A DNA stretch of 60,836 nucleotides, taken from NCBI GenBank assembly GCA_039196715.1, contig JBCCUP010000024.1, positions 1 to 60,836 of the forward strand, given 5' to 3'. Each line of letters begins with the position of its first letter. The stretch's first letter is position 1. Positions 1 to 60,836 of this stretch are shown here, one piece after another. This DNA comes from Pseudomonadota bacterium (GTDB taxonomy: Bacteria; Pseudomonadota; Gammaproteobacteria; CALCKW01). The position numbers were made by a program, and so were the translations under genes. The notes under the pieces are model-generated. The model searched no databases, was not told the origin of the DNA, and saw only the letters and a program-made list of their open reading frames with translations.

Positions 1-1
1 C

Positions 2-247
2 GTGGTGCGTGGCAAGTTCATGGCGAAGCCCGGCCGTCAGTTCATGATCCGCAAGGAGGTGTACGTGCGGGTGCAGCAGGCCTTCGACGAAGCCGGGATT
101 CCCTTCGCGCGCAAGCAGGTCATGGTGCACATCCCGGGGCTGGATGACCGCAACGCGCTCGACAACGCCGACCAACGCCGGATCGCCGCCGCCGCGGCAG
201 ACGCGGCGACACCACCGGCGCTGCCTGACGGCAGCAAGGGCGCCTGA
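2..247 (+). CDS. Mechanosensitive channel (MscS family), C-terminal fragment
   Basis: This is the 3' end of a gene whose start lies before the window; the reading frame is open from base 2. The remaining 81 residues include FMAKPGRQFMIRKEVYVRVQQ followed by an AFDEAGIPFA stretch, which resembles the end of the cytoplasmic beta/alpha domain of MscS-type small-conductance channels. The last 30 residues are an Ala/Asp-rich tail without recognisable structure. The family protects the inner membrane against hypo-osmotic shock. No membrane segment is left in this piece, so the assignment rests on the tail motif alone. It converges on the kinase gene that follows. Confidence 0.7.
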   Translation: MVRGKFMAKPGRQFMIRKEVYVRVQQAFDEAGIPFARKQVMVHIPGLDDRNALDNADQRRIAAAAADAATPPALPDGSKGA

Positions 248-271
248 GGTGCAACGACGGTCTCGGCGGCC

Positions 272-820
272 TCAGTCGGCCGCCTGAGCGTGGGCGGCGC
301 GCACCTGGCGCGCAACGGCCTCGACGTCGACCGCGCCGTGCGTGTCCACCTGCACGAGTGGACCGAGGCCGAGCGGGCCGAGCGCGGCCTGTTCGTGAAA
401 GCTGCGCGCGAGCGCAGCGGTGTCCCGTTGCGCGTCACCGTGGCCCCGGTGGCGTCGACGGGCGCTGAAGCGCGCGAGTGCGACGTCGGGGTCGCAGTGG
501 CAGTGCAGTTCGACGGTGGCGCCGGGCACGTTGCCTGACCAGCCGGTTGGTGTGCCTGACTCGGTGGCAGACCTCGGGTGCCGCCACCACGACACCAACA
601 CCGCATCGACGGGCTGCGATGCGAGCTCGATGAACGCCGTGTCGGCTTCGCGACTCAAGGCTGTTCGATCGGCAGGGCTGATCTCACCGTGGCGCGCAAA
701 CAGCGCCTCGAGGAAGCGGTCCTTGTCGTGACACCGCATGTTCAGCACCGTGGCGAGCGCCGTGCCGAGGGTCGATTTGCCGCTCGCAGGCAAGCCGGTC
801 ACCAGCACGCGTGTGATCAC
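272..820 (-). CDS. AAA-type P-loop kinase-like protein
   Basis: A 182-residue protein with a Walker A motif right at the N terminus (GLPASGKST, about residues 9-17) and a charged lid-like region near residues 110-130 (ARFSARRRHRGHGD). Size and layout fit small ATP-dependent kinases of the zeta-toxin/gluconate-kinase/chloramphenicol phosphotransferase type; the substrate cannot be read from the sequence. It lies 51 bp downstream of the ferric-reductase-like gene on the same strand and may be the last gene of that operon. The start is the ATG directly before the ITRVLVTGLPASGKS strand. Confidence 0.7.
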   Translation of the reverse strand: MITRVLVTGLPASGKSTLGTALATVLNMRCHDKDRFLEALFARHGEISPADRTALSREADTAFIELASQPVDAVLVSWWRHPRSATESGTPTGWSGNVPGATVELHCHCDPDVALARFSARRRHRGHGDAQRDTAALARSFHEQAALGPLGLGPLVQVDTHGAVDVEAVARQVRAAHAQAAD

Positions 821-871
821 CTGAGGGCCTCCGGCTGCGGCGGGCCACGCCGAGCCTGCCGTGTGCCCGGA

Positions 872-1468
872 TCAGTTGAGAGCACGGCGTACCGACCGGA
901 ACAGGACAGTGCCGGACGCGGCAGCCACCAACACGCAAAAGGCGATTTTCGACACCGTGCCCATGGTGCCCTCGATCAGCACCGCGTGTGTGACGGTGCC
1001 GGCGACTATCACCGTAGCCAGTGACCCGTGGCACAGCAGCCAGGTGCCTGGCCTGAGCCGCCAGCGTCGACGCAGCAGCGCGAGGCCGGCCGTGGCGAAG
1101 ACAGCCCACATCGCGATCACGCCCCAGAGCGAGAACGGCGTCGGTGAGTCCAGCAACAGGGCGTCGACGACGTCGGGCGGGCTCGTGACCCAGAGCCCAC
1201 CGACGTGCACGACCACGGCCAGCACCAGTGCCGCTCCGACGCCGCGGTGTGCGCGCTGGCTCAGCGGTGCGCTGAGGCCAGGCAGCAGCCGCCCGGCCAG
1301 CAGCGGTTGCACCAGCAGCAGGGCGAGAGCCAAAACGCCCGCGAAGCCCGCGAGCTGGTAGGTCGCGTCGCGCCACTGCAGCAGCGGGCTGGTCGCTGCC
1401 GCGAAGAGGGGCACACCGAGGGCGAGCGCGAGCGCCGACCAGCTGATCAGCAGGCGTGCGCGCGGCAC
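872..1468 (-). CDS. Ferric-reductase-like transmembrane protein
   Basis: A 198-residue integral membrane protein with about five hydrophobic helices and two well-placed histidines (QRAHRGVGAALVLAVVVHVGG around residues 92-112, and LLCHGSLATVIVAGTVTHA around 143-161). This is the heme-ligand pattern of ferric reductase-like/MsrQ-type cytochrome b domains. The family passes electrons across the inner membrane through b hemes. The start is GTG at 1468 with no strong ribosome binding site. It follows the exported dioxygenase-like gene by 17 bp, so the two are probably co-transcribed and may act together at the membrane. No FAD/NAD domain is attached, so the electron donor is unknown. Confidence 0.75.
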   Translation of the reverse strand: MPRARLLISWSALALALGVPLFAAATSPLLQWRDATYQLAGFAGVLALALLLVQPLLAGRLLPGLSAPLSQRAHRGVGAALVLAVVVHVGGLWVTSPPDVVDALLLDSPTPFSLWGVIAMWAVFATAGLALLRRRWRLRPGTWLLCHGSLATVIVAGTVTHAVLIEGTMGTVSKIAFCVLVAAASGTVLFRSVRRALN

Positions 1469-1485
1469 CGGAGCGCGTCGAGTGC

Positions 1486-1974
1486 TCAGGCGGGTTCCAG
1501 CACGAAATGGGCGCTGAGGGTCGTGTCTGCGGCGCTCGGCATCACCGGCCGCAGGAACACTGTTTTGAAATCACCGCTGTCGTAAGCGAGGTGGCCATGC
1601 GGTTGCCCGAAGGCGGGCACGATCTGGGGCATCTCGAGGCGGAATTCGCCGTTCGCGTCGGTCAGGGTGGCCCCGTGGCTGTGGGGATCCCGCTCGTGGC
1701 CCTCGGTGGTGTGGGCCCAGATCTGGATGCGCTGGCCGGCGAGCGGGACGCCGTCCCCCGCGCGGCGCACGGTGCCGGTCATCCAGAAGCCGCCGCCGCC
1801 GATGCGCTCGACGATCGGCGCGCCGGGACGGTAGTTGTTGGACCCACCGCGCATGGAGCGCGTGGGCTTCACGGCATCGGCCTGTGCGGCGGTGCCGAGG
1901 CCGGATGCCCCTGCGGCGATGGCTGTCCCCACTGTGGCCAGAAACGCGCGGCGGTCGGTACGGATTCGGTTCAT
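1486..1974 (-). CDS. Twin-arginine exported intradiol-dioxygenase-like protein
   Basis: A 162-residue protein opening with a Tat signal (TDRRAFLATVG then a hydrophobic Ala/Gly stretch to about residue 32). The mature part has the beta-sandwich signature of intradiol ring-cleavage dioxygenases: a TGTVRRAGDGVPLAGQRIQIW strand followed by LTDANGEF and a His-rich QPHGHLAY. It is short for the family and the usual tyrosine iron ligands are not obvious, so catalysis is uncertain. A GGAG about 8 nt before the ATG supports the start. It is the first gene of a minus-strand operon with the ferric-reductase-like protein, suggesting a periplasmic redox partner. Confidence 0.65.
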   Translation of the reverse strand: MNRIRTDRRAFLATVGTAIAAGASGLGTAAQADAVKPTRSMRGGSNNYRPGAPIVERIGGGGFWMTGTVRRAGDGVPLAGQRIQIWAHTTEGHERDPHSHGATLTDANGEFRLEMPQIVPAFGQPHGHLAYDSGDFKTVFLRPVMPSAADTTLSAHFVLEPA

Positions 1975-2312
1975 TCGGCTGGCTCCGACTGGCGGCGCGC
2001 GGTGTGGCCGCGCGCCAAGACGTGTGTGTCACAGAGACTCGCACATCGGCCTGAAGTTGCACAGCTGCCGAGCCTGTCGCACCGCGCCGCGTTCGCCGCC
2101 ATTGGGAACCCGACCAGCCGGCCACACTGTTCGTGTACATTGTCGCTGTTGGCAGCGCGGGCCCGGCCGTTGACCCGCCCCGGGAATCGGGTTTGAATGG
2201 CCGTGGGCTCCGCAGGCCGGGGTTGGTGTATTGATACAAGCCTGGAGTGACTTTGGTGGCGCTCGCGGGCGACGGCGGCGTGAAGTCGTGTGACAAGGAG
2301 CGTGACGACGAC
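1975..2312. other. Divergent intergenic region
   Basis: This 338-bp gap separates the exported dioxygenase-like gene (minus) from the patatin-like gene (plus) and must hold promoters for both. I see no convincing -35/-10 pair, dyad or RNA gene. A GTG at 2247 is in frame with the patatin-like gene and would extend it by 22 residues. Confidence 0.4.
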
Positions 2313-5300
2313 ATGGTTGAAGACCCCAAGTATCTCCCCGTGCGACGCGGTGAGTACCCCTTTCCCTTGCTGGACGGGCCCGAGGAATCGCCGTACCTCA
2401 CCTGGGTTCGCAACCACTCGAACTACATGGCGGTGCGCGGCCTGCTCGATTACATCCGGGCGGCCGGTGTGCTGTTGCGTGGCATCCTGGTCAACTTCCT
2501 GGTGCTGTTGCCCTACCTGCTGTTGTCGGGCCTCGCCGTGGCGATGGCGCACCTGTTTTTACCGACCTCATTCGACTTCACCGAGTACACGCTGATCGGT
2601 GCGCTGGTGTGCGTGCTGGTGTTTCCGCTGGTGTCGACGCTCTACCGCGTGGCACGACACCGGGTGCGTCTGAAAACCGGCAGCGACAGCTCGGTGGACA
2701 CCCGAGACCGGTTCGAGCGGGTGTACGGAGGCATCCTGCTGATCATCGTCGCGGTGGCGTTGTTCGAGTCGCTGTCGGTGTTTCTGTTTCCGTTTCACCA
2801 GCTCATCTACGAGCGGGAGCTGGGGTGGTCGTTCGTGTCGGTCGGTGCCATTGCCACCGCGGCCTTTGCCGGCGCTGACAAACTGCTGAGCGTACTTGGC
2901 GGGTCAGCCGGCAAGATCGCGCTGTTCGCGATCGGTGTGCTCGGGCTGTTTCTGCCCCTGTTGGTCGTCCTGTTGGTGGCCGATTTCCTCGTGTTCAGCC
3001 CGCCGTCGGCGGACTGGAACAGCTGGCTGCTGACCCTGGCTCTGGTGGCACTGGGGCTGGTTGTGCTGACGTTCGTGCTCGGTGCCGTCACCCTGAGCTT
3101 CACCCTCCGCGATCTCGTCAAGCTGGTGTTGCTGTTGCTCGTGTGTTTTGGCCTCTTTGTCACCACGGTCTGGACGCACAGCATTGCCTCGTCGCAGAAG
3201 GCGCGTTTTGAGCAAGCCCTCGACGCTTCGCTGTTTGCGTTGGCGTATCCGCAGATGACCTCTGGCAGCGACCCGAGTACACAGCGCGATGAAACGCACT
3301 CGCTCGGTCAGGATGTCGGGCGCTTCATCGAGGCGACGGTGGCGCGTCCTGGCCCGCGCTTGCAGGCGTTGAGCGAAGCGGTGTGGTGGTACACGCTCGA
3401 GCTCGATCAACCGGTGTTTGACGACGACGCACCGCTCGACACCGAGCCGCCCGAGGTGCCCGGCCTGGAGGCCATCGATGTGCCTGAATACGCCTCCGTG
3501 CGGCTTCAGTCACTGGTGGCTGCGGCGTGGGAGGTGGTGACGCTGGCCAACCTCCAGGACGCGCTCGAGATGGATGAGGTGCTCGAGCTTGCTGATTCGC
3601 TCGAGCAGACGGATTTCGAAACGAACCCACTTGAGTTCGCGTTGGTGTGGGAAGTGGACGCCTTGACAACGCGACTGCAGAACATTGCCGCCGTGCTCGC
3701 AGCGGTGCAGTTCTCGGCCGACGATGCGGCGTTGACGGACTCTGCCGCCGACGCCGTGGCGGATGTTGTCGAACCGTTCAAGCCGGCGGTGTCGGCGGGG
3801 TTGATTCGCGCGCTGCTCACATCCGCTGATGTCGGTGACGGCACCTCTTCGCTCTCCCGACTGGCCGAACTCGACAACTACTTTGAGGCCATCGACGCGT
3901 ACCTGTACGAGACCGGTGTCGACTGTTTCGAAGCACCGAACACGCCTGCGTGCGCGACGATGGTGTTTCCGACCGAGTTTCCCGGGTTGACCGGTGTGAG
4001 CCCGCTGACCTTCAACGAAATGCTGCTGAACGATTTCGAACCGCTGATGGCTGAAGCCCGTTCGGAGCTCTCTATCGCGGCCAACTACTCGAGGAGCCTG
4101 TACCCGGCCATTTACCGGACGCTCGAAGCGCGCGAAGCGCGTGCGACCGGGTTGATGGTCAAGGGCGCCTATCTGCTGATGTTCACGGCTCTGTTGTGGT
4201 TTCTGATGTGGTTGACCGTGGACGTCAACCAGACCTCCATCCACGGGCTCTACCGCGACCGCCTGGCGTCGGCCTTCCTGGTCGGTGAGGACGCCAACGG
4301 TGACATCGCCATCGAGAAAGACCTGGACCTCGACGAGATCGCCTGCCGCGAGGCCGGCTCGACGGCGCCGTACCATCTGATCAACGTTGCCCTGAACCTC
4401 CAGGGCAGCAAGGACATCTCGATCCGCGACCGCAAGAGCGATTTCTTCATCTTCAGCAAGCGCTTCACCGGCGGCGAGCGCACCGGGTATTGCCGCAGTG
4501 AATCGATGAACTACGTCTACCCGCAGATGGGCCTCGCCACGGCCATGGCGATTTCGGCCGCCGCGGCATCGCCGAACATGGGGCGTTCCACCAGCCCGGC
4601 GCTGGTCGCCATTCTCACCTTGTTGAATGTGCGCCTGGGCTATTGGATTCCGAACCCGGGTCGACTCGAGCAGTGGCTCGACAAGCACAAGGGCGAGGGC
4701 GACAAGAAAGGCGCGTACGATTTCAACGATGTCCTGCGCGAGGAGCTCGATGACATTGCCGCGCGCTGGGCGCAATACCCGGCGGGTGCGGTGCGTACCC
4801 TCGCAGCCGGCGCTGGCGAGCCGCACCGGCTGACCGTGGCCAACGGCGTGGTCGGGGTCGGCTTTTCCGGCGGCGGCATTCGCTCGGCGACGGTCAACCT
4901 CGGGATCACCCAGGCCTTGCACCACCATGGCGTGTTCGACCATATCGATTACATGTCAACGGTGTCCGGCGGCGGGTATCTGGGGTCGAGCCTCAGTGCC
5001 TTGATGCGCGGCAAGACCCCGACTGCGTGCAAGATCACCGGCGAGGTCACCCTGAGTGAAACCGACGACGGCCAGCAGGTCATCTCGATCGTGCCGCAGT
5101 CGGGCGATCCGGTGCGTTACCAGTTCGCGCCCGACGCGACGGCGGCGGTTCGGCACGGCGAGAAGATCAAGCCGGGCTACCGCCTGATCAACCTCGGGCC
5201 GCCACCGAACAAGGAACAGAGCTCGCTGAACACGCTCTTCAGCTGGCGCGTGCGACCGCGCGCGCTGATGCGCGAGTTGCTCGGCAAACTCAACGAGACG

Positions 5301-5867
5301 CACCGCTGGGTCAACGTGTCTGACGGCGGGCACATCGAGAACCTGGCCGGCATCGAGCTGTTGCGGCGCCGCTGTAAATTCATCATCTTGGGCGACGGTG
5401 AGGCAGACCCGCAGCACCACTTCAACGGCCTCGCAACCCTGATTCGCCTGGCGCGCATCGACCTCGGCGTCACGATCGACATCGACCTCGCCCCGTTGCG
5501 GCTCGACGCCGATGGCCATGCGACGGCCCACTGGGCGATCGGCGATGTCCACTACCCCGGTGATGCCGAGCCGGGGCGGTTGTTGTATTTGAAGTCGTCG
5601 CTGACCGGCGACGAGGACGAAGTGATCCGCGAGTACCGCCACGGGCACAGCAGCTTCCCGCACCAGTCGACCGCGGATCAGTTCTTCGGCGAAGGCCAGT
5701 TCGAGGCCTACCGCAGCCTCGGCCAGCACATCGCCGAGCACGCGCTGAGCCACCTTCAGCCGGACAGACAGCCAGACGAACGCCTGAGTTTCGCGGCCTT
5801 TGAGGCGTGGTTTTCGGCGTTGCAAGCCGTGGCCGGCAAACCCGATAACGGCTCGGTCGACGTCTGA
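2313..5867 (+). CDS. Large membrane-anchored patatin-like phospholipase
   Basis: An 1184-residue protein. The first third holds several strongly hydrophobic segments, a long acidic, probably extracytoplasmic stretch follows, and another membrane helix sits near residues 620-640. The C-terminal third has the patatin/cPLA2 fold: oxyanion loop SGGGIR near residue 849, nucleophile serine in STVSGGGYLGSS near residue 884, and catalytic aspartate in SDGGHIEN near residue 1004. The family hydrolyses acyl esters of phospholipids with a Ser-Asp dyad. I chose ATG 2313 because AAGGAG lies at 2295-2300; the in-frame GTG at 2247 has no such site. It stands alone, with a solitary phnM downstream. The lipid substrate is unknown. 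Confidence 0.8.
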   Translation: MVEDPKYLPVRRGEYPFPLLDGPEESPYLTWVRNHSNYMAVRGLLDYIRAAGVLLRGILVNFLVLLPYLLLSGLAVAMAHLFLPTSFDFTEYTLIGALVCVLVFPLVSTLYRVARHRVRLKTGSDSSVDTRDRFERVYGGILLIIVAVALFESLSVFLFPFHQLIYERELGWSFVSVGAIATAAFAGADKLLSVLGGSAGKIALFAIGVLGLFLPLLVVLLVADFLVFSPPSADWNSWLLTLALVALGLVVLTFVLGAVTLSFTLRDLVKLVLLLLVCFGLFVTTVWTHSIASSQKARFEQALDASLFALAYPQMTSGSDPSTQRDETHSLGQDVGRFIEATVARPGPRLQALSEAVWWYTLELDQPVFDDDAPLDTEPPEVPGLEAIDVPEYASVRLQSLVAAAWEVVTLANLQDALEMDEVLELADSLEQTDFETNPLEFALVWEVDALTTRLQNIAAVLAAVQFSADDAALTDSAADAVADVVEPFKPAVSAGLIRALLTSADVGDGTSSLSRLAELDNYFEAIDAYLYETGVDCFEAPNTPACATMVFPTEFPGLTGVSPLTFNEMLLNDFEPLMAEARSELSIAANYSRSLYPAIYRTLEAREARATGLMVKGAYLLMFTALLWFLMWLTVDVNQTSIHGLYRDRLASAFLVGEDANGDIAIEKDLDLDEIACREAGSTAPYHLINVALNLQGSKDISIRDRKSDFFIFSKRFTGGERTGYCRSESMNYVYPQMGLATAMAISAAAASPNMGRSTSPALVAILTLLNVRLGYWIPNPGRLEQWLDKHKGEGDKKGAYDFNDVLREELDDIAARWAQYPAGAVRTLAAGAGEPHRLTVANGVVGVGFSGGGIRSATVNLGITQALHHHGVFDHIDYMSTVSGGGYLGSSLSALMRGKTPTACKITGEVTLSETDDGQQVISIVPQSGDPVRYQFAPDATAAVRHGEKIKPGYRLINLGPPPNKEQSSLNTLFSWRVRPRALMRELLGKLNETHRWVNVSDGGHIENLAGIELLRRRCKFIILGDGEADPQHHFNGLATLIRLARIDLGVTIDIDLAPLRLDADGHATAHWAIGDVHYPGDAEPGRLLYLKSSLTGDEDEVIREYRHGHSSFPHQSTADQFFGEGQFEAYRSLGQHIAEHALSHLQPDRQPDERLSFAAFEAWFSALQAVAGKPDNGSVDV

Positions 5868-5948
5868 CACCGTGGGTGCTGTCCGCGGGCACTGCAGCGC
5901 CCAGGTGATTGTGTCTCGTGGCGTGGCGCTCAGCAGCGTGCGGGAACC

Positions 5949-7118
5949 ATGACGATCGGTGAGCCCGGCTGGGTGCTGCACGCGGGCGCGGTGCTCGATG
6001 GCGACAGATTCCACGACCGGCCATTGCACTTCGGGACAGGGCGCGTTGTGGACACCCCGGTCGCGCCCGCGGCCGCGCGTGCATTCGACGCGGCTGGGTT
6101 GCTGATTGTGCCCGGTATGGTCGACGTGCACGGCGACGCCTTCGAGCGCAACATCGCGCCTCGGCCAGGTGTGACCTTCGATCTCGGTGCGGCGTTGATC
6201 GAGACCGACCGACAACTGGTCGCGAACGGCATCACCACGGCGTACCTCGCCGTGACCGTGTCCTGGGAGCCGGGCTTGCGCAGCCTCGCGACGGCGGTCG
6301 AGCTGATGCACGCACTCGAGCGTGTCCGACCGAGCTTGATTGTCGACCTGCGTGTGCAGATCAGGTGGGAAATCACCGCGACGGAAGCCGTTGACTCCGT
6401 GTGCAGGTGGTTGTCGACACAACCGACACCCACGCTCGCGTTCAATGATCACTTCACCACACTCCTCGGCAACCCGCGCGAGGTTGCCAAACTGCCGCTG
6501 TACGCGGCGCGAAGTGGACTGTCGCCGGGGGCGTACCGTGCGCAGTTGAAGCGGGTGATCTCGCAAGGCGACGCCATCGACCGGGCGGTCAAGCGCATCG
6601 CCAACGTCGCTCGAACCCGCGGCGTGCCGATGTTCGCCCACGACGAGACCTCGATTGACATGCGACGGCACTACCGGGCTTTGGGCGTGGCGGTGTGCGA
6701 GTTTCCGCTGACCGTCGACACGGCGCGTGAGGCCCGCGCTCACGGCGAGGCAGTGGTGTTGGGTGCGCCCAACGTCGTGCGCGGTGGCAGCCACACCGGT
6801 GCGGTGCACGCCGGCGGTGCCATTGCCGACGGCCTGTGCACCGTGCTGTCAACGGACTACCACTACCCGGCGCTGTTCGGCGCGGCAGCGACGTTGGCGG
6901 GCAACGACCTCGCACGCCTCGCCGAGGCGTGGGCGCTGGTGTCCCGCAATGCCGCAGTGGCGGTGGGCCTGTCAGACCGGGGGACGCTGGCGTTGGGCCA
7001 GCGCGCTGACGCCATTGCCTTGAACTGGACAGCACATGGTCCGTCGATCAACGCGGTGTTCGTGCGGGGTCGGCCGGTGTTCCTGAGTGAGCCTGAGCGC
7101 GTTCAGCGAACGCTGTAG
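5949..7118 (+). CDS. phnM: Alpha-D-ribose 1-methylphosphonate 5-triphosphate diphosphatase
   Basis: A 389-residue amidohydrolase-superfamily protein carrying the PhnM hallmarks VDVHGDAFERNIAPRPGV (metal-binding His/Asp, about residues 57-74), FNDHF, FAHDETS and LSTDYHYPALF. PhnM removes pyrophosphate from ribose 1-methylphosphonate triphosphate in the carbon-phosphorus lyase pathway. The length matches the family and no key motif is missing. No other phn gene lies in the window: the neighbours are a lipase and a BLUF protein, so it is either a stray copy working with a distant phn operon or has been recruited to another phosphoester. The ATG at 5949 has only a weak upstream purine run. Confidence 0.88.
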   Translation: MTIGEPGWVLHAGAVLDGDRFHDRPLHFGTGRVVDTPVAPAAARAFDAAGLLIVPGMVDVHGDAFERNIAPRPGVTFDLGAALIETDRQLVANGITTAYLAVTVSWEPGLRSLATAVELMHALERVRPSLIVDLRVQIRWEITATEAVDSVCRWLSTQPTPTLAFNDHFTTLLGNPREVAKLPLYAARSGLSPGAYRAQLKRVISQGDAIDRAVKRIANVARTRGVPMFAHDETSIDMRRHYRALGVAVCEFPLTVDTAREARAHGEAVVLGAPNVVRGGSHTGAVHAGGAIADGLCTVLSTDYHYPALFGAAATLAGNDLARLAEAWALVSRNAAVAVGLSDRGTLALGQRADAIALNWTAHGPSINAVFVRGRPVFLSEPERVQRTL

Positions 7119-7143
7119 TCCGCCTGGCGCGGCCCTCGCTCTT

Positions 7144-7614
7144 TCAGTGAATGGTGCTGGTGCGCTCGATGCTCTCGACGCATTCGCCGGCTTTGTGCAA
7201 GCCCGATATACGCGACAACGTGCCCTGCAGCGCGGTGGTCCAGCGTGCCTTCTCGACCAGCCGTGGCGACCGCCCGCCGATGGGTTCGGCGATGGCTTTC
7301 TCAAGCGAGGTTTCGGGCAGAGAACCCCAATGCACGTAGCGCATGCGCCAATGCGGGAACCGGCGTGTGCGCAGTTCAGGTTCCTCGAAAGTCTGTATTA
7401 CGCTGTGGCGGTCGTCTGAGTGGATCCTGTCCATGATGCGTGAGACGCGGGTGTCCGGTCCCTCGATGTACTGGAAAAAGTAGGTGTTGTAGAAGCACAG
7501 GTAGCCGGTGACATCAAAGACTTCGTTCTGCACCGCCGACACGTGGGCTATCTCCCAGGCACGCGTGTCGTTGAGCTCGATCGCTGCGCTGCTGTAATAC
7601 AAGATCGCTTTCAT
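7144..7614 (-). CDS. BLUF-domain blue-light sensor 1
   Basis: A 156-residue single-domain protein. It shows the BLUF pattern: a tyrosine in the first strand (AILYYSSA), an Asn in SAVQNEVFDVTGYL and the flavin-contacting glutamine in FFQYIEGP. BLUF proteins bind FAD and rewire the Tyr-Gln hydrogen bonds on blue-light absorption. After about residue 100 comes a short helical tail with no output domain, so signalling would have to be by protein contact. The start is the ATG preceding KAILYY; longer starts upstream give low-complexity sequence. A second BLUF gene sits directly upstream on the same strand. Confidence 0.88.
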   Translation of the reverse strand: MKAILYYSSAAIELNDTRAWEIAHVSAVQNEVFDVTGYLCFYNTYFFQYIEGPDTRVSRIMDRIHSDDRHSVIQTFEEPELRTRRFPHWRMRYVHWGSLPETSLEKAIAEPIGGRSPRLVEKARWTTALQGTLSRISGLHKAGECVESIERTSTIH

Positions 7615-8018
7615 GGTCGCCCCGCGTGAGTGTGGGGAAGGGGGCCGCGAACCGACTGCGGTTGACGCGCGCAGTCCCACTGGACCGTTTTGGCCCGATG
7701 GCGTGACCGCCAGGGTGCGCCTCGACACCCACCGTGTACCAACGGCTCACGCTATTGGTATCGTTGCACCAAAAAGGTACACCATCGCAGACGCGTGTAC
7801 ACAACACTTTTTGCCACTACGTGGATGCCCTCATGCGATTCGGCTCGGAATGCGACAGGCACGTGGTGCGCGCTCGGTTGTCTGGTCTGACAGGTTGGCT
7901 CGGGCTGTGAACCGCCGTGTTGGTGACTGATCAATTTGGGGTATCCAGCCCCTGCGAGACGGCGTGTGAGCGTGCTCGGCCCGCTCTGTTGTGTGGCGGT
8001 GAACACCCGCTGAGCGGG
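7615..8018. other. Intergenic region between the two BLUF genes
   Basis: A 404-bp gap presumably holding the promoter of the downstream BLUF gene (minus strand). It contains an inverted repeat TACCAA (7737-7742) and TTGGTA (7755-7760) with a 12-nt spacer, a possible operator. I see no RNA gene, and its reading frames look like noise. Confidence 0.35.
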
Positions 8019-8504
8019 CTACGGCGTTGGATGGGTGACCGGGCCCCTGGCCGACTCGATCACTGCGGCGGGCTCGAGCAGCGACGCCGAGTCGCCCAGT
8101 TGCGCCAGTGTGAGCTTCAGCGCAGAGGACAACACCGCGACGTTGTGCGGCGTGTGTCGCACCGTGTCGAAGCTGACCTGCATCAGGTGCTCGAGTCGGG
8201 TGTCCGGCGCCTCGCCCGACGCCACAACCTGCATGCTCCAATCCGGAAAGCGACGGTGCTCCAGCCCGTGCTCTTCGCGTGTGCACAGCACGCGGTGGCG
8301 TGCGTCCTCCCGGATGTGGATCAGCAGCGCGTCGACGGTGGCGCTGTCACCTTCCAGGTACTGAAAGAACAGGCCATCCTGCGCACTCAGGTAGCCGGTG
8401 ACACCGCAGCCGTGATTGCGGGCAGCGGAAACACGGGCGATGTCCCAGGCGATCTGCATGTCCAGCGTGCCGCGTGCCTGACTGAAATACGCTAGGGCCT
8501 TCAC
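8019..8504 (-). CDS. BLUF-domain blue-light sensor 2
   Basis: A 161-residue BLUF protein, paralogous to the one downstream: tyrosine in ALAYFSQARG, RNHGCGVTGYL, and glutamine in GLFFQYLEGD. The C-terminal 60 residues form a divergent helical tail, again without an effector domain. The start is GTG at 8504, which places the first beta strand at residues 1-8; an upstream in-frame start would add 27 residues unlike BLUF proteins. The 404-bp gap to the next BLUF gene suggests separate promoters. The pair may sense light with different thresholds or bind different partners. Confidence 0.85.
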   Translation of the reverse strand: MKALAYFSQARGTLDMQIAWDIARVSAARNHGCGVTGYLSAQDGLFFQYLEGDSATVDALLIHIREDARHRVLCTREEHGLEHRRFPDWSMQVVASGEAPDTRLEHLMQVSFDTVRHTPHNVAVLSSALKLTLAQLGDSASLLEPAAVIESARGPVTHPTP

Positions 8505-8853
8505 GTGAGCGTCCTTGTGTCCTGGCCTCGCGGCCTTGTTGTCAACGGCCGGAACACCCGTGGCCGCCCTGTGGCTGTGCAGCACGGCATCGGCCTGCGG
8601 ACCACGCGGACTCGGGTGCTACCGACAAAAAACCTAGCACAGCAGTTCAGCACAGTGGTTGATGGGTCAACCTTGAACTTCAGTGCGTCAGGGTTCGAAG
8701 CCACGCCACGCACGTCTGCACGTGCCCCAAGCACACTGCGTTGACCCGGCGACGCCGGTGCCGTGATGGACCCTGCGTCCGTGAGGAAAGCCGCGACGCG
8801 GCGGCCAGCCTGCGGTACTGTCAGTGGACTGAACCCTCGCCGGAGTCCGTTAC
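8505..8853. other. Divergent intergenic region, BLUF 2 / GST
   Basis: A 349-bp gap that must hold the promoter of the second BLUF gene (minus) and of the GST gene (plus). I see no dyad, terminator or RNA gene that I can defend. Confidence 0.3.
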
Positions 8854-9480
8854 GTGTACCAGCTGTTCTACGCCCCGCACAGCGCAGCGATGGGCGTGCG
8901 TGTACTGCTCGAGGAGATCGGTGTGCCGTACACCCTGATCGAGTCGACCATTGACATGGGCCAGCCGCGGCCGGCCGAGCAACTCGCCTTGAACCCGAAC
9001 GGCTGGGTGCCGGTGTTGGTCTGGGACGGGGGCGCGATGTACGAGGGGGCGGCGATCTCGGTATTCTTGTGTGACCGACACGCCGAGTCGGCCCTGGCGC
9101 CGGCCGCCGAAGACCCGGGCCGAGCGCGCTTTCTGCAAACCCTGGTGTATTTTGCAAGTTCGGTACAGAACGCCTTTCAGCTGACCTACTACCCGGAGCG
9201 CTTTGTCGACACCGGCGCGGACGAAGCGAGCGCCGTGCGACGCGGCTGCCGCCGGCTGCGTGAAACCTGGACGGTCGTCGACGACCAGATCGGTGACGGG
9301 CCTTGGGTGCTGGGCGAGCGTTTCAGTGCAGCGGACATCTACCTGTACATGCTGACCACGTGGTTCTCTGAGGCGAAGGGACATCCGTCGCTTGGCGACT
9401 TCCCGAACGTGCGGCGTGTGGCAACGGCGGTCGGTGACCGTCCCGCGGTGCGTGCCGTGTACGACGACACGGCGGCCTGA
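8854..9480 (+). CDS. Glutathione S-transferase family protein
   Basis: A 208-residue protein with an N-terminal thioredoxin-fold domain (YQLFYAPHSAAMGVRVLLEEIGVPYTL, and NPNGWVPVLV before the cis-proline position, then the MYEGAAI helix) and an all-helical C-terminal domain ending in RFSAADIYLYMLTTW, the folding-motif Asp of GSTs. The family conjugates or reduces electrophiles with glutathione in the cytoplasm. The start is GTG at 8854 with CGGAG at 8841-8845. It is monocistronic by context, and its substrate cannot be inferred. Confidence 0.85.
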   Translation: MYQLFYAPHSAAMGVRVLLEEIGVPYTLIESTIDMGQPRPAEQLALNPNGWVPVLVWDGGAMYEGAAISVFLCDRHAESALAPAAEDPGRARFLQTLVYFASSVQNAFQLTYYPERFVDTGADEASAVRRGCRRLRETWTVVDDQIGDGPWVLGERFSAADIYLYMLTTWFSEAKGHPSLGDFPNVRRVATAVGDRPAVRAVYDDTAA

Positions 9481-9519
9481 CACGGGGTGCAGACGCGTGG
9501 GCTGTGCCACACAGCGCGG

Positions 9520-9963
9520 TCACAGCGCCTTGTCGTACAGGTGCAGCCAGCGACCGGCAAAGCGCTCCCGGCCAACGCGTCGGTAGCCGTGTTTCTCGTA
9601 GAGGTGGATGCCGAGTCGATTGTTGTCGAAAACGTCCAGCCAGATGCGCTCAACCCCGCCCTCGTGGCGGCAATGCGCCTCCATCAATGCCAAGGATGGC
9701 TGGCCCACGCCGCGCGCGGCACGGTCCACGAGGATCCGACGTAACTCGATGCTGCTCGAACCCGCCGGACGCGCGAGGATGAGGTAGCCGCAGAGGCGGT
9801 GCGGAGCGCGGTCGATGGCGAGGTAGTCGACGCCTGGCTCAGCGAACTGGCGCCTGTGCCCAGCGAGGCCCGTCTGCAACACAAACGGGCGCGCGTGTGC
9901 CTGCCGGTCCATCGCGTCACACGTGGCCAGTTCGTCCTCGTGCAGGGGTCTGAGTGTGATCAC
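9520..9963 (-). CDS. GNAT family N-acetyltransferase
   Basis: A 147-residue protein with the GNAT fold: ITLRPLHEDE at the start, LRRILVDRAARGVGQPSLALMEAHC (a weakened acetyl-CoA loop around residues 75-100) and NNRLGIHLYEKHGYRRVGRE near the end. The family transfers acetyl from acetyl-CoA to an amine; the substrate is unknown. I placed the start at GTG 9963 because the domain begins there. The frame is open further upstream and would then overlap the preceding synthetase gene, so the start is uncertain. It lies about 40 bp after that gene on the same strand. Confidence 0.75.
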   Translation of the reverse strand: MITLRPLHEDELATCDAMDRQAHARPFVLQTGLAGHRRQFAEPGVDYLAIDRAPHRLCGYLILARPAGSSSIELRRILVDRAARGVGQPSLALMEAHCRHEGGVERIWLDVFDNNRLGIHLYEKHGYRRVGRERFAGRWLHLYDKAL

Positions 9964-10003
9964 GGCGGGCAACCGGGGCGTAACGACGCGCGGGACGGGT
10001 GCG

Positions 10004-11533
10004 TCACAGTGTAGCGAGCTTGCCCTTCTCGGGTTTGCCGGTGACAGTGCGCGGGAAATCGTCAAGAAAGGCGACCTGCGCGGGCACCATGAACCGCGCC
10101 ATCCGCGCGGCGCAGTGGGCGGTGATCTGAGCGGCGTCGAGCGCGGTGCCGGGTTTGCGGATCACGAACAGCTTCACCACCTCCTCGCCGAGATCACTCG
10201 GCACGCCGATCGCTGCACAGTCCTCGACCTCGGGGTGGGACAGTGCGCCTTCCTCGACTTCGTAGGCGGACACCATCTCACCTTTGACGCGAATGCGCTC
10301 GCTCATGCGGTGCAGGAAGTAGACGTGGCCTGCCTCGTCTTGCTTGCAGACATCCCCGGTGTGGAACCAGAGGTTGCGTCGGCTCTCGAGTGTACGTTCG
10401 GGCATGCCGAAGTAGCCGTCCGACATCACCCCGGGTTCGCGCGGGCGCACGACCAATTCCCCAGCGGTGCCGGCGGGCACCGGGTCATCTCTGTCGTCGT
10501 GGATTGCCACTTCGAAGTGGGGCAGCACCACGCCGCCCGGATGATCCCACTGCGGCACCACCACCCAGCCGGCGTCGGTCGAGCCGTAGCCGCCGCCCGG
10601 AATCAGGTGCAGCCCGAAGCGCGCATCGAAGTCGGCCTTGGGGACCGGTGCGGGTGTGCTCCAGCAGCGCGTGACGCGGTGCGCGCGCTCCTCCGGGCAA
10701 GGTGGGTGTGCCCAGAGCAGTTGCTGAATCGAGCCGAGCATCATGAACCAGGTCACCCCAAAGCGCTGCACCTCCGGCCAGAAGTTCGACACGCTGAACC
10801 GCTGGCGCATCACCACGCGACCGCCGGTCATGAGCGTGGGCAGGATGTCGTAGTAGGCCGGCCCGATGTGGCACAGCGGGTAGGGCGTATAGACGCAATC
10901 CTCAGGTGTGATCCGAAACGGGTCGATCATGTTCTCGGCCGTGCGCACGGCATAGCGGTGCGACAACAAACAGCCTTTTGATACGCCGGTGGTACCGGAG
11001 GTGAACAGGATGGTTGCGGTGTCGGTGTCCATCGCGGGCGACACGATGTGCTCGTCGCAGTCCGACAACAGGCTACCGAAGGGTACGACACGCCAACGGG
11101 AAAACCGCTCCTGAGCTGCCTCGGCGCCGTCGAGCATCACCAGGGTGCGGATGTGTGGCAGGCGGTCGCTGACCGCCTCGAGGGCAGCGAGGTGCGCAGC
11201 CGACGTGAACAGGATGGTTGCCTCGGTCTGGTCGATCATGCGCTGCAGCGCATCGCCGCGCATCGCGGGGTTGATCGACACCTCGACGGTGTTGAGCTTC
11301 TTCAACGCGTAGGTGGTCGCAAGGTACTCGGCGCTGTTCTCGAGGATCAGCGCGACATGGGCGATGTCGTGGCCGAGGTGCTCGCGCAGGCCGTGGGCGA
11401 TGCGGTTGGTCAGCGATTCGAAGGCCCGGTAGCTGAGGGTCGCACCGGTTTCTGCAATGGTCAGAATCGGCCTGTCGCCGTGCGCGTGGGCGCAGCGGTG
11501 CAGCAGCTCGCCAAGTGTGATTCTGAGTGGCAT
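10004..11533 (-). CDS. Acyl-CoA synthetase, AMP-forming (CaiC-like)
   Basis: A 509-residue member of the ANL adenylating superfamily. Motifs in order: ATP-binding TILFTSGTTGVSKG, YGSTDAGW, the hinge FHTGDVCKQDEAGHVYFLHRMSERIRVKGEMVS and the C-terminal catalytic lysine in TVTGKPEKGKL. It would activate a carboxylic acid with ATP and ligate it to CoA; overall pattern and size resemble crotonobetaine/carnitine-CoA ligases, but the acyl substrate is not determined. The start is ATG 11533, directly before the family's N-terminal helix; the open frame upstream of it is low-complexity. The partner acetyltransferase follows. Confidence 0.85.
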   Translation of the reverse strand: MPLRITLGELLHRCAHAHGDRPILTIAETGATLSYRAFESLTNRIAHGLREHLGHDIAHVALILENSAEYLATTYALKKLNTVEVSINPAMRGDALQRMIDQTEATILFTSAAHLAALEAVSDRLPHIRTLVMLDGAEAAQERFSRWRVVPFGSLLSDCDEHIVSPAMDTDTATILFTSGTTGVSKGCLLSHRYAVRTAENMIDPFRITPEDCVYTPYPLCHIGPAYYDILPTLMTGGRVVMRQRFSVSNFWPEVQRFGVTWFMMLGSIQQLLWAHPPCPEERAHRVTRCWSTPAPVPKADFDARFGLHLIPGGGYGSTDAGWVVVPQWDHPGGVVLPHFEVAIHDDRDDPVPAGTAGELVVRPREPGVMSDGYFGMPERTLESRRNLWFHTGDVCKQDEAGHVYFLHRMSERIRVKGEMVSAYEVEEGALSHPEVEDCAAIGVPSDLGEEVVKLFVIRKPGTALDAAQITAHCAARMARFMVPAQVAFLDDFPRTVTGKPEKGKLATL

Positions 11534-11931
11534 GGTGGGCACAGAGAGGCAATGCAAGCCGCGAGACAATAGCAGGGCCGCCCCCGAACGCAACAGTTCG
11601 AATGCGATCCCGAGGTGTTTATCGAAGACAAACGCCGGGTTTTCTTGTACGCGCTTTGGCGTGCCCGCCAGGTGTCTCGCTGGCAGGCCAACGGCCCTAC
11701 ACGCTCCGGGCCGGTTCCAGGCGTCGTTGTCTCGGTTGGTGCCGGCTGTTGGCATGACCCGGTGGACTGCAGCAATGCTGGAGCAGCCAGCGTGAACGCG
11801 GGTGCAGCGCTGAGTCGGGTTTGGCGGGTCGGTTCGGCCTGACGGGCCGCGGCACCGCTCTGCAAAGCGAGCACTTCAGGAATCTCACTGGCACACGCTA
11901 CACCTTACTGGGCAGCCACACTTCTCAGACT
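11534..11931. other. Divergent intergenic region, acyl-CoA synthetase / GGDEF-EAL
   Basis: About 400 bp between divergent genes. Promoters for both must lie here. I find no clear dyad or RNA gene. An open frame upstream of the GGDEF/EAL start (from 11821) encodes nothing family-like. Confidence 0.3.
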
Positions 11932-14061
11932 ATGGATGCTGGGTCCGCGACAGGCATACGACACAGCTCGTTCTGGGTGATCGCGCTGGTGCCCGTCACG
12001 CTGGTGGCGTCGCTGATGGGCGCGGTGTGGTGGGTGCTCTCGCAGGCGCAAGACGACCTCATTACCTCGGAGGCGCTGCGGACCGCCGATGTGGTGTCAC
12101 AGCAAACCGTCAAAGCACGTGCTGTCTACTCCGACATCGCTGTCGACAAGCTCGCACTGGATGGCTTTGGTGCGTCAGAGTTTGCGGAGGCGCAGCTTGG
12201 ACATATCCCGTTGCCTGCCCAATACCTCAAGGCGCTGGCCAAGCGGAGCCAGTCGGACGGTGACGCGCTGTACGAGATGGCCCTGATCAGCCGCTGGAAT
12301 CTCGGTGAGGGTCAAGGTCTCAACGACGACTTTCAACGCTGGGCTTGGCAATCGCTGTCCTCACAGCGCGATCCTGAGCACGAAGGCGCCACGGATTGGC
12401 AACCGGTATGGCGCGTGGAACCGCTCGATGGCGTGCCGACCCTTCGCTTTGTCCGTGCAGACCCTGCGGTCAGCGCGTCTTGTGTGAATTGCCACAACGC
12501 ACTTGAAAACCAGGACCGCATTGTCGCCATGCGCACCGCGTCCGGCGAGACGCCGCGGATGCCGTGGGTCGAAGACGACCTGATGGGTGCGCTGGAGGTG
12601 CGGGTCCCGCTCGGTGGGGTAACGGCACTCGCACGTTCGCAAGCCTCGGCAGCTGCGCTGATACTCGGTGCGATACTGCTGTTCGGCACGGCGATGTTCA
12701 TGCTCATCATCCGCCGTGACCGTGCACAATCGCGGCGACAGACGCGCGAGCTGATTCGCCAGGCGCACAGCGACCCGTTGACCGGTCTCCCTAACCGGCT
12801 GCGCCTCGAGACCGAGCTCAACACCTTGCTCGGCAAGTCCCATGGCCAGCACGCGCTGCTGAGCCTGGACCTCAACGAATTCAAGCAGATCAACGACACC
12901 ATCGGGCACCACGCCGGTGACCGCGTACTCAAAGTGCTCAGCAAGCGCTTGTTGCGGGTCATCGGGCAGAAGGGCGTGGTGGCGCGCATGGGAGGGGACG
13001 AGTTCGTGGTGCTGTTGCCCGACCAGACACGCGCCGACGCCGAACGCGTCGCCCACGCCATCAACACGGTGTTTGAAGACGCGGTGGTGGTGGACGGTGT
13101 GCGCATTGCCTGTGGCACGAGCATCGGCATCGCACTCGCTCCCGAGCACGCCAACGACCCGGTGGAACTCAGCCGCTGCGTCGACATTGCGATGTACGAG
13201 GCGAAGGTCAACCGCTTGCCGTTTGCGGTGTATTCGCGTCAGCGCGACGAGCACGACCCCAAGGCCCTGTCGATGGCCGATGATTTCCGCCGCGCGTTGC
13301 GGGAGAACGAGCTCGAGTTGTTCTTTCAGCCGCAGTACGACATCAAGTGCTGCCAGATGGTGGGGGCCGAAGCGCTGGTCCGCTGGCACCACCCGCAGCA
13401 CGGGCAGGTCGACCCCGAGCGGATTGTCGAGCTCGCCGAGCAGAACGGCCTGGTGTCGGCGTTCACCGACTGGATGCTGAACACCGCCTTGCATTTTGCC
13501 AAGGTGTGGCGCATGAACGGTTTCGAGCTGTCGGTCTCGGTGAACGTGACGTCGGCCGACCTGCACGACCTGACACTGGTCGAGCGGGTGATGCGCGCAT
13601 TGGAGCGGTACCGCCTGCCGCCCGAGACACTGACGCTCGAGGTCACCGAGAGCTCGATGATGAAAGACCCGATCTTCGCCAATGACCTGCTCTGCTCGCT
13701 CGCGCGGCGGGGTGTGAAGGTGGCGGTCGACGACTATGGCACCGGCTACTGCTCGATGTCCTACATCACCCAGCTGCCGGTCAGCGAGCTTAAGCTCGAC
13801 CGGTCCTTCTGCATCAACCTGTTCGAAGAGCGCAAGGGTGGGGTGTTGGTGTCGGCGACCATTGGCCTCGCCCATGCGCTCGGTCTGACCATCGTCGCCG
13901 AAGGGGTCGAAGACGTGCAGACGCTGGAATACCTCTCCAAGCACGGCTGCGATATCGTCCAGGGTTTCTTCTTCTCAAAGCCGGTGCCGGCGGAACTCCT
14001 GTCCGAGCGCTTGCCGCGGATCTACCAGTACGGCGACGAGCCCTTCGCCAAGGTGGCGTGA
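11932..14061 (+). CDS. Diguanylate cyclase/phosphodiesterase with c-type heme sensor domain
   Basis: A 709-residue protein. A membrane helix at about 12-35 is followed by a periplasmic DUF3365/Tll0287-like region with a covalent heme motif CVNCH at residues 184-188. A second helix is near 240-260, then GGDEF (MGGDEFVVLLP, motif at 354-358) and EAL (GAEALVRWHHP near 478, with NVT, LEVTE, DDYGTGY, KLDRSF, AEGVE and QGFFFSKP all present). No RxxD inhibitory site precedes GGDEF. Both catalytic signatures are intact, so it could make or degrade cyclic di-GMP in response to redox or ligand binding at the heme. ATG 11932 is the first start giving a sensible N terminus. Confidence 0.88.
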   Translation: MDAGSATGIRHSSFWVIALVPVTLVASLMGAVWWVLSQAQDDLITSEALRTADVVSQQTVKARAVYSDIAVDKLALDGFGASEFAEAQLGHIPLPAQYLKALAKRSQSDGDALYEMALISRWNLGEGQGLNDDFQRWAWQSLSSQRDPEHEGATDWQPVWRVEPLDGVPTLRFVRADPAVSASCVNCHNALENQDRIVAMRTASGETPRMPWVEDDLMGALEVRVPLGGVTALARSQASAAALILGAILLFGTAMFMLIIRRDRAQSRRQTRELIRQAHSDPLTGLPNRLRLETELNTLLGKSHGQHALLSLDLNEFKQINDTIGHHAGDRVLKVLSKRLLRVIGQKGVVARMGGDEFVVLLPDQTRADAERVAHAINTVFEDAVVVDGVRIACGTSIGIALAPEHANDPVELSRCVDIAMYEAKVNRLPFAVYSRQRDEHDPKALSMADDFRRALRENELELFFQPQYDIKCCQMVGAEALVRWHHPQHGQVDPERIVELAEQNGLVSAFTDWMLNTALHFAKVWRMNGFELSVSVNVTSADLHDLTLVERVMRALERYRLPPETLTLEVTESSMMKDPIFANDLLCSLARRGVKVAVDDYGTGYCSMSYITQLPVSELKLDRSFCINLFEERKGGVLVSATIGLAHALGLTIVAEGVEDVQTLEYLSKHGCDIVQGFFFSKPVPAELLSERLPRIYQYGDEPFAKVA

Positions 14062-14145
14062 GCCCGACACGTGCCCAGCAGCGTTGCCAGGCCGTCTCGA
14101 GGCATGCTTGTATTTCCGATTCCAGCCGAGCCGGTGCAGGCAGGT

Positions 14146-14442
14146 TCAGGATGGCCCGGCTTGCTCAATGGCGCGGGACGCGACCGCCATGTCCTCCCGG
14201 CTGCGCCGGCTCGCCCCTTCGAGCGTGAGGGACTCCCGCTGGAGCCGTTGCTCGGCACCGACCAGCACCGGCTGTCGTTCGCTGAACAGCGTGTCGAGCT
14301 CTGCCGCGCGTTGCCGCGCACGCGCGAGCGTGTCGCTCAGCGATGCCAGCGCCGCTTCTGCGGCGCCGAGTGCCGCGTCGACTGAATTGCAAGCCGCGCG
14401 GTGTCCCCGTGGGACGGTGCGGTCTCCTCGCCGAGCGTACAC
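14146..14442 (-). CDS. Possible small coiled-coil protein
   Basis: A 98-codon frame whose product is rich in Ala, Glu, Arg and Leu from residue 20 onward, with heptad-like spacing (AALASLSDTLARARQRAAEL, then a second helical stretch to residue 95). The start would be GTG at 14442, 34 nt after the stop of the upstream dehydrogenase gene. I recognise no family. High-GC DNA produces helical-looking noise frames, so this may not be real; a codon-usage test or expression data would decide it. Confidence 0.3.
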   Translation of the reverse strand: MYARRGDRTVPRGHRAACNSVDAALGAAEAALASLSDTLARARQRAAELDTLFSERQPVLVGAEQRLQRESLTLEGASRRSREDMAVASRAIEQAGPS

Positions 14443-14475
14443 AGGTTGCCCGGGGCAACCGACAGCCTGAATGGG

Positions 14476-15687
14476 TCAGTCGTTCGGTGCGGGGCGCGCC
14501 GTGGCCAGCCAGGTGCCGCCGTTTCGGTGCGACCGGAGTGCCGCATCGACAAAGCCCACACCGACGCAGCCGTCGGTGACGCTCGGGTAGGCAAGGACCT
14601 CGGGCGGGACCGCGGTGCGGTCGAGGCGGGCGGCGACGGCCAGCGCAAACTCGGTGTAGAGGTTCGCCCAGGCCTCGATCAGGCCCTCGGGGAAACCGCG
14701 TCCGGTGCGCACGTGCGCTTCGACGGCCGGTGCAACCCCGTGCCCGTGGCCACGTGTGATGACCTGGTCAGGCTCGCCAAAGCGGGTGTGCCTCAGGCGC
14801 TCGCTGTGTTCGAGGTCCCACTCGAGACCGCCCTCGCTGCCGAACACGCGCAGCCTCAAGCCGCCGCGGTTGCCCGGTGCAAGGCGGGTGGCGATCAGCG
14901 TGCCGGGCACCGTGTCGGCAAAGCACGTGTTCATGAAGACCGTGTCCTCGAGCGGTTTCGGGTGGCCGCAGACGTGAAAATCGGCGCGCAGGTGGGTGAG
15001 GGTTAAGCCGCTGACAAACTCGGCGAGGTGGGCCGCGTGGGTGCCGATGTCGCCGCAGCAGCTCGTCTCGCCGGCCTGTGCCGGGTCGAGCCGCCACTGC
15101 ACGTGCGGGGCGTCGTGGGATGCGGCCGAAACCATCCAGTCCTGCAGGAACTCGACGTGGATCTGGTTGATGCGGCCGAGCGCGCCGGCGCGGACCAACT
15201 CGCGTGCCTGGCGCACCATGGCGAAGCACGACATCACGTAGCCCACCGCGAACACGCGGCCGGTCGCCGCTGTCAGGGCCACCAGGTCTGCCGCCTCATC
15301 GACCGTGTTGGTCAGCGGTTTGTCGCAGAGCACGTCGACGCCGGCGTTCAGGAACGCCGTCGCCGCCGCGGCGTGCAGGTGGTTGGGCGTGGTGATCATG
15401 ACAGCGTCCACGCCATCGCTGCGTGCCGCCTCGGCCTGCGCCATGGCGCTGAAGTCGGTGTAGCAGCGGTCCGCCGGCAGGTGCCAGTCGCGGCCGCGCG
15501 CGACTGCACGATCCGGGTCGGAGGACAAGGCGCCAGCGACGATGTCCCAGCGGTCGGTCAGGCGCGCGGCCATGGCCTGGGTCTGCGCGATACGGCCGCC
15601 GCCGACCACACCGAGGCGAAGGCGACGGGCTTGCGCGGGGAACCGGGTGCCGTCGAGCGGGCCGAGCAGAATCGGGGTGTCGGTCAT
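14476..15687 (-). CDS. Gfo/Idh/MocA family oxidoreductase
   Basis: A 403-residue NAD(P)-dependent dehydrogenase-like protein. The Rossmann motif GVVGGGRIAQ lies near residues 27-36, the family lysine in CDKPLTNT (a D replaces the usual E), and SCCGDIGTHAAHLAEF provides the C-terminal domain's substrate-site His and Asp. It would oxidise a sugar or cyclitol hydroxyl. The start is ATG 15687, 8 bp after the stop of the cupin-like gene, so they form an operon. The neighbours do not reveal a substrate, and no transporter is nearby. Confidence 0.85.
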   Translation of the reverse strand: MTDTPILLGPLDGTRFPAQARRLRLGVVGGGRIAQTQAMAARLTDRWDIVAGALSSDPDRAVARGRDWHLPADRCYTDFSAMAQAEAARSDGVDAVMITTPNHLHAAAATAFLNAGVDVLCDKPLTNTVDEAADLVALTAATGRVFAVGYVMSCFAMVRQARELVRAGALGRINQIHVEFLQDWMVSAASHDAPHVQWRLDPAQAGETSCCGDIGTHAAHLAEFVSGLTLTHLRADFHVCGHPKPLEDTVFMNTCFADTVPGTLIATRLAPGNRGGLRLRVFGSEGGLEWDLEHSERLRHTRFGEPDQVITRGHGHGVAPAVEAHVRTGRGFPEGLIEAWANLYTEFALAVAARLDRTAVPPEVLAYPSVTDGCVGVGFVDAALRSHRNGGTWLATARPAPND

Positions 15688-15695
15688 GGCGGTGC

Positions 15696-16352
15696 TCAGG
15701 CCGGGAAGGTCGCGCCGGGCGGCAGCAGTTCGACGGCCATGAAAATGCTCGGTGTCACGGTCTCGTACTGGTGCCACGGGTAGTTGCCCTCGGCGTCGTA
15801 CATCGGGCGGTGCGTCTGCCCGGGTGCCAGCATCTCCTCGAGGTAGAGCGTGTCGGTGTCGCGCGCCCGGCACTGCTGCATCTTGCCGACGCCGACGATC
15901 TGGGTGTGCACCTCGCGGAAACCCGGCACGGCACAAAAGGGGTGGTCGCGGTGCAGTCCGACGTTCAGTGGCACCGAGGCCGAGTGGTACATGCTCAGGC
16001 CGAGGTTGCCGGTGCGCGCCTTGGGCGACAAGTAGTGTTCGACGCCGCGCAGGCGCTCTTCGCCGCGCACGTCAAAGGCCAACGGCCACTGTGTCCGCAC
16101 CGCAGCGAACAGCGCGGCGTCGTCGCCGTGCGCATCAAAGCGGTCGATCACCACGGCACGCTCGACCTGCTCGAGCGCGGCGTCGACAACGATCGCCGAC
16201 TGCAGCGTGGCCAGGGATTGCGCCTCGATGTGCAGCGCCGTGTCGGCGAGGTTGACGACGATGGCGCGGCCGGCCACGTCGAAGCGCTCGACCGCGTCGA
16301 GCAGCGTGACGCCGAAAAAGGGTTCGGCGAAATCGAGTGTGGAGCGGGGCAT
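15696..16352 (-). CDS. Cupin-like protein of unknown function
   Basis: A 218-residue protein. Its second half has a cupin-like metal-site pattern: GLHRDHPFCAVPGFREVHTQIVGVGKMQ (several His and a Glu, about residues 125-155), then YLEEMLAPGQTHRPM and YPWHQYETVTPSIFMAVELLPPG. Such folds house isomerases, epimerases and dioxygenases acting on sugars. I do not recognise a named family. It is the first gene of a pair with the Gfo/Idh/MocA dehydrogenase, suggesting a shared sugar pathway. ATG 16352 is chosen because the sequence becomes structured there. Confidence 0.6.
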   Translation of the reverse strand: MPRSTLDFAEPFFGVTLLDAVERFDVAGRAIVVNLADTALHIEAQSLATLQSAIVVDAALEQVERAVVIDRFDAHGDDAALFAAVRTQWPLAFDVRGEERLRGVEHYLSPKARTGNLGLSMYHSASVPLNVGLHRDHPFCAVPGFREVHTQIVGVGKMQQCRARDTDTLYLEEMLAPGQTHRPMYDAEGNYPWHQYETVTPSIFMAVELLPPGATFPA

Positions 16353-16417
16353 GGTGTGGGCGAGCAAACGGCTTTGCGTCGGCCCAGTGTACACCCGGGT
16401 GACCGGGCACGGTCGTG

Positions 16418-17503
16418 TCAGTCGAACGCGTCTGGCAGGCGCCAGGGTTGCACGGCGTCGGCCAGGCACTGGCTCTTGCCGCGCAGCTCGGCTTCGCTGA
16501 ACACGTGCTCGCCGAGCTCCGTGCGCGCGTTGGCGATCCGGCGCGCAGCCATGCCCCGCGCGCGCGCGCTGTCGTTGAAATCCACTTGCCGGATGACCGC
16601 TTCGAGCGGGCTGTCGAGTCGAATCACTTCGTAGTAGCCACCGAACAAGCCGAACGCGGTGGTGGCGCAGGCGGACACGGCGCTCTCGTTGCAGTGGTCT
16701 CGGCAGAGCCGCGCGAGCGGGGCTGCGACCGGGGTCGAGAGCACCCAGTCGGCGATGGCGTGGGCGTCCGGTGTTTCGAGCCAGCCGTGCGGCAACTGGT
16801 CACCTCCCTGGTAGCCGTGGTCGGCAAAGGTGTTGGCAATCTGCGGCAGGATCTCCTGGTTGCGCTGCGCTGCGAAGGCAATCACCGCGTTGCCCGAGAT
16901 GCGCTGGAAGGCCGTCGCGCCGGTGTTGAGGCCGGCCGGGGCGTGGCGAAAGCCGAACACGTAGGGTTGCAGCTCGTGGTCGGGGGGCAGCGCCTCGAGC
17001 AGGGCGTGGCGATCCGCGTCGTCGCCGTCCACGGCAATCTTGCGGATCAGGTGCTCGGCAGCCTCGGGTTCGCCGGCCTCGATCAAGGCGGTGACGCCCG
17101 CGGGGTTGAGGCCGAGTGCGGTTGCCGCCTGCAGCTGAACCGCCAGTGGGTTGCCGCGGTCGGCTTCGAAGGTGATCCAGCTCGGCGCGAACTGGCTGCC
17201 GCGCCGCGGCGCGCGGAACAGCGCAAGCCAGTCCTCGCGGCTCAGTTTGCGCAGACCGGGCTGGGGCGCGCGGTCGGTGATTTCGATGCGGCCGAGCAGC
17301 AGGCGCGCGGCACGGTTGCCGCTGTGGGCCAACTGGCGAAGCGTGGTCAGGCTGCCGTCGTCGTCGGCCAGCCAGCCGGACACGGCTGCGATCAGGGTGG
17401 GGTCGTCCCGTCCCTGCAGGCTCTCACTCGCGGCGGCGGCACTGAGGGCCACGCACACCACGCCGGCCACCGTCTGCCAAACACGCTGACTTCCCCTTGG
17501 CAC
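16418..17503 (-). CDS. Exported hypothetical protein
   Basis: A 361-residue protein with an N-terminal signal peptide (VWQTVAGVVCVALSAAAASES, cleavage probably after residue 25). The mature part is mostly alpha-helical and Ala-rich, with short repeat-like helices (GNRAARLLLGRIE, GNPLAVQLQAATALGLNP, GEPEAAEHLIRKIA) reminiscent of Sel1/HEAT-type solenoids. A CRDHC motif near residue 268 could form a disulfide or bind metal. The start is GTG 17503, with GGGAGG about 7 nt upstream. No function can be assigned. Confidence 0.65.
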   Translation of the reverse strand: MPRGSQRVWQTVAGVVCVALSAAAASESLQGRDDPTLIAAVSGWLADDDGSLTTLRQLAHSGNRAARLLLGRIEITDRAPQPGLRKLSREDWLALFRAPRRGSQFAPSWITFEADRGNPLAVQLQAATALGLNPAGVTALIEAGEPEAAEHLIRKIAVDGDDADRHALLEALPPDHELQPYVFGFRHAPAGLNTGATAFQRISGNAVIAFAAQRNQEILPQIANTFADHGYQGGDQLPHGWLETPDAHAIADWVLSTPVAAPLARLCRDHCNESAVSACATTAFGLFGGYYEVIRLDSPLEAVIRQVDFNDSARARGMAARRIANARTELGEHVFSEAELRGKSQCLADAVQPWRLPDAFD

Positions 17504-17560
17504 GCGCCGCCTCCCCGCCGCTCCGAGGTAGTACCCAGTGTACTGTATGGTAGGCGAAGA

Positions 17561-18571
17561 CTACGCGTTTCGGCTGTGCCAGACCGTGCGAGCCCAGTCG
17601 AGTGCGGTGTCGGCGTCGTCGCCGGCCTCGCCGTGCCGCACCGCGGCCAGGGTCGCAATCACGGCCTGCTCGGCGTAGGCGTGTGGGGCGCCGTCCCAGA
17701 CCCGCTGCAGGGTGTCGGGTGCGTCGAGTGCGCCGCGATCCCACTGGCCGGTGGCGGGCAGGGTGATCTCGGAGGCGACGCCCGCGCGGGCACAGCGCAA
17801 CACCACAGGTCGCTCGGGCCGCACTTCGGCCTCGCCGCCCTCGCCGCGAAACGCGAGCACCGCCGGGGCACGGTCGAGCACGGCGGTGTCCTGGTGGATC
17901 ACATCGAAGTTGCGGTGAAACACGCCGTGCACGCTGAGTGGCGCGGACAGCGGGTTCAGCATCCGCGCAACGGTGTGCAGCGGCACCCGCAATCCGAGGG
18001 TCTGCTGCAGCATGAGCAGCGACGACAGGGTCGGACTGAACGCCTGCAGAGGCACGTAGCTCAGGTGGTGTTCGGCGAGGTGCGATTGGGCCTCGGCCAG
18101 CGAGCCCGCCAGCGGGATGCCAAGTGCGGGCAGCGCGTGTTCGGTGTACAAGCGGGTTGGTGTCGGTCCGACCTGGCCGTGCAGCAGCACCCGGACACCC
18201 TGCTGCGCCAGTGCCTTGACTGCGAGCAGGTACCACGGCAGGTGACGACGCTTGCCGGCGTAGCAGCCCCAGTCGATGTCGGGTCGGATGCCGTCGGGCA
18301 CGCGCAGGCGGGCGCGCACGGCGTCGGTGAACCCGGCCGCCTCGTCCGGGGTTTCCTCGCGCACGCGGATCAGCACGAAAAAGGCCCCGATCTGCACGTC
18401 ACAACAGTGGCCGTCGAGCACCATGCCGAGCGCGTCCCGCGCTTCGTCTCGGGTCAGCGAACGCGAGCCGCGGCGGCCCTTGCCGATGATTCGCAGGTAG
18501 TCGGTGAACGTCACAGCCGGCGCCGTCGAGGCGGGGGGCAGCTCGGTGGGGCAGGTGGCCGACACGCTCAC
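17561..18571 (-). CDS. TrpD2/YbiB-like glycosyltransferase-family protein
   Basis: A 336-residue protein of the anthranilate phosphoribosyltransferase fold. The N-terminal helical domain (TRDEARDALGMVLDGHCCDVQIGAFFVLIRVREETPDEAAGFTDA) is typical, while the phosphoribosyl loop is divergent (LLHGQVGPTPTRLYTEHALPALG), as in YbiB/TrpD2 proteins, which bind nucleic acid rather than make tryptophan. It starts with GTG 18571 overlapping the upstream stop by four bases. It is the last gene of the nitrate assimilation operon, a position such genes occupy in other proteobacterial nas operons. Its role there is unknown. Confidence 0.78.
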   Translation of the reverse strand: MSVSATCPTELPPASTAPAVTFTDYLRIIGKGRRGSRSLTRDEARDALGMVLDGHCCDVQIGAFFVLIRVREETPDEAAGFTDAVRARLRVPDGIRPDIDWGCYAGKRRHLPWYLLAVKALAQQGVRVLLHGQVGPTPTRLYTEHALPALGIPLAGSLAEAQSHLAEHHLSYVPLQAFSPTLSSLLMLQQTLGLRVPLHTVARMLNPLSAPLSVHGVFHRNFDVIHQDTAVLDRAPAVLAFRGEGGEAEVRPERPVVLRCARAGVASEITLPATGQWDRGALDAPDTLQRVWDGAPHAYAEQAVIATLAAVRHGEAGDDADTALDWARTVWHSRNA

Positions 18572-19581
18572 AGGGCGGTCACGCAGCGCGCCGCTGCCGT
18601 GTGGGCAGCGCCGGCCTCGTCGACCTGGAAGCCAAGCGTGCGCAGGCGTGCCGCCACGGCCCGCTGGGTGACGTCGGTGAACCAGGCCCCGGTGCCGAGC
18701 ACCACCACGCGATGACCCGGTTGGCTGAGGTTGGCGAGCTGCTTGGCCACCACGGGTACACCCGAGGTCGGCGCGAGCAGCGTGTGCCGGGCGGCGTCGC
18801 GGCGGCAGAGCTCGCGCAGGGTGTGCGGCAGGGCGTCGTCGAACACGACAGCATGCGCGCATTGCAGGCGGCGCAGCTCACCCAGGGTGACGCGGTCGGC
18901 GTCGCGGTGGCGGAGGTCGAGCAGCGTGATGTGCGCGGGCTGGCTGGCCAGGCACGGACCGTGGTCGATCAGGCTGTCCAGCGCCCGCGCGGCCGCCGCC
19001 ATGTCGCCCTCGACGGCGAACTGCGCCACCGTGCCGTGGTGGGCGGCCTCCCAGACAGCGCGGCGACCCTCGGGTGCAACGGTGGCTTTCACCTTGGCCC
19101 GTCGGCTCGCGTAGAGCGACGCGAGTGCGCCGAGTGCACTCGGCAGCAGAGCCTCGATCTGGCCCTTGACCGAGCGCGCCAGCACCGGCGATGCGCCCCC
19201 GGTGCCGATCGCCACCGTGACCGGTGCGCGGTCGACGATCGCGGGCACGGTGAAACTGCAGAGGCCGGGGCGGTCGACCACGTTGACTGGCACGCCGCGC
19301 GCGCAGCAATCGGCGCTGATCACCGCGGCGGTGTCGGCACACACGTCGGCCACGATCACCAGGCGGTAGCGGCCTTCGCGCCAGGGTGCGTCGCCGCGGG
19401 CGCGGTGAATCTCGCCTGCGGCCAGGGCGCGTTTCAGGTCTGTGCACGGGTCGTCGGTGTGGATGTCGATGTGGGCGTGAGCGGCGGTGAGCAGCCGTGC
19501 CTTGGCCGCCGCCTCCTCACCCCCACCGACGACCAGGCACGGCTGTTGGTTGAGATTGAAAAAAACGGGAAATTGCTTCAT
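18568..19581 (-). CDS. cysG: Siroheme synthase-like protein: precorrin-2 dehydrogenase with degenerate SUMT half-domain
   Basis: A 337-residue protein. Residues 1 to about 215 match the CysG N-terminal module: FPVFFNLNQQPCLVVGGGEEAAAKARLL (NAD site), NVVDRPGLCSFTVPAIVDR, and GTGGASPVLARSVKGQIE. This module oxidises precorrin-2 and inserts iron to make siroheme. Residues 217-337 align with the first half of the uroporphyrinogen methyltransferase domain (RVTLGELRRLQCAHAVVFDD, ELCRRDA), but its GAGPGD loop reads DLRHRDA, the GGDPFIFGRG loop reads GTGAWFTDVTQ, and the second half is missing. The methyltransferase is therefore probably dead. ATG 19581 overlaps the nasA stop by four bases. Confidence 0.82.
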   Translation of the reverse strand: MKQFPVFFNLNQQPCLVVGGGEEAAAKARLLTAAHAHIDIHTDDPCTDLKRALAAGEIHRARGDAPWREGRYRLVIVADVCADTAAVISADCCARGVPVNVVDRPGLCSFTVPAIVDRAPVTVAIGTGGASPVLARSVKGQIEALLPSALGALASLYASRRAKVKATVAPEGRRAVWEAAHHGTVAQFAVEGDMAAAARALDSLIDHGPCLASQPAHITLLDLRHRDADRVTLGELRRLQCAHAVVFDDALPHTLRELCRRDAARHTLLAPTSGVPVVAKQLANLSQPGHRVVVLGTGAWFTDVTQRAVAARLRTLGFQVDEAGAAHTAAARCVTAL

Positions 19582-22232
19582 GGCGTCGCCCCCTTGCGGG
19601 CAGGCACGTGGGTGGTGATCAGGTGTTGCAGTTCCGGGCGGCACGAGCCACACCCGGTGCCTGCGTTGACCCGCTTGCCAAGGCACGCGATGTCGGCCGC
19701 GCCCTCAACGGTGATGGCGTGCACGATCGTGCGCTCGCCGACCGCGTTGCAGGCGCACACGATCCGACCGACATCGGGTTGATCCGCTGCCGGTACACCG
19801 GCGAGCAGCGCCATGCGCGAGTGCGGCTCAACCGGCGCGGTAAACAGGCTCTGTGTGTGGGCACGCTCCGGCAACGCGCCGGTGCGGGTCAGGGCGACCA
19901 GCGCGATGAGCCGGTCGCCGTCGAGCAGCGCAGCGCGCACGGTGCCGCTCAGGTTGTCCTGGTAGAACACCCAGGGGACCCTGCTGCCGTGGCCGCTCAG
20001 GCGTTGCAGGTCGTCGAGGCTCGGCTCGGCGTCGTCACCGGCCAGCTCGAGTCGGTGCACGGCGCCCTGTGGCACGCGGCACCAGTAATCGGCGTCAGGT
20101 GTGGTCGGGCGTACTGTGCTGACAATGCAGGCTTGCCACCGGATCTCGAATGCGCGTGCACTCACGTGTGCGTGTTTGAATGCCGGTTGGCCGGACAGCG
20201 GGTCGACCGCCGCCGGAATCAGTTCGCACACTGTGGCGGCGCCGGTGAACTGGCGGTTCCAGTGAATCGGCGCAAAAACCTGGCCCGCCGTGACACCGGG
20301 GGTCAGACGCGCGCGCCCGATGTAGCGGCCGTTCGCGGCAGACAGCTCGACAAGGGCGCCATCGCTGACGGCCAGGGCGTCAGCGTCAGCCGGGTTGAAC
20401 TCGACGAAGGGTTCGTCCCGGTGCTGCAGCAGCCGGGCACTCAGGCTGCTGCGGGTCATGGTGTGCCACTGGTCGCGGCAGCGGCCAGTGTTCAGCAGCA
20501 GCCGGTTGTCGTGCTGCGGCACCGCCTGCGGCACCACGGCCACGCAATGGGCTCGGCCCGATGCGGTGTAGAACCGGCCATCGGCAAACGGGCGAGCTGG
20601 TCTGCGGCTGGTGGTCATCGGCCACGGCGTCGGGCGCAGGCTGTCGTACTCGTCGTTGCTGAGCGATTGCAGTGCGCCGATGTTGAAGGCGCGGCTGCCG
20701 TCACCGTTCAGCAGGTGCGACAGTCGGGCGTGTTCGCGAAAGATGTCGGCGGCGTTCGGGTAGTCGAAGGCGGCGCCGAAGCCCATCGCGGCGGCCACGT
20801 CGCAGACGATGCGCCAGTCGGCACGGGCGTTGCCGGGGCGCGGCAGGAACGCGCGCTGGCGCGAGATGGTGCGCTCGGCGCTGGTGACGGTGCCGTCCTT
20901 CTCGCCCCAGGCGAGCGCGGGCAGCAGGACGTCGGCAAACGCGGTGGTGTCGGTCTCCCGCATGCAATCGGAGACGGCGACGAACTCGCACCGGGCGAGC
21001 GCGTCGCGCACGCGCGTGCTGTTCGGCACGCTCACTGCCGGGTTGGTCGCCATGATCCAGATTGCCTTGACCTCGCCCGCGTGCACGGCGTCGAAGAGGT
21101 CGACGGCCTTGAGGCCGGGCGCGCGGGCCATCCGCGGACCGCCCCAGTAGTTGGCGATGGCGTCGACCGCCGTCGGGTCATCGAAGTCGCGGTGCGCAGC
21201 AAGTTGGTTGGCGAGACCGCCGACCTCGCGGCCGCCCATGGCGTTGGGTTGTCCGGTGATCGAGAAGGGGCCGGTACCGGGCTTGCCGATTCGGCCGGTT
21301 GCGAGGTGGCAGTTGATGATCGCGTTGCCCTTGTCACTGCCGTTGGTGGACTGGTTGATGCCCATCGAGAACAGCGTCACCACCTTCTCGCTGCGGGCGA
21401 ACAGGCGGTAGAAGTCGATCAACTGTTCGGTTGACAGGCCGGTCGCTGCAGACACCTGCGCGAGGCTGCCGTGCGCGCGCGCGGCGTCGAGTGTGGCGTC
21501 GAGGTTGTCGCAGTGCGCGTCGCACCAGGCTGGGTCGAGCGCGCCGTGGCCTGCCAGCCAGTTCAGCAAGCCGACGAACAGCCAGTCGTCGCTGCCAGGC
21601 GCGAGGGCGAGGTGGCGGTAGGCGATGTTGCAGGTGGCGGTGGTGCGGGGGTCGATCACCACCACGCGCCGGTTCGGGTGGGCCTGGTGTGCAGCGACCA
21701 GGCGCTGGTACAGCACCGGGTGGGCCCAGGCAGTGTTGGAGCCGACCAGGACGACGAGGTCGGCTTCCTCCACATCGCGGTAGTCGCAGGCGACGATGTC
21801 TTCGCCGAAAGCGCGCTTGTGGGCAACCACGGCGGAGGCCATGCACAGGCGCGAGTTGGTGTCGATATTGGCGCTGCCGATGAACCCCTTCATCAGCTTG
21901 TTGGCGACGTAGTAGTCCTCGGTCAACAACTGACCGGAGCCGTAGATCGCCACCGCGTCCGGCCCGAAGCTGTCGATGACAGCGCTGAACCGGTCGGCGA
22001 CCGTGTTGATCGCCGCTTCCCAGCTTGCGCGCTTGCCGTGTACCTCGGGGTACAGCAGGCGCCCGTCGTGCCCGACGGTCTCGTGCAGGGCATTGCCCTT
22101 CACACACACGCGGCCACGGTTGCTCGGGTGTGTGGGCGAGGGGCTGACCTGCTCGGCGCGTGCGTCGAGCCGCACGCCGCAGCCCACGCCGCAGTACGGG
22201 CAGGTGGTGTCAACCCGCGGCTGTGTCGACAT
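19578..22232 (-). CDS. nasA: Assimilatory nitrate reductase catalytic subunit
   Basis: An 884-residue molybdopterin oxidoreductase. The N-terminal 4Fe-4S site uses C11, C14, C18 and C43 (CPYCGVGCGV ... GRVCVKG). The molybdenum-cofactor region includes NIDTNSRLCMASAV and TNGSDKGNAIINCHLATGRIG, then TNPAVSVPNS and the C-terminal molydopterin-binding beta barrel. Residues 820-880 form a BFD-like 2Fe-2S domain (VCACNAVGERTI ... GTGCGSCRPEL). It reduces nitrate to nitrite in the cytoplasm. All key cysteines are present and the length is normal. It overlaps nirD by 23 bases and the cysG-like gene by four, in the order nirB-nirD-nasA-cysG-trpD2. Confidence 0.94.
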   Translation of the reverse strand: MSTQPRVDTTCPYCGVGCGVRLDARAEQVSPSPTHPSNRGRVCVKGNALHETVGHDGRLLYPEVHGKRASWEAAINTVADRFSAVIDSFGPDAVAIYGSGQLLTEDYYVANKLMKGFIGSANIDTNSRLCMASAVVAHKRAFGEDIVACDYRDVEEADLVVLVGSNTAWAHPVLYQRLVAAHQAHPNRRVVVIDPRTTATCNIAYRHLALAPGSDDWLFVGLLNWLAGHGALDPAWCDAHCDNLDATLDAARAHGSLAQVSAATGLSTEQLIDFYRLFARSEKVVTLFSMGINQSTNGSDKGNAIINCHLATGRIGKPGTGPFSITGQPNAMGGREVGGLANQLAAHRDFDDPTAVDAIANYWGGPRMARAPGLKAVDLFDAVHAGEVKAIWIMATNPAVSVPNSTRVRDALARCEFVAVSDCMRETDTTAFADVLLPALAWGEKDGTVTSAERTISRQRAFLPRPGNARADWRIVCDVAAAMGFGAAFDYPNAADIFREHARLSHLLNGDGSRAFNIGALQSLSNDEYDSLRPTPWPMTTSRRPARPFADGRFYTASGRAHCVAVVPQAVPQHDNRLLLNTGRCRDQWHTMTRSSLSARLLQHRDEPFVEFNPADADALAVSDGALVELSAANGRYIGRARLTPGVTAGQVFAPIHWNRQFTGAATVCELIPAAVDPLSGQPAFKHAHVSARAFEIRWQACIVSTVRPTTPDADYWCRVPQGAVHRLELAGDDAEPSLDDLQRLSGHGSRVPWVFYQDNLSGTVRAALLDGDRLIALVALTRTGALPERAHTQSLFTAPVEPHSRMALLAGVPAADQPDVGRIVCACNAVGERTIVHAITVEGAADIACLGKRVNAGTGCGSCRPELQHLITTHVPARKGATP

Positions 22233-22581
22233 GGTCGGCAGAGATCATCAGTTGCACGCGGCCGCCCTCTATCCCGCCCGGAAGGCTGCCTGCGCTGTGT
22301 TTCGGTGACTCGATGCACACGCCGTCGCGCAGACGGTAGTGGTGTTTGTACAGAGGTGACGTGACCGTCGGCTCGCCGTCGATGTGGGCGACGATGCCGC
22401 TCGCGAGCACCGCGGCGGGCGACGCCATGGGGTCGCAGTTGCCAATCGCAAACACCTGGTCGGTGTTGTTGCCCGGCAGGTAGAAGAGGGCGGCCTGGGT
22501 GTTGTCGACCAGGGCGGCCACGCCGGCAAAGGGCTGCAGCGCCCCGACATCGCGGATGTCCGTCCAGCTCTCAGTTTGCAT
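22210..22581 (-). CDS. nirD: Nitrite reductase (NADH) small subunit
   Basis: A 123-residue Rieske-like NirD: WTDIRDVGALQPFAGVAALV at the start, FAIGNCDPMASPAAVLASGIV, and SPLYKHHYRLRDGVCIE near the end. As in other NirD proteins the Rieske cluster ligands are absent. The subunit associates with NirB. It overlaps the nirB remnant by 11 bases and nasA by 23, indicating translational coupling. It appears intact although the large-subunit gene upstream is not. Confidence 0.9.
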   Translation of the reverse strand: MQTESWTDIRDVGALQPFAGVAALVDNTQAALFYLPGNNTDQVFAIGNCDPMASPAAVLASGIVAHIDGEPTVTSPLYKHHYRLRDGVCIESPKHSAGSLPGGIEGGRVQLMISADHVDTAAG

Positions 22582-22945
22582 GCGACTTCAGCTCCATGCG
22601 AATCAGGGGTTTGATCTCGCCGCGCTCACGGGTGAATTGCACATTGCGGTCACGCGCGTCGGTGTTGACGAAGGTGTTGACGTGTTCCAGCCGCTCCGAT
22701 GAGGCCAGCGTGGTGATCCACTCACACTGGTGGCTCGCGACGATGTGCGCCATCTGCGCGTCGAGCTTCTCCAGCCAGTTGCTCGTGCGTTGCAGGCAGT
22801 CGCCGGTGCGCACGTAGAACATCAGGACGCGGTCGATGTAGCGAACCAGGCCGTCGTCGCTGAGGTCGGTGGCAAAGAGGTCGGCGTGGCGGCCGCATGC
22901 CGCCGTTGCCGCAGACGAACTGGTTCCAGCCGTTCTCTGTGGCAA
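22571..22945 (-). pseudogene. nirB: NirB C-terminal remnant, out of frame with the N-terminal part
   Basis: The last part of a NirB large subunit: RHADLFATDLSDDGLVRYID, then a run ending HQCEWITTLAS and FVNTDARDRNVQFTRERGEIKPL. The preceding conserved stretch VIATENGWNQFVCGNGGMRP is encoded just upstream, but in another frame. At about 22896-22900 the DNA reads ATG CGG CCG CCAC where the family expects ATG CGG CCG CGC CAC, a net loss of two bases. About 17-20 residues usually found between the WLE and QM motifs also appear to be missing. The piece has no credible start of its own. Either the gene is dead or the assembly is wrong here. Confidence 0.85.
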
Positions 22946-24154
22946 TCACGCCGCCAATCCCTCGCAGTAGGCACGTCCGAACAACAAGCGGTCCCGCAGC
23001 GCGTGCGTGTCGGTCCCGTTCTGCATCACGCTGTGTAGCCAGGGACCATCGCGAACGTCGCCGTACAGCATGATCGCGACCAACCTGCCGTCCTCGAGCA
23101 CCAGCTTGCGCCGCGCCGGTGTCAGCGGGTCGTCGAAGAGGATCACGTGGTCGGTGTGGGCGTTGACGTCGCCGGCGGAGAACACATCGATGCCGGCGAC
23201 TTTCAATTGGGTGGCGTGCTCGCGCCGAACGTAGGGCTGGCCTGGTCGGCCGAGCAGGGTGTCGGCCAGCACGGCCGCGTGGTCGCGGATCGGCGGCACC
23301 AGGCCGACCGTTTCGCCTGCGCACTCGGCACATTCGCCGAGCGCGAAGACCACCGGGTCGGCGGTTTGCAGGCTCCGGTCGACGACCACACCGCGGTTGA
23401 CCGCCAGGGCCGCGTCGACCGCGAGCTCGGTGCGCGGTTCGATGCCGGTGGCAAAGACGAGCTGTTGCGCCGGGATCTCGGTGCCGTCGTCGAGGGTCAC
23501 TGACTGCACGGCGGTGTCGCCGTTGACCGTGGCGAGCTCGGCGTTGAGATGCACGCTCAGGCCGCGGGCGACGAGGTTGTCCAGCAGCAAACGACCCGCC
23601 GCGTCGTCGAGTTGTCGGTTCAGCAGCCACCCGTTGCGGTGCACCAGCGTGACGGTGCGGCCGCGCGCCAGCAGGCCGGCCGCGGCCTCGAGCCCGAGCA
23701 GGCCGCCGCCGAACACGACGGTGTGCTCCGAGGCCGGTGTGTCGATCAGGGCGCGGGCGTCGTCCAACGTGCGGAACACCTGGACACCTGCCAGGGATGC
23801 GTCGGCCGCCGCCGGCACACGGGCGCGGGCGCCGGTGGCGAGCACCAGCTTGTCGTAGGCGAGGTCGTCGCCGCTGTCGAGGTGCACGCGCTGCGTGCTG
23901 CGGTCAATCGACGTCACCTGTACACCCGTCATCAGCCGCACTCCGTTGCCGGTGTACCAGTCGGTGTCACGCAGGGCGATGGCGCTGCTGTCGGCGTCGC
24001 CGGCGAGCACCTGCGAGAGTTGCACGCGGTTGTAGGCGCTGTGGTGTTCTGCGCCGATCACCGTGACGGAAACCGCCTGCTGCTGACGGCGTTGAAAGAG
24101 CTCGCCAAGCAGGCAGTCTGCCGCGATGCTGTTGCCGACGACCACGATGTGCAT
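22946..24154 (-). CDS. nirB: NirB N-terminal FAD/NAD(P)H module, gene truncated
   Basis: A 402-residue product: FAD-binding start MHIVVVGNSIAADCLLGEL, LVLATGARARVP, a second nucleotide-binding motif VVFGGGLLGLEAAAGLL, GECAECAGETVGLVPP, and a rubredoxin-reductase-like C-terminal region ending LRDRLLFGRAYCEGLAA. This is the NAD(P)H dehydrogenase half of NirB. The family continues for about 430 more residues with the BFD 2Fe-2S, ferredoxin-like and siroheme/4Fe-4S domains. Here a stop follows directly, and the downstream DNA resumes near the family's end. The product could at most act as a diaphorase. ATG 24154 is one base from the nrtD stop. Confidence 0.85.
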   Translation of the reverse strand: MHIVVVGNSIAADCLLGELFQRRQQQAVSVTVIGAEHHSAYNRVQLSQVLAGDADSSAIALRDTDWYTGNGVRLMTGVQVTSIDRSTQRVHLDSGDDLAYDKLVLATGARARVPAAADASLAGVQVFRTLDDARALIDTPASEHTVVFGGGLLGLEAAAGLLARGRTVTLVHRNGWLLNRQLDDAAGRLLLDNLVARGLSVHLNAELATVNGDTAVQSVTLDDGTEIPAQQLVFATGIEPRTELAVDAALAVNRGVVVDRSLQTADPVVFALGECAECAGETVGLVPPIRDHAAVLADTLLGRPGQPYVRREHATQLKVAGIDVFSAGDVNAHTDHVILFDDPLTPARRKLVLEDGRLVAIMLYGDVRDGPWLHSVMQNGTDTHALRDRLLFGRAYCEGLAA

Positions 24155-24155
24155 C

Positions 24156-25031
24156 TCAGGCCACCCCTCGGCTGTCTTCGACCACGGCGGCCTCGGTGTC
24201 GGCGGACTTGGGTGTTGTGCCACCGGCGGCTGCCGGCAGCGATTCCACCTTGCGCTGTTTCTCGTAGAGGAAGCGCAGCAGCGCCTCGCGTTTCTGGTTG
24301 TAGACCGGGTCCTTTGCCAGTGCCAGGCGGTCGCGTGGGCGCGCCAGCTCGACAGTTTCGATCTCGCCAATGGTGGCGGACGGCCCGTTGGTCATCATCA
24401 CGATGCGGTCGGACAACAGCACGGCTTCGTCGATGTCGTGCGTGATCATCACGACGATGTTCTTGAGTTTGGCGTGGATCGCCATCAGCGCGTCCTGCAA
24501 CTGTGCGCGGGTGAGTGCGTCCAGCGCGCCGAAGGGCTCGTCCATCAGCAGCACCCTGGGCTCCATCGACAGGGCCCGCGCGATGCCCACGCGTTGCTTC
24601 ATACCGCCCGAGATCTCGGATGGCCGCTTGTCGCGTGCGTGGATCATGTCGACCAGCTCGAGGTTGTGGGCGATCCAGTCGTTGCGCTCGGCCTTGGTCT
24701 TGGATGTCTTGAACACCACGTTGACCGCGAGTTCGACGTTCTGCCATACCGTCAGCCAGGGCAGCAGGGAGTGGTTCTGAAACACCACTGCGCGGTCCGG
24801 GCCTGGTCCGTCGACCTCCCGGCCGTTGACGAGGGCACCACCACGGGTGCCAGGGGTCAAGCCTGCGATGACGTTCATGACCGTGGACTTGCCGCAGCCA
24901 GAGTGTCCGATCACCGAAATGAACTCACCGTCCTGCACGTCGAGGCTGACGTTCTTCAAGGCCGTGAACACCCCGGTCTTGGTGGGGAACTCGACGTCCA
25001 GATGACTGATCTGCAAATAGGCGTTTTTCAT
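24156..25031 (-). CDS. nrtD: Nitrate ABC transporter ATP-binding protein
   Basis: A 291-residue ABC ATPase: Walker A GHSGCGKST, Q-loop VVFQNHSLLPWLTVW, signature SEISGGMKQRVGIARAL, Walker B VLLMDEPFGALD and the switch MITHDIDEAVLLSDR. All motifs are intact. The sequence style (TPGTRGGALVNGREVDGPGPDRAVVFQ) is that of nitrate/sulfonate/taurine importers of the NrtD/SsuB group. A tail of about 30 residues beyond the domain is Ala/Thr-rich. GGAG lies about 9 nt before ATG 25031. It energises uptake through NrtB. Confidence 0.9.
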   Translation of the reverse strand: MKNAYLQISHLDVEFPTKTGVFTALKNVSLDVQDGEFISVIGHSGCGKSTVMNVIAGLTPGTRGGALVNGREVDGPGPDRAVVFQNHSLLPWLTVWQNVELAVNVVFKTSKTKAERNDWIAHNLELVDMIHARDKRPSEISGGMKQRVGIARALSMEPRVLLMDEPFGALDALTRAQLQDALMAIHAKLKNIVVMITHDIDEAVLLSDRIVMMTNGPSATIGEIETVELARPRDRLALAKDPVYNQKREALLRFLYEKQRKVESLPAAAGGTTPKSADTEAAVVEDSRGVA

Positions 25032-25044
25032 GACGGGTGCTCCA

Positions 25045-26037
25045 CTACCGTTTGGCGATCTCGGGGTCCCAGGCGACACGTCGCAACAGGAACAGCATCA
25101 GGCGGTCGAGCACGAAGCCGATCAGACCGATCGTGATGACCGCCACCATGATGCGGGCCAGGGATTGGGACGAGCCGTTCTGAAATTCGTCCCAGACGAA
25201 CTTCCCGAGTCCGGGGTTCTGCGCGAGCATCTCGGCGGCTATCAGGACCATCCAAGCCACGCCGAGCGACAACCGCAAACCGGTGAAGATCATCGGCAGT
25301 GAGGACGGCAATACGACGCGGCGGACGTGCGTGAGCCGGCCGAGGCGCAACACGCGTGAGACGTTTTGCAGGTCCGGGTCAATATTGGCTACCCCGACCG
25401 AGGTGTTGATGAGGGTGGGCCAGAGGCTGCACAGCATGACCGTCACGACCGAGTTGATGAACGACTTCTCGAACATCGGGTCGTCGGTGACGTAGACTGC
25501 GCTGACCACCATCGTGACCAACGGCAGCCACGCCAGGGGTGAGACGGGCTTGAAGAGCTGCACGAGCGGGTTCACCGCACTGTGCATGTTACGGCTCAAG
25601 CCAATCACGATGCCGGCGGGGATTGCAATCGCCGAGGCGAGCACGAAGCCGGTCAGCACCGTCAGGATGCTGGTAAGGATCTGGTCGAAGTAGGTCGGCT
25701 TGCCGGTGTACGCGCGAATCTTCGGTTTGAAGTCCGGTTCCTTCTCCAGGCGCTTGGCGTTCCGCTCTTCCTGACGCTGGTAGAAGGCTGCTTCCTTCTC
25801 TCGCTCGCGTCGGTGCTCGCTGACCAGGGCACTGGCCTGTTGACTGACCTCAACCGGGCCGGGAAACGCGCCCAGCGAGGTGTTGATCTGCGAGGCGACG
25901 ATGCTCCAGATCAGCAGGAAAGCGGCGATGCCGAGGACCGGCAGTACCGCGTTTTCGACAACCGTGCTGTTGAGCCAGGCGCCGAGGCGAAAACGCCGTG
26001 CCGGGTTGGGTGTCGAGAACGCGTTGATCACGCTCAT
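25045..26037 (-). CDS. nrtB: Nitrate ABC transporter permease
   Basis: A 330-residue inner-membrane permease with about six helices. The EAA loop appears as VANIDPDLQNVSRVLRLGRLTHVRRVVLPSSLPMIFTGLRLSLG. Between the first and second helices is a highly charged stretch (residues about 70-125, HRREREKEAAFYQRQEERNAKRLEKEPDF), probably periplasmic. The protein forms the nitrate channel with NrtD and the binding protein NrtA. It lies 13 bp before nrtD and 77 bp after nrtA. Confidence 0.9.
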   Translation of the reverse strand: MSVINAFSTPNPARRFRLGAWLNSTVVENAVLPVLGIAAFLLIWSIVASQINTSLGAFPGPVEVSQQASALVSEHRREREKEAAFYQRQEERNAKRLEKEPDFKPKIRAYTGKPTYFDQILTSILTVLTGFVLASAIAIPAGIVIGLSRNMHSAVNPLVQLFKPVSPLAWLPLVTMVVSAVYVTDDPMFEKSFINSVVTVMLCSLWPTLINTSVGVANIDPDLQNVSRVLRLGRLTHVRRVVLPSSLPMIFTGLRLSLGVAWMVLIAAEMLAQNPGLGKFVWDEFQNGSSQSLARIMVAVITIGLIGFVLDRLMLFLLRRVAWDPEIAKR

Positions 26038-26114
26038 GTCAGTCTCCGCAGTGTGGTCGAGTCGGACAGCGTCGGGTGCGAGGCCGGCGCGTGACCGGCC
26101 CCGCGCAGCCGGGC

Positions 26115-27497
26115 TCAGAGGACGGTGTCGCCCTTGAGACCGATGGCCATCGCCTCGAGGTAGTCGTTGGGCTTGCTGCCGTCGAACACCACGCCGTCGA
26201 GGAAGTCATCCTGTGGCGGCCGGTAGCCGGTCTCGGAGTCGAAGGTCGGGAAGTCGTCCCCCGTGAAGAGGCCTTCGTTGATCAGCTCTTCCGCCGCGAC
26301 GCGGTAGATGTCCGGTCGGTACACCCGCTTCGCGGTTTCGTCGTACCACGCATCGGATTTGCCTTCGGAAATCTGGCCCCAGCGGCGCATCTGCGTGAGG
26401 TACCACACCGCGTCCGAGTAATAGGGGTAGGTCGCGTGGTAGCGGAAGAAGACGTTGAAGTCCGGGACCTCGCGGCGATCGCCCTTCTCGTACTCGAAGG
26501 TGCCGGTCATCGAGTTGGCGATGACGTCGAAATCCGCGCCCACGTAGTTCGATTGCGACAAGATGCGCACGGCTTCGGTGCGGTTGGCGTTGTTGTTCTC
26601 GTCCAACCAGTAGGCCGCGCGGATCAGGGCCTTGACGATTCGCACCGTGGTGTTCGGGTATTTCTCGGCAAAGGTCTTGGTGATGCCGAACACTTTTTCC
26701 GGGTTGTTCTTCCAGATCTCGTAGTCTGTTATCACTGGCACCCCGATGCCTTTGAACACGGCTTGCTGGTTCCAGGGCTCGCCGACGCAGTAGCCGAAAA
26801 TCGTGCCGGCCTCGAGCGTCGCCGGCATCTGCGGCGGCGGGGTCACGGACAGCAGCACATCGGCGTCCACCGTGCCGCTGGTGTCACCCTTGTGGGGTGC
26901 GTAATAACCGGGGTGCAAGCCACCGGCTGCGAGCCAGTAACGCAGCTCGTAGTTGTGGGTTGACACCGGGAACACCATGCCCATCTTGAACGGCTTGCCG
27001 TCGTCGGCGTAGGCATCGACAACAGGCTTGAGCGAACTCGCGCTGATCGGGTGTACCGGCTTGCCGTCGTCACCCGTCGGCACGTAGGGCGTCATTTCCG
27101 ACCACACTTTGTTCGAGACAGTGATGGCGTTGCCGTTCAGGTCCATCGAAAACGGGGTGATGATCTCGGCTTCGGTGCCGTAGCCAATGGTCGCAGCCAA
27201 CGGCTGGCCTGCGAGCATGTGCGCGCCGTCCAGTTGCCCATCGATCACGCCGTCGAGCAACACTTTCCAGTTGGCCTGCGCTTCGAGCTGGACGTAGAGG
27301 CCTTCGTCCTCGAAGTAGCCGTTTTCATAGGCGATCGCGAGGGGCGCCATGTCGGTCAGCTTGATGAAACCGAATTTGAGTTCGTCCTTCTCGGGGTAGC
27401 CGATCTCGGCGAGTGACGGTGCGCTGAAGAGGACGGAGGTGACGGTTGCAGCGATCAGTTTGAACGCATGCCGTTTGGAGAGTGAAACGCGCTTCAT
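26115..27497 (-). CDS. nrtA: Nitrate ABC transporter substrate-binding protein
   Basis: A 460-residue exported binding protein with a signal peptide ([23 protein letters not shown], cleavage near residue 30). The mature sequence contains the NrtA landmarks [47 protein letters not shown]-like [28 protein letters not shown] and the C-terminal [20 protein letters not shown]. It captures nitrate (or nitrite) in the periplasm for NrtBD. It is the first gene of the operon, and ATG 27497 is supported by the signal peptide. The candidate sigma-54 promoter lies about 150 bp upstream. Confidence 0.92.
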
Positions 27498-27544
27498 TGA
27501 GATTTCCCAGGTTCTCGGAACAGGTGCGCTTCGGTCAATCGGTG

Positions 27545-27583
27545 TGTGCTTTGCACATTGGGTGTCACGCGTTCGTGACGCCC
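27545..27583 (-). promoter_or_regulatory. Two adjacent hairpins in the nrtA leader
   Basis: On the minus strand, arms GGGCGTCACG and CGTGACACCC (27574-27583 with 27560-27569, AACG loop, one mismatch) are followed by TGTGC AAA GCACA (27545-27557). Two tandem hairpins in a nitrate operon leader recall the antitermination leaders controlled by NasR or NasT. The hexaloop A1/G4 signature of ANTAR targets is not seen, and no nasR or nasT lies in the window. Confidence 0.4.
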
Positions 27584-27652
27584 AACAATACAAGCCTGAA
27601 CTAATCGAATGCCGATGCTGTCGTTATGTCACCAGGGAAATTGCAGAGACTG

Positions 27653-27668
27653 TGCCCGATCGGTGCCA
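27653..27668 (-). promoter_or_regulatory. Candidate sigma-54 promoter of the nitrate operon
   Basis: Read on the minus strand this is TGGCACCGATCGGGCA. It has the -24 TGGCAC block and GG-N10-GC spacing required for RpoN; the -12 block is GGGCA instead of TTGCA. It points at nrtA, about 155 bp away, and would give a leader of about 145 nt. An NtrC-type site lies about 100 bp further upstream. Confidence 0.55.
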
Positions 27669-27762
27669 GGTCCAAAATCAAGGATTTAAACGCGGAAAAA
27701 GCCTCTGGCTGCAGGAAACGCAGTATGTTTCATGCGGTCAGTGATTCGATGCGGTGCGTGCG

Positions 27763-27779
27763 TGCACCGTCGCGGTGCC
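27763..27779. promoter_or_regulatory. Candidate NtrC binding site
   Basis: TGCACC-GTCGC-GGTGCC closely matches the NtrC consensus TGCACC-N5-GGTGCA, one base off in the outer position. It sits about 125-135 bp upstream of the start predicted from the sigma-54 element, the usual enhancer distance. It lies between the operon and the 3' end of the dehydrogenase gene upstream. Nitrogen-limitation control of the operon follows as an inference. Confidence 0.55.
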
Positions 27780-27829
27780 AGTTTGGCTTGCTAAGGGGGT
27801 GCCTTGGCGTGCACGGTCGAAACCGGCGT

Positions 27830-28993
27830 CTAGACCGTAAATGCGTTGTGGGTAGCGAAGTCCTCTGGCAGCAACGCTGGGCGCTCGCAGCGGCTGTTGA
27901 CAGAGACAAATTCGCCCAACCGTTGTGACTTGAATACGCCCAACATGGCCTCAAGTGTGTGATACGCAAGTGCGGCATTTGCACGCGGCGAACGTTTTGT
28001 ACGGATGGCGTCTGCCATCTCAAGCAGGCCGAGGCCGCGCGCGTTGTAGTTGAAGCCGTGGCTGTTGGGTGCAATCTGCCACGACGCCCGACCGCTGGGG
28101 CGCGGTTGGTGTGTCCAGCGCGCCGTGTCTCGGGTGCGGTACCACACCTCCCCCTCGAAGACGTTGGCGCCGTGCACGGGGTCCGGGTCCGGGACGCACA
28201 GCGAGCCGTCTTCACCGTAGATCTCCAGGCGAGGTGTTTCGGAATCCCAAACGTCGAAGCTGATCATCATCGAGCCGAGCACCCCGGACTCGAAGGCCAT
28301 GAGCGTGTTGACGTGTGTGTCCACCTCGACCGGCATCCACTCGCCGTCGCGGGGACCGTTTTCGATCTGGCGCCGGTCGAAGGTGCGCTTTGTCATGCCG
28401 GCGACCTGCGCAATGGGCCCGAGCAGGAATACCATCGCAGAGAGATAATAGGGGCCGAGGTCGAGCAGCGGTCCTCCGCCCTGCTGGTAGTAGAAATCCG
28501 GGTTGGGGTGGTGGCGCTCGACGCCGTGGGTGCCGACAAAGGCCGCGACGCCGGTCGGGGCGCCGATCGCGCCGCTGTCGATCAGCTTGCGCGCGGTCTG
28601 CCAGCGGCCGCCGAGGAAGGTGTCGGGTGCGTTGGCGACAGTCAGGCCGCGTTCTGCGGCGTGTGCCATCACCTGCGTGGCATCGGCGAGCGATGCGGCC
28701 AGGGGTTTTTCGCTGTAAACATGTTTGCCGGCGTCGATCGCGGCGAGGCTGATGTCGGCGTGCGCCGCAGGAACCGTGAGGTTCAGCACCGCCTCGATGT
28801 CGTCTCGCGCCAGCAGCTGATCGGGCGTGCAGCTGACGGCGATGCCGTGCTTCGCCGCCTTGTCGCGCGACTCGGCCGCATCGAGGCTGCTGCACGCCAC
28901 AACCTCGATGCCCGGAAAGCGCGCGAGGTTTTCAAGGTAGATATCGCTGATGCGGCCGCAGCCGATCAAACCCACGCGAAACGGCGTCGCCAT
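27830..28993 (-). CDS. Gfo/Idh/MocA family oxidoreductase
   Basis: A 387-residue dehydrogenase: GLIGCGRISDIYLENL (NAD site, residues 8-23), YSEKPLAASL with the catalytic-site lysine, and GGGPLLDLGPYYLSAMVFLLGP in the C-terminal half. It would oxidise a sugar or sugar acid. It starts 6 bp after the isomerase gene and ends the three-gene operon whose regulator is probably the divergent LacI protein. Its 3' flank also carries the control region of the nitrate operon. Confidence 0.87.
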   Translation of the reverse strand: MATPFRVGLIGCGRISDIYLENLARFPGIEVVACSSLDAAESRDKAAKHGIAVSCTPDQLLARDDIEAVLNLTVPAAHADISLAAIDAGKHVYSEKPLAASLADATQVMAHAAERGLTVANAPDTFLGGRWQTARKLIDSGAIGAPTGVAAFVGTHGVERHHPNPDFYYQQGGGPLLDLGPYYLSAMVFLLGPIAQVAGMTKRTFDRRQIENGPRDGEWMPVEVDTHVNTLMAFESGVLGSMMISFDVWDSETPRLEIYGEDGSLCVPDPDPVHGANVFEGEVWYRTRDTARWTHQPRPSGRASWQIAPNSHGFNYNARGLGLLEMADAIRTKRSPRANAALAYHTLEAMLGVFKSQRLGEFVSVNSRCERPALLPEDFATHNAFTV

Positions 28994-28999
28994 ATCGCG

Positions 29000-29863
29000 T
29001 TACCTGAAATGCGATGTGAAGGTGTCGATGCACATTCGGAAGCCGGCCTCGAAGTCTCCGTTGCCGGGGTGGTAGACACTCTCGAGCGACACCACGCCGT
29101 CGTAGCCGTCGGCACGCATGGCGTCGGCCATGGGCTGGAACTGGTCGGCGAGCTGTCCTTCACCCATGCGCCGCACCTCCAGCGTGGCACGCGGGGTGTC
29201 GACGAGCACGTCCTTGATATGCACGTGGCCGAGGTAGCCGCCGCGCAGCGTGTCGTACCCGTCGGGGTAGGCGGTTTCGTGGCACCAGCAGTTGTTGGCG
29301 GGATCCCAGAGGACGAACAGCGTGCCCTTGGCGTCCAGGTCGTCGATGAGCTTCCTCCCGGTGTAACAGGAATTGACCATCGTGCCGTTGCCGGTTTCAA
29401 CAACAAGCTTGACCCCCTCGGATTTCGCCAGCTCGACGGCGGGCGCGATCAGTGGCAGATGGGCGTCCCAGGCACCTTTGGCGACGTTCCAGGTCTCGGC
29501 ACCGTGGTGTCCCCAGAGGATCTGCTCTTTCCTGGGTGTCATGATGCGCACCAGCGGGCAACCCAGTTGGTGCGCCATGTCAATTACGCGTTTGAGCGCG
29601 TCCATGTGCGTCGTGTGGAGGGCATCGCCCGGCGTGTTCTGGTGGGTTGTGCCGGCGAAGATGTGGCGAGAGAGACACGACACCGGTTTCCCGCGGTCTT
29701 CGAGCAACGCCTTGATCTCGGCGATCTCGGCTGCGCTGTGGTCCCCGACTTCGGTGTCGCCGACAAACTGCAGCTCGGCGTACTCGAGGTCGAACTCGTC
29801 CATCACGTCGACCGCGTGAGCGAGGTCGCGGCTGATGCCGTCGCAGATAACCCCCAATTTCAT
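29000..29863 (-). CDS. Sugar phosphate isomerase/epimerase (TIM barrel)
   Basis: A 287-residue AP-endonuclease-2/xylose-isomerase-like barrel. Probable metal ligands lie in VVETGNG, LWDPANNCW, HVHIKD and SLESVYHPGNGD, spaced as in sugar isomerases and epimerases. ATG 29863 is preceded by AGGAG at 7 nt, a strong start. It sits between a beta-hydroxyacid dehydrogenase and a Gfo/Idh/MocA oxidoreductase in one operon, which points to catabolism of a rare sugar or sugar acid. It is not obviously IolE. Confidence 0.82.
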   Translation of the reverse strand: MKLGVICDGISRDLAHAVDVMDEFDLEYAELQFVGDTEVGDHSAAEIAEIKALLEDRGKPVSCLSRHIFAGTTHQNTPGDALHTTHMDALKRVIDMAHQLGCPLVRIMTPRKEQILWGHHGAETWNVAKGAWDAHLPLIAPAVELAKSEGVKLVVETGNGTMVNSCYTGRKLIDDLDAKGTLFVLWDPANNCWCHETAYPDGYDTLRGGYLGHVHIKDVLVDTPRATLEVRRMGEGQLADQFQPMADAMRADGYDGVVSLESVYHPGNGDFEAGFRMCIDTFTSHFR

Positions 29864-29967
29864 GCTCTGACTCCTGTTTGCCCCTGGTTGGGTGTGCACT
29901 GTGTCATGCGGTGCGTGCGCCGGGTCAGCGCCGCCGCCCGGCGCACGATCCGACGGTTGTCGACCGC

Positions 29968-30858
29968 CTAGCGGTGCAGCTCGGCACCGACAATGTCTTC
30001 GATGACACGGGTCACCACCTGGTTGTCGCCGTGCGGGTACTTGGTCTTGCCCGCGTGGAACAGCTGCATTGCGCTCGACGCGGTGTGCAAGGGCACGCCC
30101 AGGCGTTCGGCGAGGTCGAGCGAGATGGTGAGGTCCTTGTGCATGGTATTGATGTGGCTGCCGGTCTTCTCGAACTTGCGGTCGATGATGTTCTCCAGCG
30201 CGGTGTTGCCGCAGCCACAGCCGGCGCTCGACGTCGACACCACTCTGAGCAGCGCGTCGCCCGACACACCGGCCTTCGCCGCCAGCACCGAGGCCTCGAA
30301 TGTCGCGCTGAAGATCGAGCCGATCAGGCTTTGCAGGCAGGCCTTGACCGTCTGCCCCATGCCCGGCCGGGTGTCCACGCGGTGGATGTTTGCCGACACC
30401 GCTTCCATCACCGGGGCAAAGGTGTCGAGCACCGCGTCGGGCGCCGATGCCATCATTGTGAGTGTGCCGTTCTGCGCGCCGGGAAAGCCCCCTGAGACGG
30501 GGCTGTCGATCAGGTGGATGCCAGAATCCGCCATCGCCGCGCCGATCTCCTCCGCCTCGTGCGGTTTGATCGTCGCGGTCAGCAGCACGGCGCCGCCGGG
30601 TGCCATGTGGCTGACCAGTCCGTCCGCCCCGAGGATGACGGCTTTGGCCTGATCGCCGTTCATCACCATGACGAACACCGCGTCACTCGCGCGGCCGACG
30701 TCCGCGACGCGCTCCGCCACCGTGCCGCCCAGCGCCGCAAAGGCCTCGACCCGCGCCGGGTCGAGGTCGAGCCCGGTGGTCTGGAAGCCGTTCTGAATCA
30801 GGTTCTTGGCGAGCCCTGAACCCATGTCACCCAAGCCAATCACGCCTGCTCGTTGCAC
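29968..30858 (-). CDS. Beta-hydroxyacid dehydrogenase (3-hydroxyisobutyrate/threonate type)
   Basis: A 296-residue NAD(P)-dependent protein: GVIGLGDMGSGLAKNLIQNGF (nucleotide site), the signature IDSPVSGGFPGAQNGTLTMM and the catalytic lysine in GQTVKACLQSLIGSIF. It resembles L-threonate and tartronate-semialdehyde/3-hydroxyisobutyrate dehydrogenases. An ATG at 30873 is in frame, but its following codons form AGGAG placed 7 nt before GTG 30858, so I prefer the GTG. It is the first gene of the operon and diverges from the lacI gene. Confidence 0.85.
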   Translation of the reverse strand: MQRAGVIGLGDMGSGLAKNLIQNGFQTTGLDLDPARVEAFAALGGTVAERVADVGRASDAVFVMVMNGDQAKAVILGADGLVSHMAPGGAVLLTATIKPHEAEEIGAAMADSGIHLIDSPVSGGFPGAQNGTLTMMASAPDAVLDTFAPVMEAVSANIHRVDTRPGMGQTVKACLQSLIGSIFSATFEASVLAAKAGVSGDALLRVVSTSSAGCGCGNTALENIIDRKFEKTGSHINTMHKDLTISLDLAERLGVPLHTASSAMQLFHAGKTKYPHGDNQVVTRVIEDIVGAELHR

Positions 30859-30977
30859 GTTCGCACTCCTCATGTCCGACGGTGAAGCACACCCGGTTGG
30901 TGCGCGATCGGACGAGTATTGGTCGCCGGGCAGGGGAGGACAAGGCCACTCGGCAAGCCGATCAAGATTGATGTTCT

Positions 30978-31014
30978 ATGATGTGATTGAGGCCAAAAAT
31001 GATGTAAATGATGT
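30978..31014. promoter_or_regulatory. Three ATGATGT direct repeats at the lacI start
   Basis: ATGATGT occurs at 30978-30984, 30999-31005 and 31008-31014, the last covering the start codons of lacI. The local AT-richness suggests a promoter. Direct repeats are not the normal dyad operator of LacI proteins, so this may be chance or a second regulator's site. Confidence 0.3.
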
Positions 31015-32159
31015 CTTTTGATTGGAAAGACTGGCGGAAACCTGTCGTTCAATCGGTTGCGGTCGTCCCGACGCCTGATTCGGGTGAGGAACCGTCACCT
31101 GCCCCCAAGGCACCTTTGCGACACGCCCGGGTTGCCGACATCGCGGCCTACGCCGGGGTGGGCACCGCCACGGTCGACCGCGTGCTCAACCGGCGGACTC
31201 GGGTGCGGGAAACGACCCGCCAACGTGTGCTGCAGGCCAAGGCCGCGATCGAGTCGGGTCGCTGGCAGCGGCCAGCGGGCGAGCGTGGGCCGGTCGGTTC
31301 GCAGTCGACGCCCTGGCGGGTGCGGGTGATGTTGCCCGCCGACGCCGGTCCGTCGACGGACTACCTGGCGAAGGCCCTCCAGTCGCACGGCGCCACCGGC
31401 GGGGTCACCGTCGAGTGTGAGTTCACGCCCAAGATGGCGCCCGCGCTGCTTGCGCGGAAGTTGCGCGCCTGCACCGGGCAGCGGGTCGACGCCGTGGCTT
31501 TTCAGGCGCTCGACGACCCCCGTGTCCACCAGGCTGTCGAGGCCCTGATCGCCGGGGGGGTGCCGTGTGTTGCAGTGGCCTCCGGCCTGGAGAACCCGGC
31601 TCTCAGCGGTTACGTGGGTGTGGACAACCGGGCTGCGGGTCGCACTGCGGGTCACCTCATGGCGCGGTGGGTGGTGGGCAGCGGTGACATTGCCGTGGTG
31701 TCGGGCGGACAACTCTACCGCTGCCACGACGAGCGTGAGATGGGCTTCCGCGCGGCGCTCAGGCCACACGCCGATCGGTTGCGGATTGTCGGGCCGTTCA
31801 GCGGCGATGACGATGACCGCGGCAACGAAGCGGTGGTGACCGAGGTGCTTGACCGTTACCCCGCGCTGGTGGGTGTGTACAACGTCGGTGGCGGCAACGG
31901 CGGCCTGGTGCGTGCGCTCGAACAGCGCGGCGTCGCTCAGTCGGTGGCGGTCATTGCACACAACCTCACCGACGAGACCCGCGACTTTCTGCTCGACGAG
32001 GCCATCGACATCGTGATCCACCAGGACATGCGGCGATTGGCCGAGGACACTGTGGCGGCGCTGGTGGCCACGTTGGAGCGACGTCAGCACACGGTGCAGC
32101 CGCTGCGTGTGGAGGTCATCACACGCGAGAACACCCAGAACGTGTTCTCGCCGGTCTGA
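31008..32159 (+). CDS. LacI family transcriptional regulator
   Basis: A 383-residue regulator. An unusually long N-terminal extension of about 40 residues precedes the helix-turn-helix ARVADIAAYAGVGTATVDRVLNRRTRV, followed by a hinge and a periplasmic-binding-protein-like effector domain (GYVGVDNRAAGRTAGHLMARW, GNEAVVTEVLDRYPALVGVYNVGGGNGG). This domain type binds sugars. Two ATGs in a row (31008, 31011) could start it; no Shine-Dalgarno is visible, so a leaderless mRNA is possible. It diverges from the dehydrogenase-isomerase-dehydrogenase operon, its likely target. Confidence 0.87.
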   Translation: MMSFDWKDWRKPVVQSVAVVPTPDSGEEPSPAPKAPLRHARVADIAAYAGVGTATVDRVLNRRTRVRETTRQRVLQAKAAIESGRWQRPAGERGPVGSQSTPWRVRVMLPADAGPSTDYLAKALQSHGATGGVTVECEFTPKMAPALLARKLRACTGQRVDAVAFQALDDPRVHQAVEALIAGGVPCVAVASGLENPALSGYVGVDNRAAGRTAGHLMARWVVGSGDIAVVSGGQLYRCHDEREMGFRAALRPHADRLRIVGPFSGDDDDRGNEAVVTEVLDRYPALVGVYNVGGGNGGLVRALEQRGVAQSVAVIAHNLTDETRDFLLDEAIDIVIHQDMRRLAEDTVAALVATLERRQHTVQPLRVEVITRENTQNVFSPV

Positions 32160-32461
32160 GGGTGTTGACCAGCGGTCTCGGCTGAGTTCGCTGCGCTGCA
32201 GTCAGGATTGCCAGGCCTGCAAAAAAACCGAAAGCAGGCACAAAGCCTGTTTGACTGCGCACGATGCCCTACGGACTCGGTCGCAGCGGTGGCGAACGTC
32301 AGCGGTGTTTTGCAAGGCCGTCGTGAACGCGCGGCAGTATCGGCGGCACCTTGGCGCGCAGCGGCTGCCTGGTCGCACTGATCTTGCCTTGCTTGCGTGG
32401 TGGGCCGCCGCGACCGCGCTGTCGGGTGGCTGCGTTTCATCACGCTCGCGCGGTCTCAGCC
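32160..32461. other. Intergenic region, lacI / sensor kinase
   Basis: A 302-bp gap with a weak terminator candidate after lacI: CAGGC (32235-32239) and GCCTG (32245-32249) with TTT after it, overlapping a second pairing GCCTGC/GCAGGC (32215-32239). I see no RNA gene or strong promoter in the remainder. Confidence 0.3.
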
Positions 32462-34765
32462 ATGATCAAGAACAGCCTCCAGCACAAAGTCATTCTGCTG
32501 ATTGCCGGTGTGTCCTGCGCGCTGCTCGGGCTGTCCATCGTGTTCGGCATGAGCGCCATTCGCGAAGCGAGTGACACCGCGCAGGACATCAGCATCCGAG
32601 CGCTCGAGAACCAGGCCGAAGACTACATCGTGCGTCTCACCGACGACGACGCCGAACGGCACGCGCTGTTGCTCGAACGCACACTGCAGGATGCCGCCCT
32701 GATCGCGGGCGCCGCCAGCTACGTGTTCAGCCGCCCGGAACAGTTTCTGGAGTTCACCGCGCCGGGTGTCGAGGAGACGCTGGTGCAACGCACCGAGGGC
32801 CACTACACGGACGACGGCAGCCGTTTCGCGAGTGGTTTTGTGCCAATCACGGACGTGCCGCGCGACACCCTGATGCGGGATTGGAAGCTCGCCTCGAGCC
32901 TCGACGGGTTCATCCAGGGGGTGCTCGCGCAGAACACCAACGCCTCCGCTGCCTACTTTGTCTCCCACAACGACGTGACGCGCTACTACTCGGAGTCGCG
33001 CCTCGAAGGGCTGCCACCGGATTTTCGCGTCACGGAACATTTTCTCTTTGCCGATGCGGTGCCCGCGCTGAACCCGGACCGCCAGACACGCTGGACCGAC
33101 CTGTACGACGACCCGGCGGGCCTCGGCTTGATGGTGTCTGCCATCTCGCCCATCTACACCCAGGCCGGCGGGTTCATCGGCATCATCGGCATCGACTTCC
33201 GCCTGGTCGACCTGGCGGCGCAAATCGAGATCGCCAGCTTTGGTGAGTCGAGCTACTCCGTCATGATCAACGGCGAGGGTAGGGCAATCGCTTTCCCCGA
33301 CCAGGCCTACCGCGACCTGCTCGGGCGCGCGCCAACGCCTGGCGAGTTCGGCGTGGTGTTGACGTCGGTGTCGACGCCCTTTGCGCCCGTGGTCGAGGCC
33401 ATGCGCGCCAGCGAGGATGGCCTGGTGCGCGTGGTTGCCGATTCGCTCGACAAGTACGTCGCTTACGCCCCGATTGCCGGCACCGACTGGAGTCTCGGTA
33501 CGATCATGGACACCGAGGCGGTGTTCGCCGGTGTAGCCTTGCTCGAGACCGAACTGATGGGCAACATGACGGCGTTGATTCAGGAGCGCTACGTGCCGAT
33601 CAGCGTGTTGTTGATCGGCATCGTGTTGTCGATCGCGATGTTTTTCGCCTACCGGTTGACCGCGCCGTTGCGGCAGCTGACGTGCGCGGCGGAAAACATC
33701 GGCGCACGCAAGTGGGACACGCCCTTGCCGGACGCGAGCTCGGATGAAGTCGGCTTGTTGTCCCAGACCCTCGGCAGCATGGCGTACCAGCTTCAGGCCT
33801 TGGTGGGCAACCTGGAGAACCGGGTGCAGGAGCGTACGCAGGAACTCAACACGGCGCTTGAGGGCCTGCAACGGACCACGGAAGAAAAAGACCGCATGTA
33901 CGATGAGCTGCGCATGGCGCAGCGTCTCGAGGCGATCGGCCAGCTCGCCGCCGGCGTTGCCCACGAGATCAACACACCGGCGCAATACGTCGGCGACAAC
34001 CTCGATTTCCTGCGCGGTGCCACCCAGGACCAGCGCCTCGTGCTCGACAGGTGCTTCGAAGCCATCAGCACCCTGGCCGACCCCGAGCGCGACGCGGCGC
34101 TGTTGGCCGAGATCGAGCAGCTCAAGGAGGACGTCGACCTCGAGTTCCTGAACGACGAAGTGGCCTCGGCGCTCGACAGCTCGCGAGAGGGCATTCTGCA
34201 GATCTCGAGCATCGTGCGTTCGATGAAGGATTTCTCGCACCCGGGCGAGAAGGAGAAGGAGCCTGTCGACATCAACCGCGCGCTCGATGCAACCGTTACG
34301 GTTGCGAAGAACGAGTGGAAGTACGTTGCACGCATCGAGGCGCATCTGGAGGCCGACCTGCCCGAGGTGTACGCGCACGCAATCGAGCTCAAGCAGGTGT
34401 TCCTCAACATCGTCGTCAACGCGGCGCACGCGATCGAGAAGCGTCAGAAAGACGGGAATCTGGCCGAGCTCGGGGTCATCCGCATTGCAACGGAAGTCGA
34501 AGGTGGTTTCGTCAACATTCGCTTCCGTGACAACGGCTGTGGTATCCCGCAAGACGTCATCGAGCGGATCTACGACCCGTTCTTCACCACCAAGGAAGTG
34601 GGCAAGGGCACAGGCCAGGGTCTGTCAATCGTGCACCGCATCGTGTCCGAGAAGCACGGTGGTGAAATTCGCCTGGCCAGCACATTGAACGAATTCACCG
34701 AATTCCAGATCCTGTTGCCCCTCGGCGACCCGTTGGCCGAGTCCAGGGGCAGTGAGGCGGCCTGA
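32462..34765 (+). CDS. Sensor histidine kinase with periplasmic Cache-type domain
   Basis: A 767-residue membrane kinase. A first helix at about 10-30 and a second near 375-395 flank a periplasmic region of about 340 residues with Cache-like features (GLGLMVSAISPIYTQAGGFIGIIGIDF; AYAPIAGTDWSLGTIMD). A HAMP-like segment and coiled coil follow, then the phosphoacceptor H501 in GVAHEINTPAQYV, and a complete ATPase domain (FLNIVVNAAHAIEK, RDNGCGI, GKGTGQGLSIVHRIVSEKHGG). The ligand is probably a small organic molecule. No response regulator gene is adjacent, so it is an orphan. ATG 32462 directly precedes the first helix. Confidence 0.88.
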   Translation: MIKNSLQHKVILLIAGVSCALLGLSIVFGMSAIREASDTAQDISIRALENQAEDYIVRLTDDDAERHALLLERTLQDAALIAGAASYVFSRPEQFLEFTAPGVEETLVQRTEGHYTDDGSRFASGFVPITDVPRDTLMRDWKLASSLDGFIQGVLAQNTNASAAYFVSHNDVTRYYSESRLEGLPPDFRVTEHFLFADAVPALNPDRQTRWTDLYDDPAGLGLMVSAISPIYTQAGGFIGIIGIDFRLVDLAAQIEIASFGESSYSVMINGEGRAIAFPDQAYRDLLGRAPTPGEFGVVLTSVSTPFAPVVEAMRASEDGLVRVVADSLDKYVAYAPIAGTDWSLGTIMDTEAVFAGVALLETELMGNMTALIQERYVPISVLLIGIVLSIAMFFAYRLTAPLRQLTCAAENIGARKWDTPLPDASSDEVGLLSQTLGSMAYQLQALVGNLENRVQERTQELNTALEGLQRTTEEKDRMYDELRMAQRLEAIGQLAAGVAHEINTPAQYVGDNLDFLRGATQDQRLVLDRCFEAISTLADPERDAALLAEIEQLKEDVDLEFLNDEVASALDSSREGILQISSIVRSMKDFSHPGEKEKEPVDINRALDATVTVAKNEWKYVARIEAHLEADLPEVYAHAIELKQVFLNIVVNAAHAIEKRQKDGNLAELGVIRIATEVEGGFVNIRFRDNGCGIPQDVIERIYDPFFTTKEVGKGTGQGLSIVHRIVSEKHGGEIRLASTLNEFTEFQILLPLGDPLAESRGSEAA

Positions 34766-35001
34766 GAACCGCGTCGTCCGACAATACAGGTGTGCTACTG
34801 CGGCGGCATCACCTCGGTCAGCACGGTCGTTGCTCGATCCTGGGCGGCGATCGAGGCGTTCGACGCGTGCCTCGCTTTTCTCGCCGCGTCCCCCTCGACG
34901 TCACTGAAGTGTGCTCTGGGTTGCATTTTTGCAATCGGTGAGCTGCGACGCGTGCGGTAGGGTGTGCGTTCCCACTCTCTGGTGCTTCGGGAGCGCTCGC
35001 T

Positions 35002-35394
35002 ATGATCGACACGACGATGCAATCCGTTCAGGCCTTGCCGCAGTGGGTGCAGTGGTGGCTCGTGGTCCTCGCCGTGGCGAACACGCTGTCGCTCTGTTTT
35101 CTGCGTCACCCGAGTGGGCGACTCGTGCTGGCCGTGTGGGTGATCGTGCTGGGTGTCAACGGCTGGCTGATGCTGCAAGCCGGGGGGTTCACCCGCGCGA
35201 TGGCCTTCGTTCACCTGTTGTGGGTGCCGATGATCCTCTGGCTCGGACGCATGCCTCGCCACCGCACGGACACCGGCTTCCTGCGCACCTGGCTGGTGCT
35301 GCTGGTGCTGGTCAACTGCATTTCTCTGGGCTTCGATGCGGTCGAGATCGCGCGCTGGCTTGCCGGTGACCGCAGTGTGATCGGAGCGGGATAG
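35002..35394 (+). CDS. Small four-helix membrane protein
   Basis: A 130-residue protein with four predicted membrane helices (around residues 14-34, 42-61, 64-81 and 94-114). No conserved motif is recognised. GGGAG lies about 7 nt before ATG 35002, which supports translation. It is the last gene before the low-GC island and has no obvious functional partner. Confidence 0.65.
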   Translation: MIDTTMQSVQALPQWVQWWLVVLAVANTLSLCFLRHPSGRLVLAVWVIVLGVNGWLMLQAGGFTRAMAFVHLLWVPMILWLGRMPRHRTDTGFLRTWLVLLVLVNCISLGFDAVEIARWLAGDRSVIGAG

Positions 35395-36015
35395 CTGTGA
35401 CTAACCAAAGGGTGGAGCACTAGAACGACGTGTCCGATGTCGGAGTGGGGCTAGCTTCATCACGCCAAACTGGCAGGTTTGAACACCCTCAAGACTGTCG
35501 GATTGATACCACTCTATTCGTGGGTTCCAATCGAACGCACGCTTCAGATGCGCATGTCCGTTAAGTGAGACGGTGTCTCGTTGCCGTTGGCCTATCCGGG
35601 AAGTTGAAGCGTGGTATGCCGTTCCGCTTGGCGCGATGTCGCACATACCTAAGCGTGCGGACTTTTCACGGTTTCGAAACTGTAAATGCACATCTGCAAA
35701 CTAGCGCCTTGAGTACACATTCTCGCGCGATGTACTTCACGCTCGGTGCTAGAAGAAAAGTAGATTCAACTCGCCTAGCCAGCCACACCTTGCCACCTCA
35801 GGTGACAAGAAAAGAACTGAGTGGGGCGGGTTTGATGAGCATAACAGGCTGACGGTCTGCAGCTAGCCGGCCACTTGCTTGCTATTTCTGTGCTAATTGG
35901 CCGGGCTGTTTTTTTATCGCTGGCGACCATGTCCTTTCTCGTCGGCAGCAGCTTTATCGGATTTTGCCTGTTTTCTTGTTTCCTCTGGAACCCGGTAGTG
36001 CGGCCCTAGAAAAAA
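35395..36015. other. Left flank of the low-GC island, no gene recognised
   Basis: This stretch of about 620 bp is less GC-rich than the DNA to its left. The short reading frames on both strands show no family signature. It includes a terminator-like hairpin at 35865-35915. I found no integrase, transposase remnant, tRNA or clear attachment repeat that would explain how the island arrived. Confidence 0.4.
35865..35915 (+). terminator. Rho-independent terminator-like hairpin
   Basis: AGCCGGCCA (35865-35873) pairs with TGGCCGGGCT (35898-35907, one bulged base) across a 24-nt loop and is followed by seven T residues (35909-35915). The large loop weakens it. The nearest upstream gene on this strand ends 470 bp away. 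Confidence 0.5.
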
Positions 36016-36081
36016 AGAGTATTCGACCTGAATTTTCACCTCCAGAAAGACCGCTTAGAGCACGAGTCCGTCAGTATCTAG
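36016..36081 (-). pseudogene. Remnant of a second hxlR gene
   Basis: Translated on the minus strand this 66-bp piece reads LDTDGLVL*AVFLEVKIQVEYS, matching LEGDGLVHREVFPEVPVRVEYS in the intact HxlR protein encoded at 37404-37736, with an internal TAA. It directly adjoins a copy of the hxlR promoter region. The rest of the gene is gone. Confidence 0.8.
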
Positions 36082-36090
36082 CGATTGTGA

Positions 36091-36185
36091 TTACATGGGT
36101 GTAAGTAACTCACATATCCGCATGTAGATAGCGGCTATGCAGATTGCTACCTTCGCTGATGACACATGCAAATGAGTCACTCAAC
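36091..36185 (+). promoter_or_regulatory. HxlR-type operator/promoter, copy A
   Basis: The dyad TTACA-TGGG-TGTAA at 36091-36104 is followed by ACA-N8-TGT (36112-36125) and by GCAGATTGCTACC and AAATGAGTC, all shared with copy B at 37761-37860. Preservation of the dyads while the surrounding bases changed argues that they bind the HxlR regulator. Confidence 0.6.
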
Positions 36186-36211
36186 ACACCTCGCTCTCGA
36201 AGGAGATAAAC

Positions 36212-36610
36212 ATGTCACAACGCAAAATCGCCGAGCGCCCGCATCAAATTGTTGAACGCGTCGCTGAGTTCATGGCGGCCGGAGACCTCGAAGGCGTGGT
36301 TTCCATGTTTCACCCAGATGTGCGGATCGCCATGGACCCTGACAACGCTGATCCAGTTGTGGGCCACGCCGCAGTGCGCGAAATCTTCGCAGGCCCTTGC
36401 GAAGCCCGCATGATCCTCAAAGGCAGCGTTTCCGGCGAAATGATCAACGGCGACCACGCTCTCCTTCAGGGCGAATGGACCATGGAAGGTCAGGACGGCA
36501 GCCCAATGGGGGGCGGCACGTCTACGGAGGTTGTCAAACAGCTCCCCAATGGTGGCTGGACCTACTTCATCGACTGCCCGATCAGCGTGCCAAAGCCGGT
36601 TCGCAGCTAA
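36212..36610 (+). CDS. SnoaL/NTF2-like protein, cytoplasmic copy
   Basis: A 132-residue alpha+beta-barrel protein of the SnoaL-like/NTF2 superfamily: IAERPHQIVERVAEFMAAGDLEGVVSMFHPDVRIAMDP, then four beta strands and the tail TYFIDCPISVPKPVRS. Members include isomerases, hydrolases and cyclases that act on small hydrophobic molecules. It has no signal peptide. AGGAG lies 6 nt before ATG 36212. It is about 84% identical to the exported copy at 38353. Expression is probably controlled by the HxlR protein, and the azoreductase gene follows. Confidence 0.82.
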   Translation: MSQRKIAERPHQIVERVAEFMAAGDLEGVVSMFHPDVRIAMDPDNADPVVGHAAVREIFAGPCEARMILKGSVSGEMINGDHALLQGEWTMEGQDGSPMGGGTSTEVVKQLPNGGWTYFIDCPISVPKPVRS

Positions 36611-36638
36611 TTACCCCCTCAGCATCCGAGACACGTAG

Positions 36639-36666
36639 CGGGTAAGTGCTGTTTCGCACTTGCCCG
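36639..36666 (+). other. Hairpin between snoaL copy A and azoR
   Basis: CGGGTAAGTGC (36639-36649) pairs over 11 positions with GCACTTGCCCG (36656-36666), including one G-U, around a 6-nt loop. A related hairpin follows snoaL copy B. No T-run follows, so it may be a partial terminator or mRNA processing/stability element inside the operon. Confidence 0.55.
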
Positions 36667-36709
36667 AATAGCTTTGTCGTGGATCGCCTAAATCGCAAGG
36701 ATGAAAATA

Positions 36710-37330
36710 GTGAGCACCCTTCTTATTCTTGATACAAGTCCAAGCAAGGCGTCTGTTTCCCGCCAACTCACTGAGACATTTGTCAGAGAATGGGCCAAAG
36801 CCAACCCGAACGGGACGGTGCTGCGCCGGGACGTTGGCATGAACCCGCCTGCCCATCTTGACGAGAAATTGCTCGAAGCATTGCGCAGCAACCCAGAGCT
36901 TCTAAGTGACCACCACAAAAAGGCACACCACGACTCTGATAGTGCGATTGAAGAACTGAACCAGGCGGATATGATCGTTATCGGTGCGCCCATGCACAAC
37001 TTCTCGATATCGAGCGGCTTCAAAGCATGGATTGACCATGTCGCCATAGCAGGTAAGACATTTGGATTCAGTGAAAAAGGCCCTGAAGGTCTTTTGAAAG
37101 ACAGGCCCGTCTACGTCATCTCAGCACGTGGCGGAGACTATGGCGACGGTGCTGAGACCAATCCACACCCAGCAGACTTTCAAACGGGTTACGTACGGCA
37201 TATTTTTGCGTTTATGGGTATTCAATCGATCAATATCATTGCCGCAAATGGCATGGACATGGGCGATGAGCCGCGCGCAGCCGGGATCGATGAGGCGGAA
37301 CAAAAAATCCTAGCTTTGTTCGCTGCCTGA
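36710..37330 (+). CDS. azoR: FMN-dependent NADH-azoreductase/quinone reductase
   Basis: A 206-residue flavodoxin-fold protein. The FMN phosphate loop is DTSPSKASVSRQL near residues 8-20, then IGAPMHNFSISSGFKAWIDHVAIAGKTF, and SARGGDYGDG beside the flavin ring, all typical of AzoR. The family reduces quinones and azo compounds by two electrons and protects against thiol-reactive quinones. I prefer GTG 36710, because AAGG at 36697-36700 touches the in-frame ATG 36701 but is 9 nt from the GTG. It lies downstream of snoaL copy A in the HxlR-associated island. Confidence 0.9.
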   Translation: MSTLLILDTSPSKASVSRQLTETFVREWAKANPNGTVLRRDVGMNPPAHLDEKLLEALRSNPELLSDHHKKAHHDSDSAIEELNQADMIVIGAPMHNFSISSGFKAWIDHVAIAGKTFGFSEKGPEGLLKDRPVYVISARGGDYGDGAETNPHPADFQTGYVRHIFAFMGIQSINIIAANGMDMGDEPRAAGIDEAEQKILALFAA

Positions 37331-37403
37331 TGCTTGCACCTCTGATATACGGCAGACGCTTAAGGCGGCGCGAGAGAAGTAGAAAATTACCTGAGCAAAC
37401 AGC

Positions 37404-37736
37404 TTAGGCGCTTAGTCGTTTCTCACCCCATCTACTTATCTCAGCCAGGATGGGGTACAGCGTCTTCCCGTCACTAGTAAGAGAGTACTCGACCCGAACG
37501 GGGACCTCAGGAAAGACTTCCCGGTGCACGAGCCCATCACCCTCTAATTCGCGAAGAGATCGCGTCATCATTCGATCCGACGCATTAGGCACGAGGCGCT
37601 GCAGTTCTGAAAATCGTTTTGCACTCGCCATGAGGTGGAACAGCAAAACCGGTTTCCATTTCCCACCGATCATGGCCACTGCAAATTCCACCGGGCACTT
37701 CTCGATCTGCGTGTTCACATCCCGGTCATACGGCAT
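37404..37736 (-). CDS. HxlR family redox-type transcriptional regulator
   Basis: A 110-residue winged-helix regulator: CPVEFAVAMIGGKWKPVLLFHLMASAKRFSELQRLVPNASDRMMTRSLRELEGDGLV and a wing VRVEYSLTSDGKTLYPIL. Cys14 stands where HxlR-family sensors such as YodB and HypR carry their redox-active N-terminal cysteine. Those regulators derepress azoreductase and quinone-reductase genes when modified by quinones, aldehydes or disulfide stress. It diverges from the SnoaL/quinone oxidoreductase genes, with dyad operators in between. A fragment of a sister gene lies at 36016-36081. Confidence 0.9.
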   Translation of the reverse strand: MPYDRDVNTQIEKCPVEFAVAMIGGKWKPVLLFHLMASAKRFSELQRLVPNASDRMMTRSLRELEGDGLVHREVFPEVPVRVEYSLTSDGKTLYPILAEISRWGEKRLSA

Positions 37737-37759
37737 TCATCACATCTCCATTGAGGGTG

Positions 37760-37860
37760 CTTACACGCATGTAAGCTTCTTACACATCTGCATGTAGAGA
37801 GCGTCTGCGCAGATTGCTACCTTAGATTATGACAGACTCAAATGAGTCGCTCAACAAACC
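37760..37860 (+). promoter_or_regulatory. HxlR-type operator/promoter, copy B
   Basis: A perfect dyad CTTACA-CGCA-TGTAAG at 37760-37775 is followed by ACA-N8-TGT (37783-37796) and a block shared with copy A (GCAGATTGCTACC, then AAATGAGTC). It lies between the divergent hxlR and the plus-strand genes, so it could control both, including autoregulation of hxlR. Confidence 0.65.
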
Positions 37861-37862
37861 CT

Positions 37863-37880
37863 ACCTGACCTCCGTCAGGT
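37863..37880 (+). other. Leader hairpin before the DUF4440-like gene
   Basis: ACCTGAC (37863-37869) and GTCAGGT (37874-37880) form a perfect 7-bp stem with a CTCC loop, 25 nt before the TTG start. It is absent from promoter copy A. It may affect translation or mRNA stability. Confidence 0.4.
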
Positions 37881-37905
37881 TCTAAAAAACTGAAAGGTCA
37901 TCACG

Positions 37906-38322
37906 TTGGACAACACAGAACTCGACAAGGTGCGCGCAAACCTGGACACGTGGTTGAAAGCGTTCAACGCCAAAGACATCGACACGCTTTTCACACTCTA
38001 TGACCCAGAAAGCATCTATGCCAATGCAGGCGCGTCTCTCATGCGGGGCGTTGATGAGATCAAGCCCTGGTATCAGCAGGCGTTTGAAATGGTCGAAGGC
38101 ACGCTGCATCACAGAGAAGAGGCAGCCTTTATCGAAGGCAATATGGCATTGCTTTTGGGCGCTTACTATTTCGAGCCATCTGCAGGTGTCACACCACCAG
38201 AATATGCGCATCTGACCGGACGCGTGGCGCTAGCTTACCGCCGCAATGATGCCGGTGAGTGGAAGCTGCTGTTCGACATGGACAACACGCCCCCAGACGT
38301 GACGCCAGCAGATTTTTCTTAA
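37906..38322 (+). CDS. SnoaL/DUF4440-like protein
   Basis: A 138-residue NTF2-fold protein: VRANLDTWLKAFNAKDIDTLFTLYDPESIYANAGAS, EEAAFIEGNMALLLGAYYFEP, and VALAYRRNDAGEWKLLFDMDNTPP. This resembles DUF4440/SnoaL proteins of unknown substrate and differs from the two close snoaL copies. The start is TTG 37906, with AAAGG 8 nt upstream; no ATG or GTG gives a better N terminus. It lies between promoter copy B and the exported snoaL, apparently an addition to this copy of the duplicated unit. Confidence 0.75.
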   Translation: MDNTELDKVRANLDTWLKAFNAKDIDTLFTLYDPESIYANAGASLMRGVDEIKPWYQQAFEMVEGTLHHREEAAFIEGNMALLLGAYYFEPSAGVTPPEYAHLTGRVALAYRRNDAGEWKLLFDMDNTPPDVTPADFS

Positions 38323-38352
38323 ACACACAACCAAATCCCAGGGGAGTATGTA

Positions 38353-38856
38353 ATGACCACGCCGAAATTATCTATGACACGGCGCGACGCAATATCGGCT
38401 CTAGGTGTCGCAGCAATTGCAGGAGCGACTGGAACGATTGCACTGGCGCAATCTGCCTCAACAACACGCAAAATCGCAGAACGCCCTCACCAGATTGTCG
38501 AGCGCGTCGCTGAGTTCATGGCAGACGGAGACCTCGAAGGCGTGGTTTCCATGTTTCACCCAGACGTGCGGATCGCGCTCGATCCTGACAATGCTGATCC
38601 GATCGTAGGCCAAGACGCCGCACTTGAAATATTCAAAGATGCCTGTGAAGCCCGCGCAATCCTAACAGCCACTGTTTCCGGGGAGATTATCAACGGTGAC
38701 ACGGCGCTCCTTCAGGGCGAGTGGACGATGGAAGGTCGGGACGGCACACCGATGGGCGGCGGCACGTCTACTGAAGTCGCCAAACAGCTTCCTAACGGTG
38801 GCTGGACTTACTTCATCGACTGTCCAATCAGCGTGCCAAAGCCGATTCGCAGCTAA
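38353..38856 (+). CDS. SnoaL/NTF2-like protein with twin-arginine signal
   Basis: A 167-residue protein made of a Tat signal (SMTRRDAISALGVAAIAGATG, residues 7-27) joined to a SnoaL domain about 84% identical to the protein encoded at 36212. The pair therefore differ chiefly in location: this copy should be exported, probably folded with a bound ligand or cofactor. GGGGAG lies shortly before ATG 38353. It is followed by a hairpin and the quinone oxidoreductase gene. Confidence 0.82.
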   Translation: MTTPKLSMTRRDAISALGVAAIAGATGTIALAQSASTTRKIAERPHQIVERVAEFMADGDLEGVVSMFHPDVRIALDPDNADPIVGQDAALEIFKDACEARAILTATVSGEIINGDTALLQGEWTMEGRDGTPMGGGTSTEVAKQLPNGGWTYFIDCPISVPKPIRS

Positions 38857-38886
38857 CTACCCCTTCACCATCCGAAACATGAGGCG

Positions 38887-38909
38887 GGGCAAGTGTACAG
38901 CACCTGCCC
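38887..38909 (+). other. Hairpin between snoaL copy B and quinone oxidoreductase
   Basis: GGGCAAGTG (38887-38895) pairs with CACCTGCCC (38901-38909) with one mismatch and a 5-nt loop. It matches the position of the hairpin after snoaL copy A, so the element was duplicated along with the gene. Confidence 0.5.
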
Positions 38910-38928
38910 GATCGAAAAAGGTAGACAG

Positions 38929-39951
38929 ATGAAAGCTGCGATTTATCAGCAAACTGGCCCCGCTGCCGACGTTTTGAGAGTTGTTGATTGGGATAAGCCC
39001 ACGCCCGCCGAGGGGCAAGTACTGGTCAAGTTGCGCGCCTCAGGCGTCAACCCAACAGACACTAAGACCCGTGCAGGGGTCTTTCCGATCCAGGGCGAAT
39101 GGTCGTATGTGATGCCACACCACGACGGTGCAGGTGTGATTGAAGCTGTTGGGGCGCGGGTGTCCAAAGATCGGATTGGTGAGCGCGTTTGGTTGCATTC
39201 GGTTCAATGGGGCGGTGCGGACGGCACGGCCGCAGAATATGCTGTCACAACTGCAGAAAATGCAGTTGTGCTACCCGATAATGTGACTTTCGCGGCAGGG
39301 GCAACCTTCGGCGTTCCTCTGCTCACTGCCTATCATGCGGTCACGATGGACGGCGCCGTTTCCGGGAAAACAGTACTGGTTCAGGGTGGTGCTGGTGCCG
39401 TCGGCAACTACGCGATACAAATTGCCAAGGAAAAAGGGGCAACAGTGATCGCAACAGTGAGCTCGGTGGCCAAGGCGGACGCTGCGCGCACAGCTGGCGC
39501 ACATCATGTGATCAACTACAAAGAAGAAGAGGTTATAGCGCGCGTCCAGGAGATCACGAATAGTGCGGGCGTAGACCGAATTATCGAAGTCAACCTTGGC
39601 GCCAATGCGAAGCTCCTACCCGATCTCATCAAGAATGGCGGCTTAGTCGCAACATATGGGTCTGACGACTTTGAAGCCGCTTTCCCAATGGTTGGTGCGG
39701 TCATGCAACAGATGCGGTTTGGCTTCTTTGTCGTCTTTATGCTGCCGCGCGCTGTGATCAATGCGGCAACGGATGACCTGACCAAGATGCTCAAAGCTGG
39801 AAAGATAACAGCGCCTATCCATTCGTGTTTTCCGCTGGAGCAGACAGCGCAAGCCCATGACACTGTAGATAAAAATTCAACTATCGGAAACGTCGTTATA
39901 ACGATTGCAAACGACGAGAGTCTCAATGATCGCATCAGTTATGGTTCGTAG
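38929..39951 (+). CDS. NADPH:quinone oxidoreductase (zinc-free MDR family)
   Basis: A 340-residue medium-chain dehydrogenase/reductase of the QOR type: MKAAIYQQTGPAADVLRVVDW, RASGVNPTDTKTRAG, the NADP site VLVQGGAGAVGNYAIQIAKEKGATV, and no structural zinc cysteines. The family reduces quinones with NADPH. A hydrophobic helix-like stretch (FGFFVVFMLPRAVI) near residue 270 is somewhat unusual. AAGG precedes ATG 38929 by about 8 nt. It closes the island and, with azoR and hxlR, makes a quinone-stress role likely. Confidence 0.88.
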   Translation: MKAAIYQQTGPAADVLRVVDWDKPTPAEGQVLVKLRASGVNPTDTKTRAGVFPIQGEWSYVMPHHDGAGVIEAVGARVSKDRIGERVWLHSVQWGGADGTAAEYAVTTAENAVVLPDNVTFAAGATFGVPLLTAYHAVTMDGAVSGKTVLVQGGAGAVGNYAIQIAKEKGATVIATVSSVAKADAARTAGAHHVINYKEEEVIARVQEITNSAGVDRIIEVNLGANAKLLPDLIKNGGLVATYGSDDFEAAFPMVGAVMQQMRFGFFVVFMLPRAVINAATDDLTKMLKAGKITAPIHSCFPLEQTAQAHDTVDKNSTIGNVVITIANDESLNDRISYGS

Positions 39952-40340
39952 CTGACAAGGACCCCGAAGTGATCTCCGCTCGCCGCGCACTCCAGGCCCT
40001 TTTCGTACTGCGCGTGCACTCAAAGAACAGGACAGACTGTCAATTTGAACTCTCTCGTGGAGTCATCCTCGCCAAGGATGAAGTGCGCTCATCAGTTAGA
40101 GAAATTTTTAACTATCTAGTGTGAAGTGTCTTCTCATCGATCTCGCAGCTACAACTGACGCTCCACATATGGAAATCGTGGCTACAAAAAAATTATTACC
40201 TGACTCGGCATCGATATGATCAACCTTGTCGCTAGAACGCCTAGGCAACGAGCGGTTCAGACGTGGCAGTTGGTGAGCGTTTCGCGTGTGCAGGACGCGC
40301 AGAGCTTTCAGGCGGCGCGGTAAGCCCGTAGTCTGACGGT
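39952..40340. other. Right flank of the low-GC island
   Basis: A 389-bp gap, AT-rich up to about 40230, then returning to high GC. It contains a short perfect hairpin CATCCT-CGCCA-AGGATG at 40064-40080. No gene, terminator with T-run or attachment repeat was recognised; the right border of the island probably falls here. Confidence 0.4.
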
Positions 40341-41681
40341 ATGCACGCAGACGCCCAACGCCCCTACGAACCCTTCGCCTACAGCGACGCGCCGCTCCGC
40401 GACGCGTTCTGGCCTGGCACGGTGCCCGCCGGCCCCGAGTTGCCGACGTTGCACGGCAACCACACTGCTGACGCCGTGGTCATCGGCGGTGGCTTTGCCG
40501 GCCTGGCAGCCGCGATCCGGCTGTCAGACGCGGGCCTCTCGGTCGCCGTGCTCGATGCGCGTATGCCCGGGTGGGGTGCGTCGGGCCGCAACGGGGGCTT
40601 GGTGTCGGTGGGCAGTGCCAAAATGGCAGATGGGGTGATCGAATCGCGCGTCGGTGTCGATGACGCGCGCTGCTTCTACGCCGCAGAGCAGGCTGCCATC
40701 TACGCGGTGCACGACCGCATCGAGCGCTACGCCCTCGACGTGGATCTGCACTCCGAGGGCTACACCCTGGCCGCCCACCACCCGCGGGCGGTCGCCGAGT
40801 TGCACGCGTACGGCGCGACGTACCGGCGTCGCTACGGCCTCGACTACCGCTTCCTTGACCGCGACACCATGCGTGCCGAGGGCCTGCACAGTCCGGCGTT
40901 TTGCGCGGCGGTGCACCTGCCGCTTGGCTGCGCCTTGAACCCGATGAAAATGCACCGTGGTCTGCTCGAGGCCGCCGTGCAAGCCGGCGTGGCGGTGTTT
41001 GCCCACAGCGAAGTGGTCTCGGTCGAGACGGGGTTCACGGTGCGCACGGCCGAGGGCGTGGTCAACGCGCCGAAACTGCTGCTGGCGACCAACGGTTACC
41101 TCAGTGATGCGCTGCCCGGTCACCGGCATCGGATCTTGCCGGTGCAGTCCAACATCCTGGTGTCGCGGCCGCTGTCGGACGCGGAGATCGCGGCGCAAGG
41201 GTGGCACAGTGCGCAGATGGTCGTCGATTCGCGGCGGTTGCTGCACTACTTCAGGTTGATGCCCGACCGTCGGCTGCTGTTGGGTTTGCGTGGCACTGCG
41301 CGCGCGAGCCCCGCGGCGTTCGCGGCAACGCGGGTCCGTGCACGGGCGGACTTCGAACGGATGTTCCCGGCCTGGCGACACGTCGAAACACCGCATTTCT
41401 GGTCCGGGTTGATCGCGATGAGCCGGGAGCTGATGCCCATTGCCGGTCCGGTTCCCGGGCACACGGGCGCGTGGATGACGGCGGCCTACCACGGCAGCGG
41501 TGTGGCCATGGCGCCGTATTGCGGTGAACTCATCGCCGACCTGGCGCTCGGCGAGCGGCGGCTGCCGCACCCGGCGTTCATGCAACGCACGCCCCGGCGG
41601 TTCGAACTCGGTCGCTTTCGCCGTGCCGTGTTGCCCGCTGTGTTCGCGGCCTACGGGGTATTGGACCGAGTCGGCCGCTGA
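40341..41681 (+). CDS. FAD-dependent amine oxidoreductase (DAO family, PuuB-like)
   Basis: A 446-residue flavoprotein: FAD site AVVIGGGFAGLAAAIRLSDAGLSVAVLDARMPGWGASGRNGG (residues about 46-87), NAPKLLLATNGYLSDALPG and the C-terminal AAYHGSGVAMAPYCGELIADLALG. This pattern is typical of gamma-glutamylputrescine oxidase and related enzymes that deaminate secondary or primary amines. The substrate cannot be fixed. It begins the high-GC DNA to the right of the island; the SDR gene follows after 51 bp. Confidence 0.85.
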   Translation: MHADAQRPYEPFAYSDAPLRDAFWPGTVPAGPELPTLHGNHTADAVVIGGGFAGLAAAIRLSDAGLSVAVLDARMPGWGASGRNGGLVSVGSAKMADGVIESRVGVDDARCFYAAEQAAIYAVHDRIERYALDVDLHSEGYTLAAHHPRAVAELHAYGATYRRRYGLDYRFLDRDTMRAEGLHSPAFCAAVHLPLGCALNPMKMHRGLLEAAVQAGVAVFAHSEVVSVETGFTVRTAEGVVNAPKLLLATNGYLSDALPGHRHRILPVQSNILVSRPLSDAEIAAQGWHSAQMVVDSRRLLHYFRLMPDRRLLLGLRGTARASPAAFAATRVRARADFERMFPAWRHVETPHFWSGLIAMSRELMPIAGPVPGHTGAWMTAAYHGSGVAMAPYCGELIADLALGERRLPHPAFMQRTPRRFELGRFRRAVLPAVFAAYGVLDRVGR

Positions 41682-41732
41682 TCTACGGCATACTGGAGCG
41701 CGTCAAGTGCGCACACGTTGTGGAGACCGATC

Positions 41733-42500
41733 ATGAGTTCGCCCGTGGCAATCGTCACCGGTGCTGCGCGCGGCATTGGCCTCGCAACCAGCACCCTGTT
41801 TCTCGACAATGGCTGGTCCGTGGCGCTGGTGGACTGCGATGCAGCGGCGCTGGAGGCGGCGGCCGCGCCGCTGGCGCAGGCGCTGCCCGTGGTGTGTGAC
41901 GTGTCTGACCCGACCGCCGTCGACCGCATGGTCGCCGAGGTGGTGAACCACTTCGGTCGACTCGACGCGCTGGTCAACAACGCCGGCGTGGCCGACTTCG
42001 GGCCGCTTGAGGAGACCGACTTTGCCCGCTGGCGGCGTGTGATGGCGACCAACCTCGATGGGGTCTTCCTGTGTTCGCAAGCGGTGCTCCCAGCCCTGAA
42101 AGCCTCGCGTGGTGCCATTGTCAACATCGCGTCCATTTCCGGACTGCGGGCGAGCACTCTGCGGATCGCCTACGGCACCTCCAAGGCCGGTGTGATCCAG
42201 CTGACCAAACAACAGGCAGCCGAACTCGGCGAGCACGGTGTGCGCGCGAACTGCGTCTGCCCCGGCCCGGTCCGCACCAAGCTTGCGATGGCCGTCCACT
42301 CGCCCGAGATCATCGCCGCCTACCACGACGCCATCCCGCTCAACCGGTATGGCAGTGAATCCGAGATCGCCAACATGATCACCTTCCTCTGCTCGGAGAA
42401 AGCCAGCTACGTCACCGGCCAGGTGGTGGCTGTCGACGGCGGCTTCGACAGCACCGGGGTGGGCCTGCCCGCCCTGCGCGCCGAGGTGACCCCGCCGTGA
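41733..42500 (+). CDS. Short-chain dehydrogenase/reductase
   Basis: A 255-residue SDR: TGAARGIGLATS (cofactor loop), NNAGVADFG, the catalytic triad region SISGLRASTLRIAYGTSKAG with Ser and YxxxK, and CPGPVRTK. It would oxidise or reduce an alcohol/carbonyl pair with NAD(P). ATG 41733 has GGAG 8 nt upstream, so I prefer it to an in-frame start 15 nt earlier. Its stop overlaps the start of the DUF1330 gene by four bases, beginning a tightly coupled run of five genes. Confidence 0.88.
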   Translation: MSSPVAIVTGAARGIGLATSTLFLDNGWSVALVDCDAAALEAAAAPLAQALPVVCDVSDPTAVDRMVAEVVNHFGRLDALVNNAGVADFGPLEETDFARWRRVMATNLDGVFLCSQAVLPALKASRGAIVNIASISGLRASTLRIAYGTSKAGVIQLTKQQAAELGEHGVRANCVCPGPVRTKLAMAVHSPEIIAAYHDAIPLNRYGSESEIANMITFLCSEKASYVTGQVVAVDGGFDSTGVGLPALRAEVTPP

Positions 42501-42934
42501 GCGCGCGGCACGGCGTCGCCCACCTCGAACCGACCGAAGCTGCAGCCGTGGCGGTGATGCAACGCCATGGCGAGGGGCCGGTCACCATGCTGAACCTCTT
42601 GCGTTTTCGCGATGAAGCGGACTACAGCGCGCACCCGGCGTTGGCGCCGGCGCAACCGATCTCGGGGCGCGAGGCCTACGAGCGCTACATGGCACACACC
42701 GGTCCGTTGCTCGAGGCATCGGGCGGCAAACTGATCTACGTCGGCGACGCCGGCCCGTTCTTCATCGGCCCGGCGGATGAAACCTGGGACTGGGTCATGC
42801 TGGTGCAGCAACGCTCGCTCGCCGACTTCTTCGCTTTCGCTCGGGACCCGCGGTTCCAGGCCGGGCACGGTCACCGCCAGGCCGCGCTGCTCGACTCCCG
42901 GCTGCTGCCGATGCGCACGGTGACGGCGTCGTGA
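42497..42934 (+). CDS. DUF1330 (dimeric alpha/beta-barrel) protein
   Basis: A 145-residue protein: GEGPVTMLNLLRFR, GREAYERYMAHTGPLLEASGGKLIYVGDAGPFFIG, and WDWVMLVQQRSLADFFAFARDPRFQAGHGHR. This is the ferredoxin-like half-barrel pattern of DUF1330. Relatives are monooxygenase- or isomerase-like, but no activity is established for this group. Start GTG overlaps the SDR stop (GTGA). Confidence 0.78.
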   Translation: MSARHGVAHLEPTEAAAVAVMQRHGEGPVTMLNLLRFRDEADYSAHPALAPAQPISGREAYERYMAHTGPLLEASGGKLIYVGDAGPFFIGPADETWDWVMLVQQRSLADFFAFARDPRFQAGHGHRQAALLDSRLLPMRTVTAS

Positions 42935-43401
42935 CGCGCGTTTCGGTACGGCCCGCGCAGCTGGACGACGCCGCCGTGATCAGCGACCTGGTGCTGGCGT
43001 TGACACCGGTGTTCTTTGACGACCCCGACGCCGCATTGCCTGAACCGGTGCGGGCCAGTCTGCTGCCAGACGGGTGTCGGGCACGGCTTGCCGACCCGGC
43101 CTACACCAGTTGGGTGGCGATGTGCGCCGGCGAGCTCGTTGGCTACGCCGCCCTGCACGAGCGTCGACACGTGTACCACCTCTTTGTCGCTGAAGCCCAC
43201 CACCGGCAGGGTGTTGCCAGGGCGTTGTGGTCCGCACTGCGAGCGGCGTGTCACCCCGGACCGATCACCGTGCGGTCCTCGCGCGCGGCTGTGCCGGTCT
43301 ACCGGCGCTTCGGATTCGTCGAACGCGGTGCGCTTGAAACCAAACTCGGACTGACCTTCCAGCCCATGGTCCTGGACCCCGGTTCGGCGGACGCACCGTG
43401 A
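42931..43401 (+). CDS. GNAT family N-acetyltransferase
   Basis: A 156-residue GNAT protein: VRPAQLDDAAVISDLVLAL, HVYHLFVAEAHHRQGVARALWSAL (acetyl-CoA loop, intact HRQGVA) and SSRAAVPVYRRFGFVERGALE. The acceptor is unknown. GTG start overlaps the preceding stop and its own stop overlaps the next start, so it is translated in a chain with its neighbours. Confidence 0.84.
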   Translation: MTRVSVRPAQLDDAAVISDLVLALTPVFFDDPDAALPEPVRASLLPDGCRARLADPAYTSWVAMCAGELVGYAALHERRHVYHLFVAEAHHRQGVARALWSALRAACHPGPITVRSSRAAVPVYRRFGFVERGALETKLGLTFQPMVLDPGSADAP

Positions 43402-44237
43402 GCACGCCAGCCGAGCGGGGTCGGCACTTTCAAGCCCTGCACGCCGCGGGCAAGGCCTTTGTCATGGCCAACGCCTGGGACGCGGGCAGTGCCGCCGTGT
43501 TGGCCGATGCCGGTGTTCAAGCTGTGGGTACGACCAGTGCCGGGGTTGCGTTCAGTCGGGCCTTGCCGGACTACGAAGGCGCGCTTGAGTTCGACGACGC
43601 GCTCGAGGTCACGCGCCGGATTGTCGGGGCGGTTGACGTGCCGGTGAGCATGGACAGCGAGAATGCCTACGCGCACGACATCGACGGTGTCTACGACAAC
43701 CTCTGTCGGATCGTCGGCACCGGCGTGGTGGGTGCGAGCATCGAGGACTACACCGGCGATGCCCGTGCGCCCCACTACGACATCGCGCACGCGACCGAGC
43801 GTGTTCGGGCCGCGAAGGCTGCTGTGCTCGCGTGCGGCGTGCCCTTCGTGTTGACCGCGCGCTCGGAGTGCGTGTTGACCCAGCAGCCGAATGGCCTCGC
43901 GGCGGCCATCGACCGCGTGCAGCGCTACGCCGAGGCGGGCGCGGATTGCGTCTTCGTGCCCGGCCTGCGTGACATCGATGCGGTGGGCACGCTGGTGGCC
44001 AACGTGGACGTACCGGTCAATGTGCTGATCGGTTTGCACAACGAGACGCTCACTGTCCCCGCGCTGCGTGTACTGGGTGTTGCGCGGATCAGCATCGGCG
44101 GGTCGCTGGCCCGCGCCGCACTCGGTCTGGTCCGCCGTGCAGCGCGTGAGATGCTTGACGACGGCACCTTCGGCTTCAACGCGTCGCAGATTCCGGATGC
44201 CGAGCTGTGTGCGCTTTTTGGCGGTCCCGCGTCGTGA
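43398..44237 (+). CDS. Isocitrate lyase/phosphoenolpyruvate mutase family protein
   Basis: A 279-residue TIM-barrel protein: FVMANAWDAGSAAVLADAGVQAVGTTSAGVAF, VSMDSENAY, GASIEDYTGD, LTARSECVL and GLHNETLTVPALRVLGVARISIGGSLARAA. These are the metal/oxalate-site motifs of the ICL/PEPM superfamily, whose members cleave or form C-C or C-P bonds in 2-hydroxy or phosphono acids. The KRCGH signature of isocitrate lyase and the EDKxxxK of PEP mutase are both absent, so the reaction is unknown. Translationally coupled at both ends. Confidence 0.82.
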   Translation: MSTPAERGRHFQALHAAGKAFVMANAWDAGSAAVLADAGVQAVGTTSAGVAFSRALPDYEGALEFDDALEVTRRIVGAVDVPVSMDSENAYAHDIDGVYDNLCRIVGTGVVGASIEDYTGDARAPHYDIAHATERVRAAKAAVLACGVPFVLTARSECVLTQQPNGLAAAIDRVQRYAEAGADCVFVPGLRDIDAVGTLVANVDVPVNVLIGLHNETLTVPALRVLGVARISIGGSLARAALGLVRRAAREMLDDGTFGFNASQIPDAELCALFGGPAS

Positions 44238-44599
44238 TCGTGGTGCGTTGGGGCCTCTGGCTGATCGGCGTGTTTGCCGTGCTGCTCGCGGTTCCGGTGC
44301 TGCTGGACATGTTGCTGCACCGTCGGGTGTGTTGGTCTGAGCCGCTGGTGGGCGCACTGACCGCTGCAGCCGTGGTGGCAGTCGCGTATGGCCTCGCGCC
44401 GCAGCGCCGGTTGTGGGCGGCCTTCGCCATGCTCTGTGTCGGGTCAGCCCTGTCGTATCAGCTCTTCGACATGTGGTGGTACCCCGAGTGTCACCCGCAG
44501 GCGTACGAGCGGGTGCGCTGGCCGTGGCCGTTGGCGGTGTTGTCGGGTGCCGCGGTGTTCGTCGCGTTGGCGGTGCGGGCCCGGCGCCGGGCTCACTGA
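44234..44599 (+). CDS. Small four-helix membrane protein
   Basis: A 121-residue protein with four hydrophobic segments (about 1-25, 38-57, 63-82 and 94-114) and a WWYPECHPQAYERVRWPW loop before the last helix. GTG 44234 overlaps the preceding stop, so I prefer it to an in-frame start at 44207. No family is recognised. It ends the coupled gene run and overlaps the convergent DUF6428 gene by 7 bp. Confidence 0.65.
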   Translation: MIVVRWGLWLIGVFAVLLAVPVLLDMLLHRRVCWSEPLVGALTAAAVVAVAYGLAPQRRLWAAFAMLCVGSALSYQLFDMWWYPECHPQAYERVRWPWPLAVLSGAAVFVALAVRARRRAH

Positions 44600-45063
44600 C
44601 CGCAACAGCCCGGTGCACAGCACGCCGTGCCCGACGACAGCGCACGGGTGTTTGCTTTGCATTCCCCGTGAGTGTCACGCAAGGTCACCACCAGTTCGTC
44701 GCCCTCCACGGTGGCCAGGGCAACCTCGAAACGTTGCACTGTGGCGTCGTGCGGTGCGTACTCGATCAGCAGCGGCAGTGCTTCGATGCCCGGTAGGGCG
44801 TTGACCGTGGTTTCGAGGATAGCCGATAGCGTCGACGCGACCATGGCCCGGCCAGTCGTGTCGCCAAGCAACTCGACTGCGGCCTCCTGCCAGCGGTTCA
44901 CCACGCCGCCGCAATCGATGCTGTCGACGGTGTTGCGCTTGAACTCGGTCAAGTGAAAGCCGAGGGGTATGGGTCCGGCGGGTGCCGTGAAGCGGACCCT
45001 GAGCGCCGGTTCCGCATGGGCAGCGTCGGCGAGGTCACCGAGGGTGACGCGGTGTGGTGCCAT
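44593..45063 (-). CDS. DUF6428 family protein
   Basis: A 156-residue protein with GFHLTEFKRNTVDSIDCGGVVNRWQEAAVELL, characteristic of DUF6428, and a cysteine-rich end TACCAPGCCGQ. Four cysteines in the last eight residues suggest metal binding or redox sensing. The function is unknown. GGGAG lies about 8 nt before ATG 45063. It converges with the membrane protein gene. Confidence 0.75.
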   Translation of the reverse strand: MAPHRVTLGDLADAAHAEPALRVRFTAPAGPIPLGFHLTEFKRNTVDSIDCGGVVNRWQEAAVELLGDTTGRAMVASTLSAILETTVNALPGIEALPLLIEYAPHDATVQRFEVALATVEGDELVVTLRDTHGECKANTRALSSGTACCAPGCCGQ

Positions 45064-45505
45064 GGGTGGAACTCCCGAGCGCGCCACTGTGTGGCGGGTG
45101 TGAGGGGAGTGTACGTTGTCCTGCGGTGAGTGGCGTGGTTGTGCGCTCTGCACACGGGGGACAGCGCCACGACATTGCCTGTTCACGTGCTGGGAATCGA
45201 GCCACCCCAATCCGGGTGTTGCACGTCGGCCTTGGCCTGGTCGGCACGGTGCTTGGGCGCGGCAGCGCATCTGGCGCGCGTGAGGTGCGCCGCTGGTGTC
45301 GCCCGTACGCCCGGGTGCTGCCCGTCTGTGCGGCCGAGGGCCGGTCTGTCACCACCATCAACGGCCTGGCGAGCGACACCGCTCTGCACCCGTTGCAGTG
45401 GTTGCGACGGCGCTGGGTGACACGGTCGCGTGCGCGCGCGGTATGCTGAGCCGAGGCCGCACCCGCTGTTGCGGGTGTGATCGTCGCAGACACAGGAGTT
45501 CCGCT
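45064..45505. other. Divergent intergenic region, DUF6428 / dienelactone hydrolase
   Basis: A 442-bp gap. Near its right end a possible -10 (TATGCT at 45442-45447) is followed by a perfect hairpin CACCCGC-TGTT-GCGGGTG at 45460-45477, which would lie at the 5' end of the hydrolase mRNA. Nothing else recognised. Confidence 0.4.
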
Positions 45506-46432
45506 ATGTCATCCGTACTCGATCAACCGCCGCAACACGCCGTCGACAGTGAAGATCTCGAAATCGATCAACGGGTTTACGACCTCTACGATTTGTACTG
45601 TCATGGCTACATCAGTCGCCGTGAGTTCCTCAAGCGTGCCAGTGCCATCACCGTTGCGGGTGTCTCGGGCCTGACCATGGCGCAAGCGCTGTTCCCGCGT
45701 TACGCCCAGGCCCAGACGATCTCGTTCACCGACGAGCGTATGAAGGCGAACTACGTCAGCTACCCGTCACCGGGCGGCAATGGCGCGGAGATGCGCGGTT
45801 ACCTGGCGGTCCCGAGCACCGAGGGACCGTATCCGGCTGTGCTGGTCGTGCACGAAAACCGCGGACTCAACCCCTACATCGAGGACGTCGCACGGCGCCT
45901 CGCGGTTGAAGGCTTTCTCGCGCTGGCGCCGGACGCGCTCTCGCCGGTCGGAGGCTACCCCGGCAACGACGACGATGGCCGTGCCCTGCAAAAGAGTCTG
46001 GACCGCGCCAAGATCATGATCGACATGCACAACAGCGCGACCTTTCTGCAGTCGCACGCGCTCTCGACCGGCAAGCTCGGCGCGGTGGGCTTCTGCTTCG
46101 GCGGCGGCGTGGTGAATTTTCTTGCGACCAAGATGGGCGACGACTTCCACGCGGGCGTGCCGTTCTACGGCAGTGCGCCGCCGGCGGAGAACGTCGCGGC
46201 GATCAGCGCGCCGTTGATGATTCAGGCGGCCGAGAACGACGACCGCATCAATGCCCAGTGGCCGGCCTTCGAAGCGGCGTTGCAGGCGGCTGGGGTCGAC
46301 TTCGAACGCCACCTGTACCCGGGCACCGGTCACGGATTTCACAACAATTCCACGCGGCGCTACAACGCGGCAGCGGCCGATCTGGCGTGGGAGCGGACGC
46401 TGGCGTTTTTCCGCACGCACCTGAGCGGATAG
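45506..46432 (+). CDS. Exported dienelactone hydrolase family protein
   Basis: A 308-residue alpha/beta hydrolase. A long N-terminal leader ends in a Tat-like signal SRREFLKRASAITVAGVSG (about residues 36-54). Catalytic features of DLH proteins follow: VVHENRGLNPYIEDVARRLA (the Glu contacts the nucleophile), GFCFGGG with nucleophile C197, AAENDDRI with the acid, and GTGHGFHNN with the histidine. It should hydrolyse a lactone or ester in the periplasm. AGGAG at 45494-45498 supports ATG 45506. It stands alone. Confidence 0.88.
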   Translation: MSSVLDQPPQHAVDSEDLEIDQRVYDLYDLYCHGYISRREFLKRASAITVAGVSGLTMAQALFPRYAQAQTISFTDERMKANYVSYPSPGGNGAEMRGYLAVPSTEGPYPAVLVVHENRGLNPYIEDVARRLAVEGFLALAPDALSPVGGYPGNDDDGRALQKSLDRAKIMIDMHNSATFLQSHALSTGKLGAVGFCFGGGVVNFLATKMGDDFHAGVPFYGSAPPAENVAAISAPLMIQAAENDDRINAQWPAFEAALQAAGVDFERHLYPGTGHGFHNNSTRRYNAAAADLAWERTLAFFRTHLSG

Positions 46433-46452
46433 CGGGCGCGGGTGGCCCCGCT

Positions 46453-46475
46453 GCGGGGGCGCAAGCGCGCCCCGC
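46453..46475. terminator. GC-rich hairpin between convergent genes
   Basis: GCGGGG (46453-46458) and CCCCGC (46470-46475) form a strong stem, with additional imperfect GCGC pairing inside. It lies in the 52-bp gap between the hydrolase and the PII-like gene and may end transcription from both sides. No T-run is present. Confidence 0.4.
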
Positions 46476-46484
46476 GGTCGGGGT

Positions 46485-47660
46485 TCAGGCCGCGGCGCTC
46501 GACCGGCGGTAGTCTTTCTTGCCCGGTACGTAGCACGCGACCAGAGGCACCGGCGTCATGCCGATGAACACGTTGTCGAGGCCGTTGTGTTCGGCGTTCG
46601 AGGCTATTTCGTCGAAGACGCGCTGCGACAGCGCGTGCTCGAGCACCGATTGCACTTTCACCCATTCCTCGTGGACCGGTAGCGCGGCGTCGCGCTGCGC
46701 GCTGCGTATGAAGCTGATGTTCAAGCCCGGGGCACCGAGATCGAGCAACACGTCGGTCACGCGTTGCAGGTCGGACCGGGTAGTGATCAGCGACAGGCAG
46801 CGTCGGTCACGTTGGTATTGTGAAGCGCTGTTGACCGCCTTGATGCCGCTGCTGCGGCCGTTGACACCGACATCGAAAATGGCCTGGTCGCGCCAGTTGG
46901 TGTGACCCGAAAGCTGGTCGATGGCGTGAATGACCTGCTGCATGCTGGCGGCGTGGTGGTGGCCGGCCATGCGGCTGGGCAGGTTGAACATGCCCTTGGC
47001 GATCGGCATCGAGTACATGAAGCCGCGGCCGGGCAGGTGGAACTCGCCGGCCTTGGCGACAACGTCGATGAGGTCGTCGACGTCTTCCTCGTCCGCGAGG
47101 ATCATCAACACCTCTTGCTCGTGGTCCTTGGTGATCCGCAGCCAGCCGAGCCGGTCGCGCAGACCCCGACCCTCGGCATAGGTGATGATCGGACCGTGGG
47201 CACCGTGTTCAATGGCGGCCTTGGCGACCTTCTCGCTCTGTGTGTGTCCGACCACACAGAACAGCAGGCGCAGGGCCTGATCGCGTGGGCCGGTCGGGCT
47301 CGCCCCGGTCGGGGTGGCGCTTGTGGTCAGCAACGGCGAGCCTGCACTCGCCCAGGCGAGTTCGTAGTCGACGCTGAAGATGGCACCAACGGCTTGCTGG
47401 TCGAGTCGGCTCTCGCGCACGATGGCGTCGGTCATCGCGTCCACGTCGTCGCTTGGCAACACCATCTCGATCAGGGTCTTCACCGGGCTGATCGGCGGAA
47501 ACAGGCGTTTCAACCAGTGGTCGTGCAGCAGCGTGCCGCGGGCGGTCGAACAGAAGGTCGGCGACGTGCAGTCGGCAATGACGCGCTCGAGCACACGGTC
47601 GGCGACGCCGGTCGGGAGCACGGTTGTCAGGCTGCTCAGGGCGGGGCGTGGGGTGCTCAT
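46485..47660 (-). CDS. PII-like regulatory protein linked to DUF1538 transporter
   Basis: A 391-residue protein with at least two PII/GlnB-like segments: LLFCVVGHTQSEKVAKAAIEHGAHGPIITYAEGRGLRDRLG and EQEVLMILADEEDVDDLIDVVAKAGEFHLPGRGFMYSMPIAKGMFNL, with a further ferredoxin-like region SLITTRSDLQRVTDVLLDLGAPGLNISFIRS. PII proteins bind nucleotides and gate transporters. It begins with an ATG overlapping the stop of the DUF1538 gene (ATGA), a strong hint that it regulates that membrane protein. No PII T-loop tyrosine can be assigned with confidence. Confidence 0.72.
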   Translation of the reverse strand: MSTPRPALSSLTTVLPTGVADRVLERVIADCTSPTFCSTARGTLLHDHWLKRLFPPISPVKTLIEMVLPSDDVDAMTDAIVRESRLDQQAVGAIFSVDYELAWASAGSPLLTTSATPTGASPTGPRDQALRLLFCVVGHTQSEKVAKAAIEHGAHGPIITYAEGRGLRDRLGWLRITKDHEQEVLMILADEEDVDDLIDVVAKAGEFHLPGRGFMYSMPIAKGMFNLPSRMAGHHHAASMQQVIHAIDQLSGHTNWRDQAIFDVGVNGRSSGIKAVNSASQYQRDRRCLSLITTRSDLQRVTDVLLDLGAPGLNISFIRSAQRDAALPVHEEWVKVQSVLEHALSQRVFDEIASNAEHNGLDNVFIGMTPVPLVACYVPGKKDYRRSSAAA

Positions 47661-49591
47661 GATGACGTGGCCTCCGATTCGGCAAGTTCGAGCGCGGCGT
47701 CGGTGGTGCTGGCCTGCTCGGCGAGTTCGCGCTCGGCGCGTTGTGTGTGGTGGGTGTAGAGCCCGACCGTCAGCACCGTCAGAATCGGGCCGACCGAGGC
47801 CAGCGCGAGGATGCCGAAGCCGTCGCTGACGCCGGGCACGTTGCCGCCGATGCCGAGGCCCATGGCCAGCACCAACGGCACGGTGATGGGCCCGGTTGTG
47901 ACACCGGCGCTGTCCCAGCCGAAGTTGACGAAGCCGTGCGGTGCAAACCAGGTCAGCACGAGCACGAGGGAGTAGGCCGGCATCAACATCCAGAACAGCG
48001 GGAGGTTGAACACCATCTTGACGATGCCGGCGGCGATACCCATGCCGACCCCGATCGCCACGCTCTGCATCAGGAGTTTCTTGCGGAAAGCGCCGACGGT
48101 GATTTTTTCAACCGTGTCGCCGAGAGCGTTCAGTGCGGGCTCGGCGAGCGTCGCGCCGTAGCCGAGAAAGAATGCGAATCCGATTGCCGCGAGTTTGCCC
48201 GCTGTCGGGCTGAACAGCGCCTGCTCGTAGTCGGACATGCCCCAGGGGACGATGCTGGCAAACGTGAGCGGGATGTTGCCGCCGAGCTGGCTGCCGAGCG
48301 GTGTCAGGCCCAGGATGATGCCGAGGCCGAAGAGTGTCATGCCGGCCAGTGCGAACACGACACCGATGCCGACGTCGCTGCTTTCGTCGAGCTTCTTGCG
48401 GAGCAACAGGCGGAGTACCACGTAGAGGAACACACACAGGGGCACGATGGCGCGCAACGCGTCGATGAACGACTGCTGCACCCGGTCGACGAAGGGACTG
48501 GAGTGGTCCCAGGTTTCCTCGCCGAACACCTGAAACGGGCGCTCGAGCTGCTTCTCGATGATCACGTCAGGCTCCGACAACACGATCTGCCCGTCAACCA
48601 ACACCGCGCTGCCGCCGCGAAAGCGGATGGTGTGATCTTCGGGCAGGGTGCCGCTGGCGAGAAACGATTCGAATTCCGCGTTCGAGACCGGGGCGCCTGT
48701 GGCGGTGGGGGCGGCTGTGGGTTGCTCGGCGGATGCCATGACCGCAGCCGGTTGCACCTGGCCCGCGTAGTTCGCGGCCCCGTAGTAGTCCTGCTTGCCG
48801 TAGTGGAACAGCGCGAGCAGCAGAACGGCCAGAATCGGGAACAGCGAGGCGAGGGTGACGATGCCGAAGCCCGAGTGGCTGCTGTCACCGGACCCGCCGC
48901 TGACAACGCGGCACACGCCGATGCCAAGTGCGAGCACCAGCGGCACGGTCACCGGACCGGTGGTGACGGCGCCGCAGTCCCATGCCAGCCCCAACACGTC
49001 CGAAAGCACCGCGTTCTGATTGAAGAAGTACGACAGCACCAGCAGCAGGCCGACGGCTGGGATCGCGAGCGTCTTCAGCGGCCAGGCATAGAAGAAACGC
49101 AGCACGCCGAGCATCACGGCGAGACCGACCCCGACCCCGACGGAGAGGACCAGCTCGTTGGAAAAATCGTTCAGCAGGCTGTAGAGCAAGGGCGCGTCGT
49201 CCGGCACCACGCCCTTGCCGGCGGCCTTGAGCACCGCAATGGCAGGTTCGGCGAAGGTCGCGCCGAGGCCGAGCAGGAACGCGAACAGCAGGATGGTCGC
49301 CATGTGGCTCTGCTTGGGCAAGGTGCTGCCGATCACCTCCCCGAGCGGCATCAACCCCAGGCGCAGCCCCTCCATGAAGAACATCAAACCCACGGCGACG
49401 GTCAGCACACCGAGCGCGATCATCAACGAGAACACGATCGGCAGCTGCAGGATGACCAGCTGGAAGAAAATGAGGTAGGCGACGATGAACCAAATGCCCT
49501 GCAACTGCTTGTTGAAGTTGCTCTTCACGTAGGGCCAGATGATGCGCAGTGTGTCGCGCACGCCGAGCTGTATGCGTTGGCTGTTTTCCAC
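47657..49591 (-). CDS. Membrane protein with two DUF1538 domains
   Basis: A 644-residue transporter-like protein. Two homologous membrane halves (about residues 30-270 and 400-620) share signatures: LLGLGATFAEPAIAVLKAAG with LGYGATLAEPALNALGD, and DCGAVTTGPVTVPLVLALGIG with DSAGVTTGPITVPLVLAMGLG. A hydrophilic linker of about 110 residues separates them. The inverted or tandem repeat with conserved TTGP loops suggests a solute or ion carrier, but no DUF1538 substrate is established. GTG 49591 is preceded by AGGAAGGG. It precedes the PII-like gene in a two-gene operon. Confidence 0.85.
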   Translation of the reverse strand: MENSQRIQLGVRDTLRIIWPYVKSNFNKQLQGIWFIVAYLIFFQLVILQLPIVFSLMIALGVLTVAVGLMFFMEGLRLGLMPLGEVIGSTLPKQSHMATILLFAFLLGLGATFAEPAIAVLKAAGKGVVPDDAPLLYSLLNDFSNELVLSVGVGVGLAVMLGVLRFFYAWPLKTLAIPAVGLLLVLSYFFNQNAVLSDVLGLAWDCGAVTTGPVTVPLVLALGIGVCRVVSGGSGDSSHSGFGIVTLASLFPILAVLLLALFHYGKQDYYGAANYAGQVQPAAVMASAEQPTAAPTATGAPVSNAEFESFLASGTLPEDHTIRFRGGSAVLVDGQIVLSEPDVIIEKQLERPFQVFGEETWDHSSPFVDRVQQSFIDALRAIVPLCVFLYVVLRLLLRKKLDESSDVGIGVVFALAGMTLFGLGIILGLTPLGSQLGGNIPLTFASIVPWGMSDYEQALFSPTAGKLAAIGFAFFLGYGATLAEPALNALGDTVEKITVGAFRKKLLMQSVAIGVGMGIAAGIVKMVFNLPLFWMLMPAYSLVLVLTWFAPHGFVNFGWDSAGVTTGPITVPLVLAMGLGIGGNVPGVSDGFGILALASVGPILTVLTVGLYTHHTQRAERELAEQASTTDAALELAESEATSS

Positions 49592-49833
49592 AGTGTCCCT
49601 TCCTTGGGTGTGAGCTGTGTGGAGCCACCCACCGCCCGCCTTGGCAGGGTGAGCGCGGTGGCCCGGTATCCCTGTCCGCGTTCCAGTCGCGGACCGTGCA
49701 CCTGCCAGTCGGCGGCGCATCACGGATTGATCAGCAAGATCCGGGCCTTTTCGAGCGCTCGCGAACGAACAGGCAGGGAAGGCGCGGCGCCGCGAACGCG
49801 GCTGGGTGCACGGCACGGTGTGGCCTGACAGCC

Positions 49834-49855
49834 ATTTTGCAACCGGTTGCAAAAT
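49834..49855. promoter_or_regulatory. Perfect 22-bp palindrome, LacI-type operator
   Basis: Half-site ATTTTGCAACC at 49834-49844 is followed without spacer by its exact reverse complement at 49845-49855. The central AACCGGTT with flanking TTGCAA is the classical layout of LacI/GalR-family operators. It overlaps a possible -35 and stands 152 bp upstream of the inositol operon. No lacI gene is adjacent; the one at 31008 or another outside the window could bind it. Confidence 0.75.
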
Positions 49856-49876
49856 AGCCCCTGTCTGTGCTTAAAT
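49847..49876 (+). promoter_or_regulatory. Candidate promoter of the inositol operon
   Basis: TTGCAA (49847-49852) and TTAAAT (49871-49876) are separated by 18 nt and each match four of six consensus bases. The -35 lies inside the palindrome, so a bound repressor would block polymerase. Confidence 0.4.
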
Positions 49877-50007
49877 TCGGCTATTCCACCACTCAGCTGC
49901 CGATGCGCGTCGGTGCGGGGGACTGCTTGTGAACACGCGATCTGGACGCACCCGTGCGCACCGCTACCGGTTGGTCTGCGGATCGGGACAACACGGGGCC
50001 CGCGGCC

Positions 50008-51123
50008 ATGCGTGAGATCGGCATCGGGCTCGTCGGAGCCGGCTACATGGGCAAGGCGCACGCGGTGGCCTTGCACGCGGTGGGTGCGGTGTTCAACACC
50101 GCGCTTCGGCCGCGGTGCGAAATGATCGCGACGCGCTCCGAGGACGGAGCGCGGGCTGCGGCGGCCCGTCTCGGTTTTGCCCGCAGCACCGGCGACTGGC
50201 GCACCCTGGTCACCGACCCGAAGGTGGAGGCGGTCGTGATTGCCTCGATGCAGGACAGCCACCGGGCCATCAGCGAGGCCGCCTTTGCACTCGGCAAGCC
50301 CGTGTTCTGCGAAAAACCGCTGGCCGAGAACACGGATTCGGCCGTCGCGATGGCAGAAGCGGCGCGTGCCAGCGGTGTGGTCAACATGATCGGCTTCAAC
50401 TACGTGCGCACACCCGCAACCCAGTTCGTACGCCAGATGCTCGCCGACGGCGTGATCGGGTCGCTGCACTACCTGCGGATCGAGCACACCGAGGACTTTC
50501 TCGCCGACGCCACCTTGCCTGCCAACTGGCGCACCGAGGGCATGGCCAACGGCAACCTCGGTGATCTCGCACCGCACGCGTTCAATTGTGCACTGGCGCT
50601 CGGTGGCGACATTGCGTCGCTGGTGGCCGACATGCAGACCGTGGTCACCGAGCGCGGTGGTGTGGCGGTGACCAACGACGATCAGGCCCAGTGCCTCTGC
50701 CGGTTCAGCAGCGGCGCCATGGGGCACATCCTGTCCAGCCGCGTCGCGCACGGCCGCAAGATGGGCTACGCCTACGAGCTGCACGGCAGCACCGGCAGCA
50801 TCCGCTTCGACGGCGAAGACCAGAACGCCGTGTGGTTGTGCCGCGGCGATGCGCCGGCGGCGGAGGCCGGTTTCAAGAAGATCCTCACAGGCCCGGCGCA
50901 CCCCGACTACCTCGGCTTCTGCCAGGGGCCGGGACACGGCACCGGCTACCAGGACCAGATCATCATCGAACAACACGACTTCCTGAAGGCGATCGAGGCG
51001 GGCGAGAGCCTGTGGCCGGATTTTGCCCACGGGCTGGCCGTGCACCGGGTCGGCGACGCCTTCATCGCCTCCAGCGAGTCGCGCCAGTGGGTCGATGTCA
51101 CGCGGGGAGATGCGAGTACATGA
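50008..51123 (+). CDS. Gfo/Idh/MocA family oxidoreductase (inositol cluster)
   Basis: A 371-residue dehydrogenase: IGLVGAGYMGKAHAVAL (NAD site, residues 5-21), FCEKPLAENTDSA with the conserved lysine, and NGNLGDLAPHAFNCALALGGD carrying the substrate-site residues. It is the first gene of the iol operon and overlaps iolG by four bases. Such companions often oxidise an inositol stereoisomer (scyllo- or D-chiro-inositol) or a methyl-inositol, which is my inference. The start is ATG 50008; an upstream in-frame start would add 18 poorly conserved residues. Confidence 0.86.
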   Translation: MREIGIGLVGAGYMGKAHAVALHAVGAVFNTALRPRCEMIATRSEDGARAAAARLGFARSTGDWRTLVTDPKVEAVVIASMQDSHRAISEAAFALGKPVFCEKPLAENTDSAVAMAEAARASGVVNMIGFNYVRTPATQFVRQMLADGVIGSLHYLRIEHTEDFLADATLPANWRTEGMANGNLGDLAPHAFNCALALGGDIASLVADMQTVVTERGGVAVTNDDQAQCLCRFSSGAMGHILSSRVAHGRKMGYAYELHGSTGSIRFDGEDQNAVWLCRGDAPAAEAGFKKILTGPAHPDYLGFCQGPGHGTGYQDQIIIEQHDFLKAIEAGESLWPDFAHGLAVHRVGDAFIASSESRQWVDVTRGDAST

Positions 51124-52115
51124 GTGCCAGATTTGCAGTATTGGGTGCGGGACGGATCGGCCAGGTGCATGCCCGTGCGGTCGCCAGCAGCGCAGTGGCG
51201 AGCCTGGTCGCGGTGGCTGATGCGGTGCCGGCAGCCGCGGCGTCGCTGAGCGAGCAGTACGGGTGCCGGGTGGGTGAAGTCGACGCGTTGATTGCGGCGC
51301 CAGACGTCGACGCGGTCATCATCTGCACCCCGACCGACACCCACGCCGACCTCATTGAGTCGGCGGCGCGCGCGGGCAAGGCGATCTTCTGCGAAAAGCC
51401 GATCGACCTCGACGCCGACCGGGTGCGTGCGTGCCTCGGCGTGGTGGCGGACACCCATGCGCGTTTGATGGTGGGTTTCAACCGCCGTTTCGATCCCCAC
51501 TTTGCCGCGTTGAAAGCGGCCGTGGACGCCGGTGAGATCGGCGAGGTCGAGCAGGTGGTGATCACCTCGCGCGACCCGGCTGCGCCGCCGCTCGAGTACA
51601 TCCGGCGCTCGGGCGGCCTGTTCCGCGACATGATGATCCACGATCTGGACATTGCGCGCTGGGTGCTCGGCGAGGAGCCGGTGCGCGTCAGTGCCTTTGG
51701 CTCGGTCCTGACCGATCCCGCCATCGCCGGTGAGGACGTCGACACGGCGACCGCCATGTTGTCCACGGCAAGCGGCAAGCAGGCCGTGATCACGAACTCG
51801 CGGCGCGCGAGTTACGGCTACGATCAGCGGGTGGAAGTGCACGGGAGCACCGGCATGCTGCGCTTCGGCAACCCGCGCAACTCCCTCGTTGAACACGCGG
51901 CGGCGGGCGGCTACACCCGCGAGCCGTTGCAGGACTTCTTCATGGCGCGCTACGTCGAGGCCTACGCCAACGAGCTCACGCGCTTCGTCGCCTGGGTAGC
52001 CGGCGACGACGTCACCGTGCCCACTGGTGAGGACGGCTTGCGGGCGTTGCTGCTCGCCGATGCCGCGGCGGCGTCCGTGGCCACGGGCGAAACCCAAGCG
52101 GTCGTGCAGCCGTGA
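51120..52115 (+). CDS. iolG: Inositol 2-dehydrogenase
   Basis: A 331-residue Gfo/Idh/MocA enzyme: FAVLGAGRIGQVHARAV, ICTPTDTHADLIESAARAGKAIFCEKPIDLD, MVGFNRRFDPHFAALK and SGGLFRDMMIHDLDIARW with the catalytic Asp and His. It matches IolG, which oxidises myo-inositol to scyllo-inosose with NAD. GGGGAG lies upstream of ATG 51120, which overlaps the previous stop. Its stop overlaps the iolB start. Confidence 0.9.
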   Translation: MSARFAVLGAGRIGQVHARAVASSAVASLVAVADAVPAAAASLSEQYGCRVGEVDALIAAPDVDAVIICTPTDTHADLIESAARAGKAIFCEKPIDLDADRVRACLGVVADTHARLMVGFNRRFDPHFAALKAAVDAGEIGEVEQVVITSRDPAAPPLEYIRRSGGLFRDMMIHDLDIARWVLGEEPVRVSAFGSVLTDPAIAGEDVDTATAMLSTASGKQAVITNSRRASYGYDQRVEVHGSTGMLRFGNPRNSLVEHAAAGGYTREPLQDFFMARYVEAYANELTRFVAWVAGDDVTVPTGEDGLRALLLADAAAASVATGETQAVVQP

Positions 52116-52924
52116 GCCCGCTGTTAGTGCGACCGCAGCCCGCCGACGCAGACGGCTGCGTGCACCGCGTGACCCCGGCCTCGGCCAGCTGGACCTACGT
52201 CGGATTCGAGGTCTACCACCTCGGTGAGGGCGCCGTGCTCCACGTCGAGAGCGACACGCGCGAGCGTTGCCTGGTCATTCTGTCGGGTTTCGCCGACATC
52301 GCTGCCGGTGGCGAGTCCTTCGCCAAGCTCGGGGAACGCACGGACCTGGCCGACCACAGCAAGCCGGTGTCGGTCTACGTGCCGGCGGGGCAATCCGCGC
52401 ACGTGGTCGCGCGCGGTGCGTTGGCCCTCGCGGTGTGCAGTGCGCCGGGGGGTGAGTCTGGCGCCTACCCGGTGCGGTTGATTGCGGGCGACGACGTCGG
52501 CTACTCGGTGCGCGGCGAGGGCAGCAACACGCGCTACATCTACGACATCCTGCCCGACCGCGTCGACTGGGCGCACAGCCTGCTCGTGGTCGAAGTGCGC
52601 ACGCCGTCGGGCAACTGGAGCAGTTACCCACCGCACCGCCACGACGAAGACGATTTGCCGAACCAGTCCTTGCTCGAAGAAACCTACTACCACCGGATTT
52701 TTCCGTCACAGGGCTTTGCGTTCCAACGCGTCTACACGGACGACCACAGCCTCGACGAGACGCTCGCAATTCACGACGGCGACGTCGTCTTGGTGCCCCG
52801 CGGCTACCACCCCTACGGTGTGCCACACGGTTACGAGGGCTACTACCTCAACGTGATGGCTGGCCCGACCCGCAAATGGGTGTTCCACAACCACCCGCAC
52901 CACGACTGGCTGATTGCACCGTGA
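52112..52924 (+). CDS. iolB: 5-deoxy-glucuronate isomerase
   Basis: A 270-residue double-cupin protein: AEGSNTRYIYDILPD-like GEGSNTRYIYDILPDRV, SGNWSSYPPHRHDEDDLPNQSLLEETYYHRI (metal histidines and glutamate), FQRVYTDD and LVPRGYHPYGVPHGYEGYYLNVMAGP. It isomerises 5-deoxy-D-glucuronate to 2-deoxy-5-keto-D-gluconate. The length fits the family and the motifs are intact. It is coupled by GTGA overlaps to iolG and iolC. Confidence 0.93.
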   Translation: MSPLLVRPQPADADGCVHRVTPASASWTYVGFEVYHLGEGAVLHVESDTRERCLVILSGFADIAAGGESFAKLGERTDLADHSKPVSVYVPAGQSAHVVARGALALAVCSAPGGESGAYPVRLIAGDDVGYSVRGEGSNTRYIYDILPDRVDWAHSLLVVEVRTPSGNWSSYPPHRHDEDDLPNQSLLEETYYHRIFPSQGFAFQRVYTDDHSLDETLAIHDGDVVLVPRGYHPYGVPHGYEGYYLNVMAGPTRKWVFHNHPHHDWLIAP

Positions 52925-54849
52925 CAGCGCTCGACCTGATCACACTCGGCCGGTGCGGCGTGGATTTCTACGCCGACCAGGTCGGCGCCCGTCTGGAGGA
53001 CGCCAGTCGCTTCTCGAAGTACCTCGGCGGTTCCTCGACCAACATCGCCGCCTGTGCCGCGCGACAAGGGCTCAGGAGTGGGTTGATCACGCGCGTCGGC
53101 GACGAACACCTTGGTCGCTTCCTGCGCGAGCAACTGACGCGCGAAGGGGTCGATACCCGCTGCGTGCGCACCGACCCGTCCCGCCCGACCGCGATGGTGG
53201 TGCTCGGCATCAAGGACCGCGACACCTTCCCCCTGGTGTTTGTGCGGGAGAACTGCGCCGACATGGGGCTCGAGCTGTCCGACCTCGACCCGGCGTTCAT
53301 CGGGTCGGCCAAATGCCTCTTGATCACCGGCACGCATTTCTCGACCGAGCGCGTGCACGCGGTGTCGACTGAGGCGCTGAAGATCGCGCGTGCGCGCGGT
53401 GTGAAAACCGCGCTCGACATCGACTACCGGCCGGTGCTCTGGGGCCTGACCTCACGCGGCGACGGCGAGACCCGCTTCATCGCGAACGACGGCGTCACGG
53501 CGCATTTGCAAGGCATCCTGCCGATGCTGGACCTGGTCATCGGCACCGAGGAAGAAGTTCACATTGCCGGTGGCTCGACCGACACCCTCGAGGCGCTACG
53601 TGCCGTGCGGGCGGTGACTGACGCCATCATCGTGTTGAAGCGCGGCCCCTTTGGCGCAACCGTGTTTGATGGGCCCATCCCGGACGCGATCGACGACGGT
53701 ATCACGGTGTCCGGTGTGACGGTCGACGTGCTCAACGTGCTCGGCGCCGGCGACGCGTTTGCGGCGGGGTTCCTCCGCGGCTGGCTGAACGGTGAAGGCT
53801 ATGAAGCGGCATTGACCTACGCGAACGCCAGCGGTGCCCTGGTGGTCTCACGCCACGGGTGCACCCCGGCCATGCCGACGGTGCCGGAGTTGGCACACTA
53901 TCTCGCGCACGCGGCCGATATCCCGCGGCCCGACCAGGACGCTGCGCTGAATCAGTTGCACCGCGTGACCACGCGTGTGCGCCGTGCGCCGCGCGAGCAG
54001 GTGGTGGTGCTCGCCTTTGATCACCGTGCGCAGTTTGTCGAGATGTGCGAGACCGCCGGTGTGAGCACAGCGCATATCCCGTACCTCAAGCGCTTGCTGC
54101 TGCAGGCGGCGCAGGCAGTTGTCAGCGAAGACGGGTTGCAGGGCCAGGCCGGAATCCTGTGCGATGACACCTTTGGTCAGGACGTGTTGAACGACGCCTC
54201 CGGCCGTGACTGGTGGATCGGGCGCCCGGTCGAGGTGCCGCACTCGCGCCCGATCCAGCTCGAAGGTGGCAGCAGCATCGGCTCACGCCTGCGGCATTGG
54301 CCCGACGAACACATCGTCAAATGCCTGATCAGCTACCACCCTGACGACGAACCCGCGTTGCGCGACCGCCAGGAACAACAGGTGCTCGACCTCTGGGCTG
54401 CGTGCCAGGACAGCGGCCACGAGCTGCTGCTCGAAATCATCCCGCCCACCGGGTCGGGGGACGTCACCGACGCCGTCTGCCGCAGCGTCGAGCGGTTCTA
54501 CGGTCTCGGCGTGTTTGCGGATTGGTGGAAGCTGCCTGCACTGAGTGCGGCAGGCTACGCCAGCGTCGATGCGTTGATTGCCGAGCACGATCCCCACTGC
54601 CAGGGTGTCGTCGTGCTGGGTCTGGACGCGCCGATCGACGAACTGGCCGCCGGCTTCCACGCATCGGCGGGGCTCGAACGCGTCAAAGGCTTCGCCGTTG
54701 GTCGAAGCATCTTTGGCGCGCCGTCCAGGCAATGGCTTGCAAACGACATGGACGATGCGGGTTTTGTGGACGCCGTGGCGCAGAACTACCGTGCCGTGAT
54801 CGCCGCCTGGCAAAAAAGCCGCACATCGGTTGTGGGAGCCGCCGTGTGA
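52921..54849 (+). CDS. iolC: 5-dehydro-2-deoxygluconokinase fused to DUF2090 aldolase domain
   Basis: A 642-residue fusion. Residues 1 to about 325 are a PfkB-type kinase (LITLGRCGVDFYADQ, GGSSTNIAACAARQG, and the catalytic aspartate D278 in NVLGAGDAFAAGFLRG). Residues about 345-635 are DUF2090 (VVVLAFDHRAQFVEMCE, LPALSAAGYASVDALI), a class I aldolase-like barrel thought to replace IolJ. Together they phosphorylate 2-deoxy-5-keto-gluconate and cleave it to dihydroxyacetone phosphate and malonate semialdehyde. GTG 52921 overlaps the iolB stop. The last codons lie inside a palindromic repeat. Confidence 0.92.
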   Translation: MTALDLITLGRCGVDFYADQVGARLEDASRFSKYLGGSSTNIAACAARQGLRSGLITRVGDEHLGRFLREQLTREGVDTRCVRTDPSRPTAMVVLGIKDRDTFPLVFVRENCADMGLELSDLDPAFIGSAKCLLITGTHFSTERVHAVSTEALKIARARGVKTALDIDYRPVLWGLTSRGDGETRFIANDGVTAHLQGILPMLDLVIGTEEEVHIAGGSTDTLEALRAVRAVTDAIIVLKRGPFGATVFDGPIPDAIDDGITVSGVTVDVLNVLGAGDAFAAGFLRGWLNGEGYEAALTYANASGALVVSRHGCTPAMPTVPELAHYLAHAADIPRPDQDAALNQLHRVTTRVRRAPREQVVVLAFDHRAQFVEMCETAGVSTAHIPYLKRLLLQAAQAVVSEDGLQGQAGILCDDTFGQDVLNDASGRDWWIGRPVEVPHSRPIQLEGGSSIGSRLRHWPDEHIVKCLISYHPDDEPALRDRQEQQVLDLWAACQDSGHELLLEIIPPTGSGDVTDAVCRSVERFYGLGVFADWWKLPALSAAGYASVDALIAEHDPHCQGVVVLGLDAPIDELAAGFHASAGLERVKGFAVGRSIFGAPSRQWLANDMDDAGFVDAVAQNYRAVIAAWQKSRTSVVGAAV

Positions 54850-54947
54850 CGGACCACGTGTGACGGACCAACCGTGAGCGGCGATAAGCGCGCAAAAAGC
54901 ATGCGGGCTAAAAGGCATGCGTCGCCGCTCGATAAGCGGCTCCCACA
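54831..54947. repeat. Nested palindromic repeat between iolC and iolD
   Basis: Three nested inverted pairs: TGTGGGAGCCGC (54831-54842) with GCGGCTCCCACA (54936-54947); GAGCGGCGA (54876-54884) with TCGCCGCTC (54922-54930); GCATGC at 54899-54904 and 54915-54920. It overlaps the last codons and stop of iolC. CGTGTGACGGACCA occurs twice in tandem at 54843-54870. The GTGGGAGC core recurs in the array at the window's right end, so it is probably a REP/BIME-type element. Confidence 0.75.
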
Positions 54948-54990
54948 AAAGACACATTCAACACCACGCCTTTGTTGAGGACCCACCACC

Positions 54991-56829
54991 ATGGCCACAA
55001 TCACACTCACCACCGCGCAGGCGCTCACCCGGTTCTTGACAGCGCAACAGGTGCAAACGGAAAACGGTGTTGAGCCACTGTTCGCGGGGCTCTGGGCAAT
55101 TTTCGGCCACGGCAACGTGCCGGCGTTGGGCGAGGCCTTGCACGCGGTGCGACAACAACTGCCAACGTACCGTGGCCACAACGAACAGTCGATGGCCCAC
55201 GCAGCGATCGCCTACGCGAAACAGATGCGGCGCCAGCGCATGATGGCGGTGTCGAGCTCGATCGGGCCCGGTGCCACCAACCTCGTGACGGCGGCGGCGG
55301 TCGCGCATGTGAACCGTCTGCCGGTCCTGTTTCTGCCGGGTGACACCTTCACGAACCGCAGGCCCGACCCGGTGTTGCAACAGGTCGAGCACGGTGGCGA
55401 CCCGAACATCACGGCCAACGACTGCCTCCGGCCCGTGTCACGCTACTTCGACCGCATCACCAAACCCGAACAGCTGGTCACGGCGCTGCCCGCGGCCATG
55501 GCGGTGTTGACCGACCCGGAGCTGTGCGGGCCGGCGACGCTCTGCTTGCCGCAGGACGCACAGGCCGAGACGGCCGAGTTTCCGGCGTGGCTGTTCGAGC
55601 CCGTGGTGCACCACCTCGAGCGGCAGATGCCCGATGCGACGCGGCTGGCGCGTGCCGTCGAGCTGATTCGGGGCGCGGAGCGGCCCGTGCTGGTCGCCGG
55701 TGGCGGTGTGCACTACAGCTTTGCCGTGGAGGCCCTGCGCAGCTTTGCGCGTGACCACCAGGTGCCTGTGGTCGAAACCTCGGCCGGCAAGGGCGCGCTG
55801 CACCACGCCGACCCGATGAATGCCGGGGGCGTGGGTGTGGTGGGTGCAAGTTCGGCCAACGCGTTGGTGCGCGACGCCGACCTCATTGTCACCGTGGGCA
55901 CGCGGCTCTCGGATTTCACCACCGGCTCCCGCACCGTGGTCTCAAGCGGTGTGCCGCAGATCAACATCAACGTTGCGCAACTCGACGCGCGCAAGCACAA
56001 CGCGACGCCGCTTCGCGGCGACGCACGGTGCACCCTGGAAGCGCTGGACAGCGCGCTGGCCGGCTGGCAGTCGAGTGGTGCTTGGGTGGACCGTGTGGCG
56101 CAGGAGAAAGCGGCCTGGTCCGCGGAAGTCAGCGACGCCACGGCACCGGGTGACGGGCTGCCATCGGATGCCCAGGTGACGGCCGTGATCGCTGCCGCGG
56201 CCGACCCGGAGCGTGACGTGCTCGTCGTTGCCGCCGGTTCCATGCCGGCCGAGGGCGTCAAGGTCTGGCCGACCGGGCACAGCGCCGGCTACCACAGCGA
56301 GTACGGTTTCTCCTGCATGGGGTACGAGATTCCAGCCGGTATCGGCGTGAAAATGGCGTCCCCCGCGAGCGAGGTGTTCGTAGTCGTGGGGGACGGCAGC
56401 TACCTCATGCTGAACTCCGAAATCGCAAGCTCGGTGGCGCTCGATCAGAAAATCACCCTTGTGATCCTCGACAACCGCGGCTTTGGCTGCATCAACCGCT
56501 TGCAGAACGCCTGCGGCCAGGACCCGTTCAACAACCTGCTTGACGATGGCACCGAGGGCAACACACCCAAAGTCGATTTTGCCGCCCACGCACGGGCGCT
56601 GGGCGCGACGGCGGAGCACGTGTCCTCACTCGATGGGCTCGCCGAGGCGCTGCAACGGGCACGCGCGGCGGCCGGCAGCTACGCCATCTGCATCGACACC
56701 AACCCGGTGGATTCGACCGGCGGCGGCAGTTGGTGGCAGGTCGGCATCCCGGCCGTCAGCGAGCGCAGCAGCGTGACCGAGGCCAGGGCGACGTGGCAGG
56801 ATGAGGGCGCCAAGTCGCAACCCTACTGA
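54991..56829 (+). CDS. iolD: 3D-(3,5/4)-trihydroxycyclohexane-1,2-dione hydrolase
   Basis: A 612-residue thiamine diphosphate enzyme: FAGLWAIFGHGNVPALGEAL, the activating glutamate in TYRGHNEQSMAHAAIAYAKQ, SSSIGPGATNLVTAAA, and the ThDP/Mg site VVGDGSYLMLNSEIASSVALDQKITLVILDN. IolD hydrolyses the cyclic dione to 5-deoxy-glucuronate, the substrate of IolB. Full length and intact. It sits 141 bp after iolC beyond the palindromic repeat; GAGG precedes ATG 54991. Confidence 0.94.
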   Translation: MATITLTTAQALTRFLTAQQVQTENGVEPLFAGLWAIFGHGNVPALGEALHAVRQQLPTYRGHNEQSMAHAAIAYAKQMRRQRMMAVSSSIGPGATNLVTAAAVAHVNRLPVLFLPGDTFTNRRPDPVLQQVEHGGDPNITANDCLRPVSRYFDRITKPEQLVTALPAAMAVLTDPELCGPATLCLPQDAQAETAEFPAWLFEPVVHHLERQMPDATRLARAVELIRGAERPVLVAGGGVHYSFAVEALRSFARDHQVPVVETSAGKGALHHADPMNAGGVGVVGASSANALVRDADLIVTVGTRLSDFTTGSRTVVSSGVPQININVAQLDARKHNATPLRGDARCTLEALDSALAGWQSSGAWVDRVAQEKAAWSAEVSDATAPGDGLPSDAQVTAVIAAAADPERDVLVVAAGSMPAEGVKVWPTGHSAGYHSEYGFSCMGYEIPAGIGVKMASPASEVFVVVGDGSYLMLNSEIASSVALDQKITLVILDNRGFGCINRLQNACGQDPFNNLLDDGTEGNTPKVDFAAHARALGATAEHVSSLDGLAEALQRARAAAGSYAICIDTNPVDSTGGGSWWQVGIPAVSERSSVTEARATWQDEGAKSQPY

Positions 56830-56847
56830 CTTAGGAGAAGGTGTGAG

Positions 56848-58044
56848 ATGACACCGGTCGACGCCATCGAACGCCCCAAACGCCGTGCCACGAGCGCGTT
56901 TTACAACGCTGACGCGGTCACGGTGGCCGACCTCGTCGCCGCCTGCGACGCCCCGCTTACGCCGACACCGCAAGCGGTGGACGTGGCGCAAGGCATACCC
57001 GTCTACGACGTGCCAGCGTTGGTCGAGGTGCTTTGCGGCCCCGTCGACAGCGCCGCCCTGCGCGCGCTGCAGTCGGAGTGGGCGGCGGTGTTGCAGCACG
57101 GTGCCGGCGTCGTCGTGTTGCGGGCCGCGGTGCCCGATCTCGACGCGGTCGATGCCGCGACAGCCGCGTTCGAGCGCATCCTCGAGCGCGAAGCAGAAGG
57201 CAAGACCGAACACGCCGACCATTTCTCCAGCGGCAACGACCGGATCTGGAACTCCTTGCAGAAGCTCGCGCTCGCGGATCCGGACACCTTCGTGCGCTAC
57301 CACGGGTCGGCGGCCATCGACGCGGTGTGCACCGCCTGGCTGGGCCCGTTCTACCAGATGACTGCGCAGGTGAACCTGGTGCACCCGGGCGGTGCGGCGC
57401 AAAAGGCACACCGGGACTACCACCTCGGTTTCCAGGGGCCGCTCGCCGCGACGGCCTACCCGCGCGCGGTGCACGACGTGTCGCCCTTGCTGACCTTGCA
57501 AGGTGCGGTTGCGCACTGCGACATGCCGGTCGAGTCAGGCCCCACCCAGTTGCTGCCCGGGTCACAGCGCTTCGGTCCGGGCTACCTCGTCTGGCAGCGT
57601 GAAGACATTCGGGCCCATTTCGAATCGCACTGCGTGCAGTTGCCGCTGGCCAAAGGCGATGCGCTGTTCTTCAACCCGGCGGTGTACCACGCGGCCGGCA
57701 GCAACCGCAGTGCCGACATCGAGCGCCTGGCCAACCTGTTGCAGGTGTCCTCGGCCTTTGGCCGCTCAACCGAGGTGGTCGACCGCGAACGCATGTGCCG
57801 TGCGCTCTACCCGGCCTTCGCGTCGCGCGTCGAATCAGGCGACATTCCCCCTGCGCTGCGCGCCGCCATCGCGTGTTGCGCCGAGGGCTATGCGTTCCCG
57901 ACCAACCTCGACCGCGACCCGCCTGTTGACGGACCGGTGCCGGCGTCGCAGCGCGACGTGTTGGAACGGGCGCTGCGGCGCGGCCTCTCGGCCGGCGACT
58001 TCGCCCGCGACCTGGCACACCACAGTGCGCGACGTCTCGCCTGA
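56848..58044 (+). CDS. Phytanoyl-CoA dioxygenase (PhyH) family protein
   Basis: A 398-residue Fe(II)/2-oxoglutarate oxygenase-like protein. The facial triad appears as H188 and D190 in KAHRDYHLGFQ and H281 in VYHAAGSNR, with R287 placed to hold 2-oxoglutarate. DMPVESGPTQLLPGSQRFGPGYLVW is a typical PhyH stretch. It is 18 bp after iolD with AGGAG upstream, so it is probably part of the inositol operon. Hydroxylation or oxidative demethylation of a methylated inositol is a possible role (inference). Confidence 0.85.
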   Translation: MTPVDAIERPKRRATSAFYNADAVTVADLVAACDAPLTPTPQAVDVAQGIPVYDVPALVEVLCGPVDSAALRALQSEWAAVLQHGAGVVVLRAAVPDLDAVDAATAAFERILEREAEGKTEHADHFSSGNDRIWNSLQKLALADPDTFVRYHGSAAIDAVCTAWLGPFYQMTAQVNLVHPGGAAQKAHRDYHLGFQGPLAATAYPRAVHDVSPLLTLQGAVAHCDMPVESGPTQLLPGSQRFGPGYLVWQREDIRAHFESHCVQLPLAKGDALFFNPAVYHAAGSNRSADIERLANLLQVSSAFGRSTEVVDRERMCRALYPAFASRVESGDIPPALRAAIACCAEGYAFPTNLDRDPPVDGPVPASQRDVLERALRRGLSAGDFARDLAHHSARRLA

Positions 58045-58148
58045 CGTTCGCTGAAGGACATTTACACAGACTTACCGCTCGGGTGGTGTGAGCTCGCGCC
58101 AGTGGCGCCTACACTGAGTGTGTCGCCACCAGGAACAGGGAGTCGCCC

Positions 58149-60338
58149 GTGTCGTCTCGCACAACGTCGTCACCGATTGCAGCCGCGTGCTGCGTCGGGC
58201 TTGCATTGGGTATCGGTTCGGCCGCGGGTCACGCGGCATCACTCGGATCGCCCAACGTGCTGTTGATCGTGTCGGACGACCAGGGTCTCGACGCGTCGGC
58301 GCAGTACACGGTCAGTGAGGATCAGCCGTTCACGCCGCACCTCGATCAACTGGCGGCCGATGGCCTGGTGTTTGACAACGCCTGGGCGACACCGGCGTGC
58401 ACGACCACGCGCGGTGCCCTGTTGACCGGCCTGCACGGCCACAAGAGTGGCGTCGACACGGTGCCGGATCGGCTCGACACCGCGCGTCTGACGCTGCACG
58501 AACACCTGCGCCAGGGCAGCGGGTACAGCACTGCGCTGATCGGGAAGTGGCACCTGGCCGGTGGCCGGGCTACCGACGATTTCCACCCGATCGAAGCCGG
58601 TGTCGGCCACTTTGCCGGCACCCTGTCCGGCACCGTCGACAGCTACACACAGTGGCCGCTGAGCGACGCTGGCGCACAGCGCGTGGCAACGACCTACCAC
58701 ACCACCGCGATGACCGACCTCGCGATCGACTGGATCGGCGCCCAGGGCGAGTCGCCGTGGTTTTTGTGGCTTGCGTACGTGGCACCGCACGCGCCGTTTC
58801 ACTTGCCGCCCGCCGACTTGCATGCTCGGCAACTGTCTGGCACTGCGGCCGACATCCGCGCCCGCCCGCGGGACTACTACCTTGCCGCGATCGAGGCGAT
58901 GGACACGGAAATCGGTCGCCTGGTGGCGTCGCTCCCCGATGCCAGCCGGGAGAACACGCTGATTCTGTACATCGGTGACAACGGCACGCCCTCGCGGGTC
59001 ATCGACACCACGGCGTACGCCAAGCGCCAGGGCAAGGGCACCCTGTACGAGGGTGGTATCCGCGTGCCCTTGCTCGCCTCCGGTGCGGGCGTCGCGCGGC
59101 GCGGCGAGCGCGAAGCCGCGCTGGTCAACGCAGTGGACGTCTACGCCACGCTGGCGGAGCTCACCGGGGCCGGCACGCCGGCGAACCTCGACAGCGTGAG
59201 TTTCGCCGACCTGCTTGCGCACGACGTGGCGGCGCCCAGGCGGTTCAACTACAGCGAATTCAAGAGCCGGCGCACTTCGGGGTGGGCCGTGCGGGACGAC
59301 ACGGTGAAGCTGATCGCCTTTGACGACGGGTCGCGCGAGCTCTACGACCTCGTCGCCGACCCGCGGGAACAGAACAACGTCATCAACCGCACGGCGCAGT
59401 ACGGCGTGCGGGTGGCCGCCCTCAACGGCTTTGCGCTCGCCGTGCAGGCGGGCAACGCGGTGTCGACGGTCGACGCGGCCGGCGTGACCGACATCACCGA
59501 TGCGCTGTTGACGCGGCGCAGCGCGAACTGTGCGGACTACGCCGAGTGGCAAACCACCTCGGCGGTCAGGGACGTGAACACCAACACCCGTTACAGCGGC
59601 GAAATGCGCGTGTCGGTCGAGGGCGGCCAGTGCGTATTCGAAAGCAACGCCATTCCGAACCACGACCTGAACGACGGCGCACGGCGCTTTCGCAACCCCG
59701 TCGCCGAGCAGGACCAACGCTTCAGCGTGACAGCCTCGCCGGCGATTGCCGGCGCACCGACTCCCTTGTCGTTGCGGCTCGACAACGCCGTGTTGCTCAA
59801 TGGCGTGAAGGTGGACCTGCTTGCCGCGGGGTGTTTTGGTGTGCGCGATGGCCGCATTGGCTGCAACGACCCCAACCAGCCCTGGCGCTACGACCCGATG
59901 TTTCGTGAGAACGGCTTCGGTGTGGACAGCCACAATGCCCACACGCAACCCGACGGCACCTACCATTACCACGGGCCGCCCAACGCGCTGTACAGCAACA
60001 ACAGCAGTGAGCCCTCACCGGTGGTCGGCTTTGCCGCGGACGGCTTTCCGATCTTCGGCAGCCTGATTCAGGACGGTGACCGGGTGCGGGCCGTGCGCTC
60101 GAGCTACCGGCTCAAGACCGGACAGCGGCCGTCCGGGGCGGGCGACCCCGGTGGCAGTTACGACGGCGCATTCCGCGACGACTACGAATACGTCGCCGGA
60201 CTGGGCGACCTCGACGCGTGCAACGGCATGACAGTCGACGGCCAGTACGGCTACTACATGACCGAGGTGTACCCCTACGTGCTCGCGTGCTTCAAAGGCA
60301 CCCCCGACGACTCCTTCCGCAAACGCCGCCGCCGCTGA
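58149..60338 (+). CDS. Exported sulfatase fused to a YHYH domain
   Basis: A 729-residue protein with a signal peptide (about residues 1-29). Residues 33 to about 400 are a type I sulfatase: PNVLLIVSDDQGLD, formylglycine-site cysteine C84 in ATPACTTTRGALLTGLHGHKSG, LIGKWHLAG and YIGDNGTPS. The core reads CTTTR, whereas most sulfatases have CxPxR or CxAxR. Residues about 460-720 contain a YHYH domain (DSHNAHTQPDGTYHYHGPP at 596-614, GFAADGFPIFG). It would release sulfate from an organic ester in the periplasm. GTG 58149 has GGGAG upstream. Confidence 0.87.
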   Translation: MSSRTTSSPIAAACCVGLALGIGSAAGHAASLGSPNVLLIVSDDQGLDASAQYTVSEDQPFTPHLDQLAADGLVFDNAWATPACTTTRGALLTGLHGHKSGVDTVPDRLDTARLTLHEHLRQGSGYSTALIGKWHLAGGRATDDFHPIEAGVGHFAGTLSGTVDSYTQWPLSDAGAQRVATTYHTTAMTDLAIDWIGAQGESPWFLWLAYVAPHAPFHLPPADLHARQLSGTAADIRARPRDYYLAAIEAMDTEIGRLVASLPDASRENTLILYIGDNGTPSRVIDTTAYAKRQGKGTLYEGGIRVPLLASGAGVARRGEREAALVNAVDVYATLAELTGAGTPANLDSVSFADLLAHDVAAPRRFNYSEFKSRRTSGWAVRDDTVKLIAFDDGSRELYDLVADPREQNNVINRTAQYGVRVAALNGFALAVQAGNAVSTVDAAGVTDITDALLTRRSANCADYAEWQTTSAVRDVNTNTRYSGEMRVSVEGGQCVFESNAIPNHDLNDGARRFRNPVAEQDQRFSVTASPAIAGAPTPLSLRLDNAVLLNGVKVDLLAAGCFGVRDGRIGCNDPNQPWRYDPMFRENGFGVDSHNAHTQPDGTYHYHGPPNALYSNNSSEPSPVVGFAADGFPIFGSLIQDGDRVRAVRSSYRLKTGQRPSGAGDPGGSYDGAFRDDYEYVAGLGDLDACNGMTVDGQYGYYMTEVYPYVLACFKGTPDDSFRKRRRR

Positions 60339-60836
60339 GGCGTCCAGCGTAGCCGCGTCCTCGCGCCAGCGAGACGCGGCGAATAAACAAGGCGACACGC
60401 TTGACGGTGTCGGCTCTCTCTTCGCCCGGTGTCGCTACGCGACGACCGCGCTCCCACAGGGATCTGCGTCCACCGTGGGAGCTGTGTCATTGCCGGGCCG
60501 CGCAGGCCCTGGCGAGACGCGGCGAACGAACATAGCGAAACGCTTGACGGCGTCGACTCGCATTTCACCCGGTGTCGCTACGCGACGACCGCGCTCCCAC
60601 AGAGTCCCGTGCAGCCGTGGGAGCCGTGTCCTCGCCTTGGCGAGACGCGGCGAACAAACAAGGCGACACGCATGACGGCGTCGACTCGCATTTCGCCCGG
60701 TGTCGCTATGCGACGACCGCGCTCCCACCGAGTCCCGTGGAGCCGTGGGAGCTGTGTCATTGCCGGGCCGCGCAGGCCCTGGCGAGACGCGGCGAACGAA
60801 CATAGCGAAACGCTTGACGGCGTCGACTCGCATTTC
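60339..60836. repeat. Tandem array of REP-like units, truncated by window end
   Basis: GCGAGACGCGGCGAA recurs at 60369, 60512, 60640 and 60782, spaced 143, 128 and 142 bp. Each unit carries GCTCCCAC and GTGGGAGC as an inverted core (60450/60475, 60593/60617, 60721/60745) and a GTCGC-TA-GCGAC-type hairpin (perfect in most units). Bases 60481-60566 and 60751-60836 are identical, so units alternate in two variants. The array fills the DNA after the sulfatase gene and runs out of the window. Confidence 0.8.

Follow-up and report, generated by a model that had tools for sequence, protein, structure and literature searches.

The locus examined here raises the question of what becomes of nitrite in a bacterium whose genes for nitrate uptake and nitrate reduction are in place while its nitrite reductase gene nirB is broken. 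The window, i.e., the whole stretch of 60,836 nucleotides that was analyzed, is the entire contig C24 of a draft assembly of 4.95 Mb in 169 contigs (96.2% complete, 2.4% contamination). On its minus strand it carries a nitrate-assimilation (nas) operon in which nrtA, nrtB, and nrtD precede a FAD/NAD(P)H oxidoreductase gene (FAD gene), a relic of nirB, nirD, and nasA, in this order; a siroheme-synthase gene comes after it. The features are as follows, with amino acid identities given relative to the congener G003.

26115-27593, minus strand: nrtA-like nitrate ABC transporter substrate-binding protein, an open frame given as ORF extent with the start codon not fixed; the G003 orthologue lies in the same operon (88% identity)
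25045-26037, minus strand: nrtB, nitrate ABC transporter permease (NCBIfam TIGR01183, E 1.3e-49, below the curated cut-off; 84% identity)
24156-25079, minus strand: nrtD, nitrate ABC transporter ATPase (NCBIfam TIGR01184, over the cut-off; 84% identity)
22946-24154, minus strand: FAD/NAD(P)H oxidoreductase of the NasC/Flp type, stand-alone and complete, 402 amino acids (Pyr_redox_2 and Rubredoxin_C domains; natural TGA stop)
22571-22949, minus strand: nirB pseudogene remnant, the tail from Val690 on, interrupted by a frameshift and shortened by an internal deletion (HMM matches to NirB 709-757 and 715-758; tail aligned with nine intact NirB proteins)
22210-22581, minus strand: nirD, nitrite reductase small subunit, Rieske-like (NCBIfam TIGR02378, over the cut-off; 72% identity), intact but with its NirB partner missing
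19578-22232, minus strand: nasA, assimilatory nitrate reductase (Molybdopterin, Molydop_binding, and C-terminal Fer2_BFD [2Fe-2S] domains; 71% identity)
18568-19686, minus strand: protein with a siroheme synthase CysG-type N-terminal domain (TIGR01470, over the cut-off; CysG_dimeriser and NAD_binding_7), downstream and in the same direction

The frames of nrtABD, the FAD gene, nirD, and nasA are all open, in agreement with an earlier note on this DNA that had described nrtABD, nirD, and nasA as intact, and the nirD and nasA frames overlap. Beyond the operon, at 17564-18862 on the minus strand, lies a gene for a Glycos_trans_3N-domain protein (anthranilate phosphoribosyltransferase-like); G003 has a counterpart (74% identity) on the downstream side of its nasA.

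The earlier note had taken the FAD/NAD module for the N-terminal half of nirB. Since it is an intact neighboring gene that is conserved in congeners, it is not the severed front half of nirB. In both congeneric genomes with orthologues, G003 (70% identity) and G001 (65%), the protein likewise has 402 amino acids and stops at the corresponding place. Next comes a full nirB as a gene of its own, with a GTG start codon that overlaps with the stop codon of the FAD gene in the tetranucleotide GTGA. Stand-alone FAD proteins are also present in nirB/nasA clusters of other families and of Paraburkholderia. The protein of the window has the length (about 400 amino acids), the FAD/NAD domains, and the place in a nasA cluster that characterize the NasC/Flp type; apart from flavin/NAD-binding domains it contains only a Rubredoxin_C-type domain. 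No siroheme/4Fe-4S (NIR_SIR), ferredoxin-like, or BFD [2Fe-2S] domain was detected in either the FAD gene or the nirB remnant. In Klebsiella, NasC is the NADH reductase that hands electrons to NasA (PMC2907700). Based on its position and content and on the literature on Flp and NasC, the FAD protein is the likely NAD(P)H electron donor of NasA, and the BFD [2Fe-2S] domain at the end of NasA is a plausible entry point for its electrons.

The damage is confined to nirB, and the catalytic core is absent at the place where the earlier note had put the break: the end of the FAD gene, LLFGRAYCEGLAA-stop (22946), runs directly into VIATENGWNQFVCGNGGMRP. In comparison with G003, nirB carries three lesions: a 2,067-bp deletion, a 2-bp frameshift, and a 66-bp deletion.

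22946-22953, minus strand: junction of the 2,067-bp deletion, where CGGCGTGA at the end of the FAD gene matches the nirB codons around Val690 (alignment to G003)
22888-22893, minus strand: 2-bp loss (frameshift) in the nirB remnant, between GGMRP and RHADLF (DNA alignment with G003 and G001)
about 22760-22766, minus strand: 66-bp in-frame deletion, corresponding to 22 residues in G003; its ends carry CTCGA direct repeats in G003 and G001 (alignment)

The large deletion spans nirB from its GTG start to Val690 and removes 689 of the 837 residues of the reference G003 NirB (~82%), including nirB's own FAD/NAD domain and every siroheme/Fe-S ligand, so the previous figure of about 330 residues was too low. 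According to residue arithmetic from the alignment, the GTG start has been fused in frame to GTG690, and the surviving tail starts just after the last siroheme/Fe-S cysteine motif (GCTRECAEAQSKDIG, followed by VIATENG). In the alignment to G003 (L045), the match is continuous through the FAD gene and then leaps from 6264 to 8324 with an 8-base overlap in the query. The sequence common to both junction ends is certain for 4 bp (GTGA) and could extend to 8 bp (CGG[C/T]GTGA), and both deletions in nirB carry short direct repeats at their ends. The 2-base loss before RHADLF had been noticed before, but the 66-bp deletion had been missed; the segment that it removed is present in all nine of the intact NirB proteins aligned. 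Against the NirB family TIGR02374 the best score was 321 bits, compared with a cut-off of 578, and the three lesions leave no single continuous reading frame. As far as can be judged from the sequence, the pattern is one of slippage or end-joining at short repeats, with decay following or accompanying it. Because the tail is still close to nirB (86% DNA identity to G003 in its first part), the gene was probably lost recently by comparison with the divergence of these species. In a three-taxon dN/dS comparison, noisy with dS near saturation and including partial sequence of NrtA and NasA, the estimated dN of the remnant on the branch of the window was about 2.4 times that of the congeners, a value that would fit a recent loss without deciding the matter. 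A frame of 124 amino acids at 22571-22945 on the minus strand reaches from just past the stop of the FAD gene to the start of nirD, and translation could stay coupled through the relic.

NIR_SIR domains were found in two proteins of the genome only, CysI on contig C116 and a NirA-family protein on contig C86. CysI is encoded beside CysJ, and the two constitute an ordinary and complete NADPH sulfite reductase. The C86 protein, on the other hand, scored 650 bits against the NirA family NF007126 (cut-off 523), contains two stretches each of the NIR_SIR and NIR_SIR_ferr Pfam domains, and has nitrite reductases as its best matches among solved structures. Its cluster cysteines are conserved and it carries the motif PRKFN, as do six relatives, whereas CysI and the single-subunit reductases of the congeners have PRKFK. 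Nitrite reductases typically have Asn in this K-x-N motif and sulfite reductases Lys, which is a hint rather than an assay. About 60 bp after the NirA gene begins a gene for a diflavin reductase (flavodoxin-FAD-NAD), and the NirA gene is unlinked to the nas genes. A search of the genome for another nirB, nirA, or nrfA, as had been suggested before, thus produced a nirA on C86 but neither the nirB core nor nrfA, and for nirK there was only an unconvincing sub-threshold match of 20 bits.

Contig C86 is probably native to the genome, because an esterase gene near the pair has matches in the congeners G003 and G002 and none in seven more distant genomes (ten other genomes tested) and because its GC content is similar. 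Given the contamination estimate, it could also be a mis-binned contig. The next gene after the NirA-diflavin pair, in the same orientation, encodes an aconitase X protein (L043:2418-4148), a neighbor that the related pair of Sulfitobacter does not have. The type of sulfite reductase varies within the genus: the present genome has the two-gene CysJI (C116, L044:2201-5721), while G001-G003 have a PRKFK reductase of about 550 amino acids in a single subunit (L085, L086, L087), which was not found in the source genome.

Among 321 genomes drawn from the class, NirA over the cut-off was present in seven, the source genome counted, and a full NirB is missing from all seven. In all six of the other NirA-bearing Gammaproteobacteria, NirA is located within the nasA cluster. 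The order is FAD-nasA-NirA-diflavin in four and nrt-FAD-NirA-diflavin-nasA in one, and in the remaining genome (G314) NirA forms the C-terminal part of a frame of 1402 amino acids adjoining nasA. This frame (L105:4325-8530) contains two cNMP-binding stretches, FAD_binding_6, and a weak BFD-like match ahead of the C-terminal NirA, and may encode a nitrite reductase fused to a reductase module of its own. Among the six Gammaproteobacteria and a Methylocystis plasmid there are two cases in which the NirA pair occupies the position of nirBD. Judging by gene content, NirA with a flavoprotein partner thus occurs in the nrt/nasA operon as an alternative to NirBD.

Three congeners lack both a NirA over the cut-off and the diflavin protein. 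In searches of a plasmid collection and the class sample, the closest relatives of the C86 NirA and its diflavin partner (58% and 55% identity) were encoded side by side on a mobilizable plasmid of Sulfitobacter, while the operon-borne gammaproteobacterial NirA proteins are only 38-45% identical to the C86 NirA. The flavodoxin domain of the C86 diflavin protein is absent from the two operon partners scanned. Since the plasmid-borne pair is closer than the NirA of other Gammaproteobacteria and the congeners do not have the pair, it was probably acquired horizontally.

Four known systems come close to this arrangement. The resemblance to Bradyrhizobium japonicum (diazoefficiens), with narK-bjgb-flp-nasC and an unlinked nasTS-nirA (PMC4724949), lies in a nitrate reductase and a small flavoprotein donor at one locus and a NirA-type nitrite reductase at another. 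There, NasC and Flp work with the unlinked NirA, both NasC/Flp and NirA are needed for growth on nitrate, and NirA is essential for growth on nitrite as well (PMC4724949). However, NirA of Bradyrhizobium is described as dependent on ferredoxin and is placed with nasTS, whereas the C86 NirA is paired with a diflavin reductase and the locus in the window keeps a nirB pseudogene and nirD. The nasFEDCBA operon of Klebsiella, in which NasC feeds NasA and NasB is the nitrite reductase (PMC2907700), likewise has transporter, small flavoprotein, nitrite reductase, and nitrate reductase in this order, with the FAD protein of the window in the place of NasC; it differs in that the NasB/NirB gene of the window is destroyed and a separate nirD is present. 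The plasmid of Methylocystis sp. MJC1 (NZ_CP107559.1) carries nrt, FAD oxidoreductase, NirA, "sulfite reductase alpha", and nitrate reductase genes, the NirA pair taking the place of nirBD, but there NirA is inside the operon, its partner is annotated as a sulfite reductase subunit alpha, and the annotation shows no relic of nirB. In Sulfitobacter pontiacus (NZ_CP139705.1), NirA and the flavodoxin-domain protein, the closest relatives mentioned above, stand in the same order as on C86, but the pair is plasmid-borne in an alphaproteobacterium and its function is a predicted one. On that plasmid (L108:1424-4955), no nitrate genes are annotated near the pair.

We consider it probable that nirB was lost recently from an otherwise intact operon and that it was displaced by the NirA-diflavin pair. 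NrtABD would import nitrate, and NasA would reduce it to nitrite with electrons from the FAD protein in the role of NasC/Flp. A deletion at short repeats joined the GTG start of nirB to Val690, the 2-bp frameshift and the 66-bp deletion arising after it or alongside it. Nitrite would then most likely be reduced to ammonium by the unlinked NirA-family siroheme reductase, which would receive electrons from NADPH via the adjoining diflavin reductase. The pair, probably gained horizontally, would have made nirB dispensable, and we infer that the gain came first and the loss second. NirD would be left over without a partner. Several points count against displacement: the C86 NirA is unlinked to the nas genes, it is distant from operon-borne NirA, its diflavin partner differs in the flavodoxin domain from the two operon partners scanned, nirD has been kept although its partner is gone, and C86 could be mis-binned. 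The family name of NirA is also no proof of an assimilatory role, because the NirA of Pseudomonas aeruginosa, a cyanide-tolerant enzyme, does not take over from NirBD when nitrogen is assimilated aerobically (PMC12688703).

Alternatively, nirB may have been lost without replacement, with the nitrite from NasA being excreted or detoxified and the C86 pair serving elsewhere, for example as a second sulfite reductase or in the removal of nitrite during stress. The unlinked position of NirA, the example of P. aeruginosa, the retention of nirD, and the lack of both nrfA and a convincing nirK in the genome are in line with such a dead end. However, the KFN motif is of the nitrite reductase type, sulfite is already served by the complete CysJI, NirA is part of the nasA cluster in the six other Gammaproteobacteria and on the Methylocystis plasmid, and an intact nasA with its donor would be costly without the next step. 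The proposal of the earlier note that nitrate might be reduced only to nitrite is therefore not the likeliest outcome: as a NirA-family siroheme reductase with KFN and a diflavin partner is encoded on C86, we regard a nitrite dead end as unlikely.

It could also be that the loss is not real and that an assembly error or a mixture of strains conceals a living population with an intact nirB, given that the window makes up one entire contig of a draft assembly in 169 contigs. Collapse is unlikely as the cause, because three lesions fall in one gene and none in its neighbors, the repeat at the junction is at most 8 bp, and the rest of the assembly does not hold the missing piece. Collapse requires a repeat longer than the word used by the assembler, for which 8 bp is too short. 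In a search of the assembly with the TIGR02374 profile, the matches were the FAD gene, the tail remnant, and other proteins only, so the missing 2 kb was not found on any other contig. The two additional small lesions are confined to the remnant, the flanking operon genes are clean, and the window does not contain a single N. Altogether, we give an artefact of either kind very little credence.

That the remnant is a working small gene, its 124-aa frame keeping translation coupled to nirD and nasA, we consider hardly credible: the frame is open from the stop of the FAD gene to the start of nirD, and nirD and nasA do overlap, but its first ~18 residues are out of the nirB frame with no family match covering them, short open frames are expected by chance in GC-rich DNA, and the raised dN is weak evidence of relaxed constraint. 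As a new gene, this frame was likewise ranked low, its start being out of the nirB frame and unsupported.

Returning to displacement by NirA, there is in our estimate about an even chance that the replacement has been caught mid-way, with a mobile NirA and flavodoxin-type diflavin reductase having taken over, nirB reduced to a relic, nirD still intact, and nitrite reduction shifted from NADH-driven to NADPH-driven. Since the type of sulfite reductase also differs from that of the congeners (CysJI versus the single-subunit KFK enzyme), both siroheme reductases of the lineage may have been exchanged. A practical caution follows, namely that one broken gene is no basis for calling a nitrite dead end, as the function can sit on another contig. 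The findings also draw attention to the pair of NirA and a flavodoxin-type diflavin reductase, of which the substrate and the electron donor are directly testable. If the displacement is true, it would represent an enzyme replacement in nitrogen assimilation in which the old enzyme has left its relic at the original site and the new one has a plasmid-borne relative in another class.
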